Assembly: GCA_002721975.1 (NCBI GenBank) | Contig: PBME01000018.1 | Span: 1 to 53,508 of the forward strand | DNA from: Campylobacterota bacterium | Lineage (GTDB): Bacteria; Babelota; Babeliae; Babelales; Chromulinivoraceae | Length of the DNA stretch: 53,508 bases | Direction: 5' to 3' | In this document: positions 1-53,508 of the stretch, in pieces | How positions within the stretch are numbered: position 1 is the first letter of the stretch | Layout of the letters: each line of letters opens with the position of its first letter | Position numbers and translations under genes: made by a program | The notes under the pieces: model-generated | Told to the model about the DNA's origin: nothing | Database searches by the model: none | What the model saw: only the letters and a program-made list of their open reading frames with translations

Positions 1-3000
1 AAAATGTGGTGTTGAGGTAATACAATCTCGTGTTAGACGTGAACGTATGGGACACATTAATTTAGTAGCTCCTGTATGTCATATTTGGTACCTTAAAGGA
101 ACTCCAAGTTACTTAAGCTTAATTCTAGATCTTTCAGTAAAAGATTTAGAAAGAGTAGTTTATTTTGACTCTTATATGGTTATTCATCAAGGAAACTCTC
201 CGTTTGCAAGCAAAACAATATTATCAGTTCTTGAATATGAAGAATATTTAGCAAATCATCCTGAAGACTTAGAGTTTAAAGCTGATAGTGGTGCACAAGC
301 ATTGCGTGAAGTTCTGCAGCAAATAGATGTGAATGCAGAAATCGGGCATTTGCAAGAAACGTATAGTAATACAACTTCGGTTGCAGCAAAACATAAAATT
401 ATGCGTAGGATTAAGGTATTATCTGCAATGAAACAAGCTGGACTTCGTCCAGAATGGATGATTTTAGATATTTTACCTGTATTACCTCCAGATTTACGTC
501 CTTTAGTTCCATTAGAAGGTGGCAGATTTGCAAGTTCCGATTTAAATGAATTATATCGTCGTGTATTAAACAGAAATGTTCGTTTACAGCGTCTACTAGA
601 AATCGAAGCTCCAAGCGTTATTATCAAAAATGAAAAACGAATGCTACAAGAATCAGTTGATTCATTAATTGATAATGGAAAACGTGGACAACCTGTGCGT
701 GGTTCTAATAAGCGTCCTTTAAAATCTTTAAGTGAAATGCTTCGTGGTAAACAAGGACGTTTCAGACAAAATCTTTTAGGTAAGCGTGTTGATTATTCAG
801 GTCGTTCTGTAATTGTAGTTGATCCAGAATTAAAAATGAATCAATGTGGTTTACCAAAAGTAATGGCGTTAGAGTTATTTAAATCACATGTGTATGCAGA
901 ATTGTTGCGTTGTAATTTAGCTTCAAACTTAAGAATCGCTAAAAAAATGGTTGAAGATGCAACAACAGAAGTATGGGATGCATTAGATAATGTTGTAAAA
1001 GGTAAAGTTGTTTTACTAAACCGTGCTCCAACGTTGCACCGTTTAGGTATTCAAGCTTTTTATCCTGTTCTTGTAAATGGTAAAGCTATTAAAATTCATC
1101 CATTAGTTTGTTCAGCTTTTAACGCTGACTTTGATGGTGATACAATGTCTGTTCATTTACCATTAAGTTGTAAAGCTCAAAAAGAATCTGAAAAGTTAGT
1201 GCTTTCAACTGCAAATATTCTTGCTCCATCAAATGGAAGACCGGTTTCATTACCTTCTCAAGAGATGATTCTTGGTTTGTACTATATGACAAAAGTAAGA
1301 AAATATGCACGTGGCGAGGGCTCAGTATTTTCTAACGTAAAAGAAGTTGTTTTTGCATATCAATGTCAACAAGTTGATCTTCATGCAAGTATTACATTGC
1401 GTTTAGAAAATGGCACCTTTATAGAAACGACTGTTGGTAGAGCTTTACTGTATGATATATTGCCACAAGACGCTGATACAACATTAGTAAATCGATTGTT
1501 GCGTAAAAAAGACGTAACTCGCTTAGTTGAAAATGTATACTATACATGTGGCCATGAAAAAACAGTTGATTTCTTAGAAAAGATTAAAGAATTTGGTTTT
1601 AAGTATTCAACTTTAGGCGGTGTTTCTTTCCCTATGGAAGGTCTTGTAGAGCCTGGAACAAAAGATACAATAATTGCTGATGCTGAAAAGAAAGTTTCAA
1701 AAGTCGAAAAACTTTATCATACAGGTGCAATTACTAAAGGTGAAAGAGAAAACAAAATTGTTAGTATTTGGCATCGAACAACAGCGTTAATAGCACGAGA
1801 TATGTATGAACAATATGAGTCAGATGACCATAATTCATATGTAAATAAAGAGAAACAATTTAAACCATTTAATCCAATTTTCATGTCGATTGACTCTGGA
1901 GCTCGTGGTACAAAAGAACAAATTAAACAGCTAGTTGCTATGCGTGGATTGATGGCTCGTCCTTCTGGTGAAGTTATTGAAACACCTGTTAAAAGTAACT
2001 TTAAACGTGGTTTAAGTGTTTTTGAATACTTTATTTCAACACACGGTGCTCGTAAAGGTCAAGCTGATACTGCGTTGAAAACTGCAAACTCTGGTTATCT
2101 AACACGTCGTTTAGTAGATGTAGCTCAAGATGTTGTTGTAACAACAAATGATTGTCAAACACTGGGTTATGTTACAGTTACTGACTTGAAAGAATCAGGT
2201 AAAATTATTTGTCCGTTAGTTAATAGACTATACGGTCGAATACTCGTTAATGATTTAAAAGATGGGTTAACTGGTCAAATACTACTAAAACGTGGCGAAT
2301 TAGTTACTCGTACTGTATTTGAAAATATTAAAGATGCTTATGTGACACAAGCTACAGTTCGTTCTGTGTTAACATGCCAAGCAAAACGTGGTGTTTGTGT
2401 TCAATGTTATGGTATGGATTTAGCGACAGGTAAGTTAGTTGATATTGGTGTTGCAGTCGGTGTGATAGCAGCTCAATCGATTGGTGAACCTGGAACTCAG
2501 TTGACTATGAGAACGTTCCACATTGGTGGTACAGCGAGCCTAGGTGATCAAGCATCGTATACTTCGAAACATACAGGAATAGTTGAATTACGAGATGTTC
2601 GTAGTGTCACAAATCGCGATGAAAAAGAAATTGTTGTAAGTCGAAAAGGTTCTATAAAAATTCTATCAGAAGATGGAAGAGAGCTTCAAGAATTACAAGT
2701 GCCTTACGGATCAACAATGCTTGTAAAGCAAGGTCAAAAAGTTAAGGCAAAAACTGAGTTAATTACTGTTGATCCTCACAACGATGTTATTATTGCAGAA
2801 AAAACAGGGTCTGTTGAATTTATTGACTTGATTAATAATGTAACATCACAAGCAAAATTTGATGAATCTACGCAAAAAACATCTATTTATGTTTTAGAAT
2901 ATAAATCAGATAAGTATCAACCAGCATTAGCTATTACAGGTAAAAACGAAGATGATCGTTTACAATATTATTTACCTCATGGTTCATACTTAGTTATAGA

Positions 3001-3799
3001 AGATAAGCAGCAAGTTCAATCGGGTGATATTTTAGTTAGAATTCCTCGAGAAGTATCTAAAACGCGAGATATTACTGGTGGTCTTCCACGAGTATCTGAA
3101 ATATTTGAAGCACGTGTATCTAAAGATGCTGCTGTAATTTCGGATATTGACGGAGAAGTCTCATTTGGTGGATTACATAGAGGTCATCGTAAAATTAATG
3201 TTGCATCAGGTGATAATGTCTTCAGTTATTTGATACCACGTGACAAACAATTAATTGTTGCTGAAGGTGAACATATAAAAGCTGGAGATCAGTTAACAAA
3301 CGGTCTACCTGTATTACAAGATGTTTTAAGAATTTTAGGACCAGATACTTTACAATCATATATTGTTAACCAGATACAAGAAATTTATAACTTACAAGGT
3401 GTTGATATTGATGATCGTCACGTTGAAGTTATTGTAAAACAAATGATGAGAAAAGTACGTGTAGCAGAACCAGGTGATTCAGACTTCTTAATCGGTGATT
3501 TAGTAGATAAAGTACACTTTAAAGAAGTAAATGCTGCGTTACGTGCTGAAAGTAAAAAAGCTGCTATTGCTCGCCCAGTATTGATGGGTATAACAATGGC
3601 CTCATTGGGTACTGAAAGTATTTTCTCAGCAGCATCATTCCAAGAAACAACAAGAATTTTAGCAGAAGCATCTGTGTATGGTTTGGTTGACAATTTATAT
3701 GGTCTGAAGGAAAATATTATTGTTGGTAAATTAATTCCTGCAGGAACCGGTGTACCGTCTTTTAAAGATGAACACCTTGGACCTGATGTGTGTGAATAG
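1..3799 (+). CDS. rpoC: DNA-directed RNA polymerase subunit beta' (5' end outside window)
   Basis: Largest catalytic subunit of RNA polymerase. The gene enters from the left edge: the frame is open from base 2, encoding KCGVEV and RRERMGH of the N-terminal zinc ribbon, so the ATG at 47 is internal and not the start. About 1265 residues are visible. The Mg-binding NADFDGD lies at 1121-1141. The four cysteines of the second zinc site are at codons 2153, 2375, 2396 and 2405, the last three spaced C-x6-C-x2-C, and AAQSIGEPGTQLT follows. The C-terminus looks complete and the gene ends in TAG. A tRNA and rpsO follow on the same strand. Identification is from conserved motifs throughout. Confidence 0.98.
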   Translation, partial: KCGVEVIQSRVRRERMGHINLVAPVCHIWYLKGTPSYLSLILDLSVKDLERVVYFDSYMVIHQGNSPFASKTILSVLEYEEYLANHPEDLEFKADSGAQALREVLQQIDVNAEIGHLQETYSNTTSVAAKHKIMRRIKVLSAMKQAGLRPEWMILDILPVLPPDLRPLVPLEGGRFASSDLNELYRRVLNRNVRLQRLLEIEAPSVIIKNEKRMLQESVDSLIDNGKRGQPVRGSNKRPLKSLSEMLRGKQGRFRQNLLGKRVDYSGRSVIVVDPELKMNQCGLPKVMALELFKSHVYAELLRCNLASNLRIAKKMVEDATTEVWDALDNVVKGKVVLLNRAPTLHRLGIQAFYPVLVNGKAIKIHPLVCSAFNADFDGDTMSVHLPLSCKAQKESEKLVLSTANILAPSNGRPVSLPSQEMILGLYYMTKVRKYARGEGSVFSNVKEVVFAYQCQQVDLHASITLRLENGTFIETTVGRALLYDILPQDADTTLVNRLLRKKDVTRLVENVYYTCGHEKTVDFLEKIKEFGFKYSTLGGVSFPMEGLVEPGTKDTIIADAEKKVSKVEKLYHTGAITKGERENKIVSIWHRTTALIARDMYEQYESDDHNSYVNKEKQFKPFNPIFMSIDSGARGTKEQIKQLVAMRGLMARPSGEVIETPVKSNFKRGLSVFEYFISTHGARKGQADTALKTANSGYLTRRLVDVAQDVVVTTNDCQTLGYVTVTDLKESGKIICPLVNRLYGRILVNDLKDGLTGQILLKRGELVTRTVFENIKDAYVTQATVRSVLTCQAKRGVCVQCYGMDLATGKLVDIGVAVGVIAAQSIGEPGTQLTMRTFHIGGTASLGDQASYTSKHTGIVELRDVRSVTNRDEKEIVVSRKGSIKILSEDGRELQELQVPYGSTMLVKQGQKVKAKTELITVDPHNDVIIAEKTGSVEFIDLINNVTSQAKFDESTQKTSIYVLEYKSDKYQPALAITGKNEDDRLQYYLPHGSYLVIEDKQQVQSGDILVRIPREVSKTRDITGGLPRVSEIFEARVSKDAAVISDIDGEVSFGGLHRGHRKINVASGDNVFSYLIPRDKQLIVAEGEHIKAGDQLTNGLPVLQDVLRILGPDTLQSYIVNQIQEIYNLQGVDIDDRHVEVIVKQMMRKVRVAEPGDSDFLIGDLVDKVHFKEVNAALRAESKKAAIARPVLMGITMASLGTESIFSAASFQETTRILAEASVYGLVDNLYGLKENIIVGKLIPAGTGVPSFKDEHLGPDVCE

Positions 3800-3814
3800 T
3801 TAAATTGGTAATAA

Positions 3815-3889
3815 AGGCGCGTAGCTCAGGGGTAGAGCACTGCTTTGACGTAGCAGGGGTCAGCGGTTCAATTCCGCTCGTGCCTACCA
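3815..3889 (+). tRNA. tRNA-Val (anticodon GAC)
   Basis: The 75 nt fold as a full cloverleaf. The acceptor stem AGGCGCG pairs with CGTGCCT (one G-U), the D stem is GCTC/GAGC, the anticodon stem CTGCT/AGCAG holds loop TTGACGT, and the T stem AGCGG/CCGCT holds loop TTCAATT. Loop positions 34-36 read GAC, which decodes the valine codon GUC (and GUU by wobble). The discriminator is A and CCA is encoded in the gene. It sits 15 bases after the rpoC stop, so it may be co-transcribed with rpoC and processed out. Confidence 0.95.
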
Positions 3890-3938
3890 GTAAAATTGAT
3901 GAAACAAGAATAGTTAAATATATAGGGTAAGATTAGAT

Positions 3939-4208
3939 ATGTTAACAAGAGAAGAAAAATTAGCGATTATTAAAGATTTTGGAACAAGCGAAACAGATTC
4001 TGGTTCAACAACTGTTCAAATTGCTTTATTAACAAAAAAAATTGAACGCTTGCAAGGTCATTTAAAAGCAAATCATAAAGATTACAGTTCAAAACGTGGT
4101 TTGATGCAAATGGTAAATGATCGAAAAGGTCTTTTGGCTTATCTTCAAAAAACAACTAATATAGATACTTACAGAGATGTTATTAAGCGTCTTGGAATTA
4201 GAAAGTAA
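3939..4208 (+). CDS. rpsO: 30S ribosomal protein S15
   Basis: Primary 16S rRNA-binding protein of the small-subunit platform; 89 residues, the usual family length. The conserved helical core is visible: DTGS-like segment as TDSGSTTVQIALLT, then LQGHLKANHKDYSSKRGL, and the C-terminal KGLLAYLQK and YRDVIKRLGIRK. It lies directly upstream of pnp (27 bases apart), the same rpsO-pnp order as in many bacteria, which suggests one transcript. No separate terminator is visible between the two. Confidence 0.97.
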   Translation: MLTREEKLAIIKDFGTSETDSGSTTVQIALLTKKIERLQGHLKANHKDYSSKRGLMQMVNDRKGLLAYLQKTTNIDTYRDVIKRLGIRK

Positions 4209-4235
4209 TACAAAATTTTAAGAGAGAACAAAAGA

Positions 4236-6347
4236 ATGGTCAAAACATTTAAGTTGCCAAATTTAGGGTATGAGTTAACAGTCGGAAAATTTGCAAAACA
4301 AGCAGATGGAACGGCTTGGTTAAAACATAAAAATACAGTTGTGTTATCAACTGCTGTTATGTCGGAATCAAAAGATTTCCCGGGTTTTTTGCCGTTATCG
4401 GTTGATTATAGAGAGCAGTTTTCAGCAGCTGGAAAAATTCCTGGAGGGTACCTTAAACGTGAAGGTCGTTCGTCAGATAAAGAGATATTGACAAGCCGTC
4501 TAATTGATCGTTCAATTAGACCACAATTTCCTTCATACTTTTTTAATTCTGTGCAAGTTTTAACAACTGTTTACTCGATTGATAAAGAAGCTTTAGCTGC
4601 ACCGTTATCATTATTAGCAAGTTCTATTGCGTTAACATTATCACGTATTCCTTTTCGTGAACCAGTTGGTGCTGTTCAGGTTGGACGCATTGATGGTAAA
4701 TGGATTGTAGATCCTAATAAAGATGATTATATGAATTCTACTGTTAAACTTATGGTAGCAGGTACCAAAGAAGGTATTTGCATGGTAGAAGGTGGTTGCG
4801 AGCAAGTCAGTGAGACAGAATTAATAGATGCGCTGTTTTTAGCACACGATGTTATCAAGCAGCAAGTTGTTTGGCAAGAAGAAATTGCAAAAGAGCTAGG
4901 AACAATTGAAAAAGATCTTACTTATAAAGATGGATTTGACTGGGATACTTGGCATAATTATGTTAAAACATATTTAACGCCATCTCGAGTAGATAGTGTA
5001 TTTAAATATGGTGCTGATAAAAAAACAAGAAAAGATGCAATTGTAACAATTAAAACAGATTTTCTAGAACAGCATAAAGATCTTATTGATCAAGCCAAAG
5101 AAACATGTGCTGATTTTGACCAACGTTTGGATTACATTTTTGATGGATTATTGCACGATGTAGTTGGTGAAGAAATTGTTACAAGAGCAACTCGTGTAGA
5201 TGGGCGAAACTTTAAACAAGTACGTGATATCACAACAGAAGTTGGACTTATGCCTTCTGTGCACGGTTCATCGTTGTTTCAACGTGGTGAAACTCAAGCA
5301 TTAGTAAGTACAACACTTGGTAGTGGAAAAGATGCTCAAAAAGTAGATGATCTTTGGGAAGATGAGCCTGTTGATATGCCATTTATGTTACATTACAATT
5401 TTCCTCCATTTTCTGTAGGTGAAGCTCGTCCGTTACGAGGTCCAGGTCGTCGTGAAGTTGGACATGGGTATTTAGCAAAGTCTGCTATTAAACGTGTTTT
5501 ACCAAATAAAAAAGATTTTCCGTACACTATACGTGTCATTTCAGATATTTTAGAATCAAATGGCTCAAGCTCTATGGCAACTGTTTGTGGTACAACAATG
5601 GCACTTATGGATGCTGGTGTACCAATATCAGATATGGTTGCGGGTATTGCTATGGGATTGTTACATGCACCAGGTGGTAAATTTCAAGCTATTACGGATA
5701 TTACTGGCTTTGAAGATGCTTTAGGTTTAATGGACTTTAAAGTAGCAGGTACTTATAAAGGTATTAATGCTATTCAAATGGATATTAAATACAAAGGTGG
5801 TTTAAAGCGTGAAGTATTTGAACAAGCATTAGAACAAGCAAAACAAGCTCGTTTACATATTTTAGATGAAATGAGTAAAGTAATGTCTTCACCAAAAGCA
5901 GAGTTATCTCCATTAGTTCCTCGTATGATTTCTTTAGATATAGATCCAAATAAAGCTGGTGGTATTATTGGCTCTGGTGGTAAGATTATTAAAGAAATTA
6001 TCGAAAAAACTGGTACAACAATTGATATTGAAGGATCAGAAGTATTTATATTTGCTCCTCCTGGGTCAAATTTAGATCAAGCAGTTTTATGGGTTAAAAT
6101 ATTAGCAGATCAAATTGAACAAGGAATGATTCTTGATGGAATTATTGCTCGTACAGCTGATTTTGGATTGTTTGTAGATATAGCACCAGGTAAATCTGGC
6201 TTGCTACATATATCAAAAATTGCACGAGATAAGCAACAACAATTAGATAAGCATTATCCGATAGACAGTGATCTTAAAGTTAAAGTACTTGATTATGATC
6301 GTGAAACCGGCAGAATTCGATTAGGTTTAACAGATAAAGATAAATAG
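4236..6347 (+). CDS. pnp: Polyribonucleotide nucleotidyltransferase (PNPase)
   Basis: Phosphorolytic 3'-5' exoribonuclease that degrades mRNA and releases nucleoside diphosphates. The 703 residues match the family length. Two RNase PH-like halves are separated by an alpha-helical region. The second half holds PLRGPGRREVGHG and the catalytic acidic segment ending in LMDFKVAGT (about residues 496-504). A KH domain with GGIIGSGGKIIKEI starts near residue 573, and an S1 RNA-binding domain covers about residues 630-700 (DFGLFVDIAPGKSGLLHIS). The ATG follows an AGAGAG-type ribosome-binding site. The gene is followed immediately by a strong terminator. Confidence 0.98.
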   Translation: MVKTFKLPNLGYELTVGKFAKQADGTAWLKHKNTVVLSTAVMSESKDFPGFLPLSVDYREQFSAAGKIPGGYLKREGRSSDKEILTSRLIDRSIRPQFPSYFFNSVQVLTTVYSIDKEALAAPLSLLASSIALTLSRIPFREPVGAVQVGRIDGKWIVDPNKDDYMNSTVKLMVAGTKEGICMVEGGCEQVSETELIDALFLAHDVIKQQVVWQEEIAKELGTIEKDLTYKDGFDWDTWHNYVKTYLTPSRVDSVFKYGADKKTRKDAIVTIKTDFLEQHKDLIDQAKETCADFDQRLDYIFDGLLHDVVGEEIVTRATRVDGRNFKQVRDITTEVGLMPSVHGSSLFQRGETQALVSTTLGSGKDAQKVDDLWEDEPVDMPFMLHYNFPPFSVGEARPLRGPGRREVGHGYLAKSAIKRVLPNKKDFPYTIRVISDILESNGSSSMATVCGTTMALMDAGVPISDMVAGIAMGLLHAPGGKFQAITDITGFEDALGLMDFKVAGTYKGINAIQMDIKYKGGLKREVFEQALEQAKQARLHILDEMSKVMSSPKAELSPLVPRMISLDIDPNKAGGIIGSGGKIIKEIIEKTGTTIDIEGSEVFIFAPPGSNLDQAVLWVKILADQIEQGMILDGIIARTADFGLFVDIAPGKSGLLHISKIARDKQQQLDKHYPIDSDLKVKVLDYDRETGRIRLGLTDKDK

Positions 6348-6360
6348 TAAGTAATTTTAC

Positions 6361-6399
6361 AAAAAAGAAAGCGACTTGTTAAAAGTCGCTTTCTTTTTT
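6361..6399 (+). terminator. Rho-independent terminator after pnp
   Basis: A perfect 17-bp stem with a 5-base loop (GTTAA); the stem core is GAAAGCGACTT/AAGTCGCTTTC, flanked by A6 on the left and T6 on the right. It begins 13 bases after the pnp stop and closes the rpoC-tRNA-rpsO-pnp block. The A/T flanks would let it work in either direction. Confidence 0.93.
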
Positions 6400-6448
6400 G
6401 TTGATAAATATTATTTTTTGATAGTTTTATCGAAGGATTGTCTATTTA

Positions 6449-6457
6449 TGTTATACT
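6449..6457 (+). promoter_or_regulatory. Extended -10 promoter candidate
   Basis: TG-T-TATACT fits an extended -10 element (TGnTATAAT with one mismatch). No good -35 is visible, which an extended -10 can tolerate. Transcription would start near 6464, between this element and the ATG at 6483, and would exclude the in-frame TTG at 6438 as a start. Confidence 0.45.
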
Positions 6458-6482
6458 GATAACGGGTAATTTTTTAATTATA

Positions 6483-7448
6483 ATGTTTTTGTTCATGAAT
6501 GTAACACAGTTTTTTACCAATTTTTCTTCTATTGTTTCTTACAAGCATCCAGTGATATGTTTTACAGGCAAAACAGATCAACCTTTATTTTTTGAGAAAT
6601 TAAAGCAATATATTGAGCAACAAGCTGGTAATTCTTTTAAAACTATTAATATAGATAGTGATATTTCTCAGGTTCAAGGTCAGTTGTCGACGACATTTTT
6701 AGGACAAACTTCTTGGTATTGGTTAAGCAATATTGGATTAATCAGTTCAAAAAAGAAAAAAAGTGATTATCTTAATTTTATTAAAAATTATAGTGGTCCA
6801 CATCGATTATTAGTTTTTATTCCAGAATCTGATATTACAACACTGTCAAATGAGATTATGAACTATGTTATACAAGAAAATTATCAGTATGATCAAATAA
6901 AAAAAATACCAATACTATATGATGATCAAAAAACTGAAGTTTTAGCGTACTTTTATAGTAAATTATATCGTTTAAAAAAAGAGTATTCACTAGATCAATT
7001 GTGTTTGCTTAAAGAGTATGCATCACTTTTGGGTAAAAACATAAATCAATTTTTTGATACATGGATAGAACAATTAATTATATCAGATGTATCATTATTT
7101 CATTTGAGCCAATTATTTTTTGAAAAACAAAGTTCTGAGTTTTTTCGTAAATGGCAAGACATTCGTAAGTATTATGCAGATCAATTTTGGACAGCATACT
7201 TTTCAGAACAATTATTCAAAGCTAGTTTTTATATTCGATATCAAGGGCAAGTGCCAACAGATCAAAAACAATTATTATTTGGCTTGCCATTTTCATTTAT
7301 AAAACATGATTGGCAATTGTATCATGTTCGTGAATTACAAGCCGCTCATCAAAAATTATATACAATAGACTTGTCTTTAAAACGTGGTGGAAACATACAT
7401 CAATTAGATTCTTTTTGTATGTTATTTTTTAGCAATGCTTTTCATTAG
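6483..7448 (+). CDS. Possible DNA polymerase III delta subunit (HolA-like)
   Basis: A 321-residue protein with no sharp motif. The length, an N-terminal segment resembling a nucleotide-binding first strand (PVICFTGKTDQPLFFEKL), a helical middle and the C-terminal pattern VRELQAAHQKLYTIDLSLK followed by GG resemble delta subunits of the clamp loader, whose last domain ends in a similar 'L..a...l...D..lK.G' helix. In that family the protein opens the beta clamp. This is a weak family call. I start it at ATG 6483, because the upstream in-frame TTG (6438) lies before the likely transcription start. Its stop overlaps the convergent gene by 4 bases. Confidence 0.45.
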   Translation: MFLFMNVTQFFTNFSSIVSYKHPVICFTGKTDQPLFFEKLKQYIEQQAGNSFKTINIDSDISQVQGQLSTTFLGQTSWYWLSNIGLISSKKKKSDYLNFIKNYSGPHRLLVFIPESDITTLSNEIMNYVIQENYQYDQIKKIPILYDDQKTEVLAYFYSKLYRLKKEYSLDQLCLLKEYASLLGKNINQFFDTWIEQLIISDVSLFHLSQLFFEKQSSEFFRKWQDIRKYYADQFWTAYFSEQLFKASFYIRYQGQVPTDQKQLLFGLPFSFIKHDWQLYHVRELQAAHQKLYTIDLSLKRGGNIHQLDSFCMLFFSNAFH

Positions 7449-7777
7449 TTATTGGGTGGCTCATATTCTTCTGATTCGTCTTCATAGATAGTTATTTGTG
7501 ATCCATCAGGATAATATGTTATCTCTTCTCCACAAAGTGTTATAACTGTGATTGAACCATTTGTATGTTTTGTAAATCGTTTAATTGGTTCAGATCGTGA
7601 GATAAAATCATCCATGTTTTCATCTGTATCTATTTTTTTACTATAATTAGCTGTTGCGATACAAGAAGTTGTAGCATTCTTTTTTAAGAATTTCATACTT
7701 GTTTTATGTAACCATCGAGTATATGTTTCAGATGTAAAAGTTATTATACAAATTAGTGATATACATAGTTTATACAT
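7445..7777 (-). CDS. Small exported protein with a TCP10-like 'PDG' repeat
   Basis: 110 residues. The N-terminus (MYKLCISLICIITF) is a signal peptide or membrane anchor. The C-terminal third, about residues 78-103, reads SITVITLCGEEITYYPDGSQ and continues with ITIYEDES. This alternating beta-strand and 'yPDG' pattern recalls the glycine-rich repeats at the C-terminus of eukaryotic TCP10/CPAP proteins. That resemblance is my inference from one and a half repeats. The gene is last in the leftward cluster with the DUF502, glmM and cda-like genes, separated by only 2 bases from the DUF502 gene, so it is probably co-transcribed. Function unknown. Confidence 0.6.
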   Translation of the reverse strand: MYKLCISLICIITFTSETYTRWLHKTSMKFLKKNATTSCIATANYSKKIDTDENMDDFISRSEPIKRFTKHTNGSITVITLCGEEITYYPDGSQITIYEDESEEYEPPNN

Positions 7778-7779
7778 AG

Positions 7780-8415
7780 CTATTTTACATCCTGTTTTTT
7801 TACATAACGTTCTGGTTGTAAAATGCCTCCAGAAATAATAAGAGCAGTTGCTTCTTGTCGTGTTAAATCAGTTTCCATATAAGTTCCTTCAGGAACCATA
7901 ACAAAAAAACCGGTTGTTGGATTAGGAGTAGTCGGAATATAAATGTTTACGTATATTTTTTCAGTATCGGGAGCAATTTGATGTGGAACTTGGCTTGTTA
8001 AAAAACCAATACTGTAAGCACCTTTTATAGGAAATTCGATAACAACTACTTTTTTAAAACTAAGTTGATCCTGAGATGTAAAAGCGCTTACCAATTGTTT
8101 TACACCAGAATAAACTGTTCTTATTAAAGGTAATCGTGATAGTATATCTTCGACAAATTGTACAAGTGGTCTCAATATAAAAAATCTGAGTAAAGCACCG
8201 ATTAATAGAATAAAAATTATAATAAGTAAAATTTCATGATGAGGAATAGCCTCTAAAAGAGGAATGTTTAATTTACGTAAAGGTATTAACCAGCTTTTGA
8301 CAAGATTGAAAAAAAAGCTAAATAATGCAAAAGTAATCGTAATCGGTAGTAAAAATATAAGACCATTAATAAATAAAGTTTTAATATATTTACTTATAAA
8401 TTTAAATACATTCAT
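7780..8415 (-). CDS. DUF502 family integral membrane protein
   Basis: 211 residues. Two hydrophobic segments are visible, at about 13-36 (INGLIFLLPITITFALFSFF) and 60-80 (EILLIIIFILLIGALLRFFI). They are followed by the conserved family stretch RPLVQFVEDILSRLPLIRTVY and by FVMVPEGTYMETDLT near the end, with a PTTPNPTTGFF segment between. This architecture matches the DUF502 family, found widely in bacteria and of unknown biochemical role. The start ATG lies 9 bases beyond the glmM stop, so it is probably in the same leftward operon. The family call is firm; a function is not known. Confidence 0.88.
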   Translation of the reverse strand: MNVFKFISKYIKTLFINGLIFLLPITITFALFSFFFNLVKSWLIPLRKLNIPLLEAIPHHEILLIIIFILLIGALLRFFILRPLVQFVEDILSRLPLIRTVYSGVKQLVSAFTSQDQLSFKKVVVIEFPIKGAYSIGFLTSQVPHQIAPDTEKIYVNIYIPTTPNPTTGFFVMVPEGTYMETDLTRQEATALIISGGILQPERYVKKQDVK

Positions 8416-8424
8416 AAGCTTCCT

Positions 8425-9855
8425 TTATAGGTTAGTAAATTCATTTTTTATATTATCAAGTATTTGTTGAGCCTCATTAATTTCTTTATGTTCCGTCATA
8501 ATCCGTAAAACAGGCTCTGTATTTGATTTTCTTATTACAATTCTACCAGGATTGATATGGGTAGCATATTTATTTTTAATTTGATTAATAGATTCATCTG
8601 TAATAGTCGTGTTTTTAAGTGAAAGAGTAGCATGAATTTGTATGTTTTTCTTATAGCTGTGAAGATCAATGTTTTGCGTATAGATTGTATCAAAAAACAT
8701 AAGTGCTGCAAAAATACCATCGCTACATGGTGCATGATCTAGTACAGTAATATGCCCACATGCTTCAGATCCTAGAAGTGCATTATGTTCAAGCAGCTTT
8801 TCAATAATATTTCGTTCACCAACATCAGTACGGATAAATTGTTTATCTTGTTGTTCAAAATGTTTTTGAGTAACTTGATTGGTCATGATAGTACCAACAA
8901 CAGTTTTTTGATCTTTGTAACGTGGGTGTTGTGCAAGTACCATGATAATATCATCACCATCAAAAACACTTCCTTTGTCGTCTACTATGATAACACGATC
9001 TCCATCACCATCAAAAGCACAGCCCCAGTTTGCATTATGTTGATTGACTGCATCAATGAGTAATTGTGGATTGGAACATCCAGATTGTTCATTGATGTTA
9101 TTACCTGTTGGTGTGTTGTTGATAGCAACTGTGTTAATACCATATTGTTTAAATATTTGTTCAGCGATTTGATAGGTTGCGCCATTGGCACAATCAAGTA
9201 TAACTTTGAATGGTTCAAATTGTTTGTGCGTAATTGTTTGTTGCATGTCGTTGATGTAATTCTTGAGATAATCAAGTGACTTTGTTGTATAAAATAGTAT
9301 ATACCAATACCAATCAATGACATCACTTATTGTTGGAATGTGGTTTTTATAATACGTTACTGTTTCATAAAAAAATCTTGAAATATCTAATTCTTCTTGT
9401 TCTGTCAGTGGACCATTGGGAGTAAATACTTTGATCCCATTATATTCAGGAGGATTATGTGAAGCGGTGATCATAATACCTAGTTGAAAAAATGGAGTGC
9501 ATTCATTGTTATCTGTTGTTGACGCTGATCCTACAGCTTTAGCAACAAAAGGAGTAGGCACAATTCCCATATTAAATATTTGATGCTTATGATGAATAGC
9601 AAGATTTTTTTTAAATGTATTTAAGATCCATTTGCTTGATGTGCGTGTATCTGTAGCAATAAGTACATTGCATTGCATATTATAGACTCTATGTAAATAA
9701 TGGCTGATTGCGATGCTCAAAAAATGAACATTTTGTACGTCATTCAAAAAACCAGATGTATCTTTTGAAAATGAATGTTTGATTCTATGCCAAAGAGTAA
9801 CTTTGGTAGGTATTATTCCTCGAATACCACTGTTTTTAAAAATATTGTTATTCAT
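8425..9855 (-). CDS. glmM: Phosphoglucosamine mutase (phosphohexomutase family)
   Basis: 476 residues of the alpha-D-phosphohexomutase family. The phosphoserine loop TASHNP has its serine at residue 132, the metal-binding loop DGDGDR is at 282-287, the sugar-specificity loop GSEACGH at 362-368 and the phosphate-binding loop RKSNTEP at 442-448. Phosphoglucosamine mutase makes glucosamine-1-phosphate for UDP-GlcNAc and so for peptidoglycan and lipid A. I prefer GlmM to phosphomannomutase/phosphoglucomutase because of the DVGERN...GSEACGHITVLDH region and because it follows cdaA-like and cdaR-like genes, the order known from Firmicutes. The specificity loop has Cys where GlmM usually has Ser, so substrate remains uncertain. 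Confidence 0.72.
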   Translation of the reverse strand: MNNNIFKNSGIRGIIPTKVTLWHRIKHSFSKDTSGFLNDVQNVHFLSIAISHYLHRVYNMQCNVLIATDTRTSSKWILNTFKKNLAIHHKHQIFNMGIVPTPFVAKAVGSASTTDNNECTPFFQLGIMITASHNPPEYNGIKVFTPNGPLTEQEELDISRFFYETVTYYKNHIPTISDVIDWYWYILFYTTKSLDYLKNYINDMQQTITHKQFEPFKVILDCANGATYQIAEQIFKQYGINTVAINNTPTGNNINEQSGCSNPQLLIDAVNQHNANWGCAFDGDGDRVIIVDDKGSVFDGDDIIMVLAQHPRYKDQKTVVGTIMTNQVTQKHFEQQDKQFIRTDVGERNIIEKLLEHNALLGSEACGHITVLDHAPCSDGIFAALMFFDTIYTQNIDLHSYKKNIQIHATLSLKNTTITDESINQIKNKYATHINPGRIVIRKSNTEPVLRIMTEHKEINEAQQILDNIKNEFTNL

Positions 9856-10231
9856 GTTTTTTAGTAATTTTGATAGTTATATATGATGGTTTTAAGTTTA
9901 TCAAATTTATATTATCTGGTAAAAAAAGATTTTCTCGTGATAATGCAATTTCATTGCTGCCTTGTCTAAATTGCGAAGCGTCTAGATGAATTGCATTATT
10001 GGCATTATCAAAGTGATACATATTTGTTCTTGTGCCCGAGACTGTAACTTCAATTTTTTCTGCTGCGTTAATTATGAAATCTTGCTGTAGGTTATAAAAG
10101 TATACAGGAATTGTTTGGGTAGTTTTTATTTGTTGGTTCTGAGCCATAAATGCCCATATGCTATAGCCGATAATACATGAAATAATGCGAATAAAATTAT
10201 GATGCAGAAGAATGCTTTTGCTTTTGATCAT
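9848..10231 (-). CDS. YbbR-like domain membrane protein (CdaR-like)
   Basis: 127 residues from the ATG at 10231. One transmembrane segment at about 13-31 (IRIISCIIGYSIWAFMA) precedes a single extracytoplasmic beta-rich domain with the YbbR pattern: IPVYFYNL, then IEVTVSGTRTNM, HLDASQFRQGSNEI and a closing PSYITIKI. CdaR proteins of Firmicutes carry several such domains and regulate CdaA; here there is only one. It overlaps the upstream cda-like gene by 35 bases and the downstream glmM gene by 8, so the three are tightly coupled. An earlier in-frame ATG at 10276 would lengthen the overlap to 80 bases and is less likely. Confidence 0.72.
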   Translation of the reverse strand: MIKSKSILLHHNFIRIISCIIGYSIWAFMAQNQQIKTTQTIPVYFYNLQQDFIINAAEKIEVTVSGTRTNMYHFDNANNAIHLDASQFRQGSNEIALSRENLFLPDNINLINLKPSYITIKITKKHE

Positions 10232-11069
10232 CAGGATTCCTTTTTTGAATGATAGAAGTATTTGTTGCAACATCATAAAGAGTTTTTTCAGTAAAGTTTA
10301 ATAATTGTTGCACAGATACTTGTTTTAAACACTTTCCTCCATACCATACAGTATGCGTATCAGATATTGTATCAATTGAAAATATTAAAGTATCAGTTTT
10401 TTGTGTCATAATGAGGGCTGCCTCATGGTTTAAAGTTGTTGTATCTTTTGGCTCTATGAGCATTTCATTAATGATAAGATCATTCCATTTTGCATTAATA
10501 CTTTGAATGAGACCTGAATGATGAACCCACAATAGAGTATTGTTTTGTACATCTTGGCTCGTTAATAAAAGATTTATTATATCTTTTTGAACAGGTAGCT
10601 GTAACATGTATTTTGTTTGTAATAAAGCAGAAAGATTATAATTTTTTTCAATAATACAAAAAATATTTTTTTGTTTATGAGATGCTTGTAAACATGATTG
10701 AACAAGGCTTGCAAGCCAATTTTTTTCTGGAATTGTGGTAGGAGTAAAATATTTTTTTGAAGGAAGAACGAAATTTTTTTGTAATTGTTTTTGGTGTGCT
10801 ATAATGCAAAAGACGATATAAACAGGCCCAAAGTATAACAAAGTAGAAAATAAAATTGAACATGAGCTAAAATATGTAATTGTTATCAAGCTGAAGTATG
10901 TATAAAAAGTAAAAAGAAGCTGTTGGGTATTGTCTTGTTTTAGCCATGATAGAAATTTATAAGTAATAAGTATAAAAAAAATTATTTCAAAGTAATCTTG
11001 AATAAGATAAAGTCCTAATAGTTCAGCTCCAAATTCTTTAATGTGTGTTAGTAACTGTTCATAAAGCAT
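10197..11069 (-). CDS. CdaA-like diadenylate cyclase homologue with lost catalytic motifs
   Basis: 290 residues with the CdaA layout: hydrophobic segments at about 25-42, 50-68 and 72-92, then a cytoplasmic DAC-like domain. VYIVFCII followed by the QKQLQ linker matches the end of the CdaA membrane part. The domain aligns by position with CdaA (INLLLT...GLI; HEAALIMTQKTDTLIFSI), but the DGA motif is replaced by N177-T178-L179 and RHR by N214-H215-E216. Both motifs are needed for c-di-AMP synthesis in characterised enzymes, so I infer that it is inactive. AGGAG lies 8 bases before the ATG. It is first in a leftward operon with the YbbR-like gene and glmM. Confidence 0.7.
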   Translation of the reverse strand: MLYEQLLTHIKEFGAELLGLYLIQDYFEIIFFILITYKFLSWLKQDNTQQLLFTFYTYFSLITITYFSSCSILFSTLLYFGPVYIVFCIIAHQKQLQKNFVLPSKKYFTPTTIPEKNWLASLVQSCLQASHKQKNIFCIIEKNYNLSALLQTKYMLQLPVQKDIINLLLTSQDVQNNTLLWVHHSGLIQSINAKWNDLIINEMLIEPKDTTTLNHEAALIMTQKTDTLIFSIDTISDTHTVWYGGKCLKQVSVQQLLNFTEKTLYDVATNTSIIQKRNPDDQKQKHSSAS

Positions 11070-11137
11070 GCATTTCTCCTTTTTTTCGTTATAATAAATA
11101 TAAAACGAACTTATGTAGTATTTAAGTGAAGTTTTAA

Positions 11138-12169
<1,032 letters not shown>

Positions 12170-12174
12170 CAAGC

Positions 12175-12211
12175 AAAAAGTGCTATTCGGCTTGGTTTAA
12201 AGGCATTTTTT
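12175..12211 (+). terminator. Weak terminator candidate after trpS
   Basis: AAAAAGTGC (12175-12183) can pair with GCATTTTTT (12203-12211) with one G-U pair and a run of T at the 3' end. The loop of about 19 bases is long, so this is much weaker than the other terminators in the window. Confidence 0.3.
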
Positions 12212-12275
12212 CAACAAGTCTTTATTTTTTAGATTAACTTTTGGTAAGTTACTATTATAACGAGGGGGAATGGTT

Positions 12276-12950
12276 ATGGTAAAACGTACCAAAAAGGTTA
12301 CTAAAAATGAACAAAAATCAGCTGTAGAAGAGCCTAAAGCAGTTAAAAGTCGTAAAAAAACGACTAAAACAAAATCATCAAACAGTAAAGATAAACAAGA
12401 GTATTCTACGCGTATGCCATTGATAGCAATGATCTTGTTCGCTGGATTATTTGTTGTTTCAGTGTTTATGTTGTTTAGAAATACAAAATATTCTGCAGAC
12501 TCTCTTATTGTTCAAGACTTACAAAAACTACATAAAATTTTTATTGAAATAGATAAAGACTGCAAAATTATAGATTTTGAACATGTCAAAAATTATATTG
12601 ATTTTTTGACCGTGAAAGAATTTGTAGGATCTGAAGTAGGTGCTATGAATGTATCATATCCAAGAAACTGGAAAGGTCCTTATTTGTTAGATAATCCAAC
12701 AGTTCATGAGCAGCAATATATTATTTTACGTAATAAAAATGGTTATTATATTGTGCCTGGAGATGGAGTTACCTTAGCTAATGGCAAAGTAATTGGTCAA
12801 GACATCGTTTTAGGTGAAAAAACAGATATGGAAAAAGTCTTGCATGATTCAGCAGGTTTAAAATCTAAAGAAGGCATATTGGGAGTGAAGATTGATGTTA
12901 GTGGTAGTTATCTTAAAAAAATTTTACAAGCACCATTAAAGTATTTGTAA
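12276..12950 (+). CDS. Membrane-anchored protein of unknown function with lysine-rich N-terminus
   Basis: 224 residues from ATG 12276, chosen because GAGGGG ends 8 bases upstream; the in-frame ATG at 12270 is too close to that site. Residues 1-45 are Lys/Thr/Ser-rich and predicted cytoplasmic. One transmembrane segment follows at about 49-66 (PLIAMILFAGLFVVSVFML), then an external domain with NWKGPYLLDNP and GYYIVPGDGVTL. The single N-terminal helix followed by a GPYL motif vaguely recalls pseudopilins, but no prepilin cleavage site is present. I do not recognise a family. It ends 11 bases from the convergent helicase gene. Confidence 0.7.
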   Translation: MVKRTKKVTKNEQKSAVEEPKAVKSRKKTTKTKSSNSKDKQEYSTRMPLIAMILFAGLFVVSVFMLFRNTKYSADSLIVQDLQKLHKIFIEIDKDCKIIDFEHVKNYIDFLTVKEFVGSEVGAMNVSYPRNWKGPYLLDNPTVHEQQYIILRNKNGYYIVPGDGVTLANGKVIGQDIVLGEKTDMEKVLHDSAGLKSKEGILGVKIDVSGSYLKKILQAPLKYL

Positions 12951-12961
12951 ATATGAAGAAG

Positions 12962-15238
12962 TTACACTATATCCAAAAATGAACTATCAATTTTCTTTTT
13001 ACCATGGTTAGTGAAATGTACAGTTACAAAGGTTTTATCGCCTTTTGATTCTATAAATTGTACTATTCCTAAACCAAATTTAGGGTGCTTTACACTTTGC
13101 AAGCGTTTAAAAGTAGATGAAGATTTAGACTGTTGTTTCGTAATGTCATTTGCTTTTATATGTGCTGGAACAGTAAAATTAAAATCATTAGCTGTATGAT
13201 TAGTTGTGATACTATTTGAAATCCACTGGTTGAAAAAAGTCATAAATTGAGATTTGCTCCAATGTTTGGCACCTTCTTGATGTAGCAAATGTGTTGGAAT
13301 TTCTTGTAAAAAACGAGAAGGACGTTGAATTGTCATTTGACCAAATGTGTTACGGTATTTACTATGCAACAATAGAAGTTTTTTTCTTGTTCTTGTTAAC
13401 CCTACATAAAATAAGCGACGCTCTTCTTCTATGTTACCATTTTCAATTGATTGGTTACTTGGTAAAATGCCATCTTCTATGCCAGTTAATAGAACAGTGT
13501 CAAATTCCAGACCTTTTGCGCTATGTAAAGTCATCATTTGTACGCAATCTTGTGCTAAATTATCCTGTATAATATGTTCTTGCATGAGTGCTATATCTTC
13601 TAAAAAGCTTGCAAGGGTAGCTTGTTGTGTTCGTTCTACGTATTCAGCAGCTCGTACAAATTCAGATACGTTTTCTTTTTTTATTTGAGCTTCTTGTTTG
13701 TCAAAATTATCTTGTAGATATGTTATATAGTTTGTTTTAGAAATAAACAATTCAAGCGCAGCTGTTGGGTCACTTTGTTCTGTGAGTGAATCAAACAATC
13801 TAATGAATTGCTGTAAAGAAGCACGTTGTTTTGGAGTAGTTAATTTTTCATCAATAATTTTTTGAGCGATTTGTATAAAAGTTAAAAGAGGTTCTTGCTG
13901 CCAGGTATGTAAAAATAATTCTTCAAATTTTTTACCAAGACCTCGTAAAGGACAGTTGATAATACGTAAAAATGAAACTTTATCAAATGGATTGACGATC
14001 AGTCTCATATAGGCAATCAAATCTTTAATTTCTTTACGTTCGTAGAATTGTATGCCGCCAATCATTTTGTATGGAATTGATTCTTTAAGCAATGCTTCTT
14101 CAATGATCCGTGATTGATAATGTGTGCGATATAAAATAGCAATAGAAGATAATTTTCCTGTTTTTGCTAAAGTTTTAATACTATTCGTTATGGTATAAGC
14201 TTCTTGAAGATCAGATAAGCATTCTAGTTGCAAAGGGGTATGACTTTTGTTGTTAGATGACCATAGCTTTTTATGATTGCGTTGAGTGTTATGTGTAATG
14301 ACGCTATTTGCAATATCTAGAATACGCTGACTAGATCGATAATTTTGTTCTAATTTAATTGTTTTAGTTGTTGTGAATTCTTGATCAAAATCTAAAATGT
14401 TTTGAACTGTTGCTCCTCGCCATGAATAAATTGACTGGTCTTCATCGCCTACAGCGCAGACAGAGTCAACAGCTAAATTATTATCTAACAGAGTAATTTT
14501 TTTAAGTAATGCATGTTGAATAAGATTAGTATCTTGATATTCATCAACTAAAATGTGACGATGTCTTACATGATGCTGTGCTTGAAAAGTTTGGTTTGTT
14601 GCAAATAATTCGTATGTTTTGTACAGTAAATCATCAAAATCAAAATAATTACTAGCTCTTTTTTGTTGCTCATAAGAGTTGTACAATTCCATAAATTGTT
14701 GAATGTGATAAGTTGGAATAGCTGTCTCATCGTTTATTTTTAGAGTCTCGCTCATTTTAAATGAAGAAAATAATGCTAGCAATTGTCGTGCATTAAAAAT
14801 GTTACTAATACCATGTTCTTTAATGAGATTTTGTACAAGTTTATATTGATCTGCTGAGTCAAGAATAGAAAAGTTTTCATTACGTAATAAGTATCTATTT
14901 TTTTTTAATAATCGTAAGCAGTATGAGTGAAATGTAGCAATAATAGGTTTTGTTTCTAAATGAGGTAAGAACTGTTCAACACGTTCTTGCATTTCTTTAG
15001 CTGCTTTATTTGTAAATGTTAAAGCAACAATAGATGATGGTTCAACATTGTGGTCTATAATTAATTGTGTAATTCTTGCAGTAATAACGCGTGTTTTACC
15101 AGAACCAGCTCCTGCGATAACTAAGAAAGATCCTTTTGCAGGAGTGACTGCTTTTTGCTGTTCAGTATTTAATTCATTTTTGATAAATTCTTGAAATTGT
15201 TGTTTATGATCGGTCACGCTTAGGTCTCCAAGTTGCAA
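12962..15238 (-). CDS. pcrA: UvrD/PcrA-type superfamily I DNA helicase
   Basis: ATP-driven 3'-5' DNA helicase for repair and replication restart. 758 residues with the ordered SF1 motifs: Walker A AGAGSGKT at 42-49, then LVDEYQDTN (motif II), GDEDQSIYSWRGA (III), LEQNYRSSQ (IV), MTLHSAKGLEFDTV (V) and EEERRLFYVGLTRTRK (VI). The C-terminal KHPKFGLGIV with VTVHFTNHGKKK is the Tudor-like tail found in PcrA/UvrD and known in PcrA to touch RNA polymerase. The start is uncertain: ATG 15238 overlaps hflX by 35 bases, and a GTG at 15217 is an alternative. UvrD and PcrA cannot be separated from sequence alone. Confidence 0.93.
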   Translation of the reverse strand: MQLGDLSVTDHKQQFQEFIKNELNTEQQKAVTPAKGSFLVIAGAGSGKTRVITARITQLIIDHNVEPSSIVALTFTNKAAKEMQERVEQFLPHLETKPIIATFHSYCLRLLKKNRYLLRNENFSILDSADQYKLVQNLIKEHGISNIFNARQLLALFSSFKMSETLKINDETAIPTYHIQQFMELYNSYEQQKRASNYFDFDDLLYKTYELFATNQTFQAQHHVRHRHILVDEYQDTNLIQHALLKKITLLDNNLAVDSVCAVGDEDQSIYSWRGATVQNILDFDQEFTTTKTIKLEQNYRSSQRILDIANSVITHNTQRNHKKLWSSNNKSHTPLQLECLSDLQEAYTITNSIKTLAKTGKLSSIAILYRTHYQSRIIEEALLKESIPYKMIGGIQFYERKEIKDLIAYMRLIVNPFDKVSFLRIINCPLRGLGKKFEELFLHTWQQEPLLTFIQIAQKIIDEKLTTPKQRASLQQFIRLFDSLTEQSDPTAALELFISKTNYITYLQDNFDKQEAQIKKENVSEFVRAAEYVERTQQATLASFLEDIALMQEHIIQDNLAQDCVQMMTLHSAKGLEFDTVLLTGIEDGILPSNQSIENGNIEEERRLFYVGLTRTRKKLLLLHSKYRNTFGQMTIQRPSRFLQEIPTHLLHQEGAKHWSKSQFMTFFNQWISNSITTNHTANDFNFTVPAHIKANDITKQQSKSSSTFKRLQSVKHPKFGLGIVQFIESKGDKTFVTVHFTNHGKKKIDSSFLDIV

Positions 15239-16331
15239 GATATTTTTTTAAAGGAGCTAAATTTTCTTTTTCTAAAGTATTAACAACAACGTACTGACCA
15301 AAAAAACCAAATTCACTTACACGTTTTTGAAGTTCTTCAGATTCTAATTTATCTGATTTATTAAACACAAAAAGAGCTTCTTTTTCAACGTCTAAATCTT
15401 CTAATGTTTCGAGAACAGTATTAATATGTGATTTCCAATTGCTATCAGCTATATCAATGACAATAAGTAGTAAGTCAGCGTATTGTAATTCAGCTAATGT
15501 TGATTTAAAAGCGTCAATAAGTTGATGAGGTAAATTTTGAATGAAGCCAACAGTATCCGATATGACACCAACTTTGGTATCTTTAATGAATAGTTGACGT
15601 GTTGTACTATCTAAGGTTGCAAATAGTTGATCTTTTGCTAGTACGTCACTGTGAGTTAACGCATTTAAAATAGAAGATTTGCCGGCGTTAGTATAACCAA
15701 CTAAACATATATGAGGAACTTTTTGATTTAAGCGTTGTTTACGTTGTGATTCTCGAGAGCGTTCTATTTTTTCAAGCTTTTGTTTTAAGGTGTGGATGTT
15801 TTTATTAATATAACGGAGTGTTTTTTCTTTTAAAGTTTCTCCAGGACCACCACGTACACCAATTGCTCCAGCTTGTTGTTCAAGGTGAATGCCTTTACCT
15901 GCTAATCTTGTTTTTTCAAAATTGAGCTTAGCAATTTCAACTTGTGTTTTACCTTCTGCTGTCACTGCTGACTTTTCAAAAATTGCAAGAATGAGTCGTG
16001 TTCTATCAAGAATTGGACAATCAAAAATATCTTGTAGATTACGTTCTTGTTGGTTAGCAAGCTGATCAGAAATGATTATTTCTTCGGCTTTGCTTTGATC
16101 AAATATTTCTTTTAAATCGTGAAGTTTACCTTTAGTAAAAAAATATTTAGAGTCAATGTCTCGTAACTTTACTAAGTGTAAATCATAATCAGTGACACCA
16201 TATGTTTTTGCTAGATTAACAAACTCTTGGTAGTAAGAGTCAATGTCGCTTGTTTTATTGTGAGGAGATTGCACACCAACGAGTAATGTTTTAATGTGAA
16301 ATCTAGTGTCTATTAATCCGCCTTTTGCCAT
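15204..16331 (-). CDS. hflX: GTPase HflX
   Basis: Ribosome-binding GTPase implicated in splitting stalled ribosomes under stress. 375 residues. The N-terminal HflX domain (1-200) ends in a glycine-rich IGVRGGPGETLKEK segment and a basic coiled coil (about 180-205). The G domain starts at GYTNAGKSS (G1, 212-220), with DTVGFIQNLPHQLI (G3 region) and NKSDK (G4). It is somewhat shorter than the E. coli protein at the C-terminus. AAGGA precedes the ATG. pcrA overlaps its 3' end, so the two form a leftward operon. Confidence 0.95.
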   Translation of the reverse strand: MAKGGLIDTRFHIKTLLVGVQSPHNKTSDIDSYYQEFVNLAKTYGVTDYDLHLVKLRDIDSKYFFTKGKLHDLKEIFDQSKAEEIIISDQLANQQERNLQDIFDCPILDRTRLILAIFEKSAVTAEGKTQVEIAKLNFEKTRLAGKGIHLEQQAGAIGVRGGPGETLKEKTLRYINKNIHTLKQKLEKIERSRESQRKQRLNQKVPHICLVGYTNAGKSSILNALTHSDVLAKDQLFATLDSTTRQLFIKDTKVGVISDTVGFIQNLPHQLIDAFKSTLAELQYADLLLIVIDIADSNWKSHINTVLETLEDLDVEKEALFVFNKSDKLESEELQKRVSEFGFFGQYVVVNTLEKENLAPLKKYLATWRPKRDRS

Positions 16332-16642
16332 AAGCTTTATTGTCCTTGTTAGCTTAAAATATTGATATATTATTAGTGTACAATAAATAGACCTGGATGC
16401 AACTTCTTAAAAAGCAATGAGAGCTTATATCCAAAGATACAAATTTTATTAAAGTACTCGTAAATATCATATTGCATTTGGTAAAGAATTTGCAATAAGC
16501 CCTAGTTGTACATAGCATTTATGCCTGTTATCAATCTTTTATGGATATGATAAGTTCTTTTGTAGGAATCATATATTTCTAGCGTAAACAGTCTTTTTTT
16601 GCTATATTGAAGGCATAATCATAAATTAGCAGGGATATATAC
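16332..16642. other. 311-bp intergenic region between divergent hflX and ffh
   Basis: No ORF of useful length. It holds the hflX promoter candidate, an inverted repeat TATTGCA/TGCAATA (about 16472-16499, 14-base loop) and an AT-rich stretch with possible -10 boxes for ffh near 16603-16619. I looked for an SRP RNA, which would fit beside ffh, but did not find its conserved hairpin with the GGAA tetraloop. Confidence 0.6.
16356..16383 (-). promoter_or_regulatory. Promoter candidate for hflX-pcrA
   Basis: On the minus strand TTGTAC (16383-16378) and TATTTT (16361-16356) are 16 bases apart, fitting a sigma-70 promoter with one mismatch per box typical of AT-rich genomes. The start point would be near 16349, about 18 bases before the hflX ATG. 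Confidence 0.4.
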
Positions 16643-17965
16643 ATGTTTGATTTTTTGACTAAAAAATTTTCAGGAATATTTTCGGCTTTAACGGGCAAAG
16701 ATAAGTTAACAGATAAAAACCTTGAAGAAACCTTGGGTAAAGTAAAAGATTCACTTCTTGAAGCAGATGTTCCATACGATTTAGTACATACTTTTATAGA
16801 TGAAGTAAAAAAAGATGTTGTAGGGCAAAAAGTTTTTGCATCTATGAATCCTTCTGAGCAGTTTGTAAAGGTTGTATATGATAGAATGTTACAATTTTTA
16901 GGAGGCGAATATTTACAAGAGTCTTTTGCTTTTCAGATCCCGTCGGTAATTATGGTTATGGGTTTGCAAGGATCTGGTAAAACTACTACCATTGGCAAAT
17001 TAGCTTATTTTATTAAAAAACAAGCTGAAAAACGAGGTAAAGTAAGAAATATTTTGTTAGCATCAGTTGATTTTTATCGTCCAGCTGCAATTGATCAGTT
17101 AGAAATTTTAGCAAAGCAAATAGGGGTTTCGTTTTATAGATCAAAGCAAAATGATCCATTGTTAGCTGCTCAAGATATTATGCAACATTATAAACAACAT
17201 GGATATGAACATTTACTTTTTGATACGGCAGGAAGATTACACATTGACGATACTATGATGCATGAATTGCAAAGTGTTTCAAAAATTCTTAATCCTCGAT
17301 ATAAATTTATGGTGTTAGATGCAATGACTGGACAAGAGTCATTGACAGTAGCAAAGTCTTTTTTAGATACAGTTGGTTTTGATTATGCTGTATTGTCAAA
17401 AATGGATAGTGATTCTCGTGGAGGAGCTGCGTTTTCTTTTAGATACTCATTAAAAAAACCAATTTTATTTATGGGTATTGGCGAAAAAGTAGAAAATTTA
17501 GAGCTATTCCGTCCAGAACGTGTTGCTAAGCGTATGTTAGGTATGGGTGATATTTTAACATTGGTTGAAAATGCTCAAGAAAAAATTAAAAAATCTGATC
17601 AAGAAAGCGTAGAAAGATCTTTAAGATCTGGAAATATTACGTTTGATGATTTTGAAAAGCAACTATCAATGGTTTCAAAGCTTGGTTCACTATCTGGTAT
17701 TATGAAGTTTATGCCTGGTATGGGTAATGTTCAGGTTTCGCAAGATCAGTTGCAAAAAGGTGAAAATGAAATGAAGCAGTTTAAAGCGATTATTCGCTCC
17801 ATGACTAAAAAAGAGCGTCTTTTACCTCAAATCTTGGATGGTTCTCGTAAAAAAAGAATCGCAAAGGGAGCAGGAGTTGATTCTGCTACAGTTAATCTTT
17901 TGATTCAAAGATTTGAACAAAGTAAACAATTTGTTAAACTTCTTAAAAAGAAGCGATTTTTTTAA
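16643..17965 (+). CDS. ffh: Signal recognition particle protein Ffh (SRP54)
   Basis: GTPase that with SRP RNA targets membrane proteins to the Sec translocon. 440 residues. The N-domain helix bundle covers 1-95, and the G domain starts with P-loop GLQGSGKTT (107-115), then DTAGRLH (G3) and a G4 region in LSKMDSDSRGG. The C-terminal M domain (about 300-440) has the methionine-rich, GMGD- and FMPGMGN-containing helices that bind SRP RNA and signal sequences. The ATG follows AGCAGGGA. SecY and YidC are coded elsewhere in this window, so the main insertion machinery is represented. Confidence 0.97.
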   Translation: MFDFLTKKFSGIFSALTGKDKLTDKNLEETLGKVKDSLLEADVPYDLVHTFIDEVKKDVVGQKVFASMNPSEQFVKVVYDRMLQFLGGEYLQESFAFQIPSVIMVMGLQGSGKTTTIGKLAYFIKKQAEKRGKVRNILLASVDFYRPAAIDQLEILAKQIGVSFYRSKQNDPLLAAQDIMQHYKQHGYEHLLFDTAGRLHIDDTMMHELQSVSKILNPRYKFMVLDAMTGQESLTVAKSFLDTVGFDYAVLSKMDSDSRGGAAFSFRYSLKKPILFMGIGEKVENLELFRPERVAKRMLGMGDILTLVENAQEKIKKSDQESVERSLRSGNITFDDFEKQLSMVSKLGSLSGIMKFMPGMGNVQVSQDQLQKGENEMKQFKAIIRSMTKKERLLPQILDGSRKKRIAKGAGVDSATVNLLIQRFEQSKQFVKLLKKKRFF

Positions 17966-18022
17966 TCATGTTCTTTAATTATTTAATTGTTCAACTATTT
18001 TCACTTAAAAGGGTTGCTTAAA

Positions 18023-18409
18023 ATGGCAGTCAAAATTCGTTTTTCTCGTATTGGGAAGAAACATGCACCGGTTTATAGAATTGTTGCTATTGATTCTCGT
18101 AAAAAGCGTGATGGTAAATGTTTAGAAAACTTAGGTACTTATAATCCTTTAACCAAGGAAATTGTACAGTTTCATGATGATCGTGTAGATCATTGGATTT
18201 CTGTAGGTGCTATTGTGACAGATTCTGTACAACGTCTTATCAAAATTAGAAAAAAACAAAAACCTGCAGTAAAAAAAGATATTGCAAAAAAAGAAGTAAA
18301 ATCTACAGAAAAAAAAGTAGCAGCAAAAAAAACTACAGAAACAAAAACAACTGCTAAGAAAGCAACTACAAAAAAAACAGCAGAAGCAAAAAAAACTACA
18401 AAAAAGTAG
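18023..18409 (+). CDS. rpsP: 30S ribosomal protein S16 with a long lysine-rich tail
   Basis: S16 stabilises 16S rRNA folding. The core (residues 1-78) carries MAVKIRFSRIGKKHAPVYRI, LENLGTYNP and WISVGAIVTDSVQRL, typical of the family. It is followed by about 50 residues made almost only of Lys, Ala, Thr and Glu, absent from ordinary S16 proteins of about 80-90 residues. ATG 18023 is chosen because the S16 family starts with this MAVKIR; the upstream TTG (17987) would add an unrelated segment. It lies between ffh and trmD, the familiar ffh-rpsP-(rimM)-trmD-rplS order, but rimM is missing. Confidence 0.96.
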   Translation: MAVKIRFSRIGKKHAPVYRIVAIDSRKKRDGKCLENLGTYNPLTKEIVQFHDDRVDHWISVGAIVTDSVQRLIKIRKKQKPAVKKDIAKKEVKSTEKKVAAKKTTETKTTAKKATTKKTAEAKKTTKK

Positions 18410-18438
18410 TGTCTGTTGAATAAATAAGTAACGCAGAG

Positions 18439-19743
18439 ATGAATATATCAATACTGACATTGTTTCCTGAGTTGTATCAACCTTTTTTACAAACAAGCTT
18501 GTTAAAAAGAGCTCAGCAAAAAGGATTAGCAAAGTTTACAACACATTCACTTTTTGATTATACAGCTACAAAGCAGCGTATTGATGCTCCAACATTTGGA
18601 CATAATTCAGGTATGCTTATTAAGCCTGAAGTGATTGAAGCAGCAGTTAATGATGTAGAAGCTCAACATGGTAAATCTTTCAAGATTATGTTGTCTCCTC
18701 AGGGTAAAAAAATTGACCAACATTATGCAAAGACTTTGTGGAATAAAATTTCTTCACAGCAACATGTTGTAATGCTTGCAAGTCGTTATGAAGGTATTGA
18801 TGCTCGAGTAGAAGAGCACTATGCAGATGAAGTTATTTCAGTTGGAGACTTTATTACCATGGGTGGCGATATTCCTGCGATGTTGCTTATTGAGTGTTTA
18901 TTTCGTTTTATGCCAGGTATTGTGGGTAAAAAAGAATCAGTAGACTTAGATTCTTTTTCAGGAGCATTTGTAGATCATCCTGAATATACTAAGCCTGTTG
19001 AATGGAAAGGCTTAGTTGTTCCTGAAGTGTTACGTTCTGGTAACCATGAAGCAATTATCAAATGGCGTAAAGAAAAAGCAGCAGAAGTTACAGTTAAGAA
19101 ACATTTTGGATGGTTGAGGTCTTGTTATCTATCAAAAGATGAAAGACAGTTGGCTGAAAAATATATACCTTCACACTATGCAGCATTACTGCATAATGAA
19201 ATTTTATTAAAAGAAGGTAGAGTTGGTACTACTTCAGTTACTTCGATTGATATACATGATATAGCTCGTTCTTGTATGACATATGGATTAAAAAATTTAT
19301 TTTTAGTTACAGAATTACATGATCAGCAAGAGATTGTGCAAACAATTTTGAATTTTTGGCGTGAAAAAGATGTAGGTGGAGCATACAATCAAGCAAGACA
19401 TGAAGCCGTTAAACGAGTTAAATTGACAAGTTATCTTGATGAAGTAATTGCTGATATAAAACAAAAAGAAGGTAAAAAACCTATTATTATAGGAACTTCT
19501 GCAAGAATAGATCATGATAGTTATACAATGTTAACATATCAACAGCAAGATATTATATGGCAGCAAGATAGACCAGTTTTATTTTTGTTTGGAACTGGGC
19601 ATGGTATGTCTGAAAAAGTATTAAAGCAATGTGATTATATGCTACATCCATTGTTTGGTTTTTCAGATTATAATCATCTTTCAGTACGCTCTGCTGCAGC
19701 TATTATTTTTGATAAATGGCTAGGCTTTGCTTTAAAAGAATAA
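18439..19743 (+). CDS. trmD: tRNA (guanine37-N1)-methyltransferase fused to a second SPOUT-type methyltransferase domain
   Basis: 434 residues, well above the roughly 230-250 of TrmD alone. Residues 1-235 are TrmD: ISILTLFPELY, the AdoMet-binding trefoil knot with SVGDFITMGGDIPAM, and VPEVLRSGNHEAI with WR. TrmD methylates G37 of tRNAs to prevent frameshifting. Residues about 250-434 match a separate SPOUT-like family (Methyltrn_RNA_4 type): TSVTSIDIHDIARS, VGGAYNQARHEA, LFLFGTGHGMS and YNHLSVRSAAAIIFDKWLG. In other bacteria this second protein is often coded next to trmD; here both are one frame with no stop between. The target of the second domain is not known to me. Confidence 0.93.
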   Translation: MNISILTLFPELYQPFLQTSLLKRAQQKGLAKFTTHSLFDYTATKQRIDAPTFGHNSGMLIKPEVIEAAVNDVEAQHGKSFKIMLSPQGKKIDQHYAKTLWNKISSQQHVVMLASRYEGIDARVEEHYADEVISVGDFITMGGDIPAMLLIECLFRFMPGIVGKKESVDLDSFSGAFVDHPEYTKPVEWKGLVVPEVLRSGNHEAIIKWRKEKAAEVTVKKHFGWLRSCYLSKDERQLAEKYIPSHYAALLHNEILLKEGRVGTTSVTSIDIHDIARSCMTYGLKNLFLVTELHDQQEIVQTILNFWREKDVGGAYNQARHEAVKRVKLTSYLDEVIADIKQKEGKKPIIIGTSARIDHDSYTMLTYQQQDIIWQQDRPVLFLFGTGHGMSEKVLKQCDYMLHPLFGFSDYNHLSVRSAAAIIFDKWLGFALKE

Positions 19744-19829
19744 GAGATATGGCTGTTGAAGTTGTCATATTTTATAATTTAATGTACTCTAAAATAAGAA
19801 ATATATGATTGATAAAGGTTAAAAGCATC

Positions 19830-20207
19830 ATGAAAGCTAAAAATTTTACAAAAGAAACAATTAAAAATATCGGAATTTCAGATAAAAATTTACCTGAATT
19901 TGGTATAGGAGATGTTGTTGCTGTTTCTCAGTGGGTTAAAGAAGGAAAAACAGAGCGACTACAGATTTTTGAAGGCAACATTATAGCAAGAAAAGAAAAT
20001 GGCGCTTCATCAACATTTACAGTTCGTAAAGTTGGTAAAGATGGTATTGCTATAGAAAGAATTTATCCTGTATCGTCTCCTTTAGTTGATTCAATTAAAG
20101 TTGTTACAAAAGCAAAAGTTCGTAGAGCTAAATTGTACTATTTAAGAGACCGTGTTGGTAAAAAAGCAAAAGTTAAAGAAAAAATTGAAAAAAAATCTAA
20201 AAAATAA
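19830..20207 (+). CDS. rplS: 50S ribosomal protein L19
   Basis: L19 sits at the subunit interface. 125 residues from ATG 19830, which AAAGG precedes; the TTG at 19809 is a less likely start. The family core is [58 protein letters not shown] and [17 protein letters not shown]. The last 15 residues form a Lys-rich tail. It is the last gene of the ffh-rpsP-trmD-rplS run and is followed by a clear terminator. Confidence 0.97.
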
Positions 20208-20247
20208 TTTTGTTTAAAAACAAGTTATATTTTAAGATAGTTATTAT

Positions 20248-20280
20248 AAATTGAGCTGTTCGTTGCAGCTCAATTTTTTT
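20248..20280 (+). terminator. Rho-independent terminator after rplS
   Basis: An 11-bp perfect stem, AAATTGAGCTG pairing with CAGCTCAATTT, with a 7-base loop and a run of seven T. It closes the ffh-rplS block. Confidence 0.92.
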
Positions 20281-20292
20281 ATCAAGATGTTG

Positions 20293-20298
20293 TATAAT
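20293..20298 (+). promoter_or_regulatory. -10 element candidate for the methyltransferase gene
   Basis: A perfect TATAAT lies 55 bases before the GTG start at 20354 and just after the rplS terminator. No convincing -35 is visible at the normal distance, so only the -10 is called. Confidence 0.35.
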
Positions 20299-20353
20299 AG
20301 GGCATGTATAAATATATAAAGCTCATTTATATGTAAAAAATTTAGGAAGTTTT

Positions 20354-21055
20354 GTGAATTTAAGACATGTAGGAACATTAATTTTTTTTGTAGGATGTTT
20401 TGCAATAATCGATACAGCAACTGTTGCAGAGTATATTACTGTTTTTCATAAATATTTAGAAAATCCTTCTCAGATGGGTGAAATTGCGCCAATGTCAAAA
20501 TCTGTTGGAAAAGAGCTGATTAAATACGTTGAAAAAAATAGTTTATATAAAAATGGAGAAGGTCAGTATTACTTAGAAGCGGGTGGTGGAGCAGGTGCAG
20601 TTTCTGTATGCATTGTAGAAAAATTACGTCCTCAAGATCATTTAGATATTGTAGAAATTAATCCACAGCTTTGTAATCTTTTACGTATAAAATTTAAACA
20701 ATACAAAAATGTATCAGTTCATTGTTGTTCTGTTTTAGATTGGCATCCTGGTTATACTTACGATGTGATTATTTCAACGTTACCATTTTTATCCTTAGGA
20801 ATAGAATTTGCACGTCAGGCAATTCCTTATTTTCAGTCTGTAGCTTCTGATACATGTATGTTTTCTTGTGTAGAGTATCCTATTGTTACAAAAGTAAAAA
20901 TGTTAGCTTATCGTTTAGGTTTAAATACTGTTAAGTTGGATGTGCAGCAGTATATGGCCCGTGTAAGAAGTCGGTATTTAAAAGAGTTTAAAACAGTGTA
21001 TTCTAATATTCCACCAACAAATATTTATCATTTAGATTTTGGAAAGCATGTATAA
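20354..21055 (+). CDS. SAM-dependent methyltransferase, phospholipid N-methyltransferase-like
   Basis: 233 residues starting at GTG 20354, 5 bases after AGGAAG. A hydrophobic N-terminus (TLIFFVGCFAIIDTATVA) suggests membrane association. Residues about 77-150 form a class I methyltransferase core: motif I LEAGGGAGAVS, acidic VEINPQL at the end of strand 2, and DVIISTLPFLSL in place of motif IV. The arrangement, with 'APMSKSVGKEL' before motif I, resembles PmtA-type phosphatidylethanolamine N-methyltransferases and the related KsgA group. The substrate is not proven by sequence. The next gene starts inside its last codons, so translation is probably coupled. Confidence 0.7.
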   Translation: MNLRHVGTLIFFVGCFAIIDTATVAEYITVFHKYLENPSQMGEIAPMSKSVGKELIKYVEKNSLYKNGEGQYYLEAGGGAGAVSVCIVEKLRPQDHLDIVEINPQLCNLLRIKFKQYKNVSVHCCSVLDWHPGYTYDVIISTLPFLSLGIEFARQAIPYFQSVASDTCMFSCVEYPIVTKVKMLAYRLGLNTVKLDVQQYMARVRSRYLKEFKTVYSNIPPTNIYHLDFGKHV

Positions 21056-21437
21056 GTTACTTGCATTACATTTATTTTTACTCTGTTTTACAGGTTGTTG
21101 TATGCAGACATTATCTGTAAAAAAAACAAAGCAAAACAATGTACATGAGCTGTTAGCTAGGATGTCAGACATTCCAGATATGCCTTTTTCGGTTAAGGTA
21201 ACTGATTGTAGTAAATCAGAAAGCAATCCTAATTCTGTGCAAATACAAGGAATATATAGGCAATCTAGTCAAAGTGATATAGTAGATTACTATATTGAAG
21301 GTATGGAAAGATGCGGCTGGGACTTAAAGTCTAGTTACATTGGAGATGAGGCGATATTGTTATTTTCTCGTCCAAGCGGTACATACTGCTCTATTTCAGT
21401 ACGCAGAAAACGACAATTATGTATTACGATATTGTAA
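21048..21437 (+). CDS. Putative lipoprotein of unknown function
   Basis: 129 residues from ATG 21048, which overlaps the end of the methyltransferase gene (stop at 21053-21055). The N-terminus MYKLLALHLFLLCFTGC is a lipoprotein signal peptide, with the lipid-modified Cys in FTGC. The mature domain has IPDMPFSVKV near its start, then SDIVDYYIEGMERCGWDL and AILLFSRPSGTYCSISV. The pattern 'ev..fY...M...GW.l' followed by a beta hairpin ending in an invariant-looking Cys occurs in other small bacterial lipoproteins I cannot name. I assign no function. Confidence 0.65.
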   Translation: MYKLLALHLFLLCFTGCCMQTLSVKKTKQNNVHELLARMSDIPDMPFSVKVTDCSKSESNPNSVQIQGIYRQSSQSDIVDYYIEGMERCGWDLKSSYIGDEAILLFSRPSGTYCSISVRRKRQLCITIL

Positions 21438-21465
21438 AGAAAGCATTGTATAACAATGCTTTCTT
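21437..21465. terminator. Bidirectional terminator between convergent genes
   Basis: AAGAAAGCATTG pairs with CAATGCTTTCTT as a 12-bp perfect stem with a 5-base loop (TATAA). It lies exactly between the lipoprotein stop and the stop of the convergent gene at 21464, so it can serve both strands. The T run is interrupted, which makes it moderately strong. Confidence 0.75.
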
Positions 21466-21847
21466 AAACAGATGCTAAATTGTTTTGCAAGTTTACAAGT
21501 TGTTCTTGTAATTGATCATGTACTGATTCACCTTGATCTTTTTTTTCATACAGGTCATTAAGCTCTCGTTTTACTTTTTTCGTTTTTTGTTCAACATTTC
21601 TAATTTGTTTTTCAATAGCTTCAATTTTTTCTGTTTCAGGGTTTTTGTTGTTTGTAGAAGCTGCATAATAGTATGGATTTGTGCTGTAGTAAGTAAAAAT
21701 AGGTAAGCTTCTTCTGTAGTAAGGACGATGGTATGATCGATAATAAGGGCGATATCGATATCTGCTATGATGACGACTTTTATGGTGTTTTGTAAAATTT
21801 TCTTTAACTATAAAAAATGACAATATAAACAATAGTATTTTTTTCAT
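21464..21847 (-). CDS. Small exported protein, Arg/Tyr/His-rich with coiled-coil C-terminus
   Basis: 127 residues. A hydrophobic signal-like N-terminus (MKKILLFILSFFIV) is followed by a stretch of about 35 residues very rich in Arg, Tyr and His (KHHKSRHHSRYRYRPYYRSY). A heptad-like helix rich in Glu, Lys and Gln (about residues 72-124) ends the protein. The segment PETEKIEAIEKQI matches PETRKIKALEKQI in the next gene upstream, so the two are tandem paralogues with different low-complexity heads. There is a purine-rich ribosome-binding site (GGAGG) before the ATG. No family is recognised. Confidence 0.7.
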   Translation of the reverse strand: MKKILLFILSFFIVKENFTKHHKSRHHSRYRYRPYYRSYHRPYYRRSLPIFTYYSTNPYYYAASTNNKNPETEKIEAIEKQIRNVEQKTKKVKRELNDLYEKKDQGESVHDQLQEQLVNLQNNLASV

Positions 21848-21884
21848 TGTGAAACCTCCACGGTTAGATAGATAAAATTTGTCT

Positions 21885-21924
21885 AATAAAAAAGCGTTTT
21901 GTTATATTAAAACGCTTTTTTATT
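21885..21924 (-). terminator. Rho-independent terminator
   Basis: A 16-bp perfect stem (core AAAAAAGCGTTTT/AAAACGCTTTTTT) with an 8-base loop. It follows the stop of the leftward gene ending at 21936, so it separates the two tandem paralogues into different transcripts or attenuates the second. Confidence 0.85.
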
Positions 21925-21935
21925 AAATTTGTTTA

Positions 21936-22376
21936 TTAAATATCTGCAATATTTTGTTGTAATTTATTAATTTGTTGTTGTAATTGACTTATACTCATAC
22001 GTGTACGCTTATGTCTTTCGTGTAAATGACTTGATTCTTTACCTTTTCGCTCTGCATTACGAATGTTTCGTTCTATCTTTTTTTTGTCTCTTTGCAAATC
22101 GTCAATTTGATCGTTTATGTCATCAATTTGTTTTTCTAAAGCTTTAATTTTTCTTGTTTCAGGGTCTTCTTTTTTGTTGCTGCTTGCAAGTATACCAGCA
22201 CTCATGAGGCCAAATGCTCCTCCAATAGCAGCTCCTGCAGCAGCACTGCTTGGGTCATCATAATATGGTCCACCATAGTAATAATCACCATAGTATGGAC
22301 GATGATAATAGTAGCCCCATGAAAAAGCTTGTTGGGTAAAAAATAATGACATAATGAGTAGTGAGACTTTTTTCAT
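21936..22376 (-). CDS. Exported Tyr/Gly-rich protein with coiled-coil C-terminus
   Basis: 146 residues from ATG 22376, with GGAGG directly upstream; an in-frame ATG at 22442 would overlap the murC end region and precede this site. Signal peptide MKKVSLLIMSLFFTQQAFS, then a Tyr/Asp/Gly-rich patch (YYHRPYYGDYYYGGPYYDD), a small Ala/Gly-rich hydrophobic stretch (AAAGAAIGGAFGLMSAGIL) that could be a glycine-zipper membrane segment, and a long charged coiled coil (about 85-145). It is a paralogue of the gene at 21464. Possibly an envelope structural protein, which is inference only. Confidence 0.72.
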   Translation of the reverse strand: MKKVSLLIMSLFFTQQAFSWGYYYHRPYYGDYYYGGPYYDDPSSAAAGAAIGGAFGLMSAGILASSNKKEDPETRKIKALEKQIDDINDQIDDLQRDKKKIERNIRNAERKGKESSHLHERHKRTRMSISQLQQQINKLQQNIADI

Positions 22377-22447
22377 TGTAACCTCCTTTTTAATTAACAA
22401 TTTTCTAATATTAGAATGCCAAAATAAAGGCTTTAAAGTCAATGGTT

Positions 22448-23842
22448 TTAGATGAGTTTGTCTGCTATCTTATTGACTTTTCCTGCTCCGAGCAATAGCA
22501 AAAGATCGTCTGTGTGAAGGGTGTCGTTGAGAGTGGATATGATTGAATCAAAGTTATTATCTGCAGGGCGGTATATAATCTTGGTATTAGGATTTATTTT
22601 TTTTATGAAGGCTGTTAAGTTTTGACTCGAAATGTTGGCAATAGGTTTTTCATTTGCAGTATAAATGTCAGTAATAATCAATAAATCTGGAATGTTTTGC
22701 GATAGAACCTGAACAAAATTATCCCATAAATGGTATGTTCGACTGAATCGATGCGGTTGAAAAACCACAATTAGTTTGTTTTTTGCTTTTTTTCTAGCAA
22801 CTTGTAAGGCATAATTAATCTCTAAAGGATGATGTCCATAGTCATCATATATATCTGAGTTGTGTTGTTTAGATTTACCTTTATAGGAAAATCGACGGTC
22901 GACACCAGTAAACGATAGTAAAGATTCTTGTATTTGTGTAAAAGGTAGGTTTAAATGTAGTGCTAGAGCAATTGCGCCTGTTGCGTTAAGAGCATAGTGA
23001 AGACCTGCTTGGGGAAATGTAATAGAGCCTAAGATAGTATTTGTAGCTTTGTGATATATGGTAAATGTAGAGCTATTTGCATGTAATAGTATATTGTGTA
23101 TTTGAATGTCTGCATGAGAAGATTGACCATATGTGATAAAGGGTGTTGTGATATTAGGTATAATACTTTGTATTCCGGTATCATCGATACACAAAACACT
23201 TATCCCTGATGACATCGTTGTATTGATAAACTCAATAAATGTATTTTGTATGTCTTGAAAGTTTGTATAGGTTTCAAGATGTTCTAAGTCTACATTAGTA
23301 ACGATATTGTACGTTTTTGGTAATCGTAATAGTGATCGATCACTTTCGTCAGTTTCTGCTACGAGATATTTACCTTTTCCGTTGTGAGCGTTGCTATTGA
23401 TAGTGTTGATGTGCCCACCAATAATAACTGATGGATCTAGTTTGCAATAAGATAAAATATGAGCAACGATGGCACTTGTACTAGTTTTACCATGTGATCC
23501 GGCAATTCCTATAGATTCTTTTTCTTTCATAAGCAAAGCAAGCATGTCTGCACGTAATAATATAGGAATGTTATTTTGACGTGCATATTGTAATTCAGGA
23601 TGATCTGTTGAAACATTAGAAGAGTATACAACAGAATTAATTGAAGAATTAAGGCATATGTTATGTAAATGTGTCGTAGCAATTGTACAACCTAATTTTC
23701 GTAATTCTTGCACATGTTTTTCATTAATATTTTGATCACAGCCGCTTATTGTATAACCTTGTTGAAGCAATATTTTTGCTATGCCGCTCATACCTATTCC
23801 ACTAATACCAATAAAATGAATGTGTTTGCTGCTGTTGTGCAT
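22448..23842 (-). CDS. murC: UDP-N-acetylmuramate--L-alanine ligase
   Basis: Adds L-alanine to UDP-MurNAc, the first amino acid of the peptidoglycan stem peptide. 464 residues. The N-terminal Rossmann domain has HFIGISGIGMSGIAKILL, the ATP P-loop is AGSHGKTST (114-122), and ETDESD, DDYGHHPLEI and FQPHRFSRT follow in the ligase order. AAGGTG precedes the ATG. Its presence implies that the organism makes, or made, peptidoglycan precursors; glmM in this window fits the same pathway. None of the other mur genes is next to it. Confidence 0.97.
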   Translation of the reverse strand: MHNSSKHIHFIGISGIGMSGIAKILLQQGYTISGCDQNINEKHVQELRKLGCTIATTHLHNICLNSSINSVVYSSNVSTDHPELQYARQNNIPILLRADMLALLMKEKESIGIAGSHGKTSTSAIVAHILSYCKLDPSVIIGGHINTINSNAHNGKGKYLVAETDESDRSLLRLPKTYNIVTNVDLEHLETYTNFQDIQNTFIEFINTTMSSGISVLCIDDTGIQSIIPNITTPFITYGQSSHADIQIHNILLHANSSTFTIYHKATNTILGSITFPQAGLHYALNATGAIALALHLNLPFTQIQESLLSFTGVDRRFSYKGKSKQHNSDIYDDYGHHPLEINYALQVARKKAKNKLIVVFQPHRFSRTYHLWDNFVQVLSQNIPDLLIITDIYTANEKPIANISSQNLTAFIKKINPNTKIIYRPADNNFDSIISTLNDTLHTDDLLLLLGAGKVNKIADKLI

Positions 23843-23876
23843 ATAATCACCTTTGCTTAATTTGATATATTAGCAA

Positions 23877-23885
23877 AGTATATCA
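23877..23885 (-). promoter_or_regulatory. Extended -10 promoter candidate for murC
   Basis: On the minus strand TG-A-TATACT (23885-23877) is an extended -10 element. It lies in the 63-base gap between the merR-like gene and murC and would give a leader of about 28 bases. No -35 is evident. Confidence 0.4.
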
Positions 23886-23905
23886 CATGCATGTATCAGG
23901 CGCTA

Positions 23906-24256
23906 TTAACTAAGTTTTTTTTGTAAGGTCGTAATTTTTTCTCGTATTGAGAGTAATTGAGATTGATATTCTTGAGGAATGATTTTTTGTGAAGCAATTA
24001 CGGTAGAGTGTGATCTAGTTGATTTAATTCGAGCTAATTCTTCTTTTGCACCCGCAATTGTATATTTTTTATTATAGAGCAATTCTTTGACTGTTTTAAA
24101 AGTTTGAAAATCTTTTTCTTGATATACTCGTTGGCCACCTTTAGATCGTTTAGGTTTAATATTGAGTTCTTTTTCCCAAAAACGTAAGACAAATTTTTCT
24201 ACATTTAGTTCTTTTGCAACATCACCGATACGATATTGACGTTTACTCATTTTCAT
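23906..24256 (-). CDS. MerR-family transcriptional regulator
   Basis: 116 residues. The N-terminal winged helix-turn-helix is clear: YRIGDVAKELNVEKFVLRFW, then the MerR signature EKELNIKPKRSKGGQRVY and DFQTFKTVKELLYNKKYTIA. No metal- or drug-binding C-terminal domain is present: the rest is a short helical tail (ISQ-type coiled coil SIREKITTLQKKL) that is probably a dimerisation helix. AGAAGGAGA precedes ATG 24256. It is divergent from yidC and upstream of murC; which of them it controls cannot be told. Confidence 0.88.
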   Translation of the reverse strand: MKMSKRQYRIGDVAKELNVEKFVLRFWEKELNIKPKRSKGGQRVYQEKDFQTFKTVKELLYNKKYTIAGAKEELARIKSTRSHSTVIASQKIIPQEYQSQLLSIREKITTLQKKLS

Positions 24257-24372
24257 TACATTTCTCCTTCTAGGTTTTTATTTTCTGGTCTAATCTTGCG
24301 ATCTTTGTTAAGCTATTTTCAATAGTTTGTCATTAAACATGTCTGTTTTTTCATATTTAAAAGGTGTTATCT

Positions 24373-25944
24373 ATGAATATTAGGGAAATGATTTTTCCAT
24401 TGATGTTAGCAATGACTGCAAGTTTTACTGTGCAGTATTTTATGGGACCAGAAAATCAACAAAAAAATTTGCAAAATGCCTCAGGTAAAAGCTTTGTTGC
24501 TCCAGAAGTGCAAAAAGCTCAAAAACCATTAAATAGAGATGTTGTGTTCGATAAAGAAAAAAACATAGAGATTAATAAGCATATTGTGACTACAGATTTA
24601 GGAATATATACTTTTTCTTCTAAGGGTGCAATTTTAGAATCATTAGAAATTTTTTGGCAAAATAAAACAAAAAATGTGCAGTTATTAGCTGACGATTCAA
24701 ATTGTTTTTTACTTGCTTTATCAGATAAAACTCCTCAAAATTATAATTTCGTTAGAGAGTACAAGCTAAATGATCTACAAGCAACAGCAGTTGAATATAC
24801 ATCAAAGTTTTATGCCGGAGTAATTACTAAAACGTTTGTTGTGTATAATGATACATACAAAATAGATGTTAAGGTTAACATAGACTATCATCAGAAAGAA
24901 GCAAAAAATGCAGAAGTTGTTCGTTTGCTATTTCCAATGACAGTAGGGCTTGATACAGGTGGTTCTCCATACGGTGATTATGAGTTGTGTGGGATTACAA
25001 ATAAAGCAGCTACGTCAAATGATTTGACCTTGCGTAATATAAATCTTTCTAAACAATTACAAGAATTTGTATTTGAACCTAAAGTTTTTGGTTTTGCAGA
25101 TAAATTTTTAATACAATCTTTAGTGCAAACAGGCGAACAAAAACCAATGCGAGGTTATTTCAATAAAGTAGATAGCCAGCAATATCAAGCAATTTTAGAA
25201 TCTGCTGAACTAGAAAAAGATACTACGTTTACTTGGTCATTTTACTTTGGACCAAAAGTAAAAGATGCACTTGAAAAAGTTTCTCCAGTCTTATTGCAAA
25301 CTATAGATTACGGTTGGTTTAGTTTCGTTGCAAAACCAATGTTGTTAATGTTAAACATCTTAAAAGATTATGTTGGCAGTTATGGAATAGCAATTATTTT
25401 ATTAACAATATTATTAAATATGTTGTTATTGCCTTTTCGTCTTAAGGGTGAAAAAAGCATGCGCCAACAAGCAGATTTTCAAAAAAAGTTAGCTTATATT
25501 AGACAAAAATATAAACATGATAAAGCTGCTATGGATGCTGCTAGTGCAGAATTAATGCAAAAACATGGATTTGGAGGTGTTGCTGGTTGTTTACCTATGT
25601 TGATGAACATTCCATTTTTTATAGCGTTAAGTCGTGTATTATCAGGATCATTTGCATTGTATGGAGCAAAGTTTTTATGGTTAGCTGATTTGTCAGCAAA
25701 AGATCCATATTATATTCTTGGTATCTTAACAGGTATTTGTATGTTAATGACTCCGATGAATGGTAGCACACAGCAACAATCTGCAATGCGTTATGGTAGT
25801 GCGTTGATTTTTGGTACGATAACTACTTACTTATCTTCTGGCTTAGCATTGTTTATTTTTATCAATACACTGTTTAGCTTACTTCAAGGCTTTGTTATGC
25901 GTGCCTTTACAGGGCGCGGTAGTTCGTTCGTATCTATGAAATAA
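24373..25944 (+). CDS. yidC: Membrane protein insertase YidC
   Basis: Inserts and folds inner-membrane proteins with or without SecYEG. 523 residues from ATG 24373 (AAAAGGTG just upstream; the GTG at 24364 is less likely). The first transmembrane helix (about 4-22) is followed by a large periplasmic beta domain, about 40-310, as in Gram-negative YidC1. The conserved C-terminal core has YGIAIILLTILLNMLLLPFR, the cytoplasmic loop with MRQQADFQKKLAYIRQKY and MQKHGFGGVAGCLPMLMNIP, and further helices. The long periplasmic domain supports a diderm envelope. Confidence 0.97.
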   Translation: MNIREMIFPLMLAMTASFTVQYFMGPENQQKNLQNASGKSFVAPEVQKAQKPLNRDVVFDKEKNIEINKHIVTTDLGIYTFSSKGAILESLEIFWQNKTKNVQLLADDSNCFLLALSDKTPQNYNFVREYKLNDLQATAVEYTSKFYAGVITKTFVVYNDTYKIDVKVNIDYHQKEAKNAEVVRLLFPMTVGLDTGGSPYGDYELCGITNKAATSNDLTLRNINLSKQLQEFVFEPKVFGFADKFLIQSLVQTGEQKPMRGYFNKVDSQQYQAILESAELEKDTTFTWSFYFGPKVKDALEKVSPVLLQTIDYGWFSFVAKPMLLMLNILKDYVGSYGIAIILLTILLNMLLLPFRLKGEKSMRQQADFQKKLAYIRQKYKHDKAAMDAASAELMQKHGFGGVAGCLPMLMNIPFFIALSRVLSGSFALYGAKFLWLADLSAKDPYYILGILTGICMLMTPMNGSTQQQSAMRYGSALIFGTITTYLSSGLALFIFINTLFSLLQGFVMRAFTGRGSSFVSMK

Positions 25945-25970
25945 AAACGCTTATTATTTAGGGAGTGATA

Positions 25971-26576
25971 ATGGATATTATTGAAAAGTTACCTACTGTA
26001 AAGCGTTTAATGCGACAATTACAGCAGGTGCCGTTTTTAGCATCCAAAAATATGTATAGAGTTATGTCTTATTTTTTAAAATTAGATAATGAACGAATTG
26101 ACCAATTATGTCGTGTTTTGCAAGATATAAAAAAAGATGTTTCTTTTTGTAATCGTTGTTTTGTATGGCAGGAGACATCTTTAGGATGTTTGTTTTGTGA
26201 TGATTCGCATAGAGATCAAAGTCAAATATGTGTAGTTGAGTCATGGCAAGAATTATTGGTTATTGAGCGTACTGAAGGTTATAGAGGTTTATACCATGTG
26301 TTAGGAGGAGTTATTTCTCCACTTGATGGCATTGGACCTTCTGATTTATATATTGAACAATTAATTAATCGTATTACTTCGGGTGTAAGCGAAGTAATTT
26401 TAGCGATGAACCAAACTCCTGAAGGTGAAGCAACTGCGGCATTTGTTGCTCGCAAACTCAAAGGTACTGCTGTCAAAGTTTCTTGTTTGGCAAAGGGTGT
26501 GCCAATAGGTTCAAATTTAGAGTTTATTGATCGTTTAACAGTTTCTAAAGCATTAGCTGATAGAAAACCATTTTGA
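25971..26576 (+). CDS. recR: Recombination protein RecR
   Basis: With RecO and RecF it loads RecA onto gapped DNA. 201 residues from ATG 25971, preceded by GGGAG. The helix-hairpin-helix head is at 1-50, the zinc finger shows CNRCFVW and CLFC (C-x2-C pairs), and the Toprim domain starts with ICVVESWQELLVIERT and holds GLYHVLGGVISPLDGIGP. The C-terminal Walker B-like VSCLAKGVPIGSNLEFID is typical. It lies between yidC and pepP, with short gaps, so is probably co-transcribed. Confidence 0.96.
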   Translation: MDIIEKLPTVKRLMRQLQQVPFLASKNMYRVMSYFLKLDNERIDQLCRVLQDIKKDVSFCNRCFVWQETSLGCLFCDDSHRDQSQICVVESWQELLVIERTEGYRGLYHVLGGVISPLDGIGPSDLYIEQLINRITSGVSEVILAMNQTPEGEATAAFVARKLKGTAVKVSCLAKGVPIGSNLEFIDRLTVSKALADRKPF

Positions 26577-26594
26577 TGAAAGAAGGCTTATAGT

Positions 26595-27920
26595 ATGTTA
26601 GATGAAATGTTTGAAGTTTTAGAAAGAAATAATTTGAATCCTGATAAAGCTACTGTATATAAAGAACGTAGAGCAAAGCTTCTTTCTTTGATTGAAAAAA
26701 ATCATGCTGAAAAAAAAGGTAAGTTGTTTTTATTTGCTCCGTTAGAATTTGGAAATAATGCTTTTATACAAGATAGTAGTTTTTATTACTTTACTGGCAT
26801 ATCAGAACCAGCTTTAGTGCTTAGTTGTAGTTTACAAGATGGTACTACTTTATATATGCCAGATTTTGGGGATTTACGAGAAAAATGGGTGCATTCTGTT
26901 AATACTATTAATAACGATACTATTAGCTTGTTTGGCATAGATCAATTACAAAAGTTGGGTCAAAGAAGTAATGGGTACCAGTTGTATCCATATTTTACAG
27001 AAAAAGATTATGAACATGTTATCTCTCAGTTAAGAGACATGGTATTACAAAAGCAAACTATTTTTACATTATTTCCGAGTGATCCATATCAATATGCATT
27101 AGTACGATTTGTTGTAGATAGACTAGCTCAATTTGTACCAGGATTGATTGATAGTATTGTTGATATTTCACCGCTAGTTGCTCAAATGCGTCGCAAAAAA
27201 GATATTGCAGAGATTGAAACATTATATCAATCTATTGGTATTACACATGCTGCATTTGAAGCCGCAGCTCGACTGTTACGTCCTGATGTGTCAGAGGCAG
27301 AGTTGCAAGCAGCTATAGAATATATTTTTACAGAAAATGGAGCAACGAGAGCATATCCGTCTATTGTTGCGGGAGGTAAGCGCGCGACAATTTTACATTA
27401 TCATGCAAATAATAGTCATGTTAAGGAACATGAGGCAGTGCTTATAGATGCTGGAGCAATGTATCAGCATTATTGTGCTGATATAACACGAGTACTGCCG
27501 GCTTCAGGCACTTTTACTGATCGACAAAAAGAGCTATATGAAATAGTTCTTGAAACTCAGCAAGTTGTCATGGAGCAAGCTCGTCCAGGTGTATGGTTAT
27601 CAAATGCAAAAGAACAGGATGCATCTTTACAGCACATAGCGATACAGTATTTACATAAAAAAGGTTACGATCAATACTTTATACATGGCATTGGTCATTA
27701 TTTAGGTCTTGATGTTCATGACGTTGGTTCACGAACAGAACCTTTGCAGGCAGGAGATGTTATTACTATTGAGCCGGGTATCTATCTTCCTGACGAATCA
27801 ATAGGTATACGAATAGAAGATAATTATTGGATTGTTGAAGATGCTGAACCAGTTTGTTTGAGTGAATCAATTCCAAAATCAATAGAAGCGGTGCAAGAGC
27901 TTGTACAAGAGAGTTTTTGA
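26595..27920 (+). CDS. pepP: Xaa-Pro aminopeptidase (peptidase family M24B)
   Basis: Removes an N-terminal residue followed by proline. 441 residues, the E. coli PepP length. The N-terminal AMP_N domain (about 1-170) starts with YKERRAKLLSLIEKNHAEKK. The pita-bread catalytic domain carries the metal ligands in order: LIDAGAMYQHYCADITR (two Asp), HGIGHYLGLDVHD (His), TIEPGIYLP (Glu) and IRIEDNYWI (Glu). GAAAGAAGG precedes the ATG. A role in peptide recycling or nutrition is likely in a host-dependent bacterium, by inference. Confidence 0.94.
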   Translation: MLDEMFEVLERNNLNPDKATVYKERRAKLLSLIEKNHAEKKGKLFLFAPLEFGNNAFIQDSSFYYFTGISEPALVLSCSLQDGTTLYMPDFGDLREKWVHSVNTINNDTISLFGIDQLQKLGQRSNGYQLYPYFTEKDYEHVISQLRDMVLQKQTIFTLFPSDPYQYALVRFVVDRLAQFVPGLIDSIVDISPLVAQMRRKKDIAEIETLYQSIGITHAAFEAAARLLRPDVSEAELQAAIEYIFTENGATRAYPSIVAGGKRATILHYHANNSHVKEHEAVLIDAGAMYQHYCADITRVLPASGTFTDRQKELYEIVLETQQVVMEQARPGVWLSNAKEQDASLQHIAIQYLHKKGYDQYFIHGIGHYLGLDVHDVGSRTEPLQAGDVITIEPGIYLPDESIGIRIEDNYWIVEDAEPVCLSESIPKSIEAVQELVQESF

Positions 27921-27922
27921 TA

Positions 27923-27951
27923 TTGACGTAGTGATAGATTTAAGCTATTTT
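27923..27951 (+). promoter_or_regulatory. Promoter candidate for rplM
   Basis: TTGACG (27923-27928) and TATTTT (27946-27951) are 17 bases apart. A TATAAT follows at 27952-27957 but is too far (23 bases) to use this -35. The rplM ATG is at 28003. Confidence 0.4.
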
Positions 27952-28002
27952 TATAATAGTCTATATTATCAATCAACAATCATCATGTAAGGTTTTTTTA
28001 CT

Positions 28003-28428
28003 ATGGATATGAATAGAGCGTTTTTTCTTCGTAAAGAAGATACAAATGCGCAATGGCGTGTTATTGACGCAAAAGGCAAAGTTTTAGGGCGTTTAGCGAC
28101 AGAAATCGCAGATGTATTAAGAGGGAAAGATCAAGCTGTGTTCACTCCTCATACAGATAGTGGTGATTATGTTGTGGTAATTAATGCTTCAGAAATTAAA
28201 TTAACTGGCAACAAATGGGAAGACAAAGAATATATCACAGTGAGTGGATATATTGGTGGCAAAAAAGTTAAATCAGCACGTGAAGTTTATGATAGAAATC
28301 CTGCTCGTTTAATTGAATATGCTGTAAAAAGAATGTTGCCTAAGAATAGATTAAGCCGTTCAATTTTTAAGAAATTGAAAGTATATGCAGGTGCTCAGCA
28401 TCCTCATAAAGCTCAAGTAGCAGCATAG
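28003..28428 (+). CDS. rplM: 50S ribosomal protein L13
   Basis: Early-assembly large-subunit protein; 141 residues, the usual length. Family features: WRVIDAKGKVLGRLATEIA, GDYVVVINASEIKLTGNKW, GYIGGKKVKSAREVYDRNP and the C-terminal AVKRMLPKNRLSRSIFKKL followed by YAGAQHPH. In most bacteria rpsI (S9) follows in the same operon; here a terminator follows immediately and no rpsI is present, so S9 must be coded elsewhere. Confidence 0.97.
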   Translation: MDMNRAFFLRKEDTNAQWRVIDAKGKVLGRLATEIADVLRGKDQAVFTPHTDSGDYVVVINASEIKLTGNKWEDKEYITVSGYIGGKKVKSAREVYDRNPARLIEYAVKRMLPKNRLSRSIFKKLKVYAGAQHPHKAQVAA

Positions 28429-28443
28429 CTTTAAAAAGTTATA

Positions 28444-28477
28444 AAAAAAATCACCTTTTTGTTAAGGTGATTTTTTT
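28444..28477. terminator. Rho-independent terminator after rplM
   Basis: A 14-bp perfect stem (core TCACCTT/AAGGTGA) flanked by A7 and T7, with a 6-base loop. It also faces the convergent gene ending at 28500, so it can act on both strands. Confidence 0.92.
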
Positions 28478-28499
28478 ATGCTTAGTTATGTTCTGTTAT

Positions 28500-29033
28500 T
28501 TAATAATAAGTAATATTTTCAATAATTTTTTTCCATGATTTGTCTGTGCTATGAGGATAAGTGACTTTAATATAAGCTTCTGAGCTGCTCCCTGGCCACA
28601 TCTCAAATTTTACAAATGAATCATCTGAAAAAAGAGTATCAATTATAACTTGTGAGTTTGCAGGGTGACCTTCTGAATTTTTTTCAAGAAACGGGATAAC
28701 TCCTTGATAGAGTGATTCTTTGGAGCCAATAAAGGTTTGTCTTTTTTCATTTTCTTCTAAAGTTACCTGTGTTATAGTGGAAGCTTGATTAGGATCTATT
28801 TTAGGTACATTAAAACGGTAAAAAGCCATATCTTTTTGGTTTTTCAGTTCAGGGTGTTGCCTTGAAAAGTCAGCATCGCGTAGCGTTCTTGCATTCATAT
28901 ATGTTGTTACTCTTTGCATAAATGCCCATACTGCAGCGTTGTCAACAATATTATTTACTTTTTGTTCTGCTTGATCCGAGCAAAAACTTACACTCTGTAT
29001 AAATATTAGTGACATAATCATCTTTTTTTTCAT
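28500..29033 (-). CDS. Exported protein of unknown function
   Basis: 177 residues from ATG 29033, in the MKKKMIM context; the first in-frame ATG at 29063 adds a short polar head before the signal peptide and is less likely. Signal peptide MKKKMIMSLIFIQSVSF, then a soluble mixed helix/strand domain with NAAVWAFMQRVTTYMNARTL near the start, KFEMWPGSSSEAYIKVTYP and a C-terminal SWKKIIENITYY. No motif is recognised. It follows rseP on the same strand with about 100 bases between. Confidence 0.6.
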   Translation of the reverse strand: MKKKMIMSLIFIQSVSFCSDQAEQKVNNIVDNAAVWAFMQRVTTYMNARTLRDADFSRQHPELKNQKDMAFYRFNVPKIDPNQASTITQVTLEENEKRQTFIGSKESLYQGVIPFLEKNSEGHPANSQVIIDTLFSDDSFVKFEMWPGSSSEAYIKVTYPHSTDKSWKKIIENITYY

Positions 29034-29135
29034 ATAGATTCCTTTGGTTTTATATTTGTTCAAGATTTATTTTGTTAAATAGAATGATGCTTTGATCTGA
29101 TTTAAAAGATTCTTTTTCTAGATGTTTTAATAATG

Positions 29136-30197
29136 TTACCCAAATATTAATGTATAAAGATCTTGTAGAGAAAATATGACGAGCAATCCTATTGCTAGTA
29201 TCCATGAACTTGTGCCGATTAAATTTTGTATGCGTTCAGAAAGTCTTTTGCGAGTAATTGCTTCGATTGTAAAAATAACAAATTGACCACCGTCAAAAAT
29301 AGGCAAAGGTAATAGATTCATTAAACCTAAGTTGACACTGATAATAGCAAGAAGTAGCAGCAGGTGAGACAATCCTTTTTGAGCGCTTTTACTGCTGACT
29401 GCTACGGCCATAATTGGACCGACAAATCCTTTGTTAGGACTGGAGCTGAAGAGTTGTTTAAGTGCTTGTATGATAGAGTTTAAGCAGAATGTGGTAAGTT
29501 CATAAGCTTTAACGAGTGACGCAGTAATTGTTAAAGGGTCTTTTTTTTCAAAACTGATATCGATAAGTTTGCTTAAGGTGTTTTGATTAGGATTCAAATT
29601 TAATAAAATTTTATGGTTAGAGTTTTGTCGGTTGATGGTCACTGCTAAGTCTTTTTTATTGATTTTAAGTGCTTGTAGAGCTTCTTTTTTGATAATACTA
29701 GCATCGTTGTTTATGTTGACATTATTAACAGCTACAATGCGGTCTTTTGCTTGCAGGGTATTTTTATTTAAAGAGTTTTTAGGAATTTGTGCAACTGTTG
29801 TAGTATTAACTTCGTAGGGTAATCCTGACTCTGGCATGCCTGTGAATAATAAGCCAGCAAAGATGAGATACGTTAATAAGAAGTTGCAAAAAATACCGCC
29901 AAGCATAATAAGAAATTTCTGATAATAAGGAATTTGGTTAAATCCTTTAGTGCCTTTGATGCCTTCTTCAGTTGCTATTTCTACATAGCCTCCGATTGGT
30001 GTAGAAGATAAACAAAAATTGGTATGACCAAATTTTTTAGAAAAAATAACTTTACCCATACCTATAGAGAAAGTAGGGGTATATACATTAAATAGTTTAC
30101 AAAAAATAAAATGTCCGAATTCATGAAAAACTATGATTGCTGTTAAACCTATAATGCTTGCAAATATCGATGTGATCGATGATATTAAGTAGAACAT
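29136..30197 (-). CDS. rseP: Site-2 membrane protease RseP
   Basis: Intramembrane zinc metalloprotease (M50) that cuts anti-sigma factors and remnant signal peptides. 353 residues. The catalytic HEFGH is at about residues 25-29 in the first membrane helix. A periplasmic PDZ domain lies in the middle (KDRIVAVNNVNINNDASII), and the second catalytic segment NLGLMNLLPLPIFDGGQF with its Asp is near residue 300. The protein is shorter than E. coli RseP, which has two PDZ domains; only one is visible here. No sigma-E or anti-sigma gene is next to it. Confidence 0.94.
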   Translation of the reverse strand: MFYLISSITSIFASIIGLTAIIVFHEFGHFIFCKLFNVYTPTFSIGMGKVIFSKKFGHTNFCLSSTPIGGYVEIATEEGIKGTKGFNQIPYYQKFLIMLGGIFCNFLLTYLIFAGLLFTGMPESGLPYEVNTTTVAQIPKNSLNKNTLQAKDRIVAVNNVNINNDASIIKKEALQALKINKKDLAVTINRQNSNHKILLNLNPNQNTLSKLIDISFEKKDPLTITASLVKAYELTTFCLNSIIQALKQLFSSSPNKGFVGPIMAVAVSSKSAQKGLSHLLLLLAIISVNLGLMNLLPLPIFDGGQFVIFTIEAITRKRLSERIQNLIGTSSWILAIGLLVIFSLQDLYTLIFG

Positions 30198-30340
30198 TAT
30201 AAAAATCCTATTTTTTAAAGATAGTAAAAAAGTTAAAATACCAAAAGAATTTAATGGTAGTTAAATTAGCATGATATATGCAACAAGTCTATGAGATTTT
30301 CAGAAATAAAGCTTTATAGATACGAAATTTTGTAAAATTC

Positions 30341-30368
30341 TTGAAAAAAGTTGCAAAGAGTCTATAAT
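30341..30368 (+). promoter_or_regulatory. Sigma-70 promoter for the rpsL super-operon
   Basis: TTGAAA (30341-30346) and a perfect TATAAT (30363-30368) are 16 bases apart. Transcription would start near 30375, giving a leader of about 120 bases before rpsL. This is the strongest promoter candidate in the window and sits in the 298-base gap between divergent rseP and rpsL; the rest of that gap holds no ORF. Confidence 0.75.
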
Positions 30369-30495
30369 TAAACATATGCAAAATGTTTATATGTGGGGTC
30401 TTTAAACAAGGTTTAGATCACACTGTCAACAAGTAGCAAAATCTTAAGAAAATAGTTACTGTAACGTTACTTTGTTATTATTATAAGGTTCATAT

Positions 30496-30873
30496 ATGCC
30501 TACAATCAATCAGCTAGTTCGCCTAGGCCGCAAAAAGACAATAAAAAAATCTAAAAGTGCTGCCTTAAAAAATTGTCCACAAGTTCGTGGAGTATGTACA
30601 AGAGTTTTCACTGTTACACCTAAGAAGCCTAACTCTGCGCTTCGTAAGGTTGCTCGTGTGAAGCTTTCTAATGGAACAGAAGTTACTGCGTATATTCCAG
30701 GTGAAGGACATAACCTTCAAGAACACTCTATGGTGCTCGTTCGAGGCGGTAGAGTAAAGGATTTACCAGGTTGTAAATATCACATTGTGCGTGGTGCTCT
30801 GGATACATCAGGTGTTGAAAACAGAAAACAATCACGTTCTCGTTATGGAACAAAACGTCCTAAATCATCGTAA
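30496..30873 (+). CDS. rpsL: 30S ribosomal protein S12
   Basis: Decoding-site protein of the small subunit; 125 residues. Highly conserved sequence: [12 protein letters not shown] at the start, [20 protein letters not shown] with the streptomycin-region lysine in KKPNS, and [19 protein letters not shown]. The C-terminus ends in [12 protein letters not shown]. It is the first gene of the str-S10-spc-alpha run. rpsG begins 21 bases after its stop. Confidence 0.98.
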
Positions 30874-30894
30874 GGAAATTAGAGGAACAGATAT

Positions 30895-31374
30895 ATGCCA
30901 AGAAAGAAAAAATCTATTAAGCCACGAGATATTGGAGTTGATCCAATATATGAATCAGAATTGTTACAACGCTTTATTAATGTTGTTATGTGGCGTGGTA
31001 AAAAAAATGCTGCACGTAAAATTGTGTATGAGGCAGTTGGTGTATTAGAGAAAAAATTTGGTGGAAAAGAAAAAGCTTTAGATGTTTTCTACAAAGCTTT
31101 TAATCAAATAGTTCCTCTTGTAGAAGTAAGCTCTCGACGTGTTGGTGGTAGTGTTTATCAAATTCCTCGTGAAGTTGCTCAGGGTCGTGGTAGATCATTA
31201 GCAATACGTTGGTTAATAGATGCAGCTGCAAGCAGATCTGGCAAGACTATGGGTTCTAGACTTGGGTCTGAGTTGTTAGAAGCTTATGAAGGACGTGGTG
31301 GAGCGTTTAAGAAAAAACTAGATGTACATAAAATGGCTGAAGCAAATCGTGCCTTTTCTCATTATGCGTGGTAG
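30895..31374 (+). CDS. rpsG: 30S ribosomal protein S7
   Basis: Nucleates assembly of the 16S 3' domain and lies at the E site. 159 residues. Conserved stretches: PRKKKSIKPRDIGVDPIYES, ALDVFYKAFNQIVPLVEVSS, RRVGGSVYQIPREV and IRWLIDAAASR. It follows rpsL and precedes fusA by 6 bases, the classical str order. Confidence 0.98.
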   Translation: MPRKKKSIKPRDIGVDPIYESELLQRFINVVMWRGKKNAARKIVYEAVGVLEKKFGGKEKALDVFYKAFNQIVPLVEVSSRRVGGSVYQIPREVAQGRGRSLAIRWLIDAAASRSGKTMGSRLGSELLEAYEGRGGAFKKKLDVHKMAEANRAFSHYAW

Positions 31375-31380
31375 GGTTCT

Positions 31381-33459
31381 ATGACTTATACATTAGATAA
31401 ATATAGAAATATAGGTATTGCAGCTCATATTGATGCTGGTAAGACCACTGTTACTGAGCGTATATTGTTTTTCACAGGTGTGTCTCACAAAATAGGTGAA
31501 GTTCACGAAGGTGAAGCAACTATGGACTGGATGGAGCAAGAGCAAGAGCGTGGTATCACGATTCAGTCAGCTGCAACAACATGCTTTTGGAAAGACTGTC
31601 AAATTAATATTATTGACACTCCTGGCCACGTTGATTTCACTATAGAAGTGGGCCGTTCGTTACGTGTTTTAGATGGCGTAGTGAGTGTGTTTTGTGGTGT
31701 TGCCGGTGTGCAGCCTCAGTCAGAAACTGTATGGAGACAAGCAAGTCGTTACAGAGTTCCGTCAATTATTTTTGTTAATAAATTAGATCGCGTTGGGGCA
31801 GATTTTTTTGCTGCAGTTAATAGTGTTAATGACAAATTAGCAGAAGGCCGTTCTGTAGCGATGCAAATACCTATTGGCGAGTCAGAAAACTTTAATGGTA
31901 TTATTGATGTGTTAACTGGTAAAATGGTTAAGTTTCATAATGATGCTAAAGACTTAGAGCCTCAGGTTACATGGGAAGATGCTCCTGCTGATTATGCTGA
32001 TCAAATAGAAGAAATGAAAATGGAGATAATCGAAAAAGCTTGTGACGTAGACGAAGCGCTTGCTGAAAAGTTTTTGAATGAAGAAGAAATTTCTTTAGAA
32101 GAAATTAAAGCGGCTGTTCGTAAAGGTGTTGCAAAGCGTGAATTGTTTCCTGCTTTTTGTGGAACAGCATTTAAAAACAAAGGTGTACAGCTATTGTTAG
32201 ACGCTGTAGTAGATTACTTGCCTTCACCATTAGATGTACCATCAATCAAAGGTATTGATGTAAAGACGGAGCAAGAAGTAGAGCGTAAGTCAGATAAATC
32301 AGAACCGTTTGCTGCTTTAGCGTTTAAAATTATGACAGATCCTTTTGTTGGAGTTTTAACATTTGCACGAGTATATTCTGGAGTGTTAAAGTCTGGTTCT
32401 TATGTATATAACGCTGCAAAGGGAACTAAAGAGCGCGTTAGTCGTTTGTTGCAAATGCATTCAAACAAGCGTGAAGAGATTAAGCAAGCTTCTGCTGGAG
32501 ATATTGTAGCAATTGTAGGTATTAAAGACATTAATACTGGTGATACGTTATGTGACGAATCTCATCCTGTGTTGCTTGAGTCTATTGATATACCTGCTCC
32601 GGTTATTTCTACTTCAGTTGAGCCAAAAACTAAATCTGATTATGAAAAAATGGTTTTGGCTTTGAAAAAAATGAATCAAGAAGATCCTTCATTCCAATTT
32701 ACTTATAATCATGAAACAGGTCAGACTGAAATTTCTGGTATGGGTGAACTGCATTTAGAGATTGTTGTTGATCGTTTGAAGCGTGAGCATAAAGTTGAAG
32801 TTGAGCAAGGCAAGTTGCAAGTTTCTTATAAGGAAACGATACAAAAGCCTGCAGATATAGAAGGTAAGTTTGTAAAACAATCTGGTGGTCGTGGACAATA
32901 TGGTCACGTATGGTTGAAAATGGAACCTTTAGAGCGTGGTACAGGCTATCAATTTGAAAACGCAGTAGTTGGTGGAACTATTCCAAAAGAATATATACCT
33001 GCTGTTGAAAAAGGTATGAAAGAGGCTCTTGCTGAAGGTATTTTAACTGGCAGCCCTGTGGTTGACCTTAAAGTTACTCTTTATGATGGTTCTTATCACG
33101 ATGTTGATTCATCTGAAGTGGCTTTTAAAATGGCTACAAAGATGGCGTTTCGAGAAGGTATGCAACAAGGTGCTTCTGTATTGTTAGAGCCTATTATGAA
33201 AGTTGAAGTTGACACTCCTGATGAATATCTTGGTGATGTTATGGGAGATCTAAACTCAAGACGAGGAAGAATCTTGGGTATGGAAACAAAAGGTTCAACA
33301 CAAACAGTAAATGCTGAAGTTCCTTTAGGAGAAATGTTTGGTTATGCAACTCAGCTTCGTTCTTTAACAAAAGGTCGAGCTGGTTATTCCATGGAATTTG
33401 AGTGTTATAGAGAAGTAGCTAAAAGCGTACAAGAAGAAATTGTAGCAAGTAAGAAGTAA
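31381..33459 (+). CDS. fusA: Elongation factor G
   Basis: Translocation GTPase; 692 residues, the usual length. The G domain has [15 protein letters not shown] (G1), [10 protein letters not shown] (switch I/G2), DTPGHVDFT (G3) and [11 protein letters not shown] (G4). Domains II-V follow, including [18 protein letters not shown] and [12 protein letters not shown] in domain IV. It is placed between rpsG and tuf, as in the E. coli str operon. Confidence 0.98.
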
Positions 33460-33508
33460 TAGTTAGATTAAGTATAATTAGATTAAGTTGTTTTCAGGAG
33501 AACATTTT

Positions 33509-34702
33509 ATGGCAAAAGGTACATTTGATCGTAGTAAGCCTCACGTAAACGTTGGTACAATTGGTCACGTTGATCATGGTAAAACTACTTTAACTGCAGC
33601 AATTACAAAGGTGCTGTCAAAATTTGGTGGTGCAGAAGCAAGAGATTTTAATCAAATTGATAATGCTCCAGAAGAAAAAGCTCGTGGTATTACAATTGCG
33701 ACATCTCACGTTGAGTATACAACTCCTAACCGTCACTATGCACACGTAGACTGTCCTGGTCACGCTGATTATGTTAAAAACATGATTACAGGTGCTGCTC
33801 AAATGGACGGTGGTATTTTAGTTGTATCTGCAGCAGATGGTCCTATGCCTCAAACTCGTGAGCATATTTTACTTGCAAAAAACGTTAACGTTCCATCACT
33901 AGTTGTTTTCTTAAATAAAGTAGACATGGTAGATGATCCTGAAATGGTTGACATGGTAGAAGAAGAAATCAGAGAACTATTAAGTGAATATGGTTTCCCT
34001 GGTGATGAAATACCTGTAGTAAGAGGTTCTGCTCTTAAAGCATTAGAAGGCGATGAAGGCGAATTAGGTGAAAAAGCTATCATGAACTTAATGGAAGCTG
34101 TAGATTCATACATTCCTTTACCTGCTCGTGATGTTGATAAAGATTTCCTTATGCCAGTAGAAGGTGTGTTTTCTATTGAGGGACGTGGAACTGTAGCAAC
34201 AGGAAGAATTGAAAAAGGTAAAGTTAAAATTGGTGATCCAGTACAGTTGATTGGTTTAGTAGACAATCCTATTGATACGACTGTAACAGGTATCGAAATG
34301 TTTAGAAAAAATCTTGATGAAGGTCAAGCGGGTGATAATGCTGGTTTGTTATTACGTGGTATTAAAAAAGATCAAGTAATACGTGGTATGGTTATTGCAA
34401 AACCGAAGTCAATTACTCCTCATAAAAAATTTAAAGCACAGGTATATGTTCTTTCAAAAGATGAAGGTGGTAGACATAGTCCTTTCTTTAATGGTTATCG
34501 TCCTCAGTTCTACTTTAGAACAACAGACGTTACAGGTGTTGTAACATTGCCTGAAGGTCGTGAAATGGTTATGCCTGGAGATGACGTGACATTAAACATT
34601 GAGTTAATTGCACCGATTGCTATGGAAAAAGATTTACGCTTTGCAATTCGTGAAGGTGGTAGAACTGTAGGTTCTGGTATCGTTACTGAAATTGTAGAGT
34701 AA
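33509..34702 (+). CDS. tuf: Elongation factor Tu
   Basis: Delivers aminoacyl-tRNA to the ribosome. 397 residues from ATG 33509, with CAGGAG upstream; the in-frame TTG at 33488 is rejected because the family begins [21 protein letters not shown]1 [10 protein letters not shown]2 RGITI, G3 [12 protein letters not shown] and G4 NKVDM are present. Domain III ends with [15 protein letters not shown]. It is the only tuf seen here; a second copy could lie outside the window. Confidence 0.99.
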
Positions 34703-34720
34703 TTGCGGGTTGGATATTAG

Positions 34721-35026
34721 ATGAAAAAACATAAGATTAGACTTACTTTAAAATCTTACGATCATCAATTGCTTGATAAAGCAGTAAAAGAAATTGCAAT
34801 GACGGCAAAAAAAACAGGAACGGACCTTGTAGGTCCTGTTCCTCTGCCTAATAAGAAAAGATGTTTTACTGTTTTGCGTTCAACATTTGTTAACAAAAAA
34901 TCAAGAGAACAATTTGAAATTATTACGCATAAGCGCATTTTAGAAATGATTTCACCGTCAGATCAAACAATGGCTGCGTTAATGAAGTTGAATATATCTG
35001 CTGGTGTAGATGTCGAGATTAAGTAA
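34721..35026 (+). CDS. rpsJ: 30S ribosomal protein S10
   Basis: S10 is a 3' domain protein and, with NusB, an antitermination factor. 101 residues. Conserved: [54 protein letters not shown] and the closing [12 protein letters not shown]. It opens the S10 part of the operon, 18 bases after tuf. Confidence 0.98.
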
Positions 35027-35040
35027 GATAGAGGAAAATT

Positions 35041-35664
35041 ATGATACAAGGTTTTTGGGGCCGCAAGGTAGGAATGACTCAGATATTTTCTGAAGACAAC
35101 AAGGTTGTCCCAGTGACCGCTGTTGATGTATCTGGGTGGTTTGTATCTCAAATTAAAACAGAAGAAAAAGATGGATACAATGCTGTTCAGGTTGCATATG
35201 TACGTAATAAGTATCAAGATGCATCTTTTGAAATGGATTGGCTTAAAAATAAGGCAAAATATTTCCGTTGGGTAAGAGAAATTCCTTTTACACAAATAGT
35301 AGATGACGTTGAAGTTGGACAAGCGTTTAACTTTTCAAGTATTGTTACAGAAAAAGAAACAGTGGATGTTGTTGGAACAACAAAAGGGTGTGGTTTTGCA
35401 GGTGTTATGCGTAAGCATAATTATGCAGGTGGACCTAAGGGTCATGGCTCTATGTTTAAAAGAAAACCTGGAAGTATAGGTTTTATGTGTGCAACTGGTA
35501 AAGTTATCAAGGGTAAAGGTATGCCTGGGCACATGGGTGTTAAACGTAGAACAACCAAGAGTCTTAAAGTGGTTCAAATTAAGCCAGACGATAGCCTAAT
35601 TTTAATTAAAGGGTCTATGGCTGGTAAGTCAGGTTCTCTAGTGTTTGTTCGCAAGTGTGGATAA
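35041..35664 (+). CDS. rplC: 50S ribosomal protein L3
   Basis: Early-assembly protein reaching the peptidyl-transferase centre; 207 residues. GFWGRKVGMTQIFSEDNKVV starts the protein, and the long loop is GHGSMFKRKPGSIGFM with GKGMPGHMGVKRRT. The Gln that PrmB methylates in E. coli is not obvious here. It is 14 bases after rpsJ and 3 bases before rplD. Confidence 0.97.
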   Translation: MIQGFWGRKVGMTQIFSEDNKVVPVTAVDVSGWFVSQIKTEEKDGYNAVQVAYVRNKYQDASFEMDWLKNKAKYFRWVREIPFTQIVDDVEVGQAFNFSSIVTEKETVDVVGTTKGCGFAGVMRKHNYAGGPKGHGSMFKRKPGSIGFMCATGKVIKGKGMPGHMGVKRRTTKSLKVVQIKPDDSLILIKGSMAGKSGSLVFVRKCG

Positions 35665-35667
35665 TAT

Positions 35668-36321
35668 ATGAATAAACAAGTTGAAAAAAACAATGAAAAA
35701 GCAAAATCAAGTAATCTTGCTTTAATATCTGCAAAAGATATTGGTCTTGATAAATTTGCTGAAAATACAACGCAAGAATATGCTGTTTGGGTAAGAGTAT
35801 TACTTCAAAATTGGCGTCAAGGAACTGTGAGCTGTAAAGCTCGTAGTGAGGTTTCTTATACAAATAAAAAACCTTGGAAACAAAAAGGAACAGGGCGTGC
35901 GCGTGCTGGAAGTGCAAGATCTCCGCTTTGGAGAGGTGGAGGTGTTACGTTTGGACCTCAACCACGAGTAAAAACTTTAAAAATTAATAAAAAAAGTAAG
36001 TCTCGTGTATTGTCAGCATTGATTGCAGAGTATGCAAATAAGAATATGTTGCATACGTTAGATTGGCACTTGTCAGAAGAGCGTCCATCTACATCATCTG
36101 TTCAAAAAGCATTATATAACGCTGGTCTTACAAATAAAAAAGTGACTTTGTTTTTAGATAGACAAGATATTAATCATTGGATGTCTGTAAGAAATCTAGC
36201 AAATGTACAAGTACTATCATTTGATGATGTAAATGCATATGATTTGTCTCTTGGCAATTGTATCGTTGTGTTTAAAAAAGATTATGACTTGTTTAAAAAT
36301 ATGGTGAAAAAATGGAACTAA
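35668..36321 (+). CDS. rplD: 50S ribosomal protein L4
   Basis: Lines the exit tunnel; in many bacteria also an autogenous repressor of the S10 operon. 217 residues. The extended tunnel loop is clear: KPWKQKGTGRARAGSARSPL, followed by WRGGGVTFGPQPR. The C-terminal half (LDRQDINHWMSVRNL, then DVNAYDL) is the globular domain. The last 10 bases overlap rplW, so the two are translationally coupled. Confidence 0.96.
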   Translation: MNKQVEKNNEKAKSSNLALISAKDIGLDKFAENTTQEYAVWVRVLLQNWRQGTVSCKARSEVSYTNKKPWKQKGTGRARAGSARSPLWRGGGVTFGPQPRVKTLKINKKSKSRVLSALIAEYANKNMLHTLDWHLSEERPSTSSVQKALYNAGLTNKKVTLFLDRQDINHWMSVRNLANVQVLSFDDVNAYDLSLGNCIVVFKKDYDLFKNMVKKWN

Positions 36322-36671
36322 GTATCTACGATATAATTGTGGGTCCTGTTGTGTCAAGCAAGGCATATCAGTTACATCAATTAATGAAAAAAATTATGTT
36401 TCAGGTTCATGTTGAGGCGAATAAGCCTTTAGTTCGTGAAGCGGTAACAAAGCTTTTTAATGTAGAAGTAGATTCTGTTCGTATTGTTGTACGAAAAGGT
36501 AAGCGTAAAGTTTCTCGCTCTAGAAACGTTAGTCATGATCCTATGAAAAAAGTAGCAATTGTTACTTTGAAAAAAGATTATGACATTAATCTTTTTGGCA
36601 ATGTTGGATATGATGCACAAGCAAATACAGAAAAAGTGCAAGAAGCTTCTACAGAACAAGTGAAAGGATAA
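36312..36671 (+). CDS. rplW: 50S ribosomal protein L23
   Basis: Sits at the tunnel exit and docks trigger factor, SRP and SecYEG. 119 residues, slightly long. The core is YDIIVGPVVSSKAYQLHQL, VHVEANKPLVREAVTKLFNV and VRIVVRKGKRKVSRSR. The last 20 or so residues (QANTEKVQEASTEQVKG) are an acidic/polar tail not usual in L23. It overlaps rplD by 10 bases and is followed by rplB after 3. Confidence 0.95.
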   Translation: MELSIYDIIVGPVVSSKAYQLHQLMKKIMFQVHVEANKPLVREAVTKLFNVEVDSVRIVVRKGKRKVSRSRNVSHDPMKKVAIVTLKKDYDINLFGNVGYDAQANTEKVQEASTEQVKG

Positions 36672-36674
36672 GTT

Positions 36675-37490
36675 GTGGCGATTATTACAAGAAAACCAAG
36701 AAACTCATCTTTACGATTCCAAACATTTGTAGATACTTCTCATCTTTCAAAAAATGATCCAGAAAAAAGCTTAACAGTTGGATTACGAAAAAAAGGTGGC
36801 AGAAACGCTTATGGTCGCATTACTGTTCGTCACAGAGGTGGTGGTGCGCGTAGAAAATATCGTGTAGTAGATTTCTTACGTTCTGTTCGCGATGTTGAAG
36901 CTGTTATTAAAACACTTGAGTATGATCCAAATAGAAACGTTCATATAGGTTTGGCAGTTTATAAAAATGGTGATAAAAGATATATTTTATTACCTGATGG
37001 ATTAAAAGTAGGTGATACTGTTATAGCAGGTCAAAAAGTTGATCCTAAAGTTGGAAATTGTTTACCAATACGAAATGTTCCGGTAGGTTTTTTTATACAT
37101 AATGTAGAAATTAAACGTGGATCTGGTGGAAAACTTGCACGAAGTGCTGGGACTTCTATTCAAATTATTGGTAAAGGTGATGATTTTGCAACGTTAAAGA
37201 TGCCATCAGGTGAAGTTCGCATGTTATCATTAGATTGTTGGGCAACAGTAGGTGTTTTAAGTAATGCAGATTATAAAAACATTTCTTGGGGTAAAGCTGG
37301 AAGAACACGTCATCGTGGTTTTCGTCCAACAGTTCGAGGTATGGCTATGAACCCTGTAGATCATCCACATGGTGGTGGTGAAGGAAGGTCTAAGTCAGGT
37401 TCTCATCCAATGAGTCCTTGGGGTAAGGGCTGTAAAGGGACTAGAACTCGTCGTAAGAAAAATAATTTGATAGTTAGAAGACGTAAATAG
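36675..37490 (+). CDS. rplB: 50S ribosomal protein L2
   Basis: Large-subunit protein near the peptidyl-transferase centre. 271 residues, GTG start at 36675 with AAAGGA inside the end of rplW. The conserved features are GRNAYGRITVRHRGGGARRK, GTSIQIIGKGDDFATLKMPS, then RGMAMNPVDHPHGGGEG with the essential His, and the basic C-terminus KGTRTRRKKNNLIVRRRK. Confidence 0.98.
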   Translation: MAIITRKPRNSSLRFQTFVDTSHLSKNDPEKSLTVGLRKKGGRNAYGRITVRHRGGGARRKYRVVDFLRSVRDVEAVIKTLEYDPNRNVHIGLAVYKNGDKRYILLPDGLKVGDTVIAGQKVDPKVGNCLPIRNVPVGFFIHNVEIKRGSGGKLARSAGTSIQIIGKGDDFATLKMPSGEVRMLSLDCWATVGVLSNADYKNISWGKAGRTRHRGFRPTVRGMAMNPVDHPHGGGEGRSKSGSHPMSPWGKGCKGTRTRRKKNNLIVRRRK

Positions 37491-37511
37491 TATTGATAAA
37501 TGGAATAACGT

Positions 37512-37775
37512 ATGGCTAGATCAGCAAAAAAAGGCCCTTTTGTAGATCCTTCAGTTTTGAAAAAAGTTGAAAAAGCAAAATCTGCTTCAAAAAGAGAAGT
37601 TATTAAAACTTGGTCTAGAAGAAGTATGATTTTACCAGACTTTGTGGGATTGACATTTGCGGTTCATAATGGAAAAAAATTTGTTGAAATTTTTGTTACC
37701 GAAAACATGGTTGGACATTGTTTTGGTGAATTTTCTCCAACAAGAACATTTAGAATGCACAGTGGACAGAAGTAA
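37512..37775 (+). CDS. rpsS: 30S ribosomal protein S19
   Basis: Head protein near the A-site finger; 87 residues. It begins [20 protein letters not shown] and carries [20 protein letters not shown] and [21 protein letters not shown] gap of 95 bases follows before rplV, longer than any other in this part of the operon. Confidence 0.98.
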
Positions 37776-37812
37776 AACAGGCATGCTAGGTAAGAGGTAA
37801 AGCGTGTTTTGC

Positions 37813-37840
37813 TTGAGTTGCTCTTACATTTTGTTAAAAT
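37813..37840 (+). promoter_or_regulatory. Internal promoter candidate between rpsS and rplV
   Basis: TTGAGT (37813-37818) and TAAAAT (37835-37840) are 16 bases apart in the unusually long 95-base gap. It could add transcription for rplV and the genes after it. No terminator precedes it. Confidence 0.4.
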
Positions 37841-37870
37841 ATTAATGTGAATAGAATAAATGGGTAAAAC

Positions 37871-38227
37871 ATGGACTTTACAGCGTCAGCAAAATTTATA
37901 AAACGATCTCCATATAAACTAAGACCGATCGTTGATGTAATTAGAGGAAAAAACGCTCAATATGCGTTAGATTGGTTAAAAGTATATGGATTAAAAAAAT
38001 CTTCTTCAATAAAAAAGCTTTTAGAGTCAGCTATTGCAAATGCAAAAAATAAGCAAGAAGATTTACAAACAAAAGATTTAAAAGTGGCTACAATATGTGT
38101 CGACGAAGGACCTGTATTTAAGTACTTTAAGCCTTCTGCTATGGGTAGATCGCTTGTTATAAGAAAAAGGCTTAGCCATATGAAGATTGTTTTAAAGCAA
38201 GTTAATGTTACAGATAAACAAGGATAA
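37871..38227 (+). CDS. rplV: 50S ribosomal protein L22
   Basis: Tunnel-lining protein; 118 residues. Typical stretches: SAKFIKRSPYKLRPIVDVIR, KLLESAIANAKNKQEDL, DEGPVFKYFKPSAMGRS and the C-terminal HMKIVLKQ. The family's tunnel hairpin is the FKPSAMGRSLVIRKR region. ATG 37871 follows the longest intergenic gap in the S10 run. rpsC starts 11 bases after its stop. Confidence 0.96.
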   Translation: MDFTASAKFIKRSPYKLRPIVDVIRGKNAQYALDWLKVYGLKKSSSIKKLLESAIANAKNKQEDLQTKDLKVATICVDEGPVFKYFKPSAMGRSLVIRKRLSHMKIVLKQVNVTDKQG

Positions 38228-38238
38228 AAGGATACTTT

Positions 38239-38883
38239 GTGGGTCAAAAAGTTAATCCGATAGGATTTCGTGTCGGTGTTTACAGAGATTGGGATGCGCA
38301 GTGGTTTCCAAGAAGTTCTACAAAAGGATCTTATGGAAAAGAACTGCAAGATGATTTAGCAGTTCGTAAATACTTAGACAAAGCTTTAGAGCGAGCAGAA
38401 GTGTCTCGTGTTGAAATAAAAAAAACTGGCGGAGTTGTTAAAGTTATAGTTCATTCAAGTCGTCCTGGCCTTATCATAGGTAAAAAAGGACAAGATGTTG
38501 AAAAACTAAAAAAAGAACTCGCTAAAATATTGCAAGTAGGTAGCGTTGATGTTTCTGTAGAAGAAGTTCAAAATCCAGAAGTAGACGCAGTTCTTGTTGC
38601 AAAAAATATAGCTTCTCAGTTAGAAAGACGAGCAAATTTTAAAAAGCTTATGAAAAGAGCAACAGCTTCTGCAATGAGAGCAGGTGCTCGAGGTATTAAA
38701 ATTTGTTGTAAAGGGCGTTTGAATGGAGCTGAAATTGCTCGTGCAGAATGGGCAAGGGTAGGATCTGTTCCTTTACATACATTACGTGCAGACATTGGTT
38801 ATGGATATGCTCGTGCAAACACGATTTATGGAATTATAGGTGTAAAGGTTTGGATCTGCGTTGGTGAATACCAAACAAAATAA
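38239..38883 (+). CDS. rpsC: 30S ribosomal protein S3
   Basis: mRNA-entry-channel protein; 214 residues, GTG start at 38239. It begins GQKVNPIGFRVGVYRDWDAQ, contains a KH type 2 domain with IHSSRPGLIIGKKGQDVEKL-like sequence (HSSRPGLIIGKKGQDVEKL), and the C-terminal domain has ASAMRAGARGIKICCKGRLN, AEWARVGSVPLHTLRADI and YGIIGVKVWI. Slightly short at the C-terminus compared with E. coli S3 (233). Confidence 0.97.
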   Translation: MGQKVNPIGFRVGVYRDWDAQWFPRSSTKGSYGKELQDDLAVRKYLDKALERAEVSRVEIKKTGGVVKVIVHSSRPGLIIGKKGQDVEKLKKELAKILQVGSVDVSVEEVQNPEVDAVLVAKNIASQLERRANFKKLMKRATASAMRAGARGIKICCKGRLNGAEIARAEWARVGSVPLHTLRADIGYGYARANTIYGIIGVKVWICVGEYQTK

Positions 38884-38901
38884 AACAGAAAGAGCAAAGC
38901 C

Positions 38902-39318
38902 ATGTTGATGCCAAAAAAAGTAAAATTTAGAAAAACTCAACGAGGAAGAATGACTGGCCTCTCAAAGGGTGCACGTACTCTTGAGTTTGGAGAATATGGA
39001 TTACAAGCAGTGGAACCATGCTGGATGACTGCCCAACAAATTGAGTCTATGCGAATTACTATTTCTCGTAGAATCAAAAAAATTGGAAAAATGTTCTTAC
39101 GAGTGTTTCCAGATAAACCTGTAAGTAAAAAACCTTTAGAGACTCGTATGGGTAAGGGTAAAGGTAATCCTGAATTTTGGGTTGCAGTAGTTAAGCGAGG
39201 CCGCCTTATCTGTGAATTAGCAGATGTGAGTGAAGATATCGCAAGAGAGATTTTAAAAGTTGCTTCTTACAAACTTCCAATTAAAACAAAGTTTGTTAAG
39301 AAGGGGTCTGAGCTATGA
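38902..39318 (+). CDS. rplP: 50S ribosomal protein L16
   Basis: A-site region protein of the large subunit; 138 residues. It has [20 protein letters not shown], then [20 protein letters not shown] and [19 protein letters not shown]. The start may be ATG 38902 or ATG 38908 (MPKK, the family's usual first residues). Its last 4 bases overlap the rpmC start (ATGA arrangement). Confidence 0.97.
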
Positions 39319-39524
39319 AAAAAAACATTAAAGAAGAATTAAAAAATATGGCACAGCAAGATTTATTGAATCGTGCCAATGAAATACGAAAAGAGTTATT
39401 TTTGGTAAGGATGAAAAAAGTTTCAAATCCTGAAAAAAATACAGCTTTAGAAAAGGGTTTACGCAAAAAATTAGCTTGTGCGTTGACTTTTCTAAGACAA
39501 AGGGAATTACATGGCGAACCATAA
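39315..39524 (+). CDS. rpmC: 50S ribosomal protein L29
   Basis: Two-helix protein near the tunnel exit; 69 residues. Family hallmarks are [31 protein letters not shown] and the late [12 protein letters not shown] helix. It overlaps rplP by 4 bases and the next gene, rpsQ, by 14, so all three are translationally coupled. Confidence 0.93.
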
Positions 39525-39771
39525 AAAACAGTTTTTTACAGGGAAAGTAGTTTCTGATGTTATGGATAAAACTGTTGTAGTTGAAAACATTAGATACTTT
39601 AAGCACGAAAAATTTCATAAATTTGTACGAGCAACAAAAAAGTATAAAGTACATGATGAAAAAAACGAAGCAAAAAACGGTGATACAATAGAGTTTTATC
39701 TAGGTGCTCCTAAATCTAAAACAAAATATATGCATTTACATCGAATTGTTTCTGCAGGAGTTAAATTATGA
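39511..39771 (+). CDS. rpsQ: 30S ribosomal protein S17
   Basis: OB-fold 16S rRNA-binding protein; 86 residues. Features: [40 protein letters not shown] and the C-terminal [14 protein letters not shown]. It starts 14 bases inside rpmC, preceded by AAGGGAA in that gene. Its last 4 bases overlap rplN. Confidence 0.96.
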
Positions 39772-40133
39772 TACAAAAAGAATCGTTTTTAAAAGTTGCT
39801 GATAATTCAGGAGCAAAGCTTTTAAAATGTTTTCATATAGCAGGTAGCACAAGAAAAAGATTTGCTTATATTGGTGACATTGTAAAATGCTCTGTAAAAG
39901 CTGCAATCCCTTCAGGTATGGTTAAGAAGGGTGATGTTGTAGATGTTGTAATTGTGCGAACAAAAAAAGAATTACGCAGAGCAGATGGTTCTTACATTCG
40001 TTTTAGTGAAAATGCTGGCGTAATCGTTAAAGATGGTCAAATGATTGGCACAAGGATTTTTGGACCAATTGCTCGTGAAATTCGTGCAAAGGGATATTCA
40101 AAAATTATTTCTTCAGCGCCAGAAGTTGTATAG
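39768..40133 (+). CDS. rplN: 50S ribosomal protein L14
   Basis: Subunit-interface protein; 121 residues. It begins [20 protein letters not shown] and carries [33 protein letters not shown] and [20 protein letters not shown]. The start overlaps the rpsQ stop (ATGA). Confidence 0.98.
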
Positions 40134-40144
40134 GAATTAAGGTT

Positions 40145-40414
40145 ATGAAAAGCAGGTTGAAGAAAAACGAAAAAGTAATGGTAGTGGCAGGAAAAGACAA
40201 GGGTAAAGTTGGTGAAGTACTGGAACTTTGCTGTAAATATGGTAAAGTTAAAGTACGGGGAGTGAATATGATCACTCGACATGTAAAAGCTCGTAAACAA
40301 GGTGAAGTTGGCGGAATACAAAAAAGAGAAGCTTATATTCATGCTTCAAATGTAATGCCAATTGATTCTATGACGGGTAAGCCAGTTCGAGTAAAAAAAA
40401 TAGCCAAGAGTTAG
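40145..40414 (+). CDS. rplX: 50S ribosomal protein L24
   Basis: Assembly-initiator protein with a KOW motif; 89 residues. The KOW segment is KVMVVAGKDKGKVGEVLELC, followed by VRGVNMITRHVKARKQGEVG and a typical IHASNVMPID segment. Slightly shorter than the E. coli protein (104). It starts 11 bases after rplN. Confidence 0.95.
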   Translation: MKSRLKKNEKVMVVAGKDKGKVGEVLELCCKYGKVKVRGVNMITRHVKARKQGEVGGIQKREAYIHASNVMPIDSMTGKPVRVKKIAKS

Positions 40415-40452
40415 TATATAACACGTAAGAACTGGTAAAAGGATTAATAAAA

Positions 40453-40998
40453 GTGAATCGTTTAGAAAAATTATATAAAGAAAAACTTGTACAATCTTTG
40501 CAAAAAGATCTTGGTTTAAGCAATATCATGCAAGTTCCAAAAATTTCTAAAATTGTTTTGAATATTGGTGTAAAAGAAGCTGTAACTGATAAAAAAATAT
40601 TATCAGGTGTACGAAATATTCTTTCAATCATTGCTGGACAATCAGCTGTTGAAACTGTAGCAAAAAAATCAATTGCTGGTTTTAAGATTCGTCAAGGAAT
40701 GTCATTAGGAACTAAAGTGACTTTGCGAGGAAAGCGTATGTATGAGTTTTTAGATAGACTTATTAACTTAGCTTTGCCAACAGTTAGAGATTTTAGAGGG
40801 GTTCCTACAAAATTTGATCGTCAAGGAAACTTTAATCTCGGTATTAAAGAATGGGTTGTGTTTCCGGGTGTTGATTATGATACTTTTAGCAAAGTTTTTG
40901 GCTTAAATGTTTCTATTCAAACAACAACAAATAATGATGATCATGCATATGCATTGCTAAAAAGTTTCAATATGCCTTTTGTACGAGATAAAAGATAG
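40453..40998 (+). CDS. rplE: 50S ribosomal protein L5
   Basis: 5S rRNA-binding protein that contacts P-site tRNA; 181 residues, GTG start at 40453. Conserved: MQVPKISKIVLNIGVKEAV, SIAGFKIRQGMSLGTKVTLR, ALPTVRDFRGV and FNLGIKEWVVFPGVDYD. An AAAGGA site lies upstream of the GTG. Confidence 0.97.
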   Translation: MNRLEKLYKEKLVQSLQKDLGLSNIMQVPKISKIVLNIGVKEAVTDKKILSGVRNILSIIAGQSAVETVAKKSIAGFKIRQGMSLGTKVTLRGKRMYEFLDRLINLALPTVRDFRGVPTKFDRQGNFNLGIKEWVVFPGVDYDTFSKVFGLNVSIQTTTNNDDHAYALLKSFNMPFVRDKR

Positions 40999-41005
40999 GT
41001 AGATT

Positions 41006-41311
41006 ATGTCAAAAAAGTCTATAATAGAGCGAAATAAAAAGCGTGAGCGCTTAGTAGAAAGATTCAGAGAAAAAAGACAAGAATTAAAAAAGCAAGCATC
41101 TAATGAAAGTCTTTCTTTAGAAGAGCGTATGGCTGCTCAAGCAAAGTTGACAAAGTTACCAAAAAACTCAAGTTCTGTGCGCATTAGAAAGCGTTGTTCA
41201 CAAACAGGTAGACCTCGTGGCTATTTGGGTTTTTTCGGAGTTTCTCGAATTGTATTTAGAGAACTTGCTTCTTCAGGTATTTTGCCTGGTGTCAAAAAGT
41301 CAAGTTGGTAA
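41006..41311 (+). CDS. rpsN: 30S ribosomal protein S14 (zinc-independent long form)
   Basis: Head protein of the small subunit; 101 residues, the long form. It lacks the C-x2-C pairs of the short zinc-binding form; only one Cys appears, in RKRCSQTGRPRGYLGFF. The closing SRIVFRELASSGILPGVKKS with SSW is typical. It starts 7 bases after rplE. Confidence 0.96.
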   Translation: MSKKSIIERNKKRERLVERFREKRQELKKQASNESLSLEERMAAQAKLTKLPKNSSSVRIRKRCSQTGRPRGYLGFFGVSRIVFRELASSGILPGVKKSSW

Positions 41312-41334
41312 AATGGTTGCTATAAGGGATTAAT

Positions 41335-41727
41335 GTGTCAAAAGATGTTATTGCTGATTTTTTAACAGTTATTCGTAATGGAATTATGCGTTCTAAGGGA
41401 TTCGTTACGACTCAATATTCAAAACTTAGACATGAAATTGCTCTGATTCTTAAAGAAGAGGGTTTCATTACAGATGTTGTAGTAGAAAACAATGATGGGC
41501 AAAAGCAGGTTAAAATTGTACTAAAATATGTTGATGGTGAATCAGTAATTCATGAAATGAAACGCATAAGTAAGCCAAGCCGTCGTATATATAAGCATAT
41601 TGACAATATAAAACCTGTAATTGGAGGCTTGGGTGTGTCAATATTGACAACAAACAAGGGTATTATGACAGATAAGACAGCGCAACAACAGCGTGTTGGT
41701 GGCGAATTAATTTGTACCGTTTGGTAG
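41335..41727 (+). CDS. rpsH: 30S ribosomal protein S8
   Basis: 16S central-domain organiser and, in E. coli, translational repressor of the spc operon. 130 residues, GTG start at 41335. Conserved: DVIADFLTVIRNGIMRSKGF, the mid SKPSRRIYKHIDNIKPVIGG, GLGVSILTTNKGIMTD and the C-terminal GGELICTVW. Confidence 0.97.
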   Translation: MSKDVIADFLTVIRNGIMRSKGFVTTQYSKLRHEIALILKEEGFITDVVVENNDGQKQVKIVLKYVDGESVIHEMKRISKPSRRIYKHIDNIKPVIGGLGVSILTTNKGIMTDKTAQQQRVGGELICTVW

Positions 41728-41742
41728 CAAAGGGGACTGAGT

Positions 41743-42276
41743 ATGTCTAAAATTGGTAGAAAGCCTATTTCAATACAAGGTGTAGATGTTGCAGTAGATG
41801 GACAAGTTGTTACTTACAAAGGTCAAAAAGCCGAAGGGACATACTTGTTACCAGATTGTTTGCGCGTTAAAAAAGATAATGACACTCTTGTTATAGAGTT
41901 GGCAAATCCAAAAGATAAAAAAAATAAAAACTTTTGGGGAATGCATCGTGCATTATTAGCAAATGAGATTGCTGGTTCTAGAGAAGAATTTACAACAACA
42001 GTAGTTATTGTTGGTTTAGGTTACAAAGGCGAACTGAAAGGAGATTCTATAGAGTTTTCTTTGGGTTATAGTCATAAAATAAATTTTAAAATTCCAGAAA
42101 AAGTTAAAGTTGAAATTGATAAAAGTGGTCAAAATCTAAAAGTTATTTCAACAGATAAATTTTTAATGGGTGACGTTGCTCAACGTATTTGTGCTTTGAG
42201 ACGACCTGAGCCGTATAAGGGGACAGGTGTTCGTTTGCAATCAGAACAAATCTTGAGAAAAGTTGGTAAAAGCTAA
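41743..42276 (+). CDS. rplF: 50S ribosomal protein L6
   Basis: Two-domain protein at the base of the L7/L12 stalk; 177 residues. It begins MSKIGRKPISIQGVDVAVDG and has VVIVGLGYKGELKGDSIEFS, LGYSHKINF and the end motif AQRICALRRPEPYKGTGVR. GGGGA precedes the ATG. Confidence 0.97.
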   Translation: MSKIGRKPISIQGVDVAVDGQVVTYKGQKAEGTYLLPDCLRVKKDNDTLVIELANPKDKKNKNFWGMHRALLANEIAGSREEFTTTVVIVGLGYKGELKGDSIEFSLGYSHKINFKIPEKVKVEIDKSGQNLKVISTDKFLMGDVAQRICALRRPEPYKGTGVRLQSEQILRKVGKS

Positions 42277-42300
42277 AGATTAGTTGCAAGGGAATAAAAA

Positions 42301-42654
42301 ATGAAAACAAAAAAAATCCAACAAAGACGCAAGCGTAGAGCAAATAGAGTTCGTATTGCTCTAGAAAATGCTTCAGGAAGATTAAGAGTTTCTGTTTTTA
42401 GAAGTTTGAATCATATTTATGCACAAATAATTGATGATCAAGCACAAAAAACGATTGTTTCATCTTCATCTTTAAAAATTAAACAAGAAAAAGCTGATAA
42501 GAAAGCTATTGCAAAATCTGTTGGATTAGATCTTGCAAAAAAAGCTTTAAATGCAAAAGTCGAACAAGCTTGTTTTGATCGTGGAGCATATTTGTATCAT
42601 GGTCGTATTAAGTCTTTAGCAGAAGGCTTAAGAGAAGGTGGCTTGAAAATATAA
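42301..42654 (+). CDS. rplR: 50S ribosomal protein L18
   Basis: 5S rRNA-binding protein; 117 residues. Features are KIQQRRKRRANRVRIALENA, RLRVSVFRSLNHIYAQIIDD and the closing DRGAYLYHGRIKSLAEGLRE. AGGGAA lies before the ATG. Confidence 0.96.
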   Translation: MKTKKIQQRRKRRANRVRIALENASGRLRVSVFRSLNHIYAQIIDDQAQKTIVSSSSLKIKQEKADKKAIAKSVGLDLAKKALNAKVEQACFDRGAYLYHGRIKSLAEGLREGGLKI

Positions 42655-42680
42655 CGTTATAAAGATTTGGTATTAAAACT

Positions 42681-43208
42681 ATGAGTAAAAAACAAATACA
42701 AGAAGAAGCTAAAACATCTTTTGAAAGAGCGGTGAGCGTTCGACGAGTTACAAAAGTTACTAAAGGTGGAAAACGTTTTGCGTTTTCAGCTTTTGTAATT
42801 TCAGGTGATCGTCAGGGTAAAGTGGGTATTGCGATAGGAAAAGGACGTGACGTTTCTGCAGCAATTTCAAAGGCAACAGCAAAAGCAAGTAAATCACGAA
42901 TCTCTGTTCCATTATACGGAACGACTGTGCCATATAGCGTAGAAGGTTCTCATGGTGCTTGTAAAGTAATTATTCAATCAGCTTCTAAGGGTACTGGTAT
43001 TATTGCAGGTGGTCCTGTGCGTGCTGTTATGGAGTCAATAGGTGTTAAAGATATTTTAACAAAATCTTTTGGTTCTTCTAATAATATTAATGTTGTTAAA
43101 GCAACGTTAAATGCGCTTGCTAAGTTAAGATCTGCAAAGCACATTGCTAAGTTAAGAGGTAAAACTGTACAGCAAGTAATGCGAGGAAACAATGTTGCAG
43201 CTAAATAA
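42681..43208 (+). CDS. rpsE: 30S ribosomal protein S5
   Basis: Fidelity and mRNA-helicase-site protein; 175 residues. The double-stranded RNA-binding fold is present: RVTKVTKGGKRFAFSAFVIS, GKVGIAIGKGRDVSAAISKA, then SASKGTGIIAGGPVRAVMES. The 3' end overlaps rplO by 17 bases, leaving no room for rpmD, which lies between these genes in E. coli. Confidence 0.97.
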   Translation: MSKKQIQEEAKTSFERAVSVRRVTKVTKGGKRFAFSAFVISGDRQGKVGIAIGKGRDVSAAISKATAKASKSRISVPLYGTTVPYSVEGSHGACKVIIQSASKGTGIIAGGPVRAVMESIGVKDILTKSFGSSNNINVVKATLNALAKLRSAKHIAKLRGKTVQQVMRGNNVAAK

Positions 43209-43629
43209 TTTAGATAAATTAACAAAAAAAAGAAAAAGAGTTGGTCGAGGCGGTAGTCGTGGTGGTACATCTGGCAAAGGTCATAAAGGTCAAAAGGCTC
43301 GATCTGGAGGAAAAGTGCCTGCGTACTTTGAGGGTGGACAAATGTCTATTACTCGACGTTTGCCAAAACGCGGTTTTAAAAATTATGATTTTAAAACAGA
43401 ATATGCATTAATAACTCTTGATCAATTAAATCGTTTGTTTGCAAATGAAACAACTGTAACAAAAGAAATGGTTATTGAGGCGGGTGTTAGTAAAAAGGGA
43501 CAAAAAGTCAAGCTTCTTGCTACTGGTATGTTAGATAAAAAGTTAATTTTAGAAATTGATGCATGTAGCAAATCAGCAAAAGAAGCTGTTGAACGTGTAG
43601 GTGGCGAAGTAAAACTCTTACAGGAGTAG
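43192..43629 (+). CDS. rplO: 50S ribosomal protein L15
   Basis: Late-assembly large-subunit protein; 145 residues. The glycine-rich N-terminal region is KKRKRVGRGGSRGGTSGKGH and KGQKARSGGKVPAYFEGGQM, followed by TRRLPKRGFKN. ATG 43192 lies inside rpsE, preceded by GCGAGGA in that gene. It is 7 bases before secY. Confidence 0.97.
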   Translation: MLQLNNLDKLTKKRKRVGRGGSRGGTSGKGHKGQKARSGGKVPAYFEGGQMSITRRLPKRGFKNYDFKTEYALITLDQLNRLFANETTVTKEMVIEAGVSKKGQKVKLLATGMLDKKLILEIDACSKSAKEAVERVGGEVKLLQE

Positions 43630-43636
43630 TATAAAC

Positions 43637-44935
43637 GTGGTTTTATTAAAAAGTTTTCGAAACATATTTGCGATATCTGAATTACGCAAAAAAATTGGAT
43701 TTACTTTAGCGGTATTGATTATAGATCGCTTAGGTACTTATATACCAGTTATTGGTGTAGATGTTCCAAAGTTAACAGAGATAATACAGCATCAAGCTGG
43801 ATTTGGCGGGTTGCTGGGTTATTTTGATTTATTTTCGGGTGGAGCTCTTGGTCGTTGTACTGTATTTGCGTTAGGAATAGCTCCATACATTACAGCTTCT
43901 ATTATGTTGCAAATTCTGGGAATGACTATTCCTAGTTTAGAGCAACTATTAAAAGAAGGCGAATATGGTCGAAAAATTATTAACCAATACACAAGATATT
44001 TAACATTAGGTTTAAGTTTTGTGTATAGTTTTACTTATGCATCTTATTTAGAGTATCATGGGTTAGTTATTACTCCAGGTTGGTCATTTAAATTGTTATT
44101 TATGTTAACTTTGACTGCTGGAGCTATGCTTGTAATGTGGCTTGGTGATCAAATATCATTATATGGCATTGGAAATGGTTCTTCTGTTATTATTTTTGCA
44201 GGGATTGTTTCTCGTTATCCTGGAATGATAGGACGATTAATAGCTCAAGTACAAGAAGGTAATGTGCATGTTTTTATGGCATTAGCTGTATTGTTGGCAT
44301 TTTTATTTATTACTGCTTCTATAGTTTTTTTAGAAAAAGGTGAAAGAAAAATACCTGTACAATATGCAAGAAGAATAGTTGGTAATCGTGTATATGGTGG
44401 ACAAAGTAGTTATATACCATTTAAAATTAATAGTGCTGGAATTATGCCTGTTATATTTGCTTCTACCATTCTAAGATTTCCTTATATGCTTGCAACTATG
44501 TTATCAAGTAAATTACCTATGGTAAGTAATGCTCTTTTGGCTGTTAGTTCAGGACCATTCTTATATGTAGCAGAATTTTTATTGATTATTATGTTCTCAT
44601 TCTTTTATACAGCTCTTGCTATTAATCCTGAAGAATTAGCAGATAATATTAAAAAGAATGGTGGTTTTATTCCCGGTGTTAGGCCAGGTAAGCAAACAGT
44701 TAATTATTTTGAATATTTATTAAATAGAATAGGTTTGGTTGGTGCTGTATATTTAGCAACTTTAGCACTATTGCCTGCTATTTTACAATTATTATTTGGA
44801 GTTCCGTTTGAAGAATCAGGAACATCAATGTTAATCGTTGTTGGTGTTGCGCTTGAATTATCAAGTCAAATCGAATCATATTTAATTGAACACCGTTATG
44901 AAGGCTTTCTTTCTGGTGGGAGATTAAAACGTTGA
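43637..44935 (+). CDS. secY: Protein translocase subunit SecY
   Basis: Channel-forming subunit of the Sec translocon; 432 residues, GTG start at 43637. About ten hydrophobic helices are visible. Markers: RLGTYIPVIGVDVPKL, DLFSGGALGRCTVFALGIAP (plug region), GIGNGSSVIIFAGI, and the cytoplasmic loops with GERKIPVQYARR and IKKNGGFIPGVRPG. It ends in TGA overlapping the adk start codon (TTGA). Confidence 0.98.
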   Translation: MVLLKSFRNIFAISELRKKIGFTLAVLIIDRLGTYIPVIGVDVPKLTEIIQHQAGFGGLLGYFDLFSGGALGRCTVFALGIAPYITASIMLQILGMTIPSLEQLLKEGEYGRKIINQYTRYLTLGLSFVYSFTYASYLEYHGLVITPGWSFKLLFMLTLTAGAMLVMWLGDQISLYGIGNGSSVIIFAGIVSRYPGMIGRLIAQVQEGNVHVFMALAVLLAFLFITASIVFLEKGERKIPVQYARRIVGNRVYGGQSSYIPFKINSAGIMPVIFASTILRFPYMLATMLSSKLPMVSNALLAVSSGPFLYVAEFLLIIMFSFFYTALAINPEELADNIKKNGGFIPGVRPGKQTVNYFEYLLNRIGLVGAVYLATLALLPAILQLLFGVPFEESGTSMLIVVGVALELSSQIESYLIEHRYEGFLSGGRLKR

Positions 44936-45627
44936 AGCAGAATAGAGTATTTTTATTCATGGGCCCTCCTGGTTCAGGAAAGGGTACTTTATCAGCTTTA
45001 TGTGTAGAGCGTTTTGGTTGGTATCAGCTTTCTACTGGTAATTTGTGTAGAGATCATATTCAAAAAAATACTGATCTTGGAAAACAAATAAAAGAAGCAA
45101 TTAATAAGGGCGAACTTGTGAATGACCATGTTATTGCAGATATGGTTAAAGAATGGATCGTTTCTCAAGATACAATGCCAGAGGCAATTATTTTTGATGG
45201 ATATCCACGTACTAAAACACAAGCAGAGCTGTTATATAAGCTTTTACAAGATGTTATGGTTGATTCTGAATTAGTTTTGATAAAACTTCATGTAGATGCT
45301 GATATTATTGCAGAAAGAATTCTTTCTCGGGTATCTTGTTCAAATAAAAAATGTCAGAGAGTTTATTCTCTTATGAATAACTCTCAAGCTAAATCGAAGT
45401 CGTTAATGATTTGTGATGACTGTAAAAGTCCTCTAAAAAAACGTTCTGATGATACTCAAGATGCTTTGAAAAACAGAATTCAAATTTATTATAATCATGA
45501 GCAAGAAATTTTAAACTTTTATGTTAATAAAGGTATGAATGTAGGCATGATTAATGCAGCTCAGACTGTACAAGATGTGTTTAATGATTTTACAAAATTT
45601 GCAGAGCACAAAGATTATGTCTGTTAA
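44932..45627 (+). CDS. adk: Adenylate kinase (zinc-type lid)
   Basis: Interconverts ATP+AMP and 2 ADP. 231 residues. The start is TTG 44932, overlapping the secY stop, with GGTGGGA 8 bases before; no ATG fits better. P-loop GPPGSGKGT is at residues 11-19; GNLCRDHI and FDGYPRTKTQAELL are the AMP-site segments. The lid has four cysteines (CSNKKC and CDDC), the zinc-binding type. The reading frame ends 11 bases inside the map gene. Confidence 0.96.
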   Translation: MKQNRVFLFMGPPGSGKGTLSALCVERFGWYQLSTGNLCRDHIQKNTDLGKQIKEAINKGELVNDHVIADMVKEWIVSQDTMPEAIIFDGYPRTKTQAELLYKLLQDVMVDSELVLIKLHVDADIIAERILSRVSCSNKKCQRVYSLMNNSQAKSKSLMICDDCKSPLKKRSDDTQDALKNRIQIYYNHEQEILNFYVNKGMNVGMINAAQTVQDVFNDFTKFAEHKDYVC

Positions 45628-46378
45628 AATTAAAAATAAACAAGCTATTGATAAAATGAGAACAGCAGGGTTATTGTTGGCTAGCATCTTTGAAGATGTT
45701 GAAAGTCTTGTTAAAGAAGGCATTTCAACTTTAAGTATTGATACATGGATTACAGAACAATTATTGAAAAAAGGTCTTATTTCTCAATCTAAGGGATATC
45801 ATGGATATCAACATGTTAGCTGTATATCAGTTAACGATGTAGTTGTACATGGAGTTCCAAGCAATAATGTACTTTTACAAAAAGGTGACATTGTAAAAGT
45901 AGATGTTTGTGCTGCTTGGGAAGGATATTGTGCAGATATGGCAAGATGTTTTATTGTTGGTAAAAAAACAGACGAAAGAACAGCTCATATTATTGCAGTT
46001 GCTCAGCAAGCATTAGATTTGGGTATAGCTCAAGCAGTTGTAGGAAATAGATTGTTTGATATTTCTGCAGCTATTCAAAATTGTGTTGAAAAGCAAGGGT
46101 ATGGTATTGTAAGAGACTTTGCTGGTCATGGTATAGGTAAAAAAATGCATGAAGAGCCAGATGTTCCAAATTTTGGAGATTTTGGAACAGGAATGAGGTT
46201 GAAATCAGGCATGACATTTGCTATTGAGCCTATGATTACACAAGGTTCATATGAAGTGCAAATTGATAACGATGGTTGGACTGCAAGAACAAAAGATGCC
46301 TCATTAGCGGTTCATGTAGAAGATACTGTACTAATTACAGATAATGGTCCAGAAATTTTAACAAGACCGTCAAAATAA
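45617..46378 (+). CDS. map: Methionine aminopeptidase
   Basis: Removes the initiator methionine from new proteins. 253 residues from ATG 45617, overlapping adk by 11 bases; an upstream in-frame ATG at 45554 would give a head that is unlike the family. Pita-bread fold metal ligands are in order: [18 protein letters not shown] (two Asp), [12 protein letters not shown] (His), FAIEPMI (Glu) and VEDTVLI (Glu). The placement between adk and infA matches the usual spc-alpha junction. Confidence 0.97.
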
Positions 46379-46397
46379 TGTATACTATAAGGGTTAT

Positions 46398-46622
46398 ATG
46401 AAACAAAAAGATGATGTTGTTCGAATTGATGGAATTGTAAAAGAAACATTGCCAAATGCAATGTTTAAAGTAGAAGTAGAAGGTGGGCACGTAATATTGG
46501 GGCATGTTTCAGGTAAAATGCGTATGAATTATATAAGAATTTTACCAGGAGATAAAGTAAGCTTGGAGCTTTCTCCTTATGATTTAACAAGGGGAAGAAT
46601 TGTGCGTAGGTATAAGAATTAA
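46398..46622 (+). CDS. infA: Translation initiation factor IF-1
   Basis: OB-fold factor that blocks the A site during initiation. 74 residues: [39 protein letters not shown] and [21 protein letters not shown] short near-identical length to other bacteria. It starts 19 bases after map and is followed by rpmJ. Confidence 0.96.
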
Positions 46623-46650
46623 AATTTTTTTTTAGCAGAAAGCTGATATA

Positions 46651-46767
46651 ATGAAAGTAAAGACATCTGTAAAAAAAATTTGTGGCGATTGTCGAGTAAT
46701 CCGCCGAAATCGTGTGGTACGGGTAATTTGTAAAAAAAACCCAAAGCATAAACAACGTCAAGGATAA
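46651..46767 (+). CDS. rpmJ: 50S ribosomal protein L36
   Basis: A 38-residue protein read directly from the sequence: it starts [20 protein letters not shown] and ends [10 protein letters not shown]. The zinc ligands Cys11, Cys14, Cys27 and a C-terminal His (KH) are in place, so this is the zinc-binding form. It lies between infA and rpsM, as in most bacteria. ATG 46651; stop TAA at 46765-46767; rpsM starts 9 bases on. Confidence 0.95.
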
Positions 46768-46776
46768 AGGTCAGAT

Positions 46777-47166
46777 ATGGCAAGAATTTCAGGGGTAAAT
46801 TTACCAGCTCATAAACGTGTAGAATATGGTCTTACATATGTTTATGGAATTGGTGTCAAAACATCGCGTGATATTTTGACATCATTAAGTATTGATTTTG
46901 ATACGCGAGTTAAAAACTTAACAGATCAGCAAATATTTGCTATCCAAAAAAAAGTAACTGATGAATATAAAGCAGAAGGTGATCTAAGAAAAGAAGTGCT
47001 TATGGATGTTAAGCGACTTCAAGAAATAGGTTCATATCGTGGATTAAGACATAAAAAAGGTCTTCCATCTCGTGGTCAGCGTACAAAAACAAATGCTAGA
47101 ACACGTAAAGGTCCACGTCGTGCTGGTTCTGCGGTAGCATTAAAGCGTAAAGTAACTAAGAAATAG
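46777..47166 (+). CDS. rpsM: 30S ribosomal protein S13
   Basis: Head protein contacting P-site tRNA through its tail; 129 residues. It begins [20 protein letters not shown] and holds the helix-two-turn-helix with [12 protein letters not shown]. The C-terminal [20 protein letters not shown] and [10 protein letters not shown] are the tail. AAGG lies 8 bases before the ATG. Confidence 0.98.
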
Positions 47167-47191
47167 ATTTTTTGATTAGGTAAAAGATATT

Positions 47192-47575
47192 ATGGCGTTC
47201 AAAAAAAAATCAAAGAAAGTTAAACGACAGCTTACAGCAGCAGTTGCTCATGTTAAGTCTACGTTTAATAATACACTGGTAACAATTACTTCGTTAGAAG
47301 GTGATGTTGTTTTAGCATGTAGTGCGGGTAGATTAGGTTTTAAAGGTTCAAGAAAAGGTACACCTTTTGCAGCATCTCAAGTTGCTAGTACTTTAGCAAA
47401 AGATATGCAAGGAATGGGAGTTAAGTCTTTAGAGATTAACTTGCAAGGTCCTGGTTCTGGTCGAGATTCAGTTGTAAGAGCTTTTCAAGGTTCAGGGTTA
47501 CATATTTCTGTTTTAAGAGATGTTACTCCTTTACCTCATAATGGAACTCGTCCACCTAAAAAGCGTCGTGTATAA
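47192..47575 (+). CDS. rpsK: 30S ribosomal protein S11
   Basis: Platform protein; 127 residues. Conserved: AHVKSTFNNTLVTITSLEGD, SAGRLGFKGSRKGTPFAASQ, LQGPGSGRDSVVRAF and the C-terminal DVTPLPHNGTRPPKKRRV. It follows rpsM by 25 bases. Confidence 0.98.
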   Translation: MAFKKKSKKVKRQLTAAVAHVKSTFNNTLVTITSLEGDVVLACSAGRLGFKGSRKGTPFAASQVASTLAKDMQGMGVKSLEINLQGPGSGRDSVVRAFQGSGLHISVLRDVTPLPHNGTRPPKKRRV

Positions 47576-47607
47576 TTTAAAGATTAATATTCAAGATTGA
47601 TGGTTGT

Positions 47608-48195
47608 GTGAATATGGTAAATAAACCGAATACAAAAAATAAAGTAAAAGAACAAAAAAATGAAGCTGCAGGAAGTGAAAAAACTGCTAAAAAAAAGTTT
47701 AAAAGAACTTCTGAGTATGGACGTCAGCTTGAAGAAAAGCAAAAAGTAAAACGTTCATATGGTTTACGAGAAAAGCAGTTTCGTAACTTATTTGGTAAAG
47801 CAACACGTATGGAAGGTGCTCCTGGTGAAAACTTGTTGAGCTTGTTAGAGCGTCGTTTAGATAATGCAGTTTTTAGATTGAAAATGACAATTTCTGCACG
47901 TCAAGCTCGTCAAGTAATTGTTCACGGCCACATTCTTGTTAATGGGAAAAAAGTAACAGCGCCAGCATATTTAACATCTCCAGGTGATGTTATTAGCTTA
48001 GAACAAAATTCATTGAAAAAAGAAAAGTTTTTAGAAACAGTTGTTGATAAACGTATGAATATTGCAATTAAAGTACCAGAGTGGCTTGAGTTAACTAAGC
48101 AAAATCGTTCTGGTAAAATATTGCGTTATCCAACAAGAAATGATGTACAGTTCCCAGTAGAAGAACACTTGATTGTTGAGTTGTACTCAAGATAG
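47608..48195 (+). CDS. rpsD: 30S ribosomal protein S4 with an atypical N-terminus
   Basis: 16S 5'-domain assembly and decoding-fidelity protein. 195 residues from GTG 47608, or 193 from ATG 47614. From residue 35 it is normal S4: TSEYGRQLEEKQKVKRSYGL, REKQFRNLFGKA, the S4 RNA-binding fold ERRLDNAVFRLKM with QARQVIVHGHILVNGKKV, and VEEHLIVELYSR. Residues 1-34 are a Lys/Asn/Glu-rich stretch replacing the usual MARYxGP...RR.G segment and any zinc cysteines. Gap to rpsK is only 32 bases, so no missing exon-like piece lies upstream. Confidence 0.96.
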   Translation: MNMVNKPNTKNKVKEQKNEAAGSEKTAKKKFKRTSEYGRQLEEKQKVKRSYGLREKQFRNLFGKATRMEGAPGENLLSLLERRLDNAVFRLKMTISARQARQVIVHGHILVNGKKVTAPAYLTSPGDVISLEQNSLKKEKFLETVVDKRMNIAIKVPEWLELTKQNRSGKILRYPTRNDVQFPVEEHLIVELYSR

Positions 48196-48250
48196 TAGGG
48201 AGTTGTTGGTGATAGTGAAATTTGATACTGTTAAGTGATTAGGGAATGTT

Positions 48251-49312
48251 ATGTTAAAATCAACGTATAAACCATTAATTCTTCCTAAGTTAGGTTGGGA
48301 TAAAAATTCAATGACGCAAACGTTTGGGGCATTAGTTGCTCAACCGTTAGAGCCTGGATTTGGTGTTACGTTAGGTAATGCTTTAAGAAGATCTTTGCTT
48401 GGTGCAATAGAAGGATCTGCTGTAACATCTGTTATTATTAAAGGTGTTAATAATGAATTTGCTACATTACCAGGTGTTGCACAAGATACGATGCAACTTG
48501 TATTGAGCATGAAGCAAATTGTTATTAAAAATACAGAAAATAAAAGTGGTACGATGAAGCTTAATGTTGCCGCTGAAAAACAAGAAAGAATTGTTACGGT
48601 AGCTGATATTGTTCCAGATAGTCATTTAGAGCTAGTTAATAAAGACCATGTTCTTGCGCATTTAGCAGCAGGTGCTTCATTAGACATAGAGTTTTTTGTT
48701 GAATCAGGACGTGGATATCAACTTGCTCAGTGGCCAATTGGAACTTCATTAGAAAAAGATGGTAGAATTTATTTAGATGCTATGTTTTCTCCTGTAAGAA
48801 ATGTTGCTTTGAGTGTTGAAAAAACACGTGTCGGTAAAGATATTGATTATGATAAAATGATATTAGAGATTACAACAAATGGAGCAGAGTCTCCTGTTGA
48901 TGTTGTTAATTATGCAGTATCTACATTACGTACTCAATTAGAAAACTTTTTAATGGATAAAGAAATACCATTCAATGAAATTTCTGCTCCTGCAGAGCAA
49001 GATGTCACAGAGCAGGATGATGACGTTGATGATGAAGGGTTAAAAGATCTTCCATTAGAAGTATTATTAAAATCTATCGATGAACTAGAGTTATCAGCTC
49101 GTGCTCATAATTGTTTAGCAAATGCAAATATTGAGCGAGTAATAGACTTAGTAAATGTTTCAGAAGATGATAGTTTACGTATCAAAAACTTTGGTAGAAA
49201 ATCTCTTGATGAAGTTAAGGATATCTTAAGATCATTAGGTTTGCGTTTTGGTATGAATCTAAAAGAAGAAGCTATAGCAAAAGCGTTAAAAAAAAGAAAT
49301 GCAGGAAAATAG
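48251..49312 (+). CDS. rpoA: DNA-directed RNA polymerase subunit alpha
   Basis: Assembly platform of RNA polymerase. 353 residues. The N-terminal dimerisation domain has FGVTLGNALRRSLLGAIEGS and PVRNVALSVEKTRVG. An acidic linker (about 248-270) leads to the C-terminal domain with ELSARAHNCLANANIERVID and NFGRKSLDEVKDILRSLGLR, the helix-hairpin-helix that binds UP elements. AGGGAA precedes the ATG. With rpoC in this window, two of the core subunits are present. Confidence 0.98.
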   Translation: MLKSTYKPLILPKLGWDKNSMTQTFGALVAQPLEPGFGVTLGNALRRSLLGAIEGSAVTSVIIKGVNNEFATLPGVAQDTMQLVLSMKQIVIKNTENKSGTMKLNVAAEKQERIVTVADIVPDSHLELVNKDHVLAHLAAGASLDIEFFVESGRGYQLAQWPIGTSLEKDGRIYLDAMFSPVRNVALSVEKTRVGKDIDYDKMILEITTNGAESPVDVVNYAVSTLRTQLENFLMDKEIPFNEISAPAEQDVTEQDDDVDDEGLKDLPLEVLLKSIDELELSARAHNCLANANIERVIDLVNVSEDDSLRIKNFGRKSLDEVKDILRSLGLRFGMNLKEEAIAKALKKRNAGK

Positions 49313-49355
49313 TTGTTGCTAATTGTTAATTAGTACCTTGTAAGGAATAATTGTT

Positions 49356-49712
49356 ATGAGACATCTCAGTGGTAAAAAAAAGTTAAACTTGAAACATTCT
49401 CACCGTAAAGCTTATATGAGAAATCAAGTAATTCATTTAATTAACTATGGTCATATTACAACAACATTAGCTGGGGCAAAAGAAATTCGTCGTTTTGCAG
49501 AAAAAATGGTTACTCTTGCTGCAAAAAGTAGTGACTTCAATGCAAAGCGTCGTGCAAAACAATTATTGCCATATAGCGATGTAGCTTTGAAAAAATTATT
49601 TGAAGAAGTTGCTCCACAATACACGGATAGACCAGGTGGTTATACAAGAATTTTACGTTTAGGTAGAAGAGCGAGTGACAGTGCATCAATGGCACGTTTG
49701 CAGTGGGTGTAA
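49356..49712 (+). CDS. rplQ: 50S ribosomal protein L17
   Basis: Tunnel-exit protein; 118 residues. Family marks: KKKLNLKHSHRKAYMRNQVI, HGHI-type TTTLAGAKEIRRFAEKM, and GGYTRILRLGRRASDSASMA. GTAAGGA precedes the ATG. It is the classical last gene of the alpha operon; its stop overlaps the next start as TAATG. Confidence 0.97.
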   Translation: MRHLSGKKKLNLKHSHRKAYMRNQVIHLINYGHITTTLAGAKEIRRFAEKMVTLAAKSSDFNAKRRAKQLLPYSDVALKKLFEEVAPQYTDRPGGYTRILRLGRRASDSASMARLQWV

Positions 49713-49957
49713 TGCACGCTGAAAATAGATCATTGATTGAGCAAAAAATTGTTCAAGAGCTCGATAAATTAGAGCCATATATTCATTCTCATGGTGGTCG
49801 AATTGAGTTTGTAAAATTTGAACAATCAATAGTATATTTAAGATTGCATGGGACATGTGTAGACTGTCCCCTTTCTTTTTATACGTTAACTTATGGAATT
49901 GAACGACAGTTACAATTAAAAGTATTAAAAAATATTCGTGTCGAAACTATTGAGTAA
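49712..49957 (+). CDS. NifU C-terminal-like iron-sulfur scaffold domain protein
   Basis: 81 residues from ATG 49712, overlapping the rplQ stop (TAATG). A stand-alone Nfu domain: IEQKIVQELDKLEPYIHSHG, GRIEFVKFEQSIVYLRLHGT and the cluster-binding C-x2-C in GTCVDCPLSFYTL. Nfu proteins carry or transfer Fe-S clusters. A position behind rplQ is unusual to me; translational coupling to a ribosomal gene is suggested. The CPSS of typical Nfu is CPLS here. Confidence 0.85.
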   Translation: MHAENRSLIEQKIVQELDKLEPYIHSHGGRIEFVKFEQSIVYLRLHGTCVDCPLSFYTLTYGIERQLQLKVLKNIRVETIE

Positions 49958-50021
49958 TAGTTTCTGTCTGGTTAAAAATAAATTTTATTACATTATTAAA
50001 ATGTGGGTTATCAGTATTATT

Positions 50022-50495
50022 ATGAATGCTAAAAAAAGATTTATAATTTTTGTATTATTCGTAAATTTTTGTTCTATAGAGTGTCATTTCAATTTTGAAA
50101 TTTTACAAAATACAGTAAGTACTATAGAAAATAAAGTTAAAAATATAATTGCTCCAAATTATGTAGAACAATATTATCAAAGAAAAAATAACCAAAGTGT
50201 AGTAAATGATACAGTGCAAAATGATTTTTTAAGTAATGTAATTTTACAAAAAGAGAACATGTATATTATTACAGGTTTTTGCATTATAGTATCTGTTTTA
50301 TACGGTGTGAAAAATATATTTAAGCAACAAAAAATGACATTTGAAGATATTGTGCAAGACAGTTTGTTTGATTTGCATCACAAAAACAATGATCAGAGAA
50401 AAGATATTTTTTTACAAGAATTACGACGTAATGGTTATAACTCACCATATTATCAAAGAAAAAGTGATAAAATTTTAACAGAGTTAGGTTTGTAA
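50022..50495 (+). CDS. Exported or membrane protein of unknown function (paralogue A)
   Basis: 157 residues from ATG 50022 (MNAKKRFIIFVLFVNFCSIE, signal-like). Earlier in-frame ATGs (49938, 50001) are possible but put long polar heads before the signal. A second hydrophobic helix is at about residues 80-97 (MYIITGFCIIVSVLYGV). The C-terminal domain contains SLFDLHHKNND and FLQELRRNGYNS, which matches FQELSQNGYDN in the gene at 51814. No known family. No ribosome-binding site is evident, so the start is uncertain. Confidence 0.55.
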   Translation: MNAKKRFIIFVLFVNFCSIECHFNFEILQNTVSTIENKVKNIIAPNYVEQYYQRKNNQSVVNDTVQNDFLSNVILQKENMYIITGFCIIVSVLYGVKNIFKQQKMTFEDIVQDSLFDLHHKNNDQRKDIFLQELRRNGYNSPYYQRKSDKILTELGL

Positions 50496-50729
50496 TTTCA
50501 TAGCTATTTCACATACATACAAAAAAAAGTATTTATAGAAATTAAATGAAATTTGTTTCCTTTTTAAGCTTTAATTGGTTGCAAAGTTTTATTTCTTGTA
50601 GTAATATTATTCCTATAAATAATAAGTCCTTTATTAAGTGATTTATTCCGGAAAGTCTCTTTAGGGAAAACGTTTTTATAACTTGTATATTATTCATTTT
50701 ATTATAACCATTTGTATTTAGGAGTTTTC
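50496..50729. other. 234-bp AT-rich intergenic region
   Basis: No ORF. An AT-rich stretch with TATATT and TATTAT boxes near 50686-50700 could serve the next gene, but no clear -35 was found. No terminator hairpin is visible after the gene ending at 50495. Confidence 0.4.
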
Positions 50730-51590
50730 ATGATACAAAAATGGAAAAGCATTGTTACAGGATTTATGTTAACTGCAGCAATGACCTCTCAATCTTTTCA
50801 TTCTACAGCTATTGCGCATTGTGTAGGTAGTGCTAACTTAGGAACAGCAAGTGCAGCTGCAAATGCAACAAAAGCAACTGCTGCAACAACAAATGTTAAA
50901 GAAGATAGCAAAGTGAATGCTACAAAAAATAACGTAGAAGAAAAAGTTTCAGATGCAGAATCTGCTACAGAGCAAACAAATGTTGCTTCTGAATCTGCTA
51001 CAAATGCAGCACCAAAAGAAACTTCTCAAGCAATTGCAGCTCGTTGGGCAAATAGAGTAAAAGAGTTACCTGGTAACGCTTTAAATCGTGCTCGTACAGT
51101 TTGGAACGGTCAAGCAGTTTCAGAAAATGAATCAGCAACTACAGAATCAACACAAGAAGAAAAACCAAATTCTTCAGTTTTAAAACTTGAAAACGCAAAA
51201 TCTTGGTTTACTAAAAAAACTGTAGGCGGAGCTACTGCTGTAGCAGGTCTTGGTGCATTAGCTTACTATTATAAAGATCAATTACAAGAATTAGCTCAAG
51301 GTAAACCAGAAGAAGCTGTTTCAACATGGAAAGATAAAGTATCTTTAAAAAATGCAGGAATAGCTGCATTAGTAAGTGCGTTTGGTTTTGGTGTATATAA
51401 GTATATAACTCAAATTCAAACATTAGAAGAACTATTAGAAGTATATGTATTCAATACAACTGAAACAGATGCTCAAATAGTTGAAAAAAATGTAATGGAT
51501 GCAGCTGAGTATTATGGTTTTACTTCAGATGAAGATCAAGCTGTTATTAAAACTGCTTTACAAGAAGCTGGATTTGTAAATACTTTATAA
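50730..51590 (+). CDS. Exported low-complexity protein with two hydrophobic helices
   Basis: 286 residues from ATG 50730, 6 bases after AGGAG. The signal peptide (about 1-28) ends near SQSFHSTAIAHC. Residues 30-165 are Ala/Thr/Glu/Asn-rich and probably disordered. Two hydrophobic stretches follow: VGGATAVAGLGALAYYY (about 178-195) and NAGIAALVSAFGFGVYKYI (about 217-235). The C-terminal helical domain has EELLEVYVFN and AVIKTALQEAGFVN. No family recognised. A low-complexity exported protein of this kind could be an envelope or secreted factor; that is inference. Confidence 0.65.
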   Translation: MIQKWKSIVTGFMLTAAMTSQSFHSTAIAHCVGSANLGTASAAANATKATAATTNVKEDSKVNATKNNVEEKVSDAESATEQTNVASESATNAAPKETSQAIAARWANRVKELPGNALNRARTVWNGQAVSENESATTESTQEEKPNSSVLKLENAKSWFTKKTVGGATAVAGLGALAYYYKDQLQELAQGKPEEAVSTWKDKVSLKNAGIAALVSAFGFGVYKYITQIQTLEELLEVYVFNTTETDAQIVEKNVMDAAEYYGFTSDEDQAVIKTALQEAGFVNTL

Positions 51591-51608
51591 TAATTTAGTA
51601 TTTTAAAA

Positions 51609-51663
51609 TTTTTAATAAAAAAGACAAGCAAGGTTAATCGTTGCTTGTCTTTTTTATTAAAAA
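51609..51663 (+). terminator. Rho-independent terminator, 23-bp stem
   Basis: A 23-bp perfect stem with a 9-base loop; the GC-containing core AAGACAAGCAA pairs with TTGCTTGTCTT and is flanked by T/A-rich arms. It lies 19 bases after the stop at 51590. Confidence 0.93.
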
Positions 51664-51751
51664 AAAATTAACATAAAATAAAAATCAAAACTCTATTTTA
51701 ATTGTATATGTTGCAGGTTGTTAGTATACTAAAAAAACATCAATTGTAAGG

Positions 51752-51781
51752 TTGACATGTGTAATTATTCTAAAATTATCA
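51752..51781 (+). promoter_or_regulatory. Promoter candidate for the gene at 51814
   Basis: A perfect -35 TTGACA (51752-51757) is followed, 18 bases on, by TTATCA (51776-51781), a weak -10. Another box, TAAAAT at 51771-51776, is only 13 bases from the -35 and too close. The start codon is at 51814. Confidence 0.35.
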
Positions 51782-51813
51782 TATGTCACTTTTTATCAAA
51801 ATAAGGATTATAG

Positions 51814-52365
51814 ATGCATAAAAAATATATAGCTTTGTTCATTTTATTGTTTTTAGGAAATACTTCTATTGTAAAAGTATCGTTTGAAGATGTGTATGTT
51901 AAAGATTCTTTGCCTTTATCTAAAAAAATTACTAATTGGGTTACAGGTATTATGCCTACAACATCGATCATTAGTGATAATTATAATAAAACAATAGCAT
52001 CTTTACATAATCGGATATCTAAAACAGAAAATAAAATTGAAAAACAAAATGCTATAGTGTTATACAAAAATTATATTGTTTCTGGTTTAACTATAGGAGT
52101 TGCATTATCTATAATTGCTTATTATTATGATGTATTTGATATAAAAAATCAGTCTCAAGAAACAATGAAAGAAATCAGAGAAATAATTTTAGATGTGTTA
52201 CATAATTCGGCAATATCTAAAGAGCAAAAGTTACATAAAGTATTTCAAGAACTCTCTCAAAATGGATATGATAATATTGTTGTCTATAATGAAAATTTAT
52301 TTGATATAAATGATACATTTAGAGTTGATATTCATGAAAATATCGTAAAAGTTACGATACGTTAA
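51814..52365 (+). CDS. Exported or membrane protein of unknown function (paralogue C)
   Basis: 183 residues. Signal-like N-terminus MHKKYIALFILLFLGNTSIV; a second hydrophobic helix at about 88-107 (NYIVSGLTIGVALSIIAYYY), preceded by a coiled-coil-like NRISKTENKIEKQN. The C-terminal domain holds ILDVLHN, then KVFQELSQNGYDN, matching the gene at 50022. Their order and spacing (signal, middle helix, LH and QEL..NGY) are alike. AAGGA precedes the ATG. Function unknown. Confidence 0.65.
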   Translation: MHKKYIALFILLFLGNTSIVKVSFEDVYVKDSLPLSKKITNWVTGIMPTTSIISDNYNKTIASLHNRISKTENKIEKQNAIVLYKNYIVSGLTIGVALSIIAYYYDVFDIKNQSQETMKEIREIILDVLHNSAISKEQKLHKVFQELSQNGYDNIVVYNENLFDINDTFRVDIHENIVKVTIR

Positions 52366-52367
52366 TT

Positions 52368-52420
52368 AGTTATCAAGAAAAAAAGCTTTAGTGAATCTAA
52401 AGCTTTTTTTCTTGATAACT
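52368..52420. terminator. Bidirectional terminator, 24-bp perfect stem
   Basis: A 24-bp perfect stem with a 5-base loop (TGAAT). The core AAAGCTTTAG pairs with CTAAAGCTTT, flanked by runs of A7 and T7 and outer arms GTTATCAAG/CTTGATAAC. It lies between convergent genes (stops at 52365 and 52449), so it serves both. Confidence 0.93.
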
Positions 52421-52448
52421 TTTTGGTTTGTAAATAGACTATTTTTGA

Positions 52449-53508
52449 TTATCCTTGTTCAATAATAGTAACGCTGCTACCAGATCGTTTTTTTTCTACA
52501 ATAAATTGTACTGGAAACTGTTCTTTCATTTCAGGTAAATGTGAAACAATAATCACTTTCGCAAAGTCATCTTGGATTTTATAAATGTTATCCATAATGA
52601 GTTGTAATCCTTCTTCATCTTGTGAACCAAATCCTTCATCAATGAAAATAGTTTGTAAAGTTGTACCTGCTTTACGTGCAAGAAGTTTAGATATACCTAT
52701 ACGTAAAGCAAAGTCAATTCTGAAGGCTTCTCCTCCTGAAAACAATTCATAATCACGTAAACCAAAAGAATCTGAAATTTTAATATCAAGAGTTTCTTTG
52801 CTTCCGCCTTTTTTTAAGTCTCGTAAAGACTCAATAAAAATTTGTGTTTGATTATTGGTTAAACGAGCTAAAACTTCATTTGTTTGATCTTCTATTTCAG
52901 GTATTGCTTGTTCAATTAATAATGCTTGAATTCCATCTTTACCTAAAGCTTTTGCTATTTCCTGATAATCTGTCATTTCTTGATGTATAATTTTTATTTT
53001 TTTATTTAATGTAATGAGCTCTTTTTGTAGTTCTTTTTGTTTTATTTCTTTAGTTTCAAGAGAACCTTTTTCAACTAATAATGTTGTTTGTTCTTTATCA
53101 AAAGAGTTCCATTTAGTATGGATTTCTTGTTCTTCTCGTTGAATGTTTAATAATTTTTTATCTAGATCATGATATTGATCTATTTGATGTTTTAGTGATA
53201 ATAAAATATCTGTATATTGTTGAGCAGCTTTAAATAAATTAAATAGTTCAGCTTTTCTTTCGGCTTGCTGTGTAGCTATTTCTTCAGTTTGATTAAAAAA
53301 ATCTAATTGTTCATTAATACTTACTAACTCATTTTCTATATTTTTATGTTCTTGTGGGTTATATTGCAGATTTTTAGCTTCGTTTTGCAGAGCAGTTAAT
53401 TTTTTTTCAAGTGTAAGATACTTTTGAGATTTAACAGATACATTTTTTTTGTTATCAGTAATTATTTTTTCTAAATCAGTAATATTCTTTTTTGTATCTT
53501 TTTCTTTA
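52449..53508 (-). CDS. sbcC: SbcC-like DNA repair ATPase, C-terminal part (5' end outside window)
   Basis: The C-terminal half of an SMC-like ATPase that, with nuclease SbcD, cleaves DNA hairpins. The frame is open from the right edge (about 352 residues), so the ATG at 52976 is internal. The N-terminal 175 visible residues are a Lys/Glu/Gln/Leu-rich coiled coil, and the C-terminal lobe has the ABC signature FSGGEAFRIDFALRIG, Walker B TIFIDEGFGSQDEEG and the switch His in IIVSHLPEM. The Walker A lobe lies outside the window, so Rad50-like relatives cannot be fully excluded. Confidence 0.9.
   Translation of the reverse strand, partial: KEKDTKKNITDLEKIITDNKKNVSVKSQKYLTLEKKLTALQNEAKNLQYNPQEHKNIENELVSINEQLDFFNQTEEIATQQAERKAELFNLFKAAQQYTDILLSLKHQIDQYHDLDKKLLNIQREEQEIHTKWNSFDKEQTTLLVEKGSLETKEIKQKELQKELITLNKKIKIIHQEMTDYQEIAKALGKDGIQALLIEQAIPEIEDQTNEVLARLTNNQTQIFIESLRDLKKGGSKETLDIKISDSFGLRDYELFSGGEAFRIDFALRIGISKLLARKAGTTLQTIFIDEGFGSQDEEGLQLIMDNIYKIQDDFAKVIIVSHLPEMKEQFPVQFIVEKKRSGSSVTIIEQG

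Follow-up and report, generated by a model that had tools for sequence, protein, structure and literature searches.

Diadenylate cyclases of the CdaA/DacA family, described in Firmicutes and also in Borrelia and Leptospira, combine three N-terminal transmembrane (TM) helices (CdaA_N) with a cytosolic DAC fold. They carry the signature motifs GALI, DGA, RHR and SEE and a juxtamembrane FQPEL-like motif, and are encoded in the order cdaA-ybbR-glmM. Their CdaR/YbbR regulators have a YbbR fold behind an N-terminal TM helix, and the gene lies directly downstream of cdaA and overlaps it. Two-hybrid work on Firmicutes, as cited in PMC6368335, places YbbR on the TM region of CdaA and GlmM on its catalytic domain, and in the solved B. 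subtilis complex R126 of CdaA and D151, E154 and D195 of GlmM are contact residues (PMC8573169). The demonstrated direction of control is inhibition of CdaA by GlmM (PMC8573169, PMC6368335), the reverse of the regulation of GlmM by CdaA that the first-pass annotation of the present locus had stated. The function of YbbR is unsettled even in Firmicutes, and work on S. aureus did not reveal a clear regulatory effect of YbbR on DacA (PMC6368335). Conversion of cyclic-dinucleotide enzymes into non-catalytic regulators is known from degenerate GGDEF/EAL proteins such as FimX and LapD, several of which still bind nucleotide (PMC7288161). In the literature searched we found neither a degenerate diadenylate cyclase nor a paper joining Dependentiae and c-di-AMP.

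The window, that is, the whole stretch of 53,508 nucleotides analyzed here, contains a CdaA-like gene (pseudo-cdaA) followed by ybbR and glmM, in the same order as in CdaA/DacA loci (Table 1). The overlap of pseudo-cdaA with ybbR is 35 nt from the likely ybbR start and 80 nt from the start of the longest open reading frame, and ybbR overlaps glmM by 8 nt. The arrangement with tight overlaps noticed at first reading is thus real, and this order recurs throughout the phylum, most loci having pseudo-cdaA, ybbR, glmM and the DUF502 gene in a single cluster.

Table 1. Coordinates of the pseudo-cdaA cluster and of its former catalytic sites in the window
Feature	Coordinates	Strand	Remarks
Pseudo-CdaA	10197..11069	-	290 aa; three TM helices and a degenerate DAC domain; no internal stops
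Codons 177-179 (NTL)	10533..10541	-	former DGA site
Codons 214-216 (NHE)	10422..10430	-	former RHR site
YbbR/CdaR-like protein	9848..10231	-	single TM helix plus one YbbR domain; ATG at 10231 is the likely start, AAGGA ahead; longest ORF from 10276
Pseudo-cdaA/ybbR overlap	10197..10231	-	35 nt
GlmM, phosphoglucosamine mutase	8425..9855	-	ASHNP and DGDGD motifs intact
DUF502 membrane protein	7780..8415	-	regular fourth cluster member
Small ORF	7445-7777	-	110 aa; 3' of DUF502; sole match a weak Tcp10_C

As a single query, pseudo-CdaA retrieved no DAC domain in Pfam, NCBIfam or PDB searches, and homology was therefore tested via its relatives. A profile of 36 relatives from the same family and order, built with known cyclases excluded, matches solved diadenylate cyclases, the best match being a CdaA-type protein (E=3.9e-14) whose alignment spans both TM region and DAC domain. 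Among these 36 members, Pfam detects weak PF02457 (DAC) in eight and weak PF19293 (CdaA_N) in six. The AlphaFold2 model (mean pLDDT 85) consists of three membrane helices and an alpha/beta domain, and its best Foldseek matches in PDB are CdaA and DacM, with a TM-score of about 0.7-0.78 (on target). The CdaA-like membrane layout and DAC domain proposed in the first-pass annotation are therefore upheld: the protein is a genuine CdaA homologue over its full length, and its juxtamembrane HQxxLQ motif resembles the FQPEL-like motif of CdaA/DacA.

In contrast to CdaA/DacA, the catalytic signatures have disappeared throughout the Dependentiae group. The profile and joint alignments place NTL on the DGA column and NHE on the RHR column, exactly as first proposed, and by alignment no true DGA or RHR lies elsewhere in the protein. 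Neither string occurs in any of the 66 full-length homologues, and GALI and SEE are likewise gone from them, so that four signature motifs are lost. Residue by residue (numbering of B. subtilis CdaA, with whose sequence the solved chains agree at these motifs), few or no copies keep G129, A130 or E223, the positions of D171, R203, H204, S222 and E223 are variable or replaced, R203 most often by Trp, and the fold residues I134 and E135 (IE), A207 and D215 (TD) are still present.

These homologues come from a survey of 101 genomes of a single order in the phylum Candidatus Dependentiae/Babeliales, a group of parasitic bacteria. Pseudo-CdaA is encoded in 67 of the genomes; a match in G069 (60 aa, two stops) was attributed to chance and is left out of this count. 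A contig search with a profile of six close relatives returned five loci, four of them from Dependentiae/Babeliales; a scan with glmM gave no match. No genome of the 101 has a DAC domain above the cut-off, all PF02457 matches in the relatives falling below it. Nor does any of the 101 have PstA, the c-di-AMP riboswitch, PgpH or the GdpP-type GGDEF domain above the cut-off, with one short PgpH match below it; the components covered by this search are DAC, PgpH/GdpP, PstA and the riboswitch. Unlike the organisms with CdaA/DacA, the phylum thus seems to have left c-di-AMP signalling. Given the presence of the gene in 67 of 101 genomes, the lack of DGA and RHR in every full-length copy and the lack of any genome with a DAC match above the cut-off, we judge from the sequences that c-di-AMP synthesis by pseudo-CdaA was lost in Dependentiae long ago.

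The gene has nevertheless remained functional, even with rapid divergence of its products (mean column identity 33%). Where measurable, pairwise dN/dS values span 0.08-0.27, within the range of ybbR and glmM, and pseudo-CdaA is under purifying selection. Invariant or near-invariant residues are E28, W42, L43, D46, P82, H92, Q97, W118, I140, E141, G186 and D226. Conservation is strongest in TM1, TM3 and the juxtamembrane helix (E28, W42, L43, P82, H92, Q97) and at D226; the former catalytic positions are variable in the family alignment. Loss of the four motifs, purifying selection and the negative search for c-di-AMP machinery together make it well supported, as far as sequences can tell, that cyclase activity has been lost and a non-catalytic role retained. 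That part of the initial proposal appears sound, whereas its extension to regulation of GlmM is not supported by the comparison given below.

The firm partner of pseudo-CdaA, inseparable from it, is YbbR and not GlmM. The ybbR product has a Pfam YbbR match just below the cut-off (E=7e-4), its profile matches YbbR structures, YbbR is the top Foldseek hit, and the YbbR fold behind an N-terminal TM helix is confirmed. As for CdaR/YbbR regulators, the gene is directly downstream and overlapping; the differences are that a single YbbR domain is present and that the protein is kept though its partner is no cyclase. Of the 101 genomes, YbbR and pseudo-CdaA occur in exactly the same 67. Elsewhere in the family the two genes mostly overlap by 44-53 nt, and 63 of 64 loci share one frame relation. 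Mapped on a GlmM+DUF502 tree, presence of the pair switches about four times: in a clade of 22 genomes, in G032+G040, in G086 and in G081 (a genome 82% complete). The deep branches of this tree are weakly supported and it has no outgroup, so the 22-genome clade could reflect loss or original absence; loss is favoured, because the gene order is common with Firmicutes. Relative branch rates of pseudo-CdaA correlate with those of YbbR on terminal branches (partial rho 0.72, against 0.14 for GlmM) and on all branches (0.48 against 0.30). However, the rates of glmM and DUF502, which are not known to interact, are correlated as well (0.58), and such covariation is therefore not specific.

The explanation that we favour, and regard as probable, is that a catalytically dead CdaA has been retained as the partner of YbbR in membrane and cytosol, with a role in the envelope that does not involve c-di-AMP. 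The single TM helix of YbbR would be held by the three TM helices of pseudo-CdaA and its juxtamembrane HQxxLQKNF helix, with the YbbR domain outside the inner membrane and the degenerate DAC domain serving as a cytosolic protein-protein surface. Such a pair may, with no c-di-AMP being made, report or shape the state of the envelope on behalf of a client in the cytosol, GlmM being at most an optional one. A physical complex in the membrane is suggested by the most strictly kept part of the protein, which includes the region expected, by analogy with Firmicutes, to hold YbbR. On the other hand, neighbouring overlapping genes can vanish together in one deletion, the rate covariation of the pair is of the non-specific kind noted above, the conserved W118, I140-E141, G186 and D226 indicate that the soluble domain matters as well, and the S. 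aureus result cited above also counts against this reading.

We consider it unlikely that pseudo-CdaA instead recruits GlmM to the membrane and adjusts the synthesis of peptidoglycan precursors, despite the position of glmM after ybbR in most loci and the CdaA-GlmM complexes known in Firmicutes (PMC8573169). Ten genomes, several of them more than 90% complete, retain pseudo-CdaA and YbbR without a true glmM, and 26 retain glmM without the pair (Fisher p=0.29 for association of pseudo-CdaA with glmM, not significant, the counts ignoring phylogeny); glmM loss corresponds to five changes on the tree. Selection persists even where glmM is missing (dN/dS 0.13 for the glmM-less genomes G020 and G099), and rates on terminal branches do not co-vary with GlmM. 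Nor are the contact residues kept: the R126 position of CdaA is Arg in only 3 of 66 copies, and D151, E154 and D195 are not conserved in these GlmMs, with no difference by presence of pseudo-CdaA. A nearby position in the same alpha-beta turn, K134, is Lys in 45 of 66, and through it a shifted GlmM contact is possible.

Retention of the DAC fold with its IE and TD residues could also mean that the domain still binds ATP, AMP or a host-derived cyclic dinucleotide and acts as a sensor, the other option raised by the first-pass annotation. This is improbable, since the former pocket positions (D171, R203, H204, S222, E223) are variable or replaced and GALI is gone, and the sequences show no conserved pocket in its place; FimX and LapD, for their part, have another fold and another messenger. 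That the protein is still a cyclase, making c-di-AMP or a related product at a different active site, is hardly credible with all known catalytic residues gone and the known hydrolases and receptors searched for not found in the phylum. Nor do we give much weight to a decaying, functionless remnant held in place by its overlap with ybbR, a fate that genome reduction in these parasites and the fast divergence of the protein might suggest: the reading frame is open across the whole phylum, dN/dS is about 0.1-0.2, residues are invariant and the fold is retained, and selection has already largely refuted it.

A phylum in which the CdaA-YbbR pair has naturally parted from catalysis gives an opening for studying the function of YbbR, and is also a warning that fold or gene order alone is insufficient to call c-di-AMP synthesis. 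We tentatively raise a broader possibility, that YbbR-CdaA might at heart be a c-di-AMP-independent envelope complex, from which this phylum dropped the nucleotide and kept the membrane pair. If so, YbbR would have a function, involving a pseudo-DAC relay in the cytosol, which is elsewhere hidden behind c-di-AMP synthesis.

Some minor observations concern the genes around the pair. In the ten glmM-less genomes (G012, G034, G020, G046, G047, G062, G063, G076, G090 and G099; loci L092, L103, L097, L110, L111, L123, L124, L127, L136 and L145, respectively), glmM is absent between ybbR and DUF502 and elsewhere, a phosphomannomutase-like paralogue is the only related gene, and murG is present; the paralogue may therefore have taken over the GlmM step. 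At the 26 loci of the pair-less genomes (L149-L174), glmM and usually DUF502 remain, which, together with the rate covariation of the two, hints at an envelope role of DUF502 linked to GlmM. Finally, pseudo-CdaA, YbbR, glmM and murG are all absent from G051 (1.1 Mb, one contig), which may be a wall-less member of the group, as reported for Babela massiliensis (PMC4378268).
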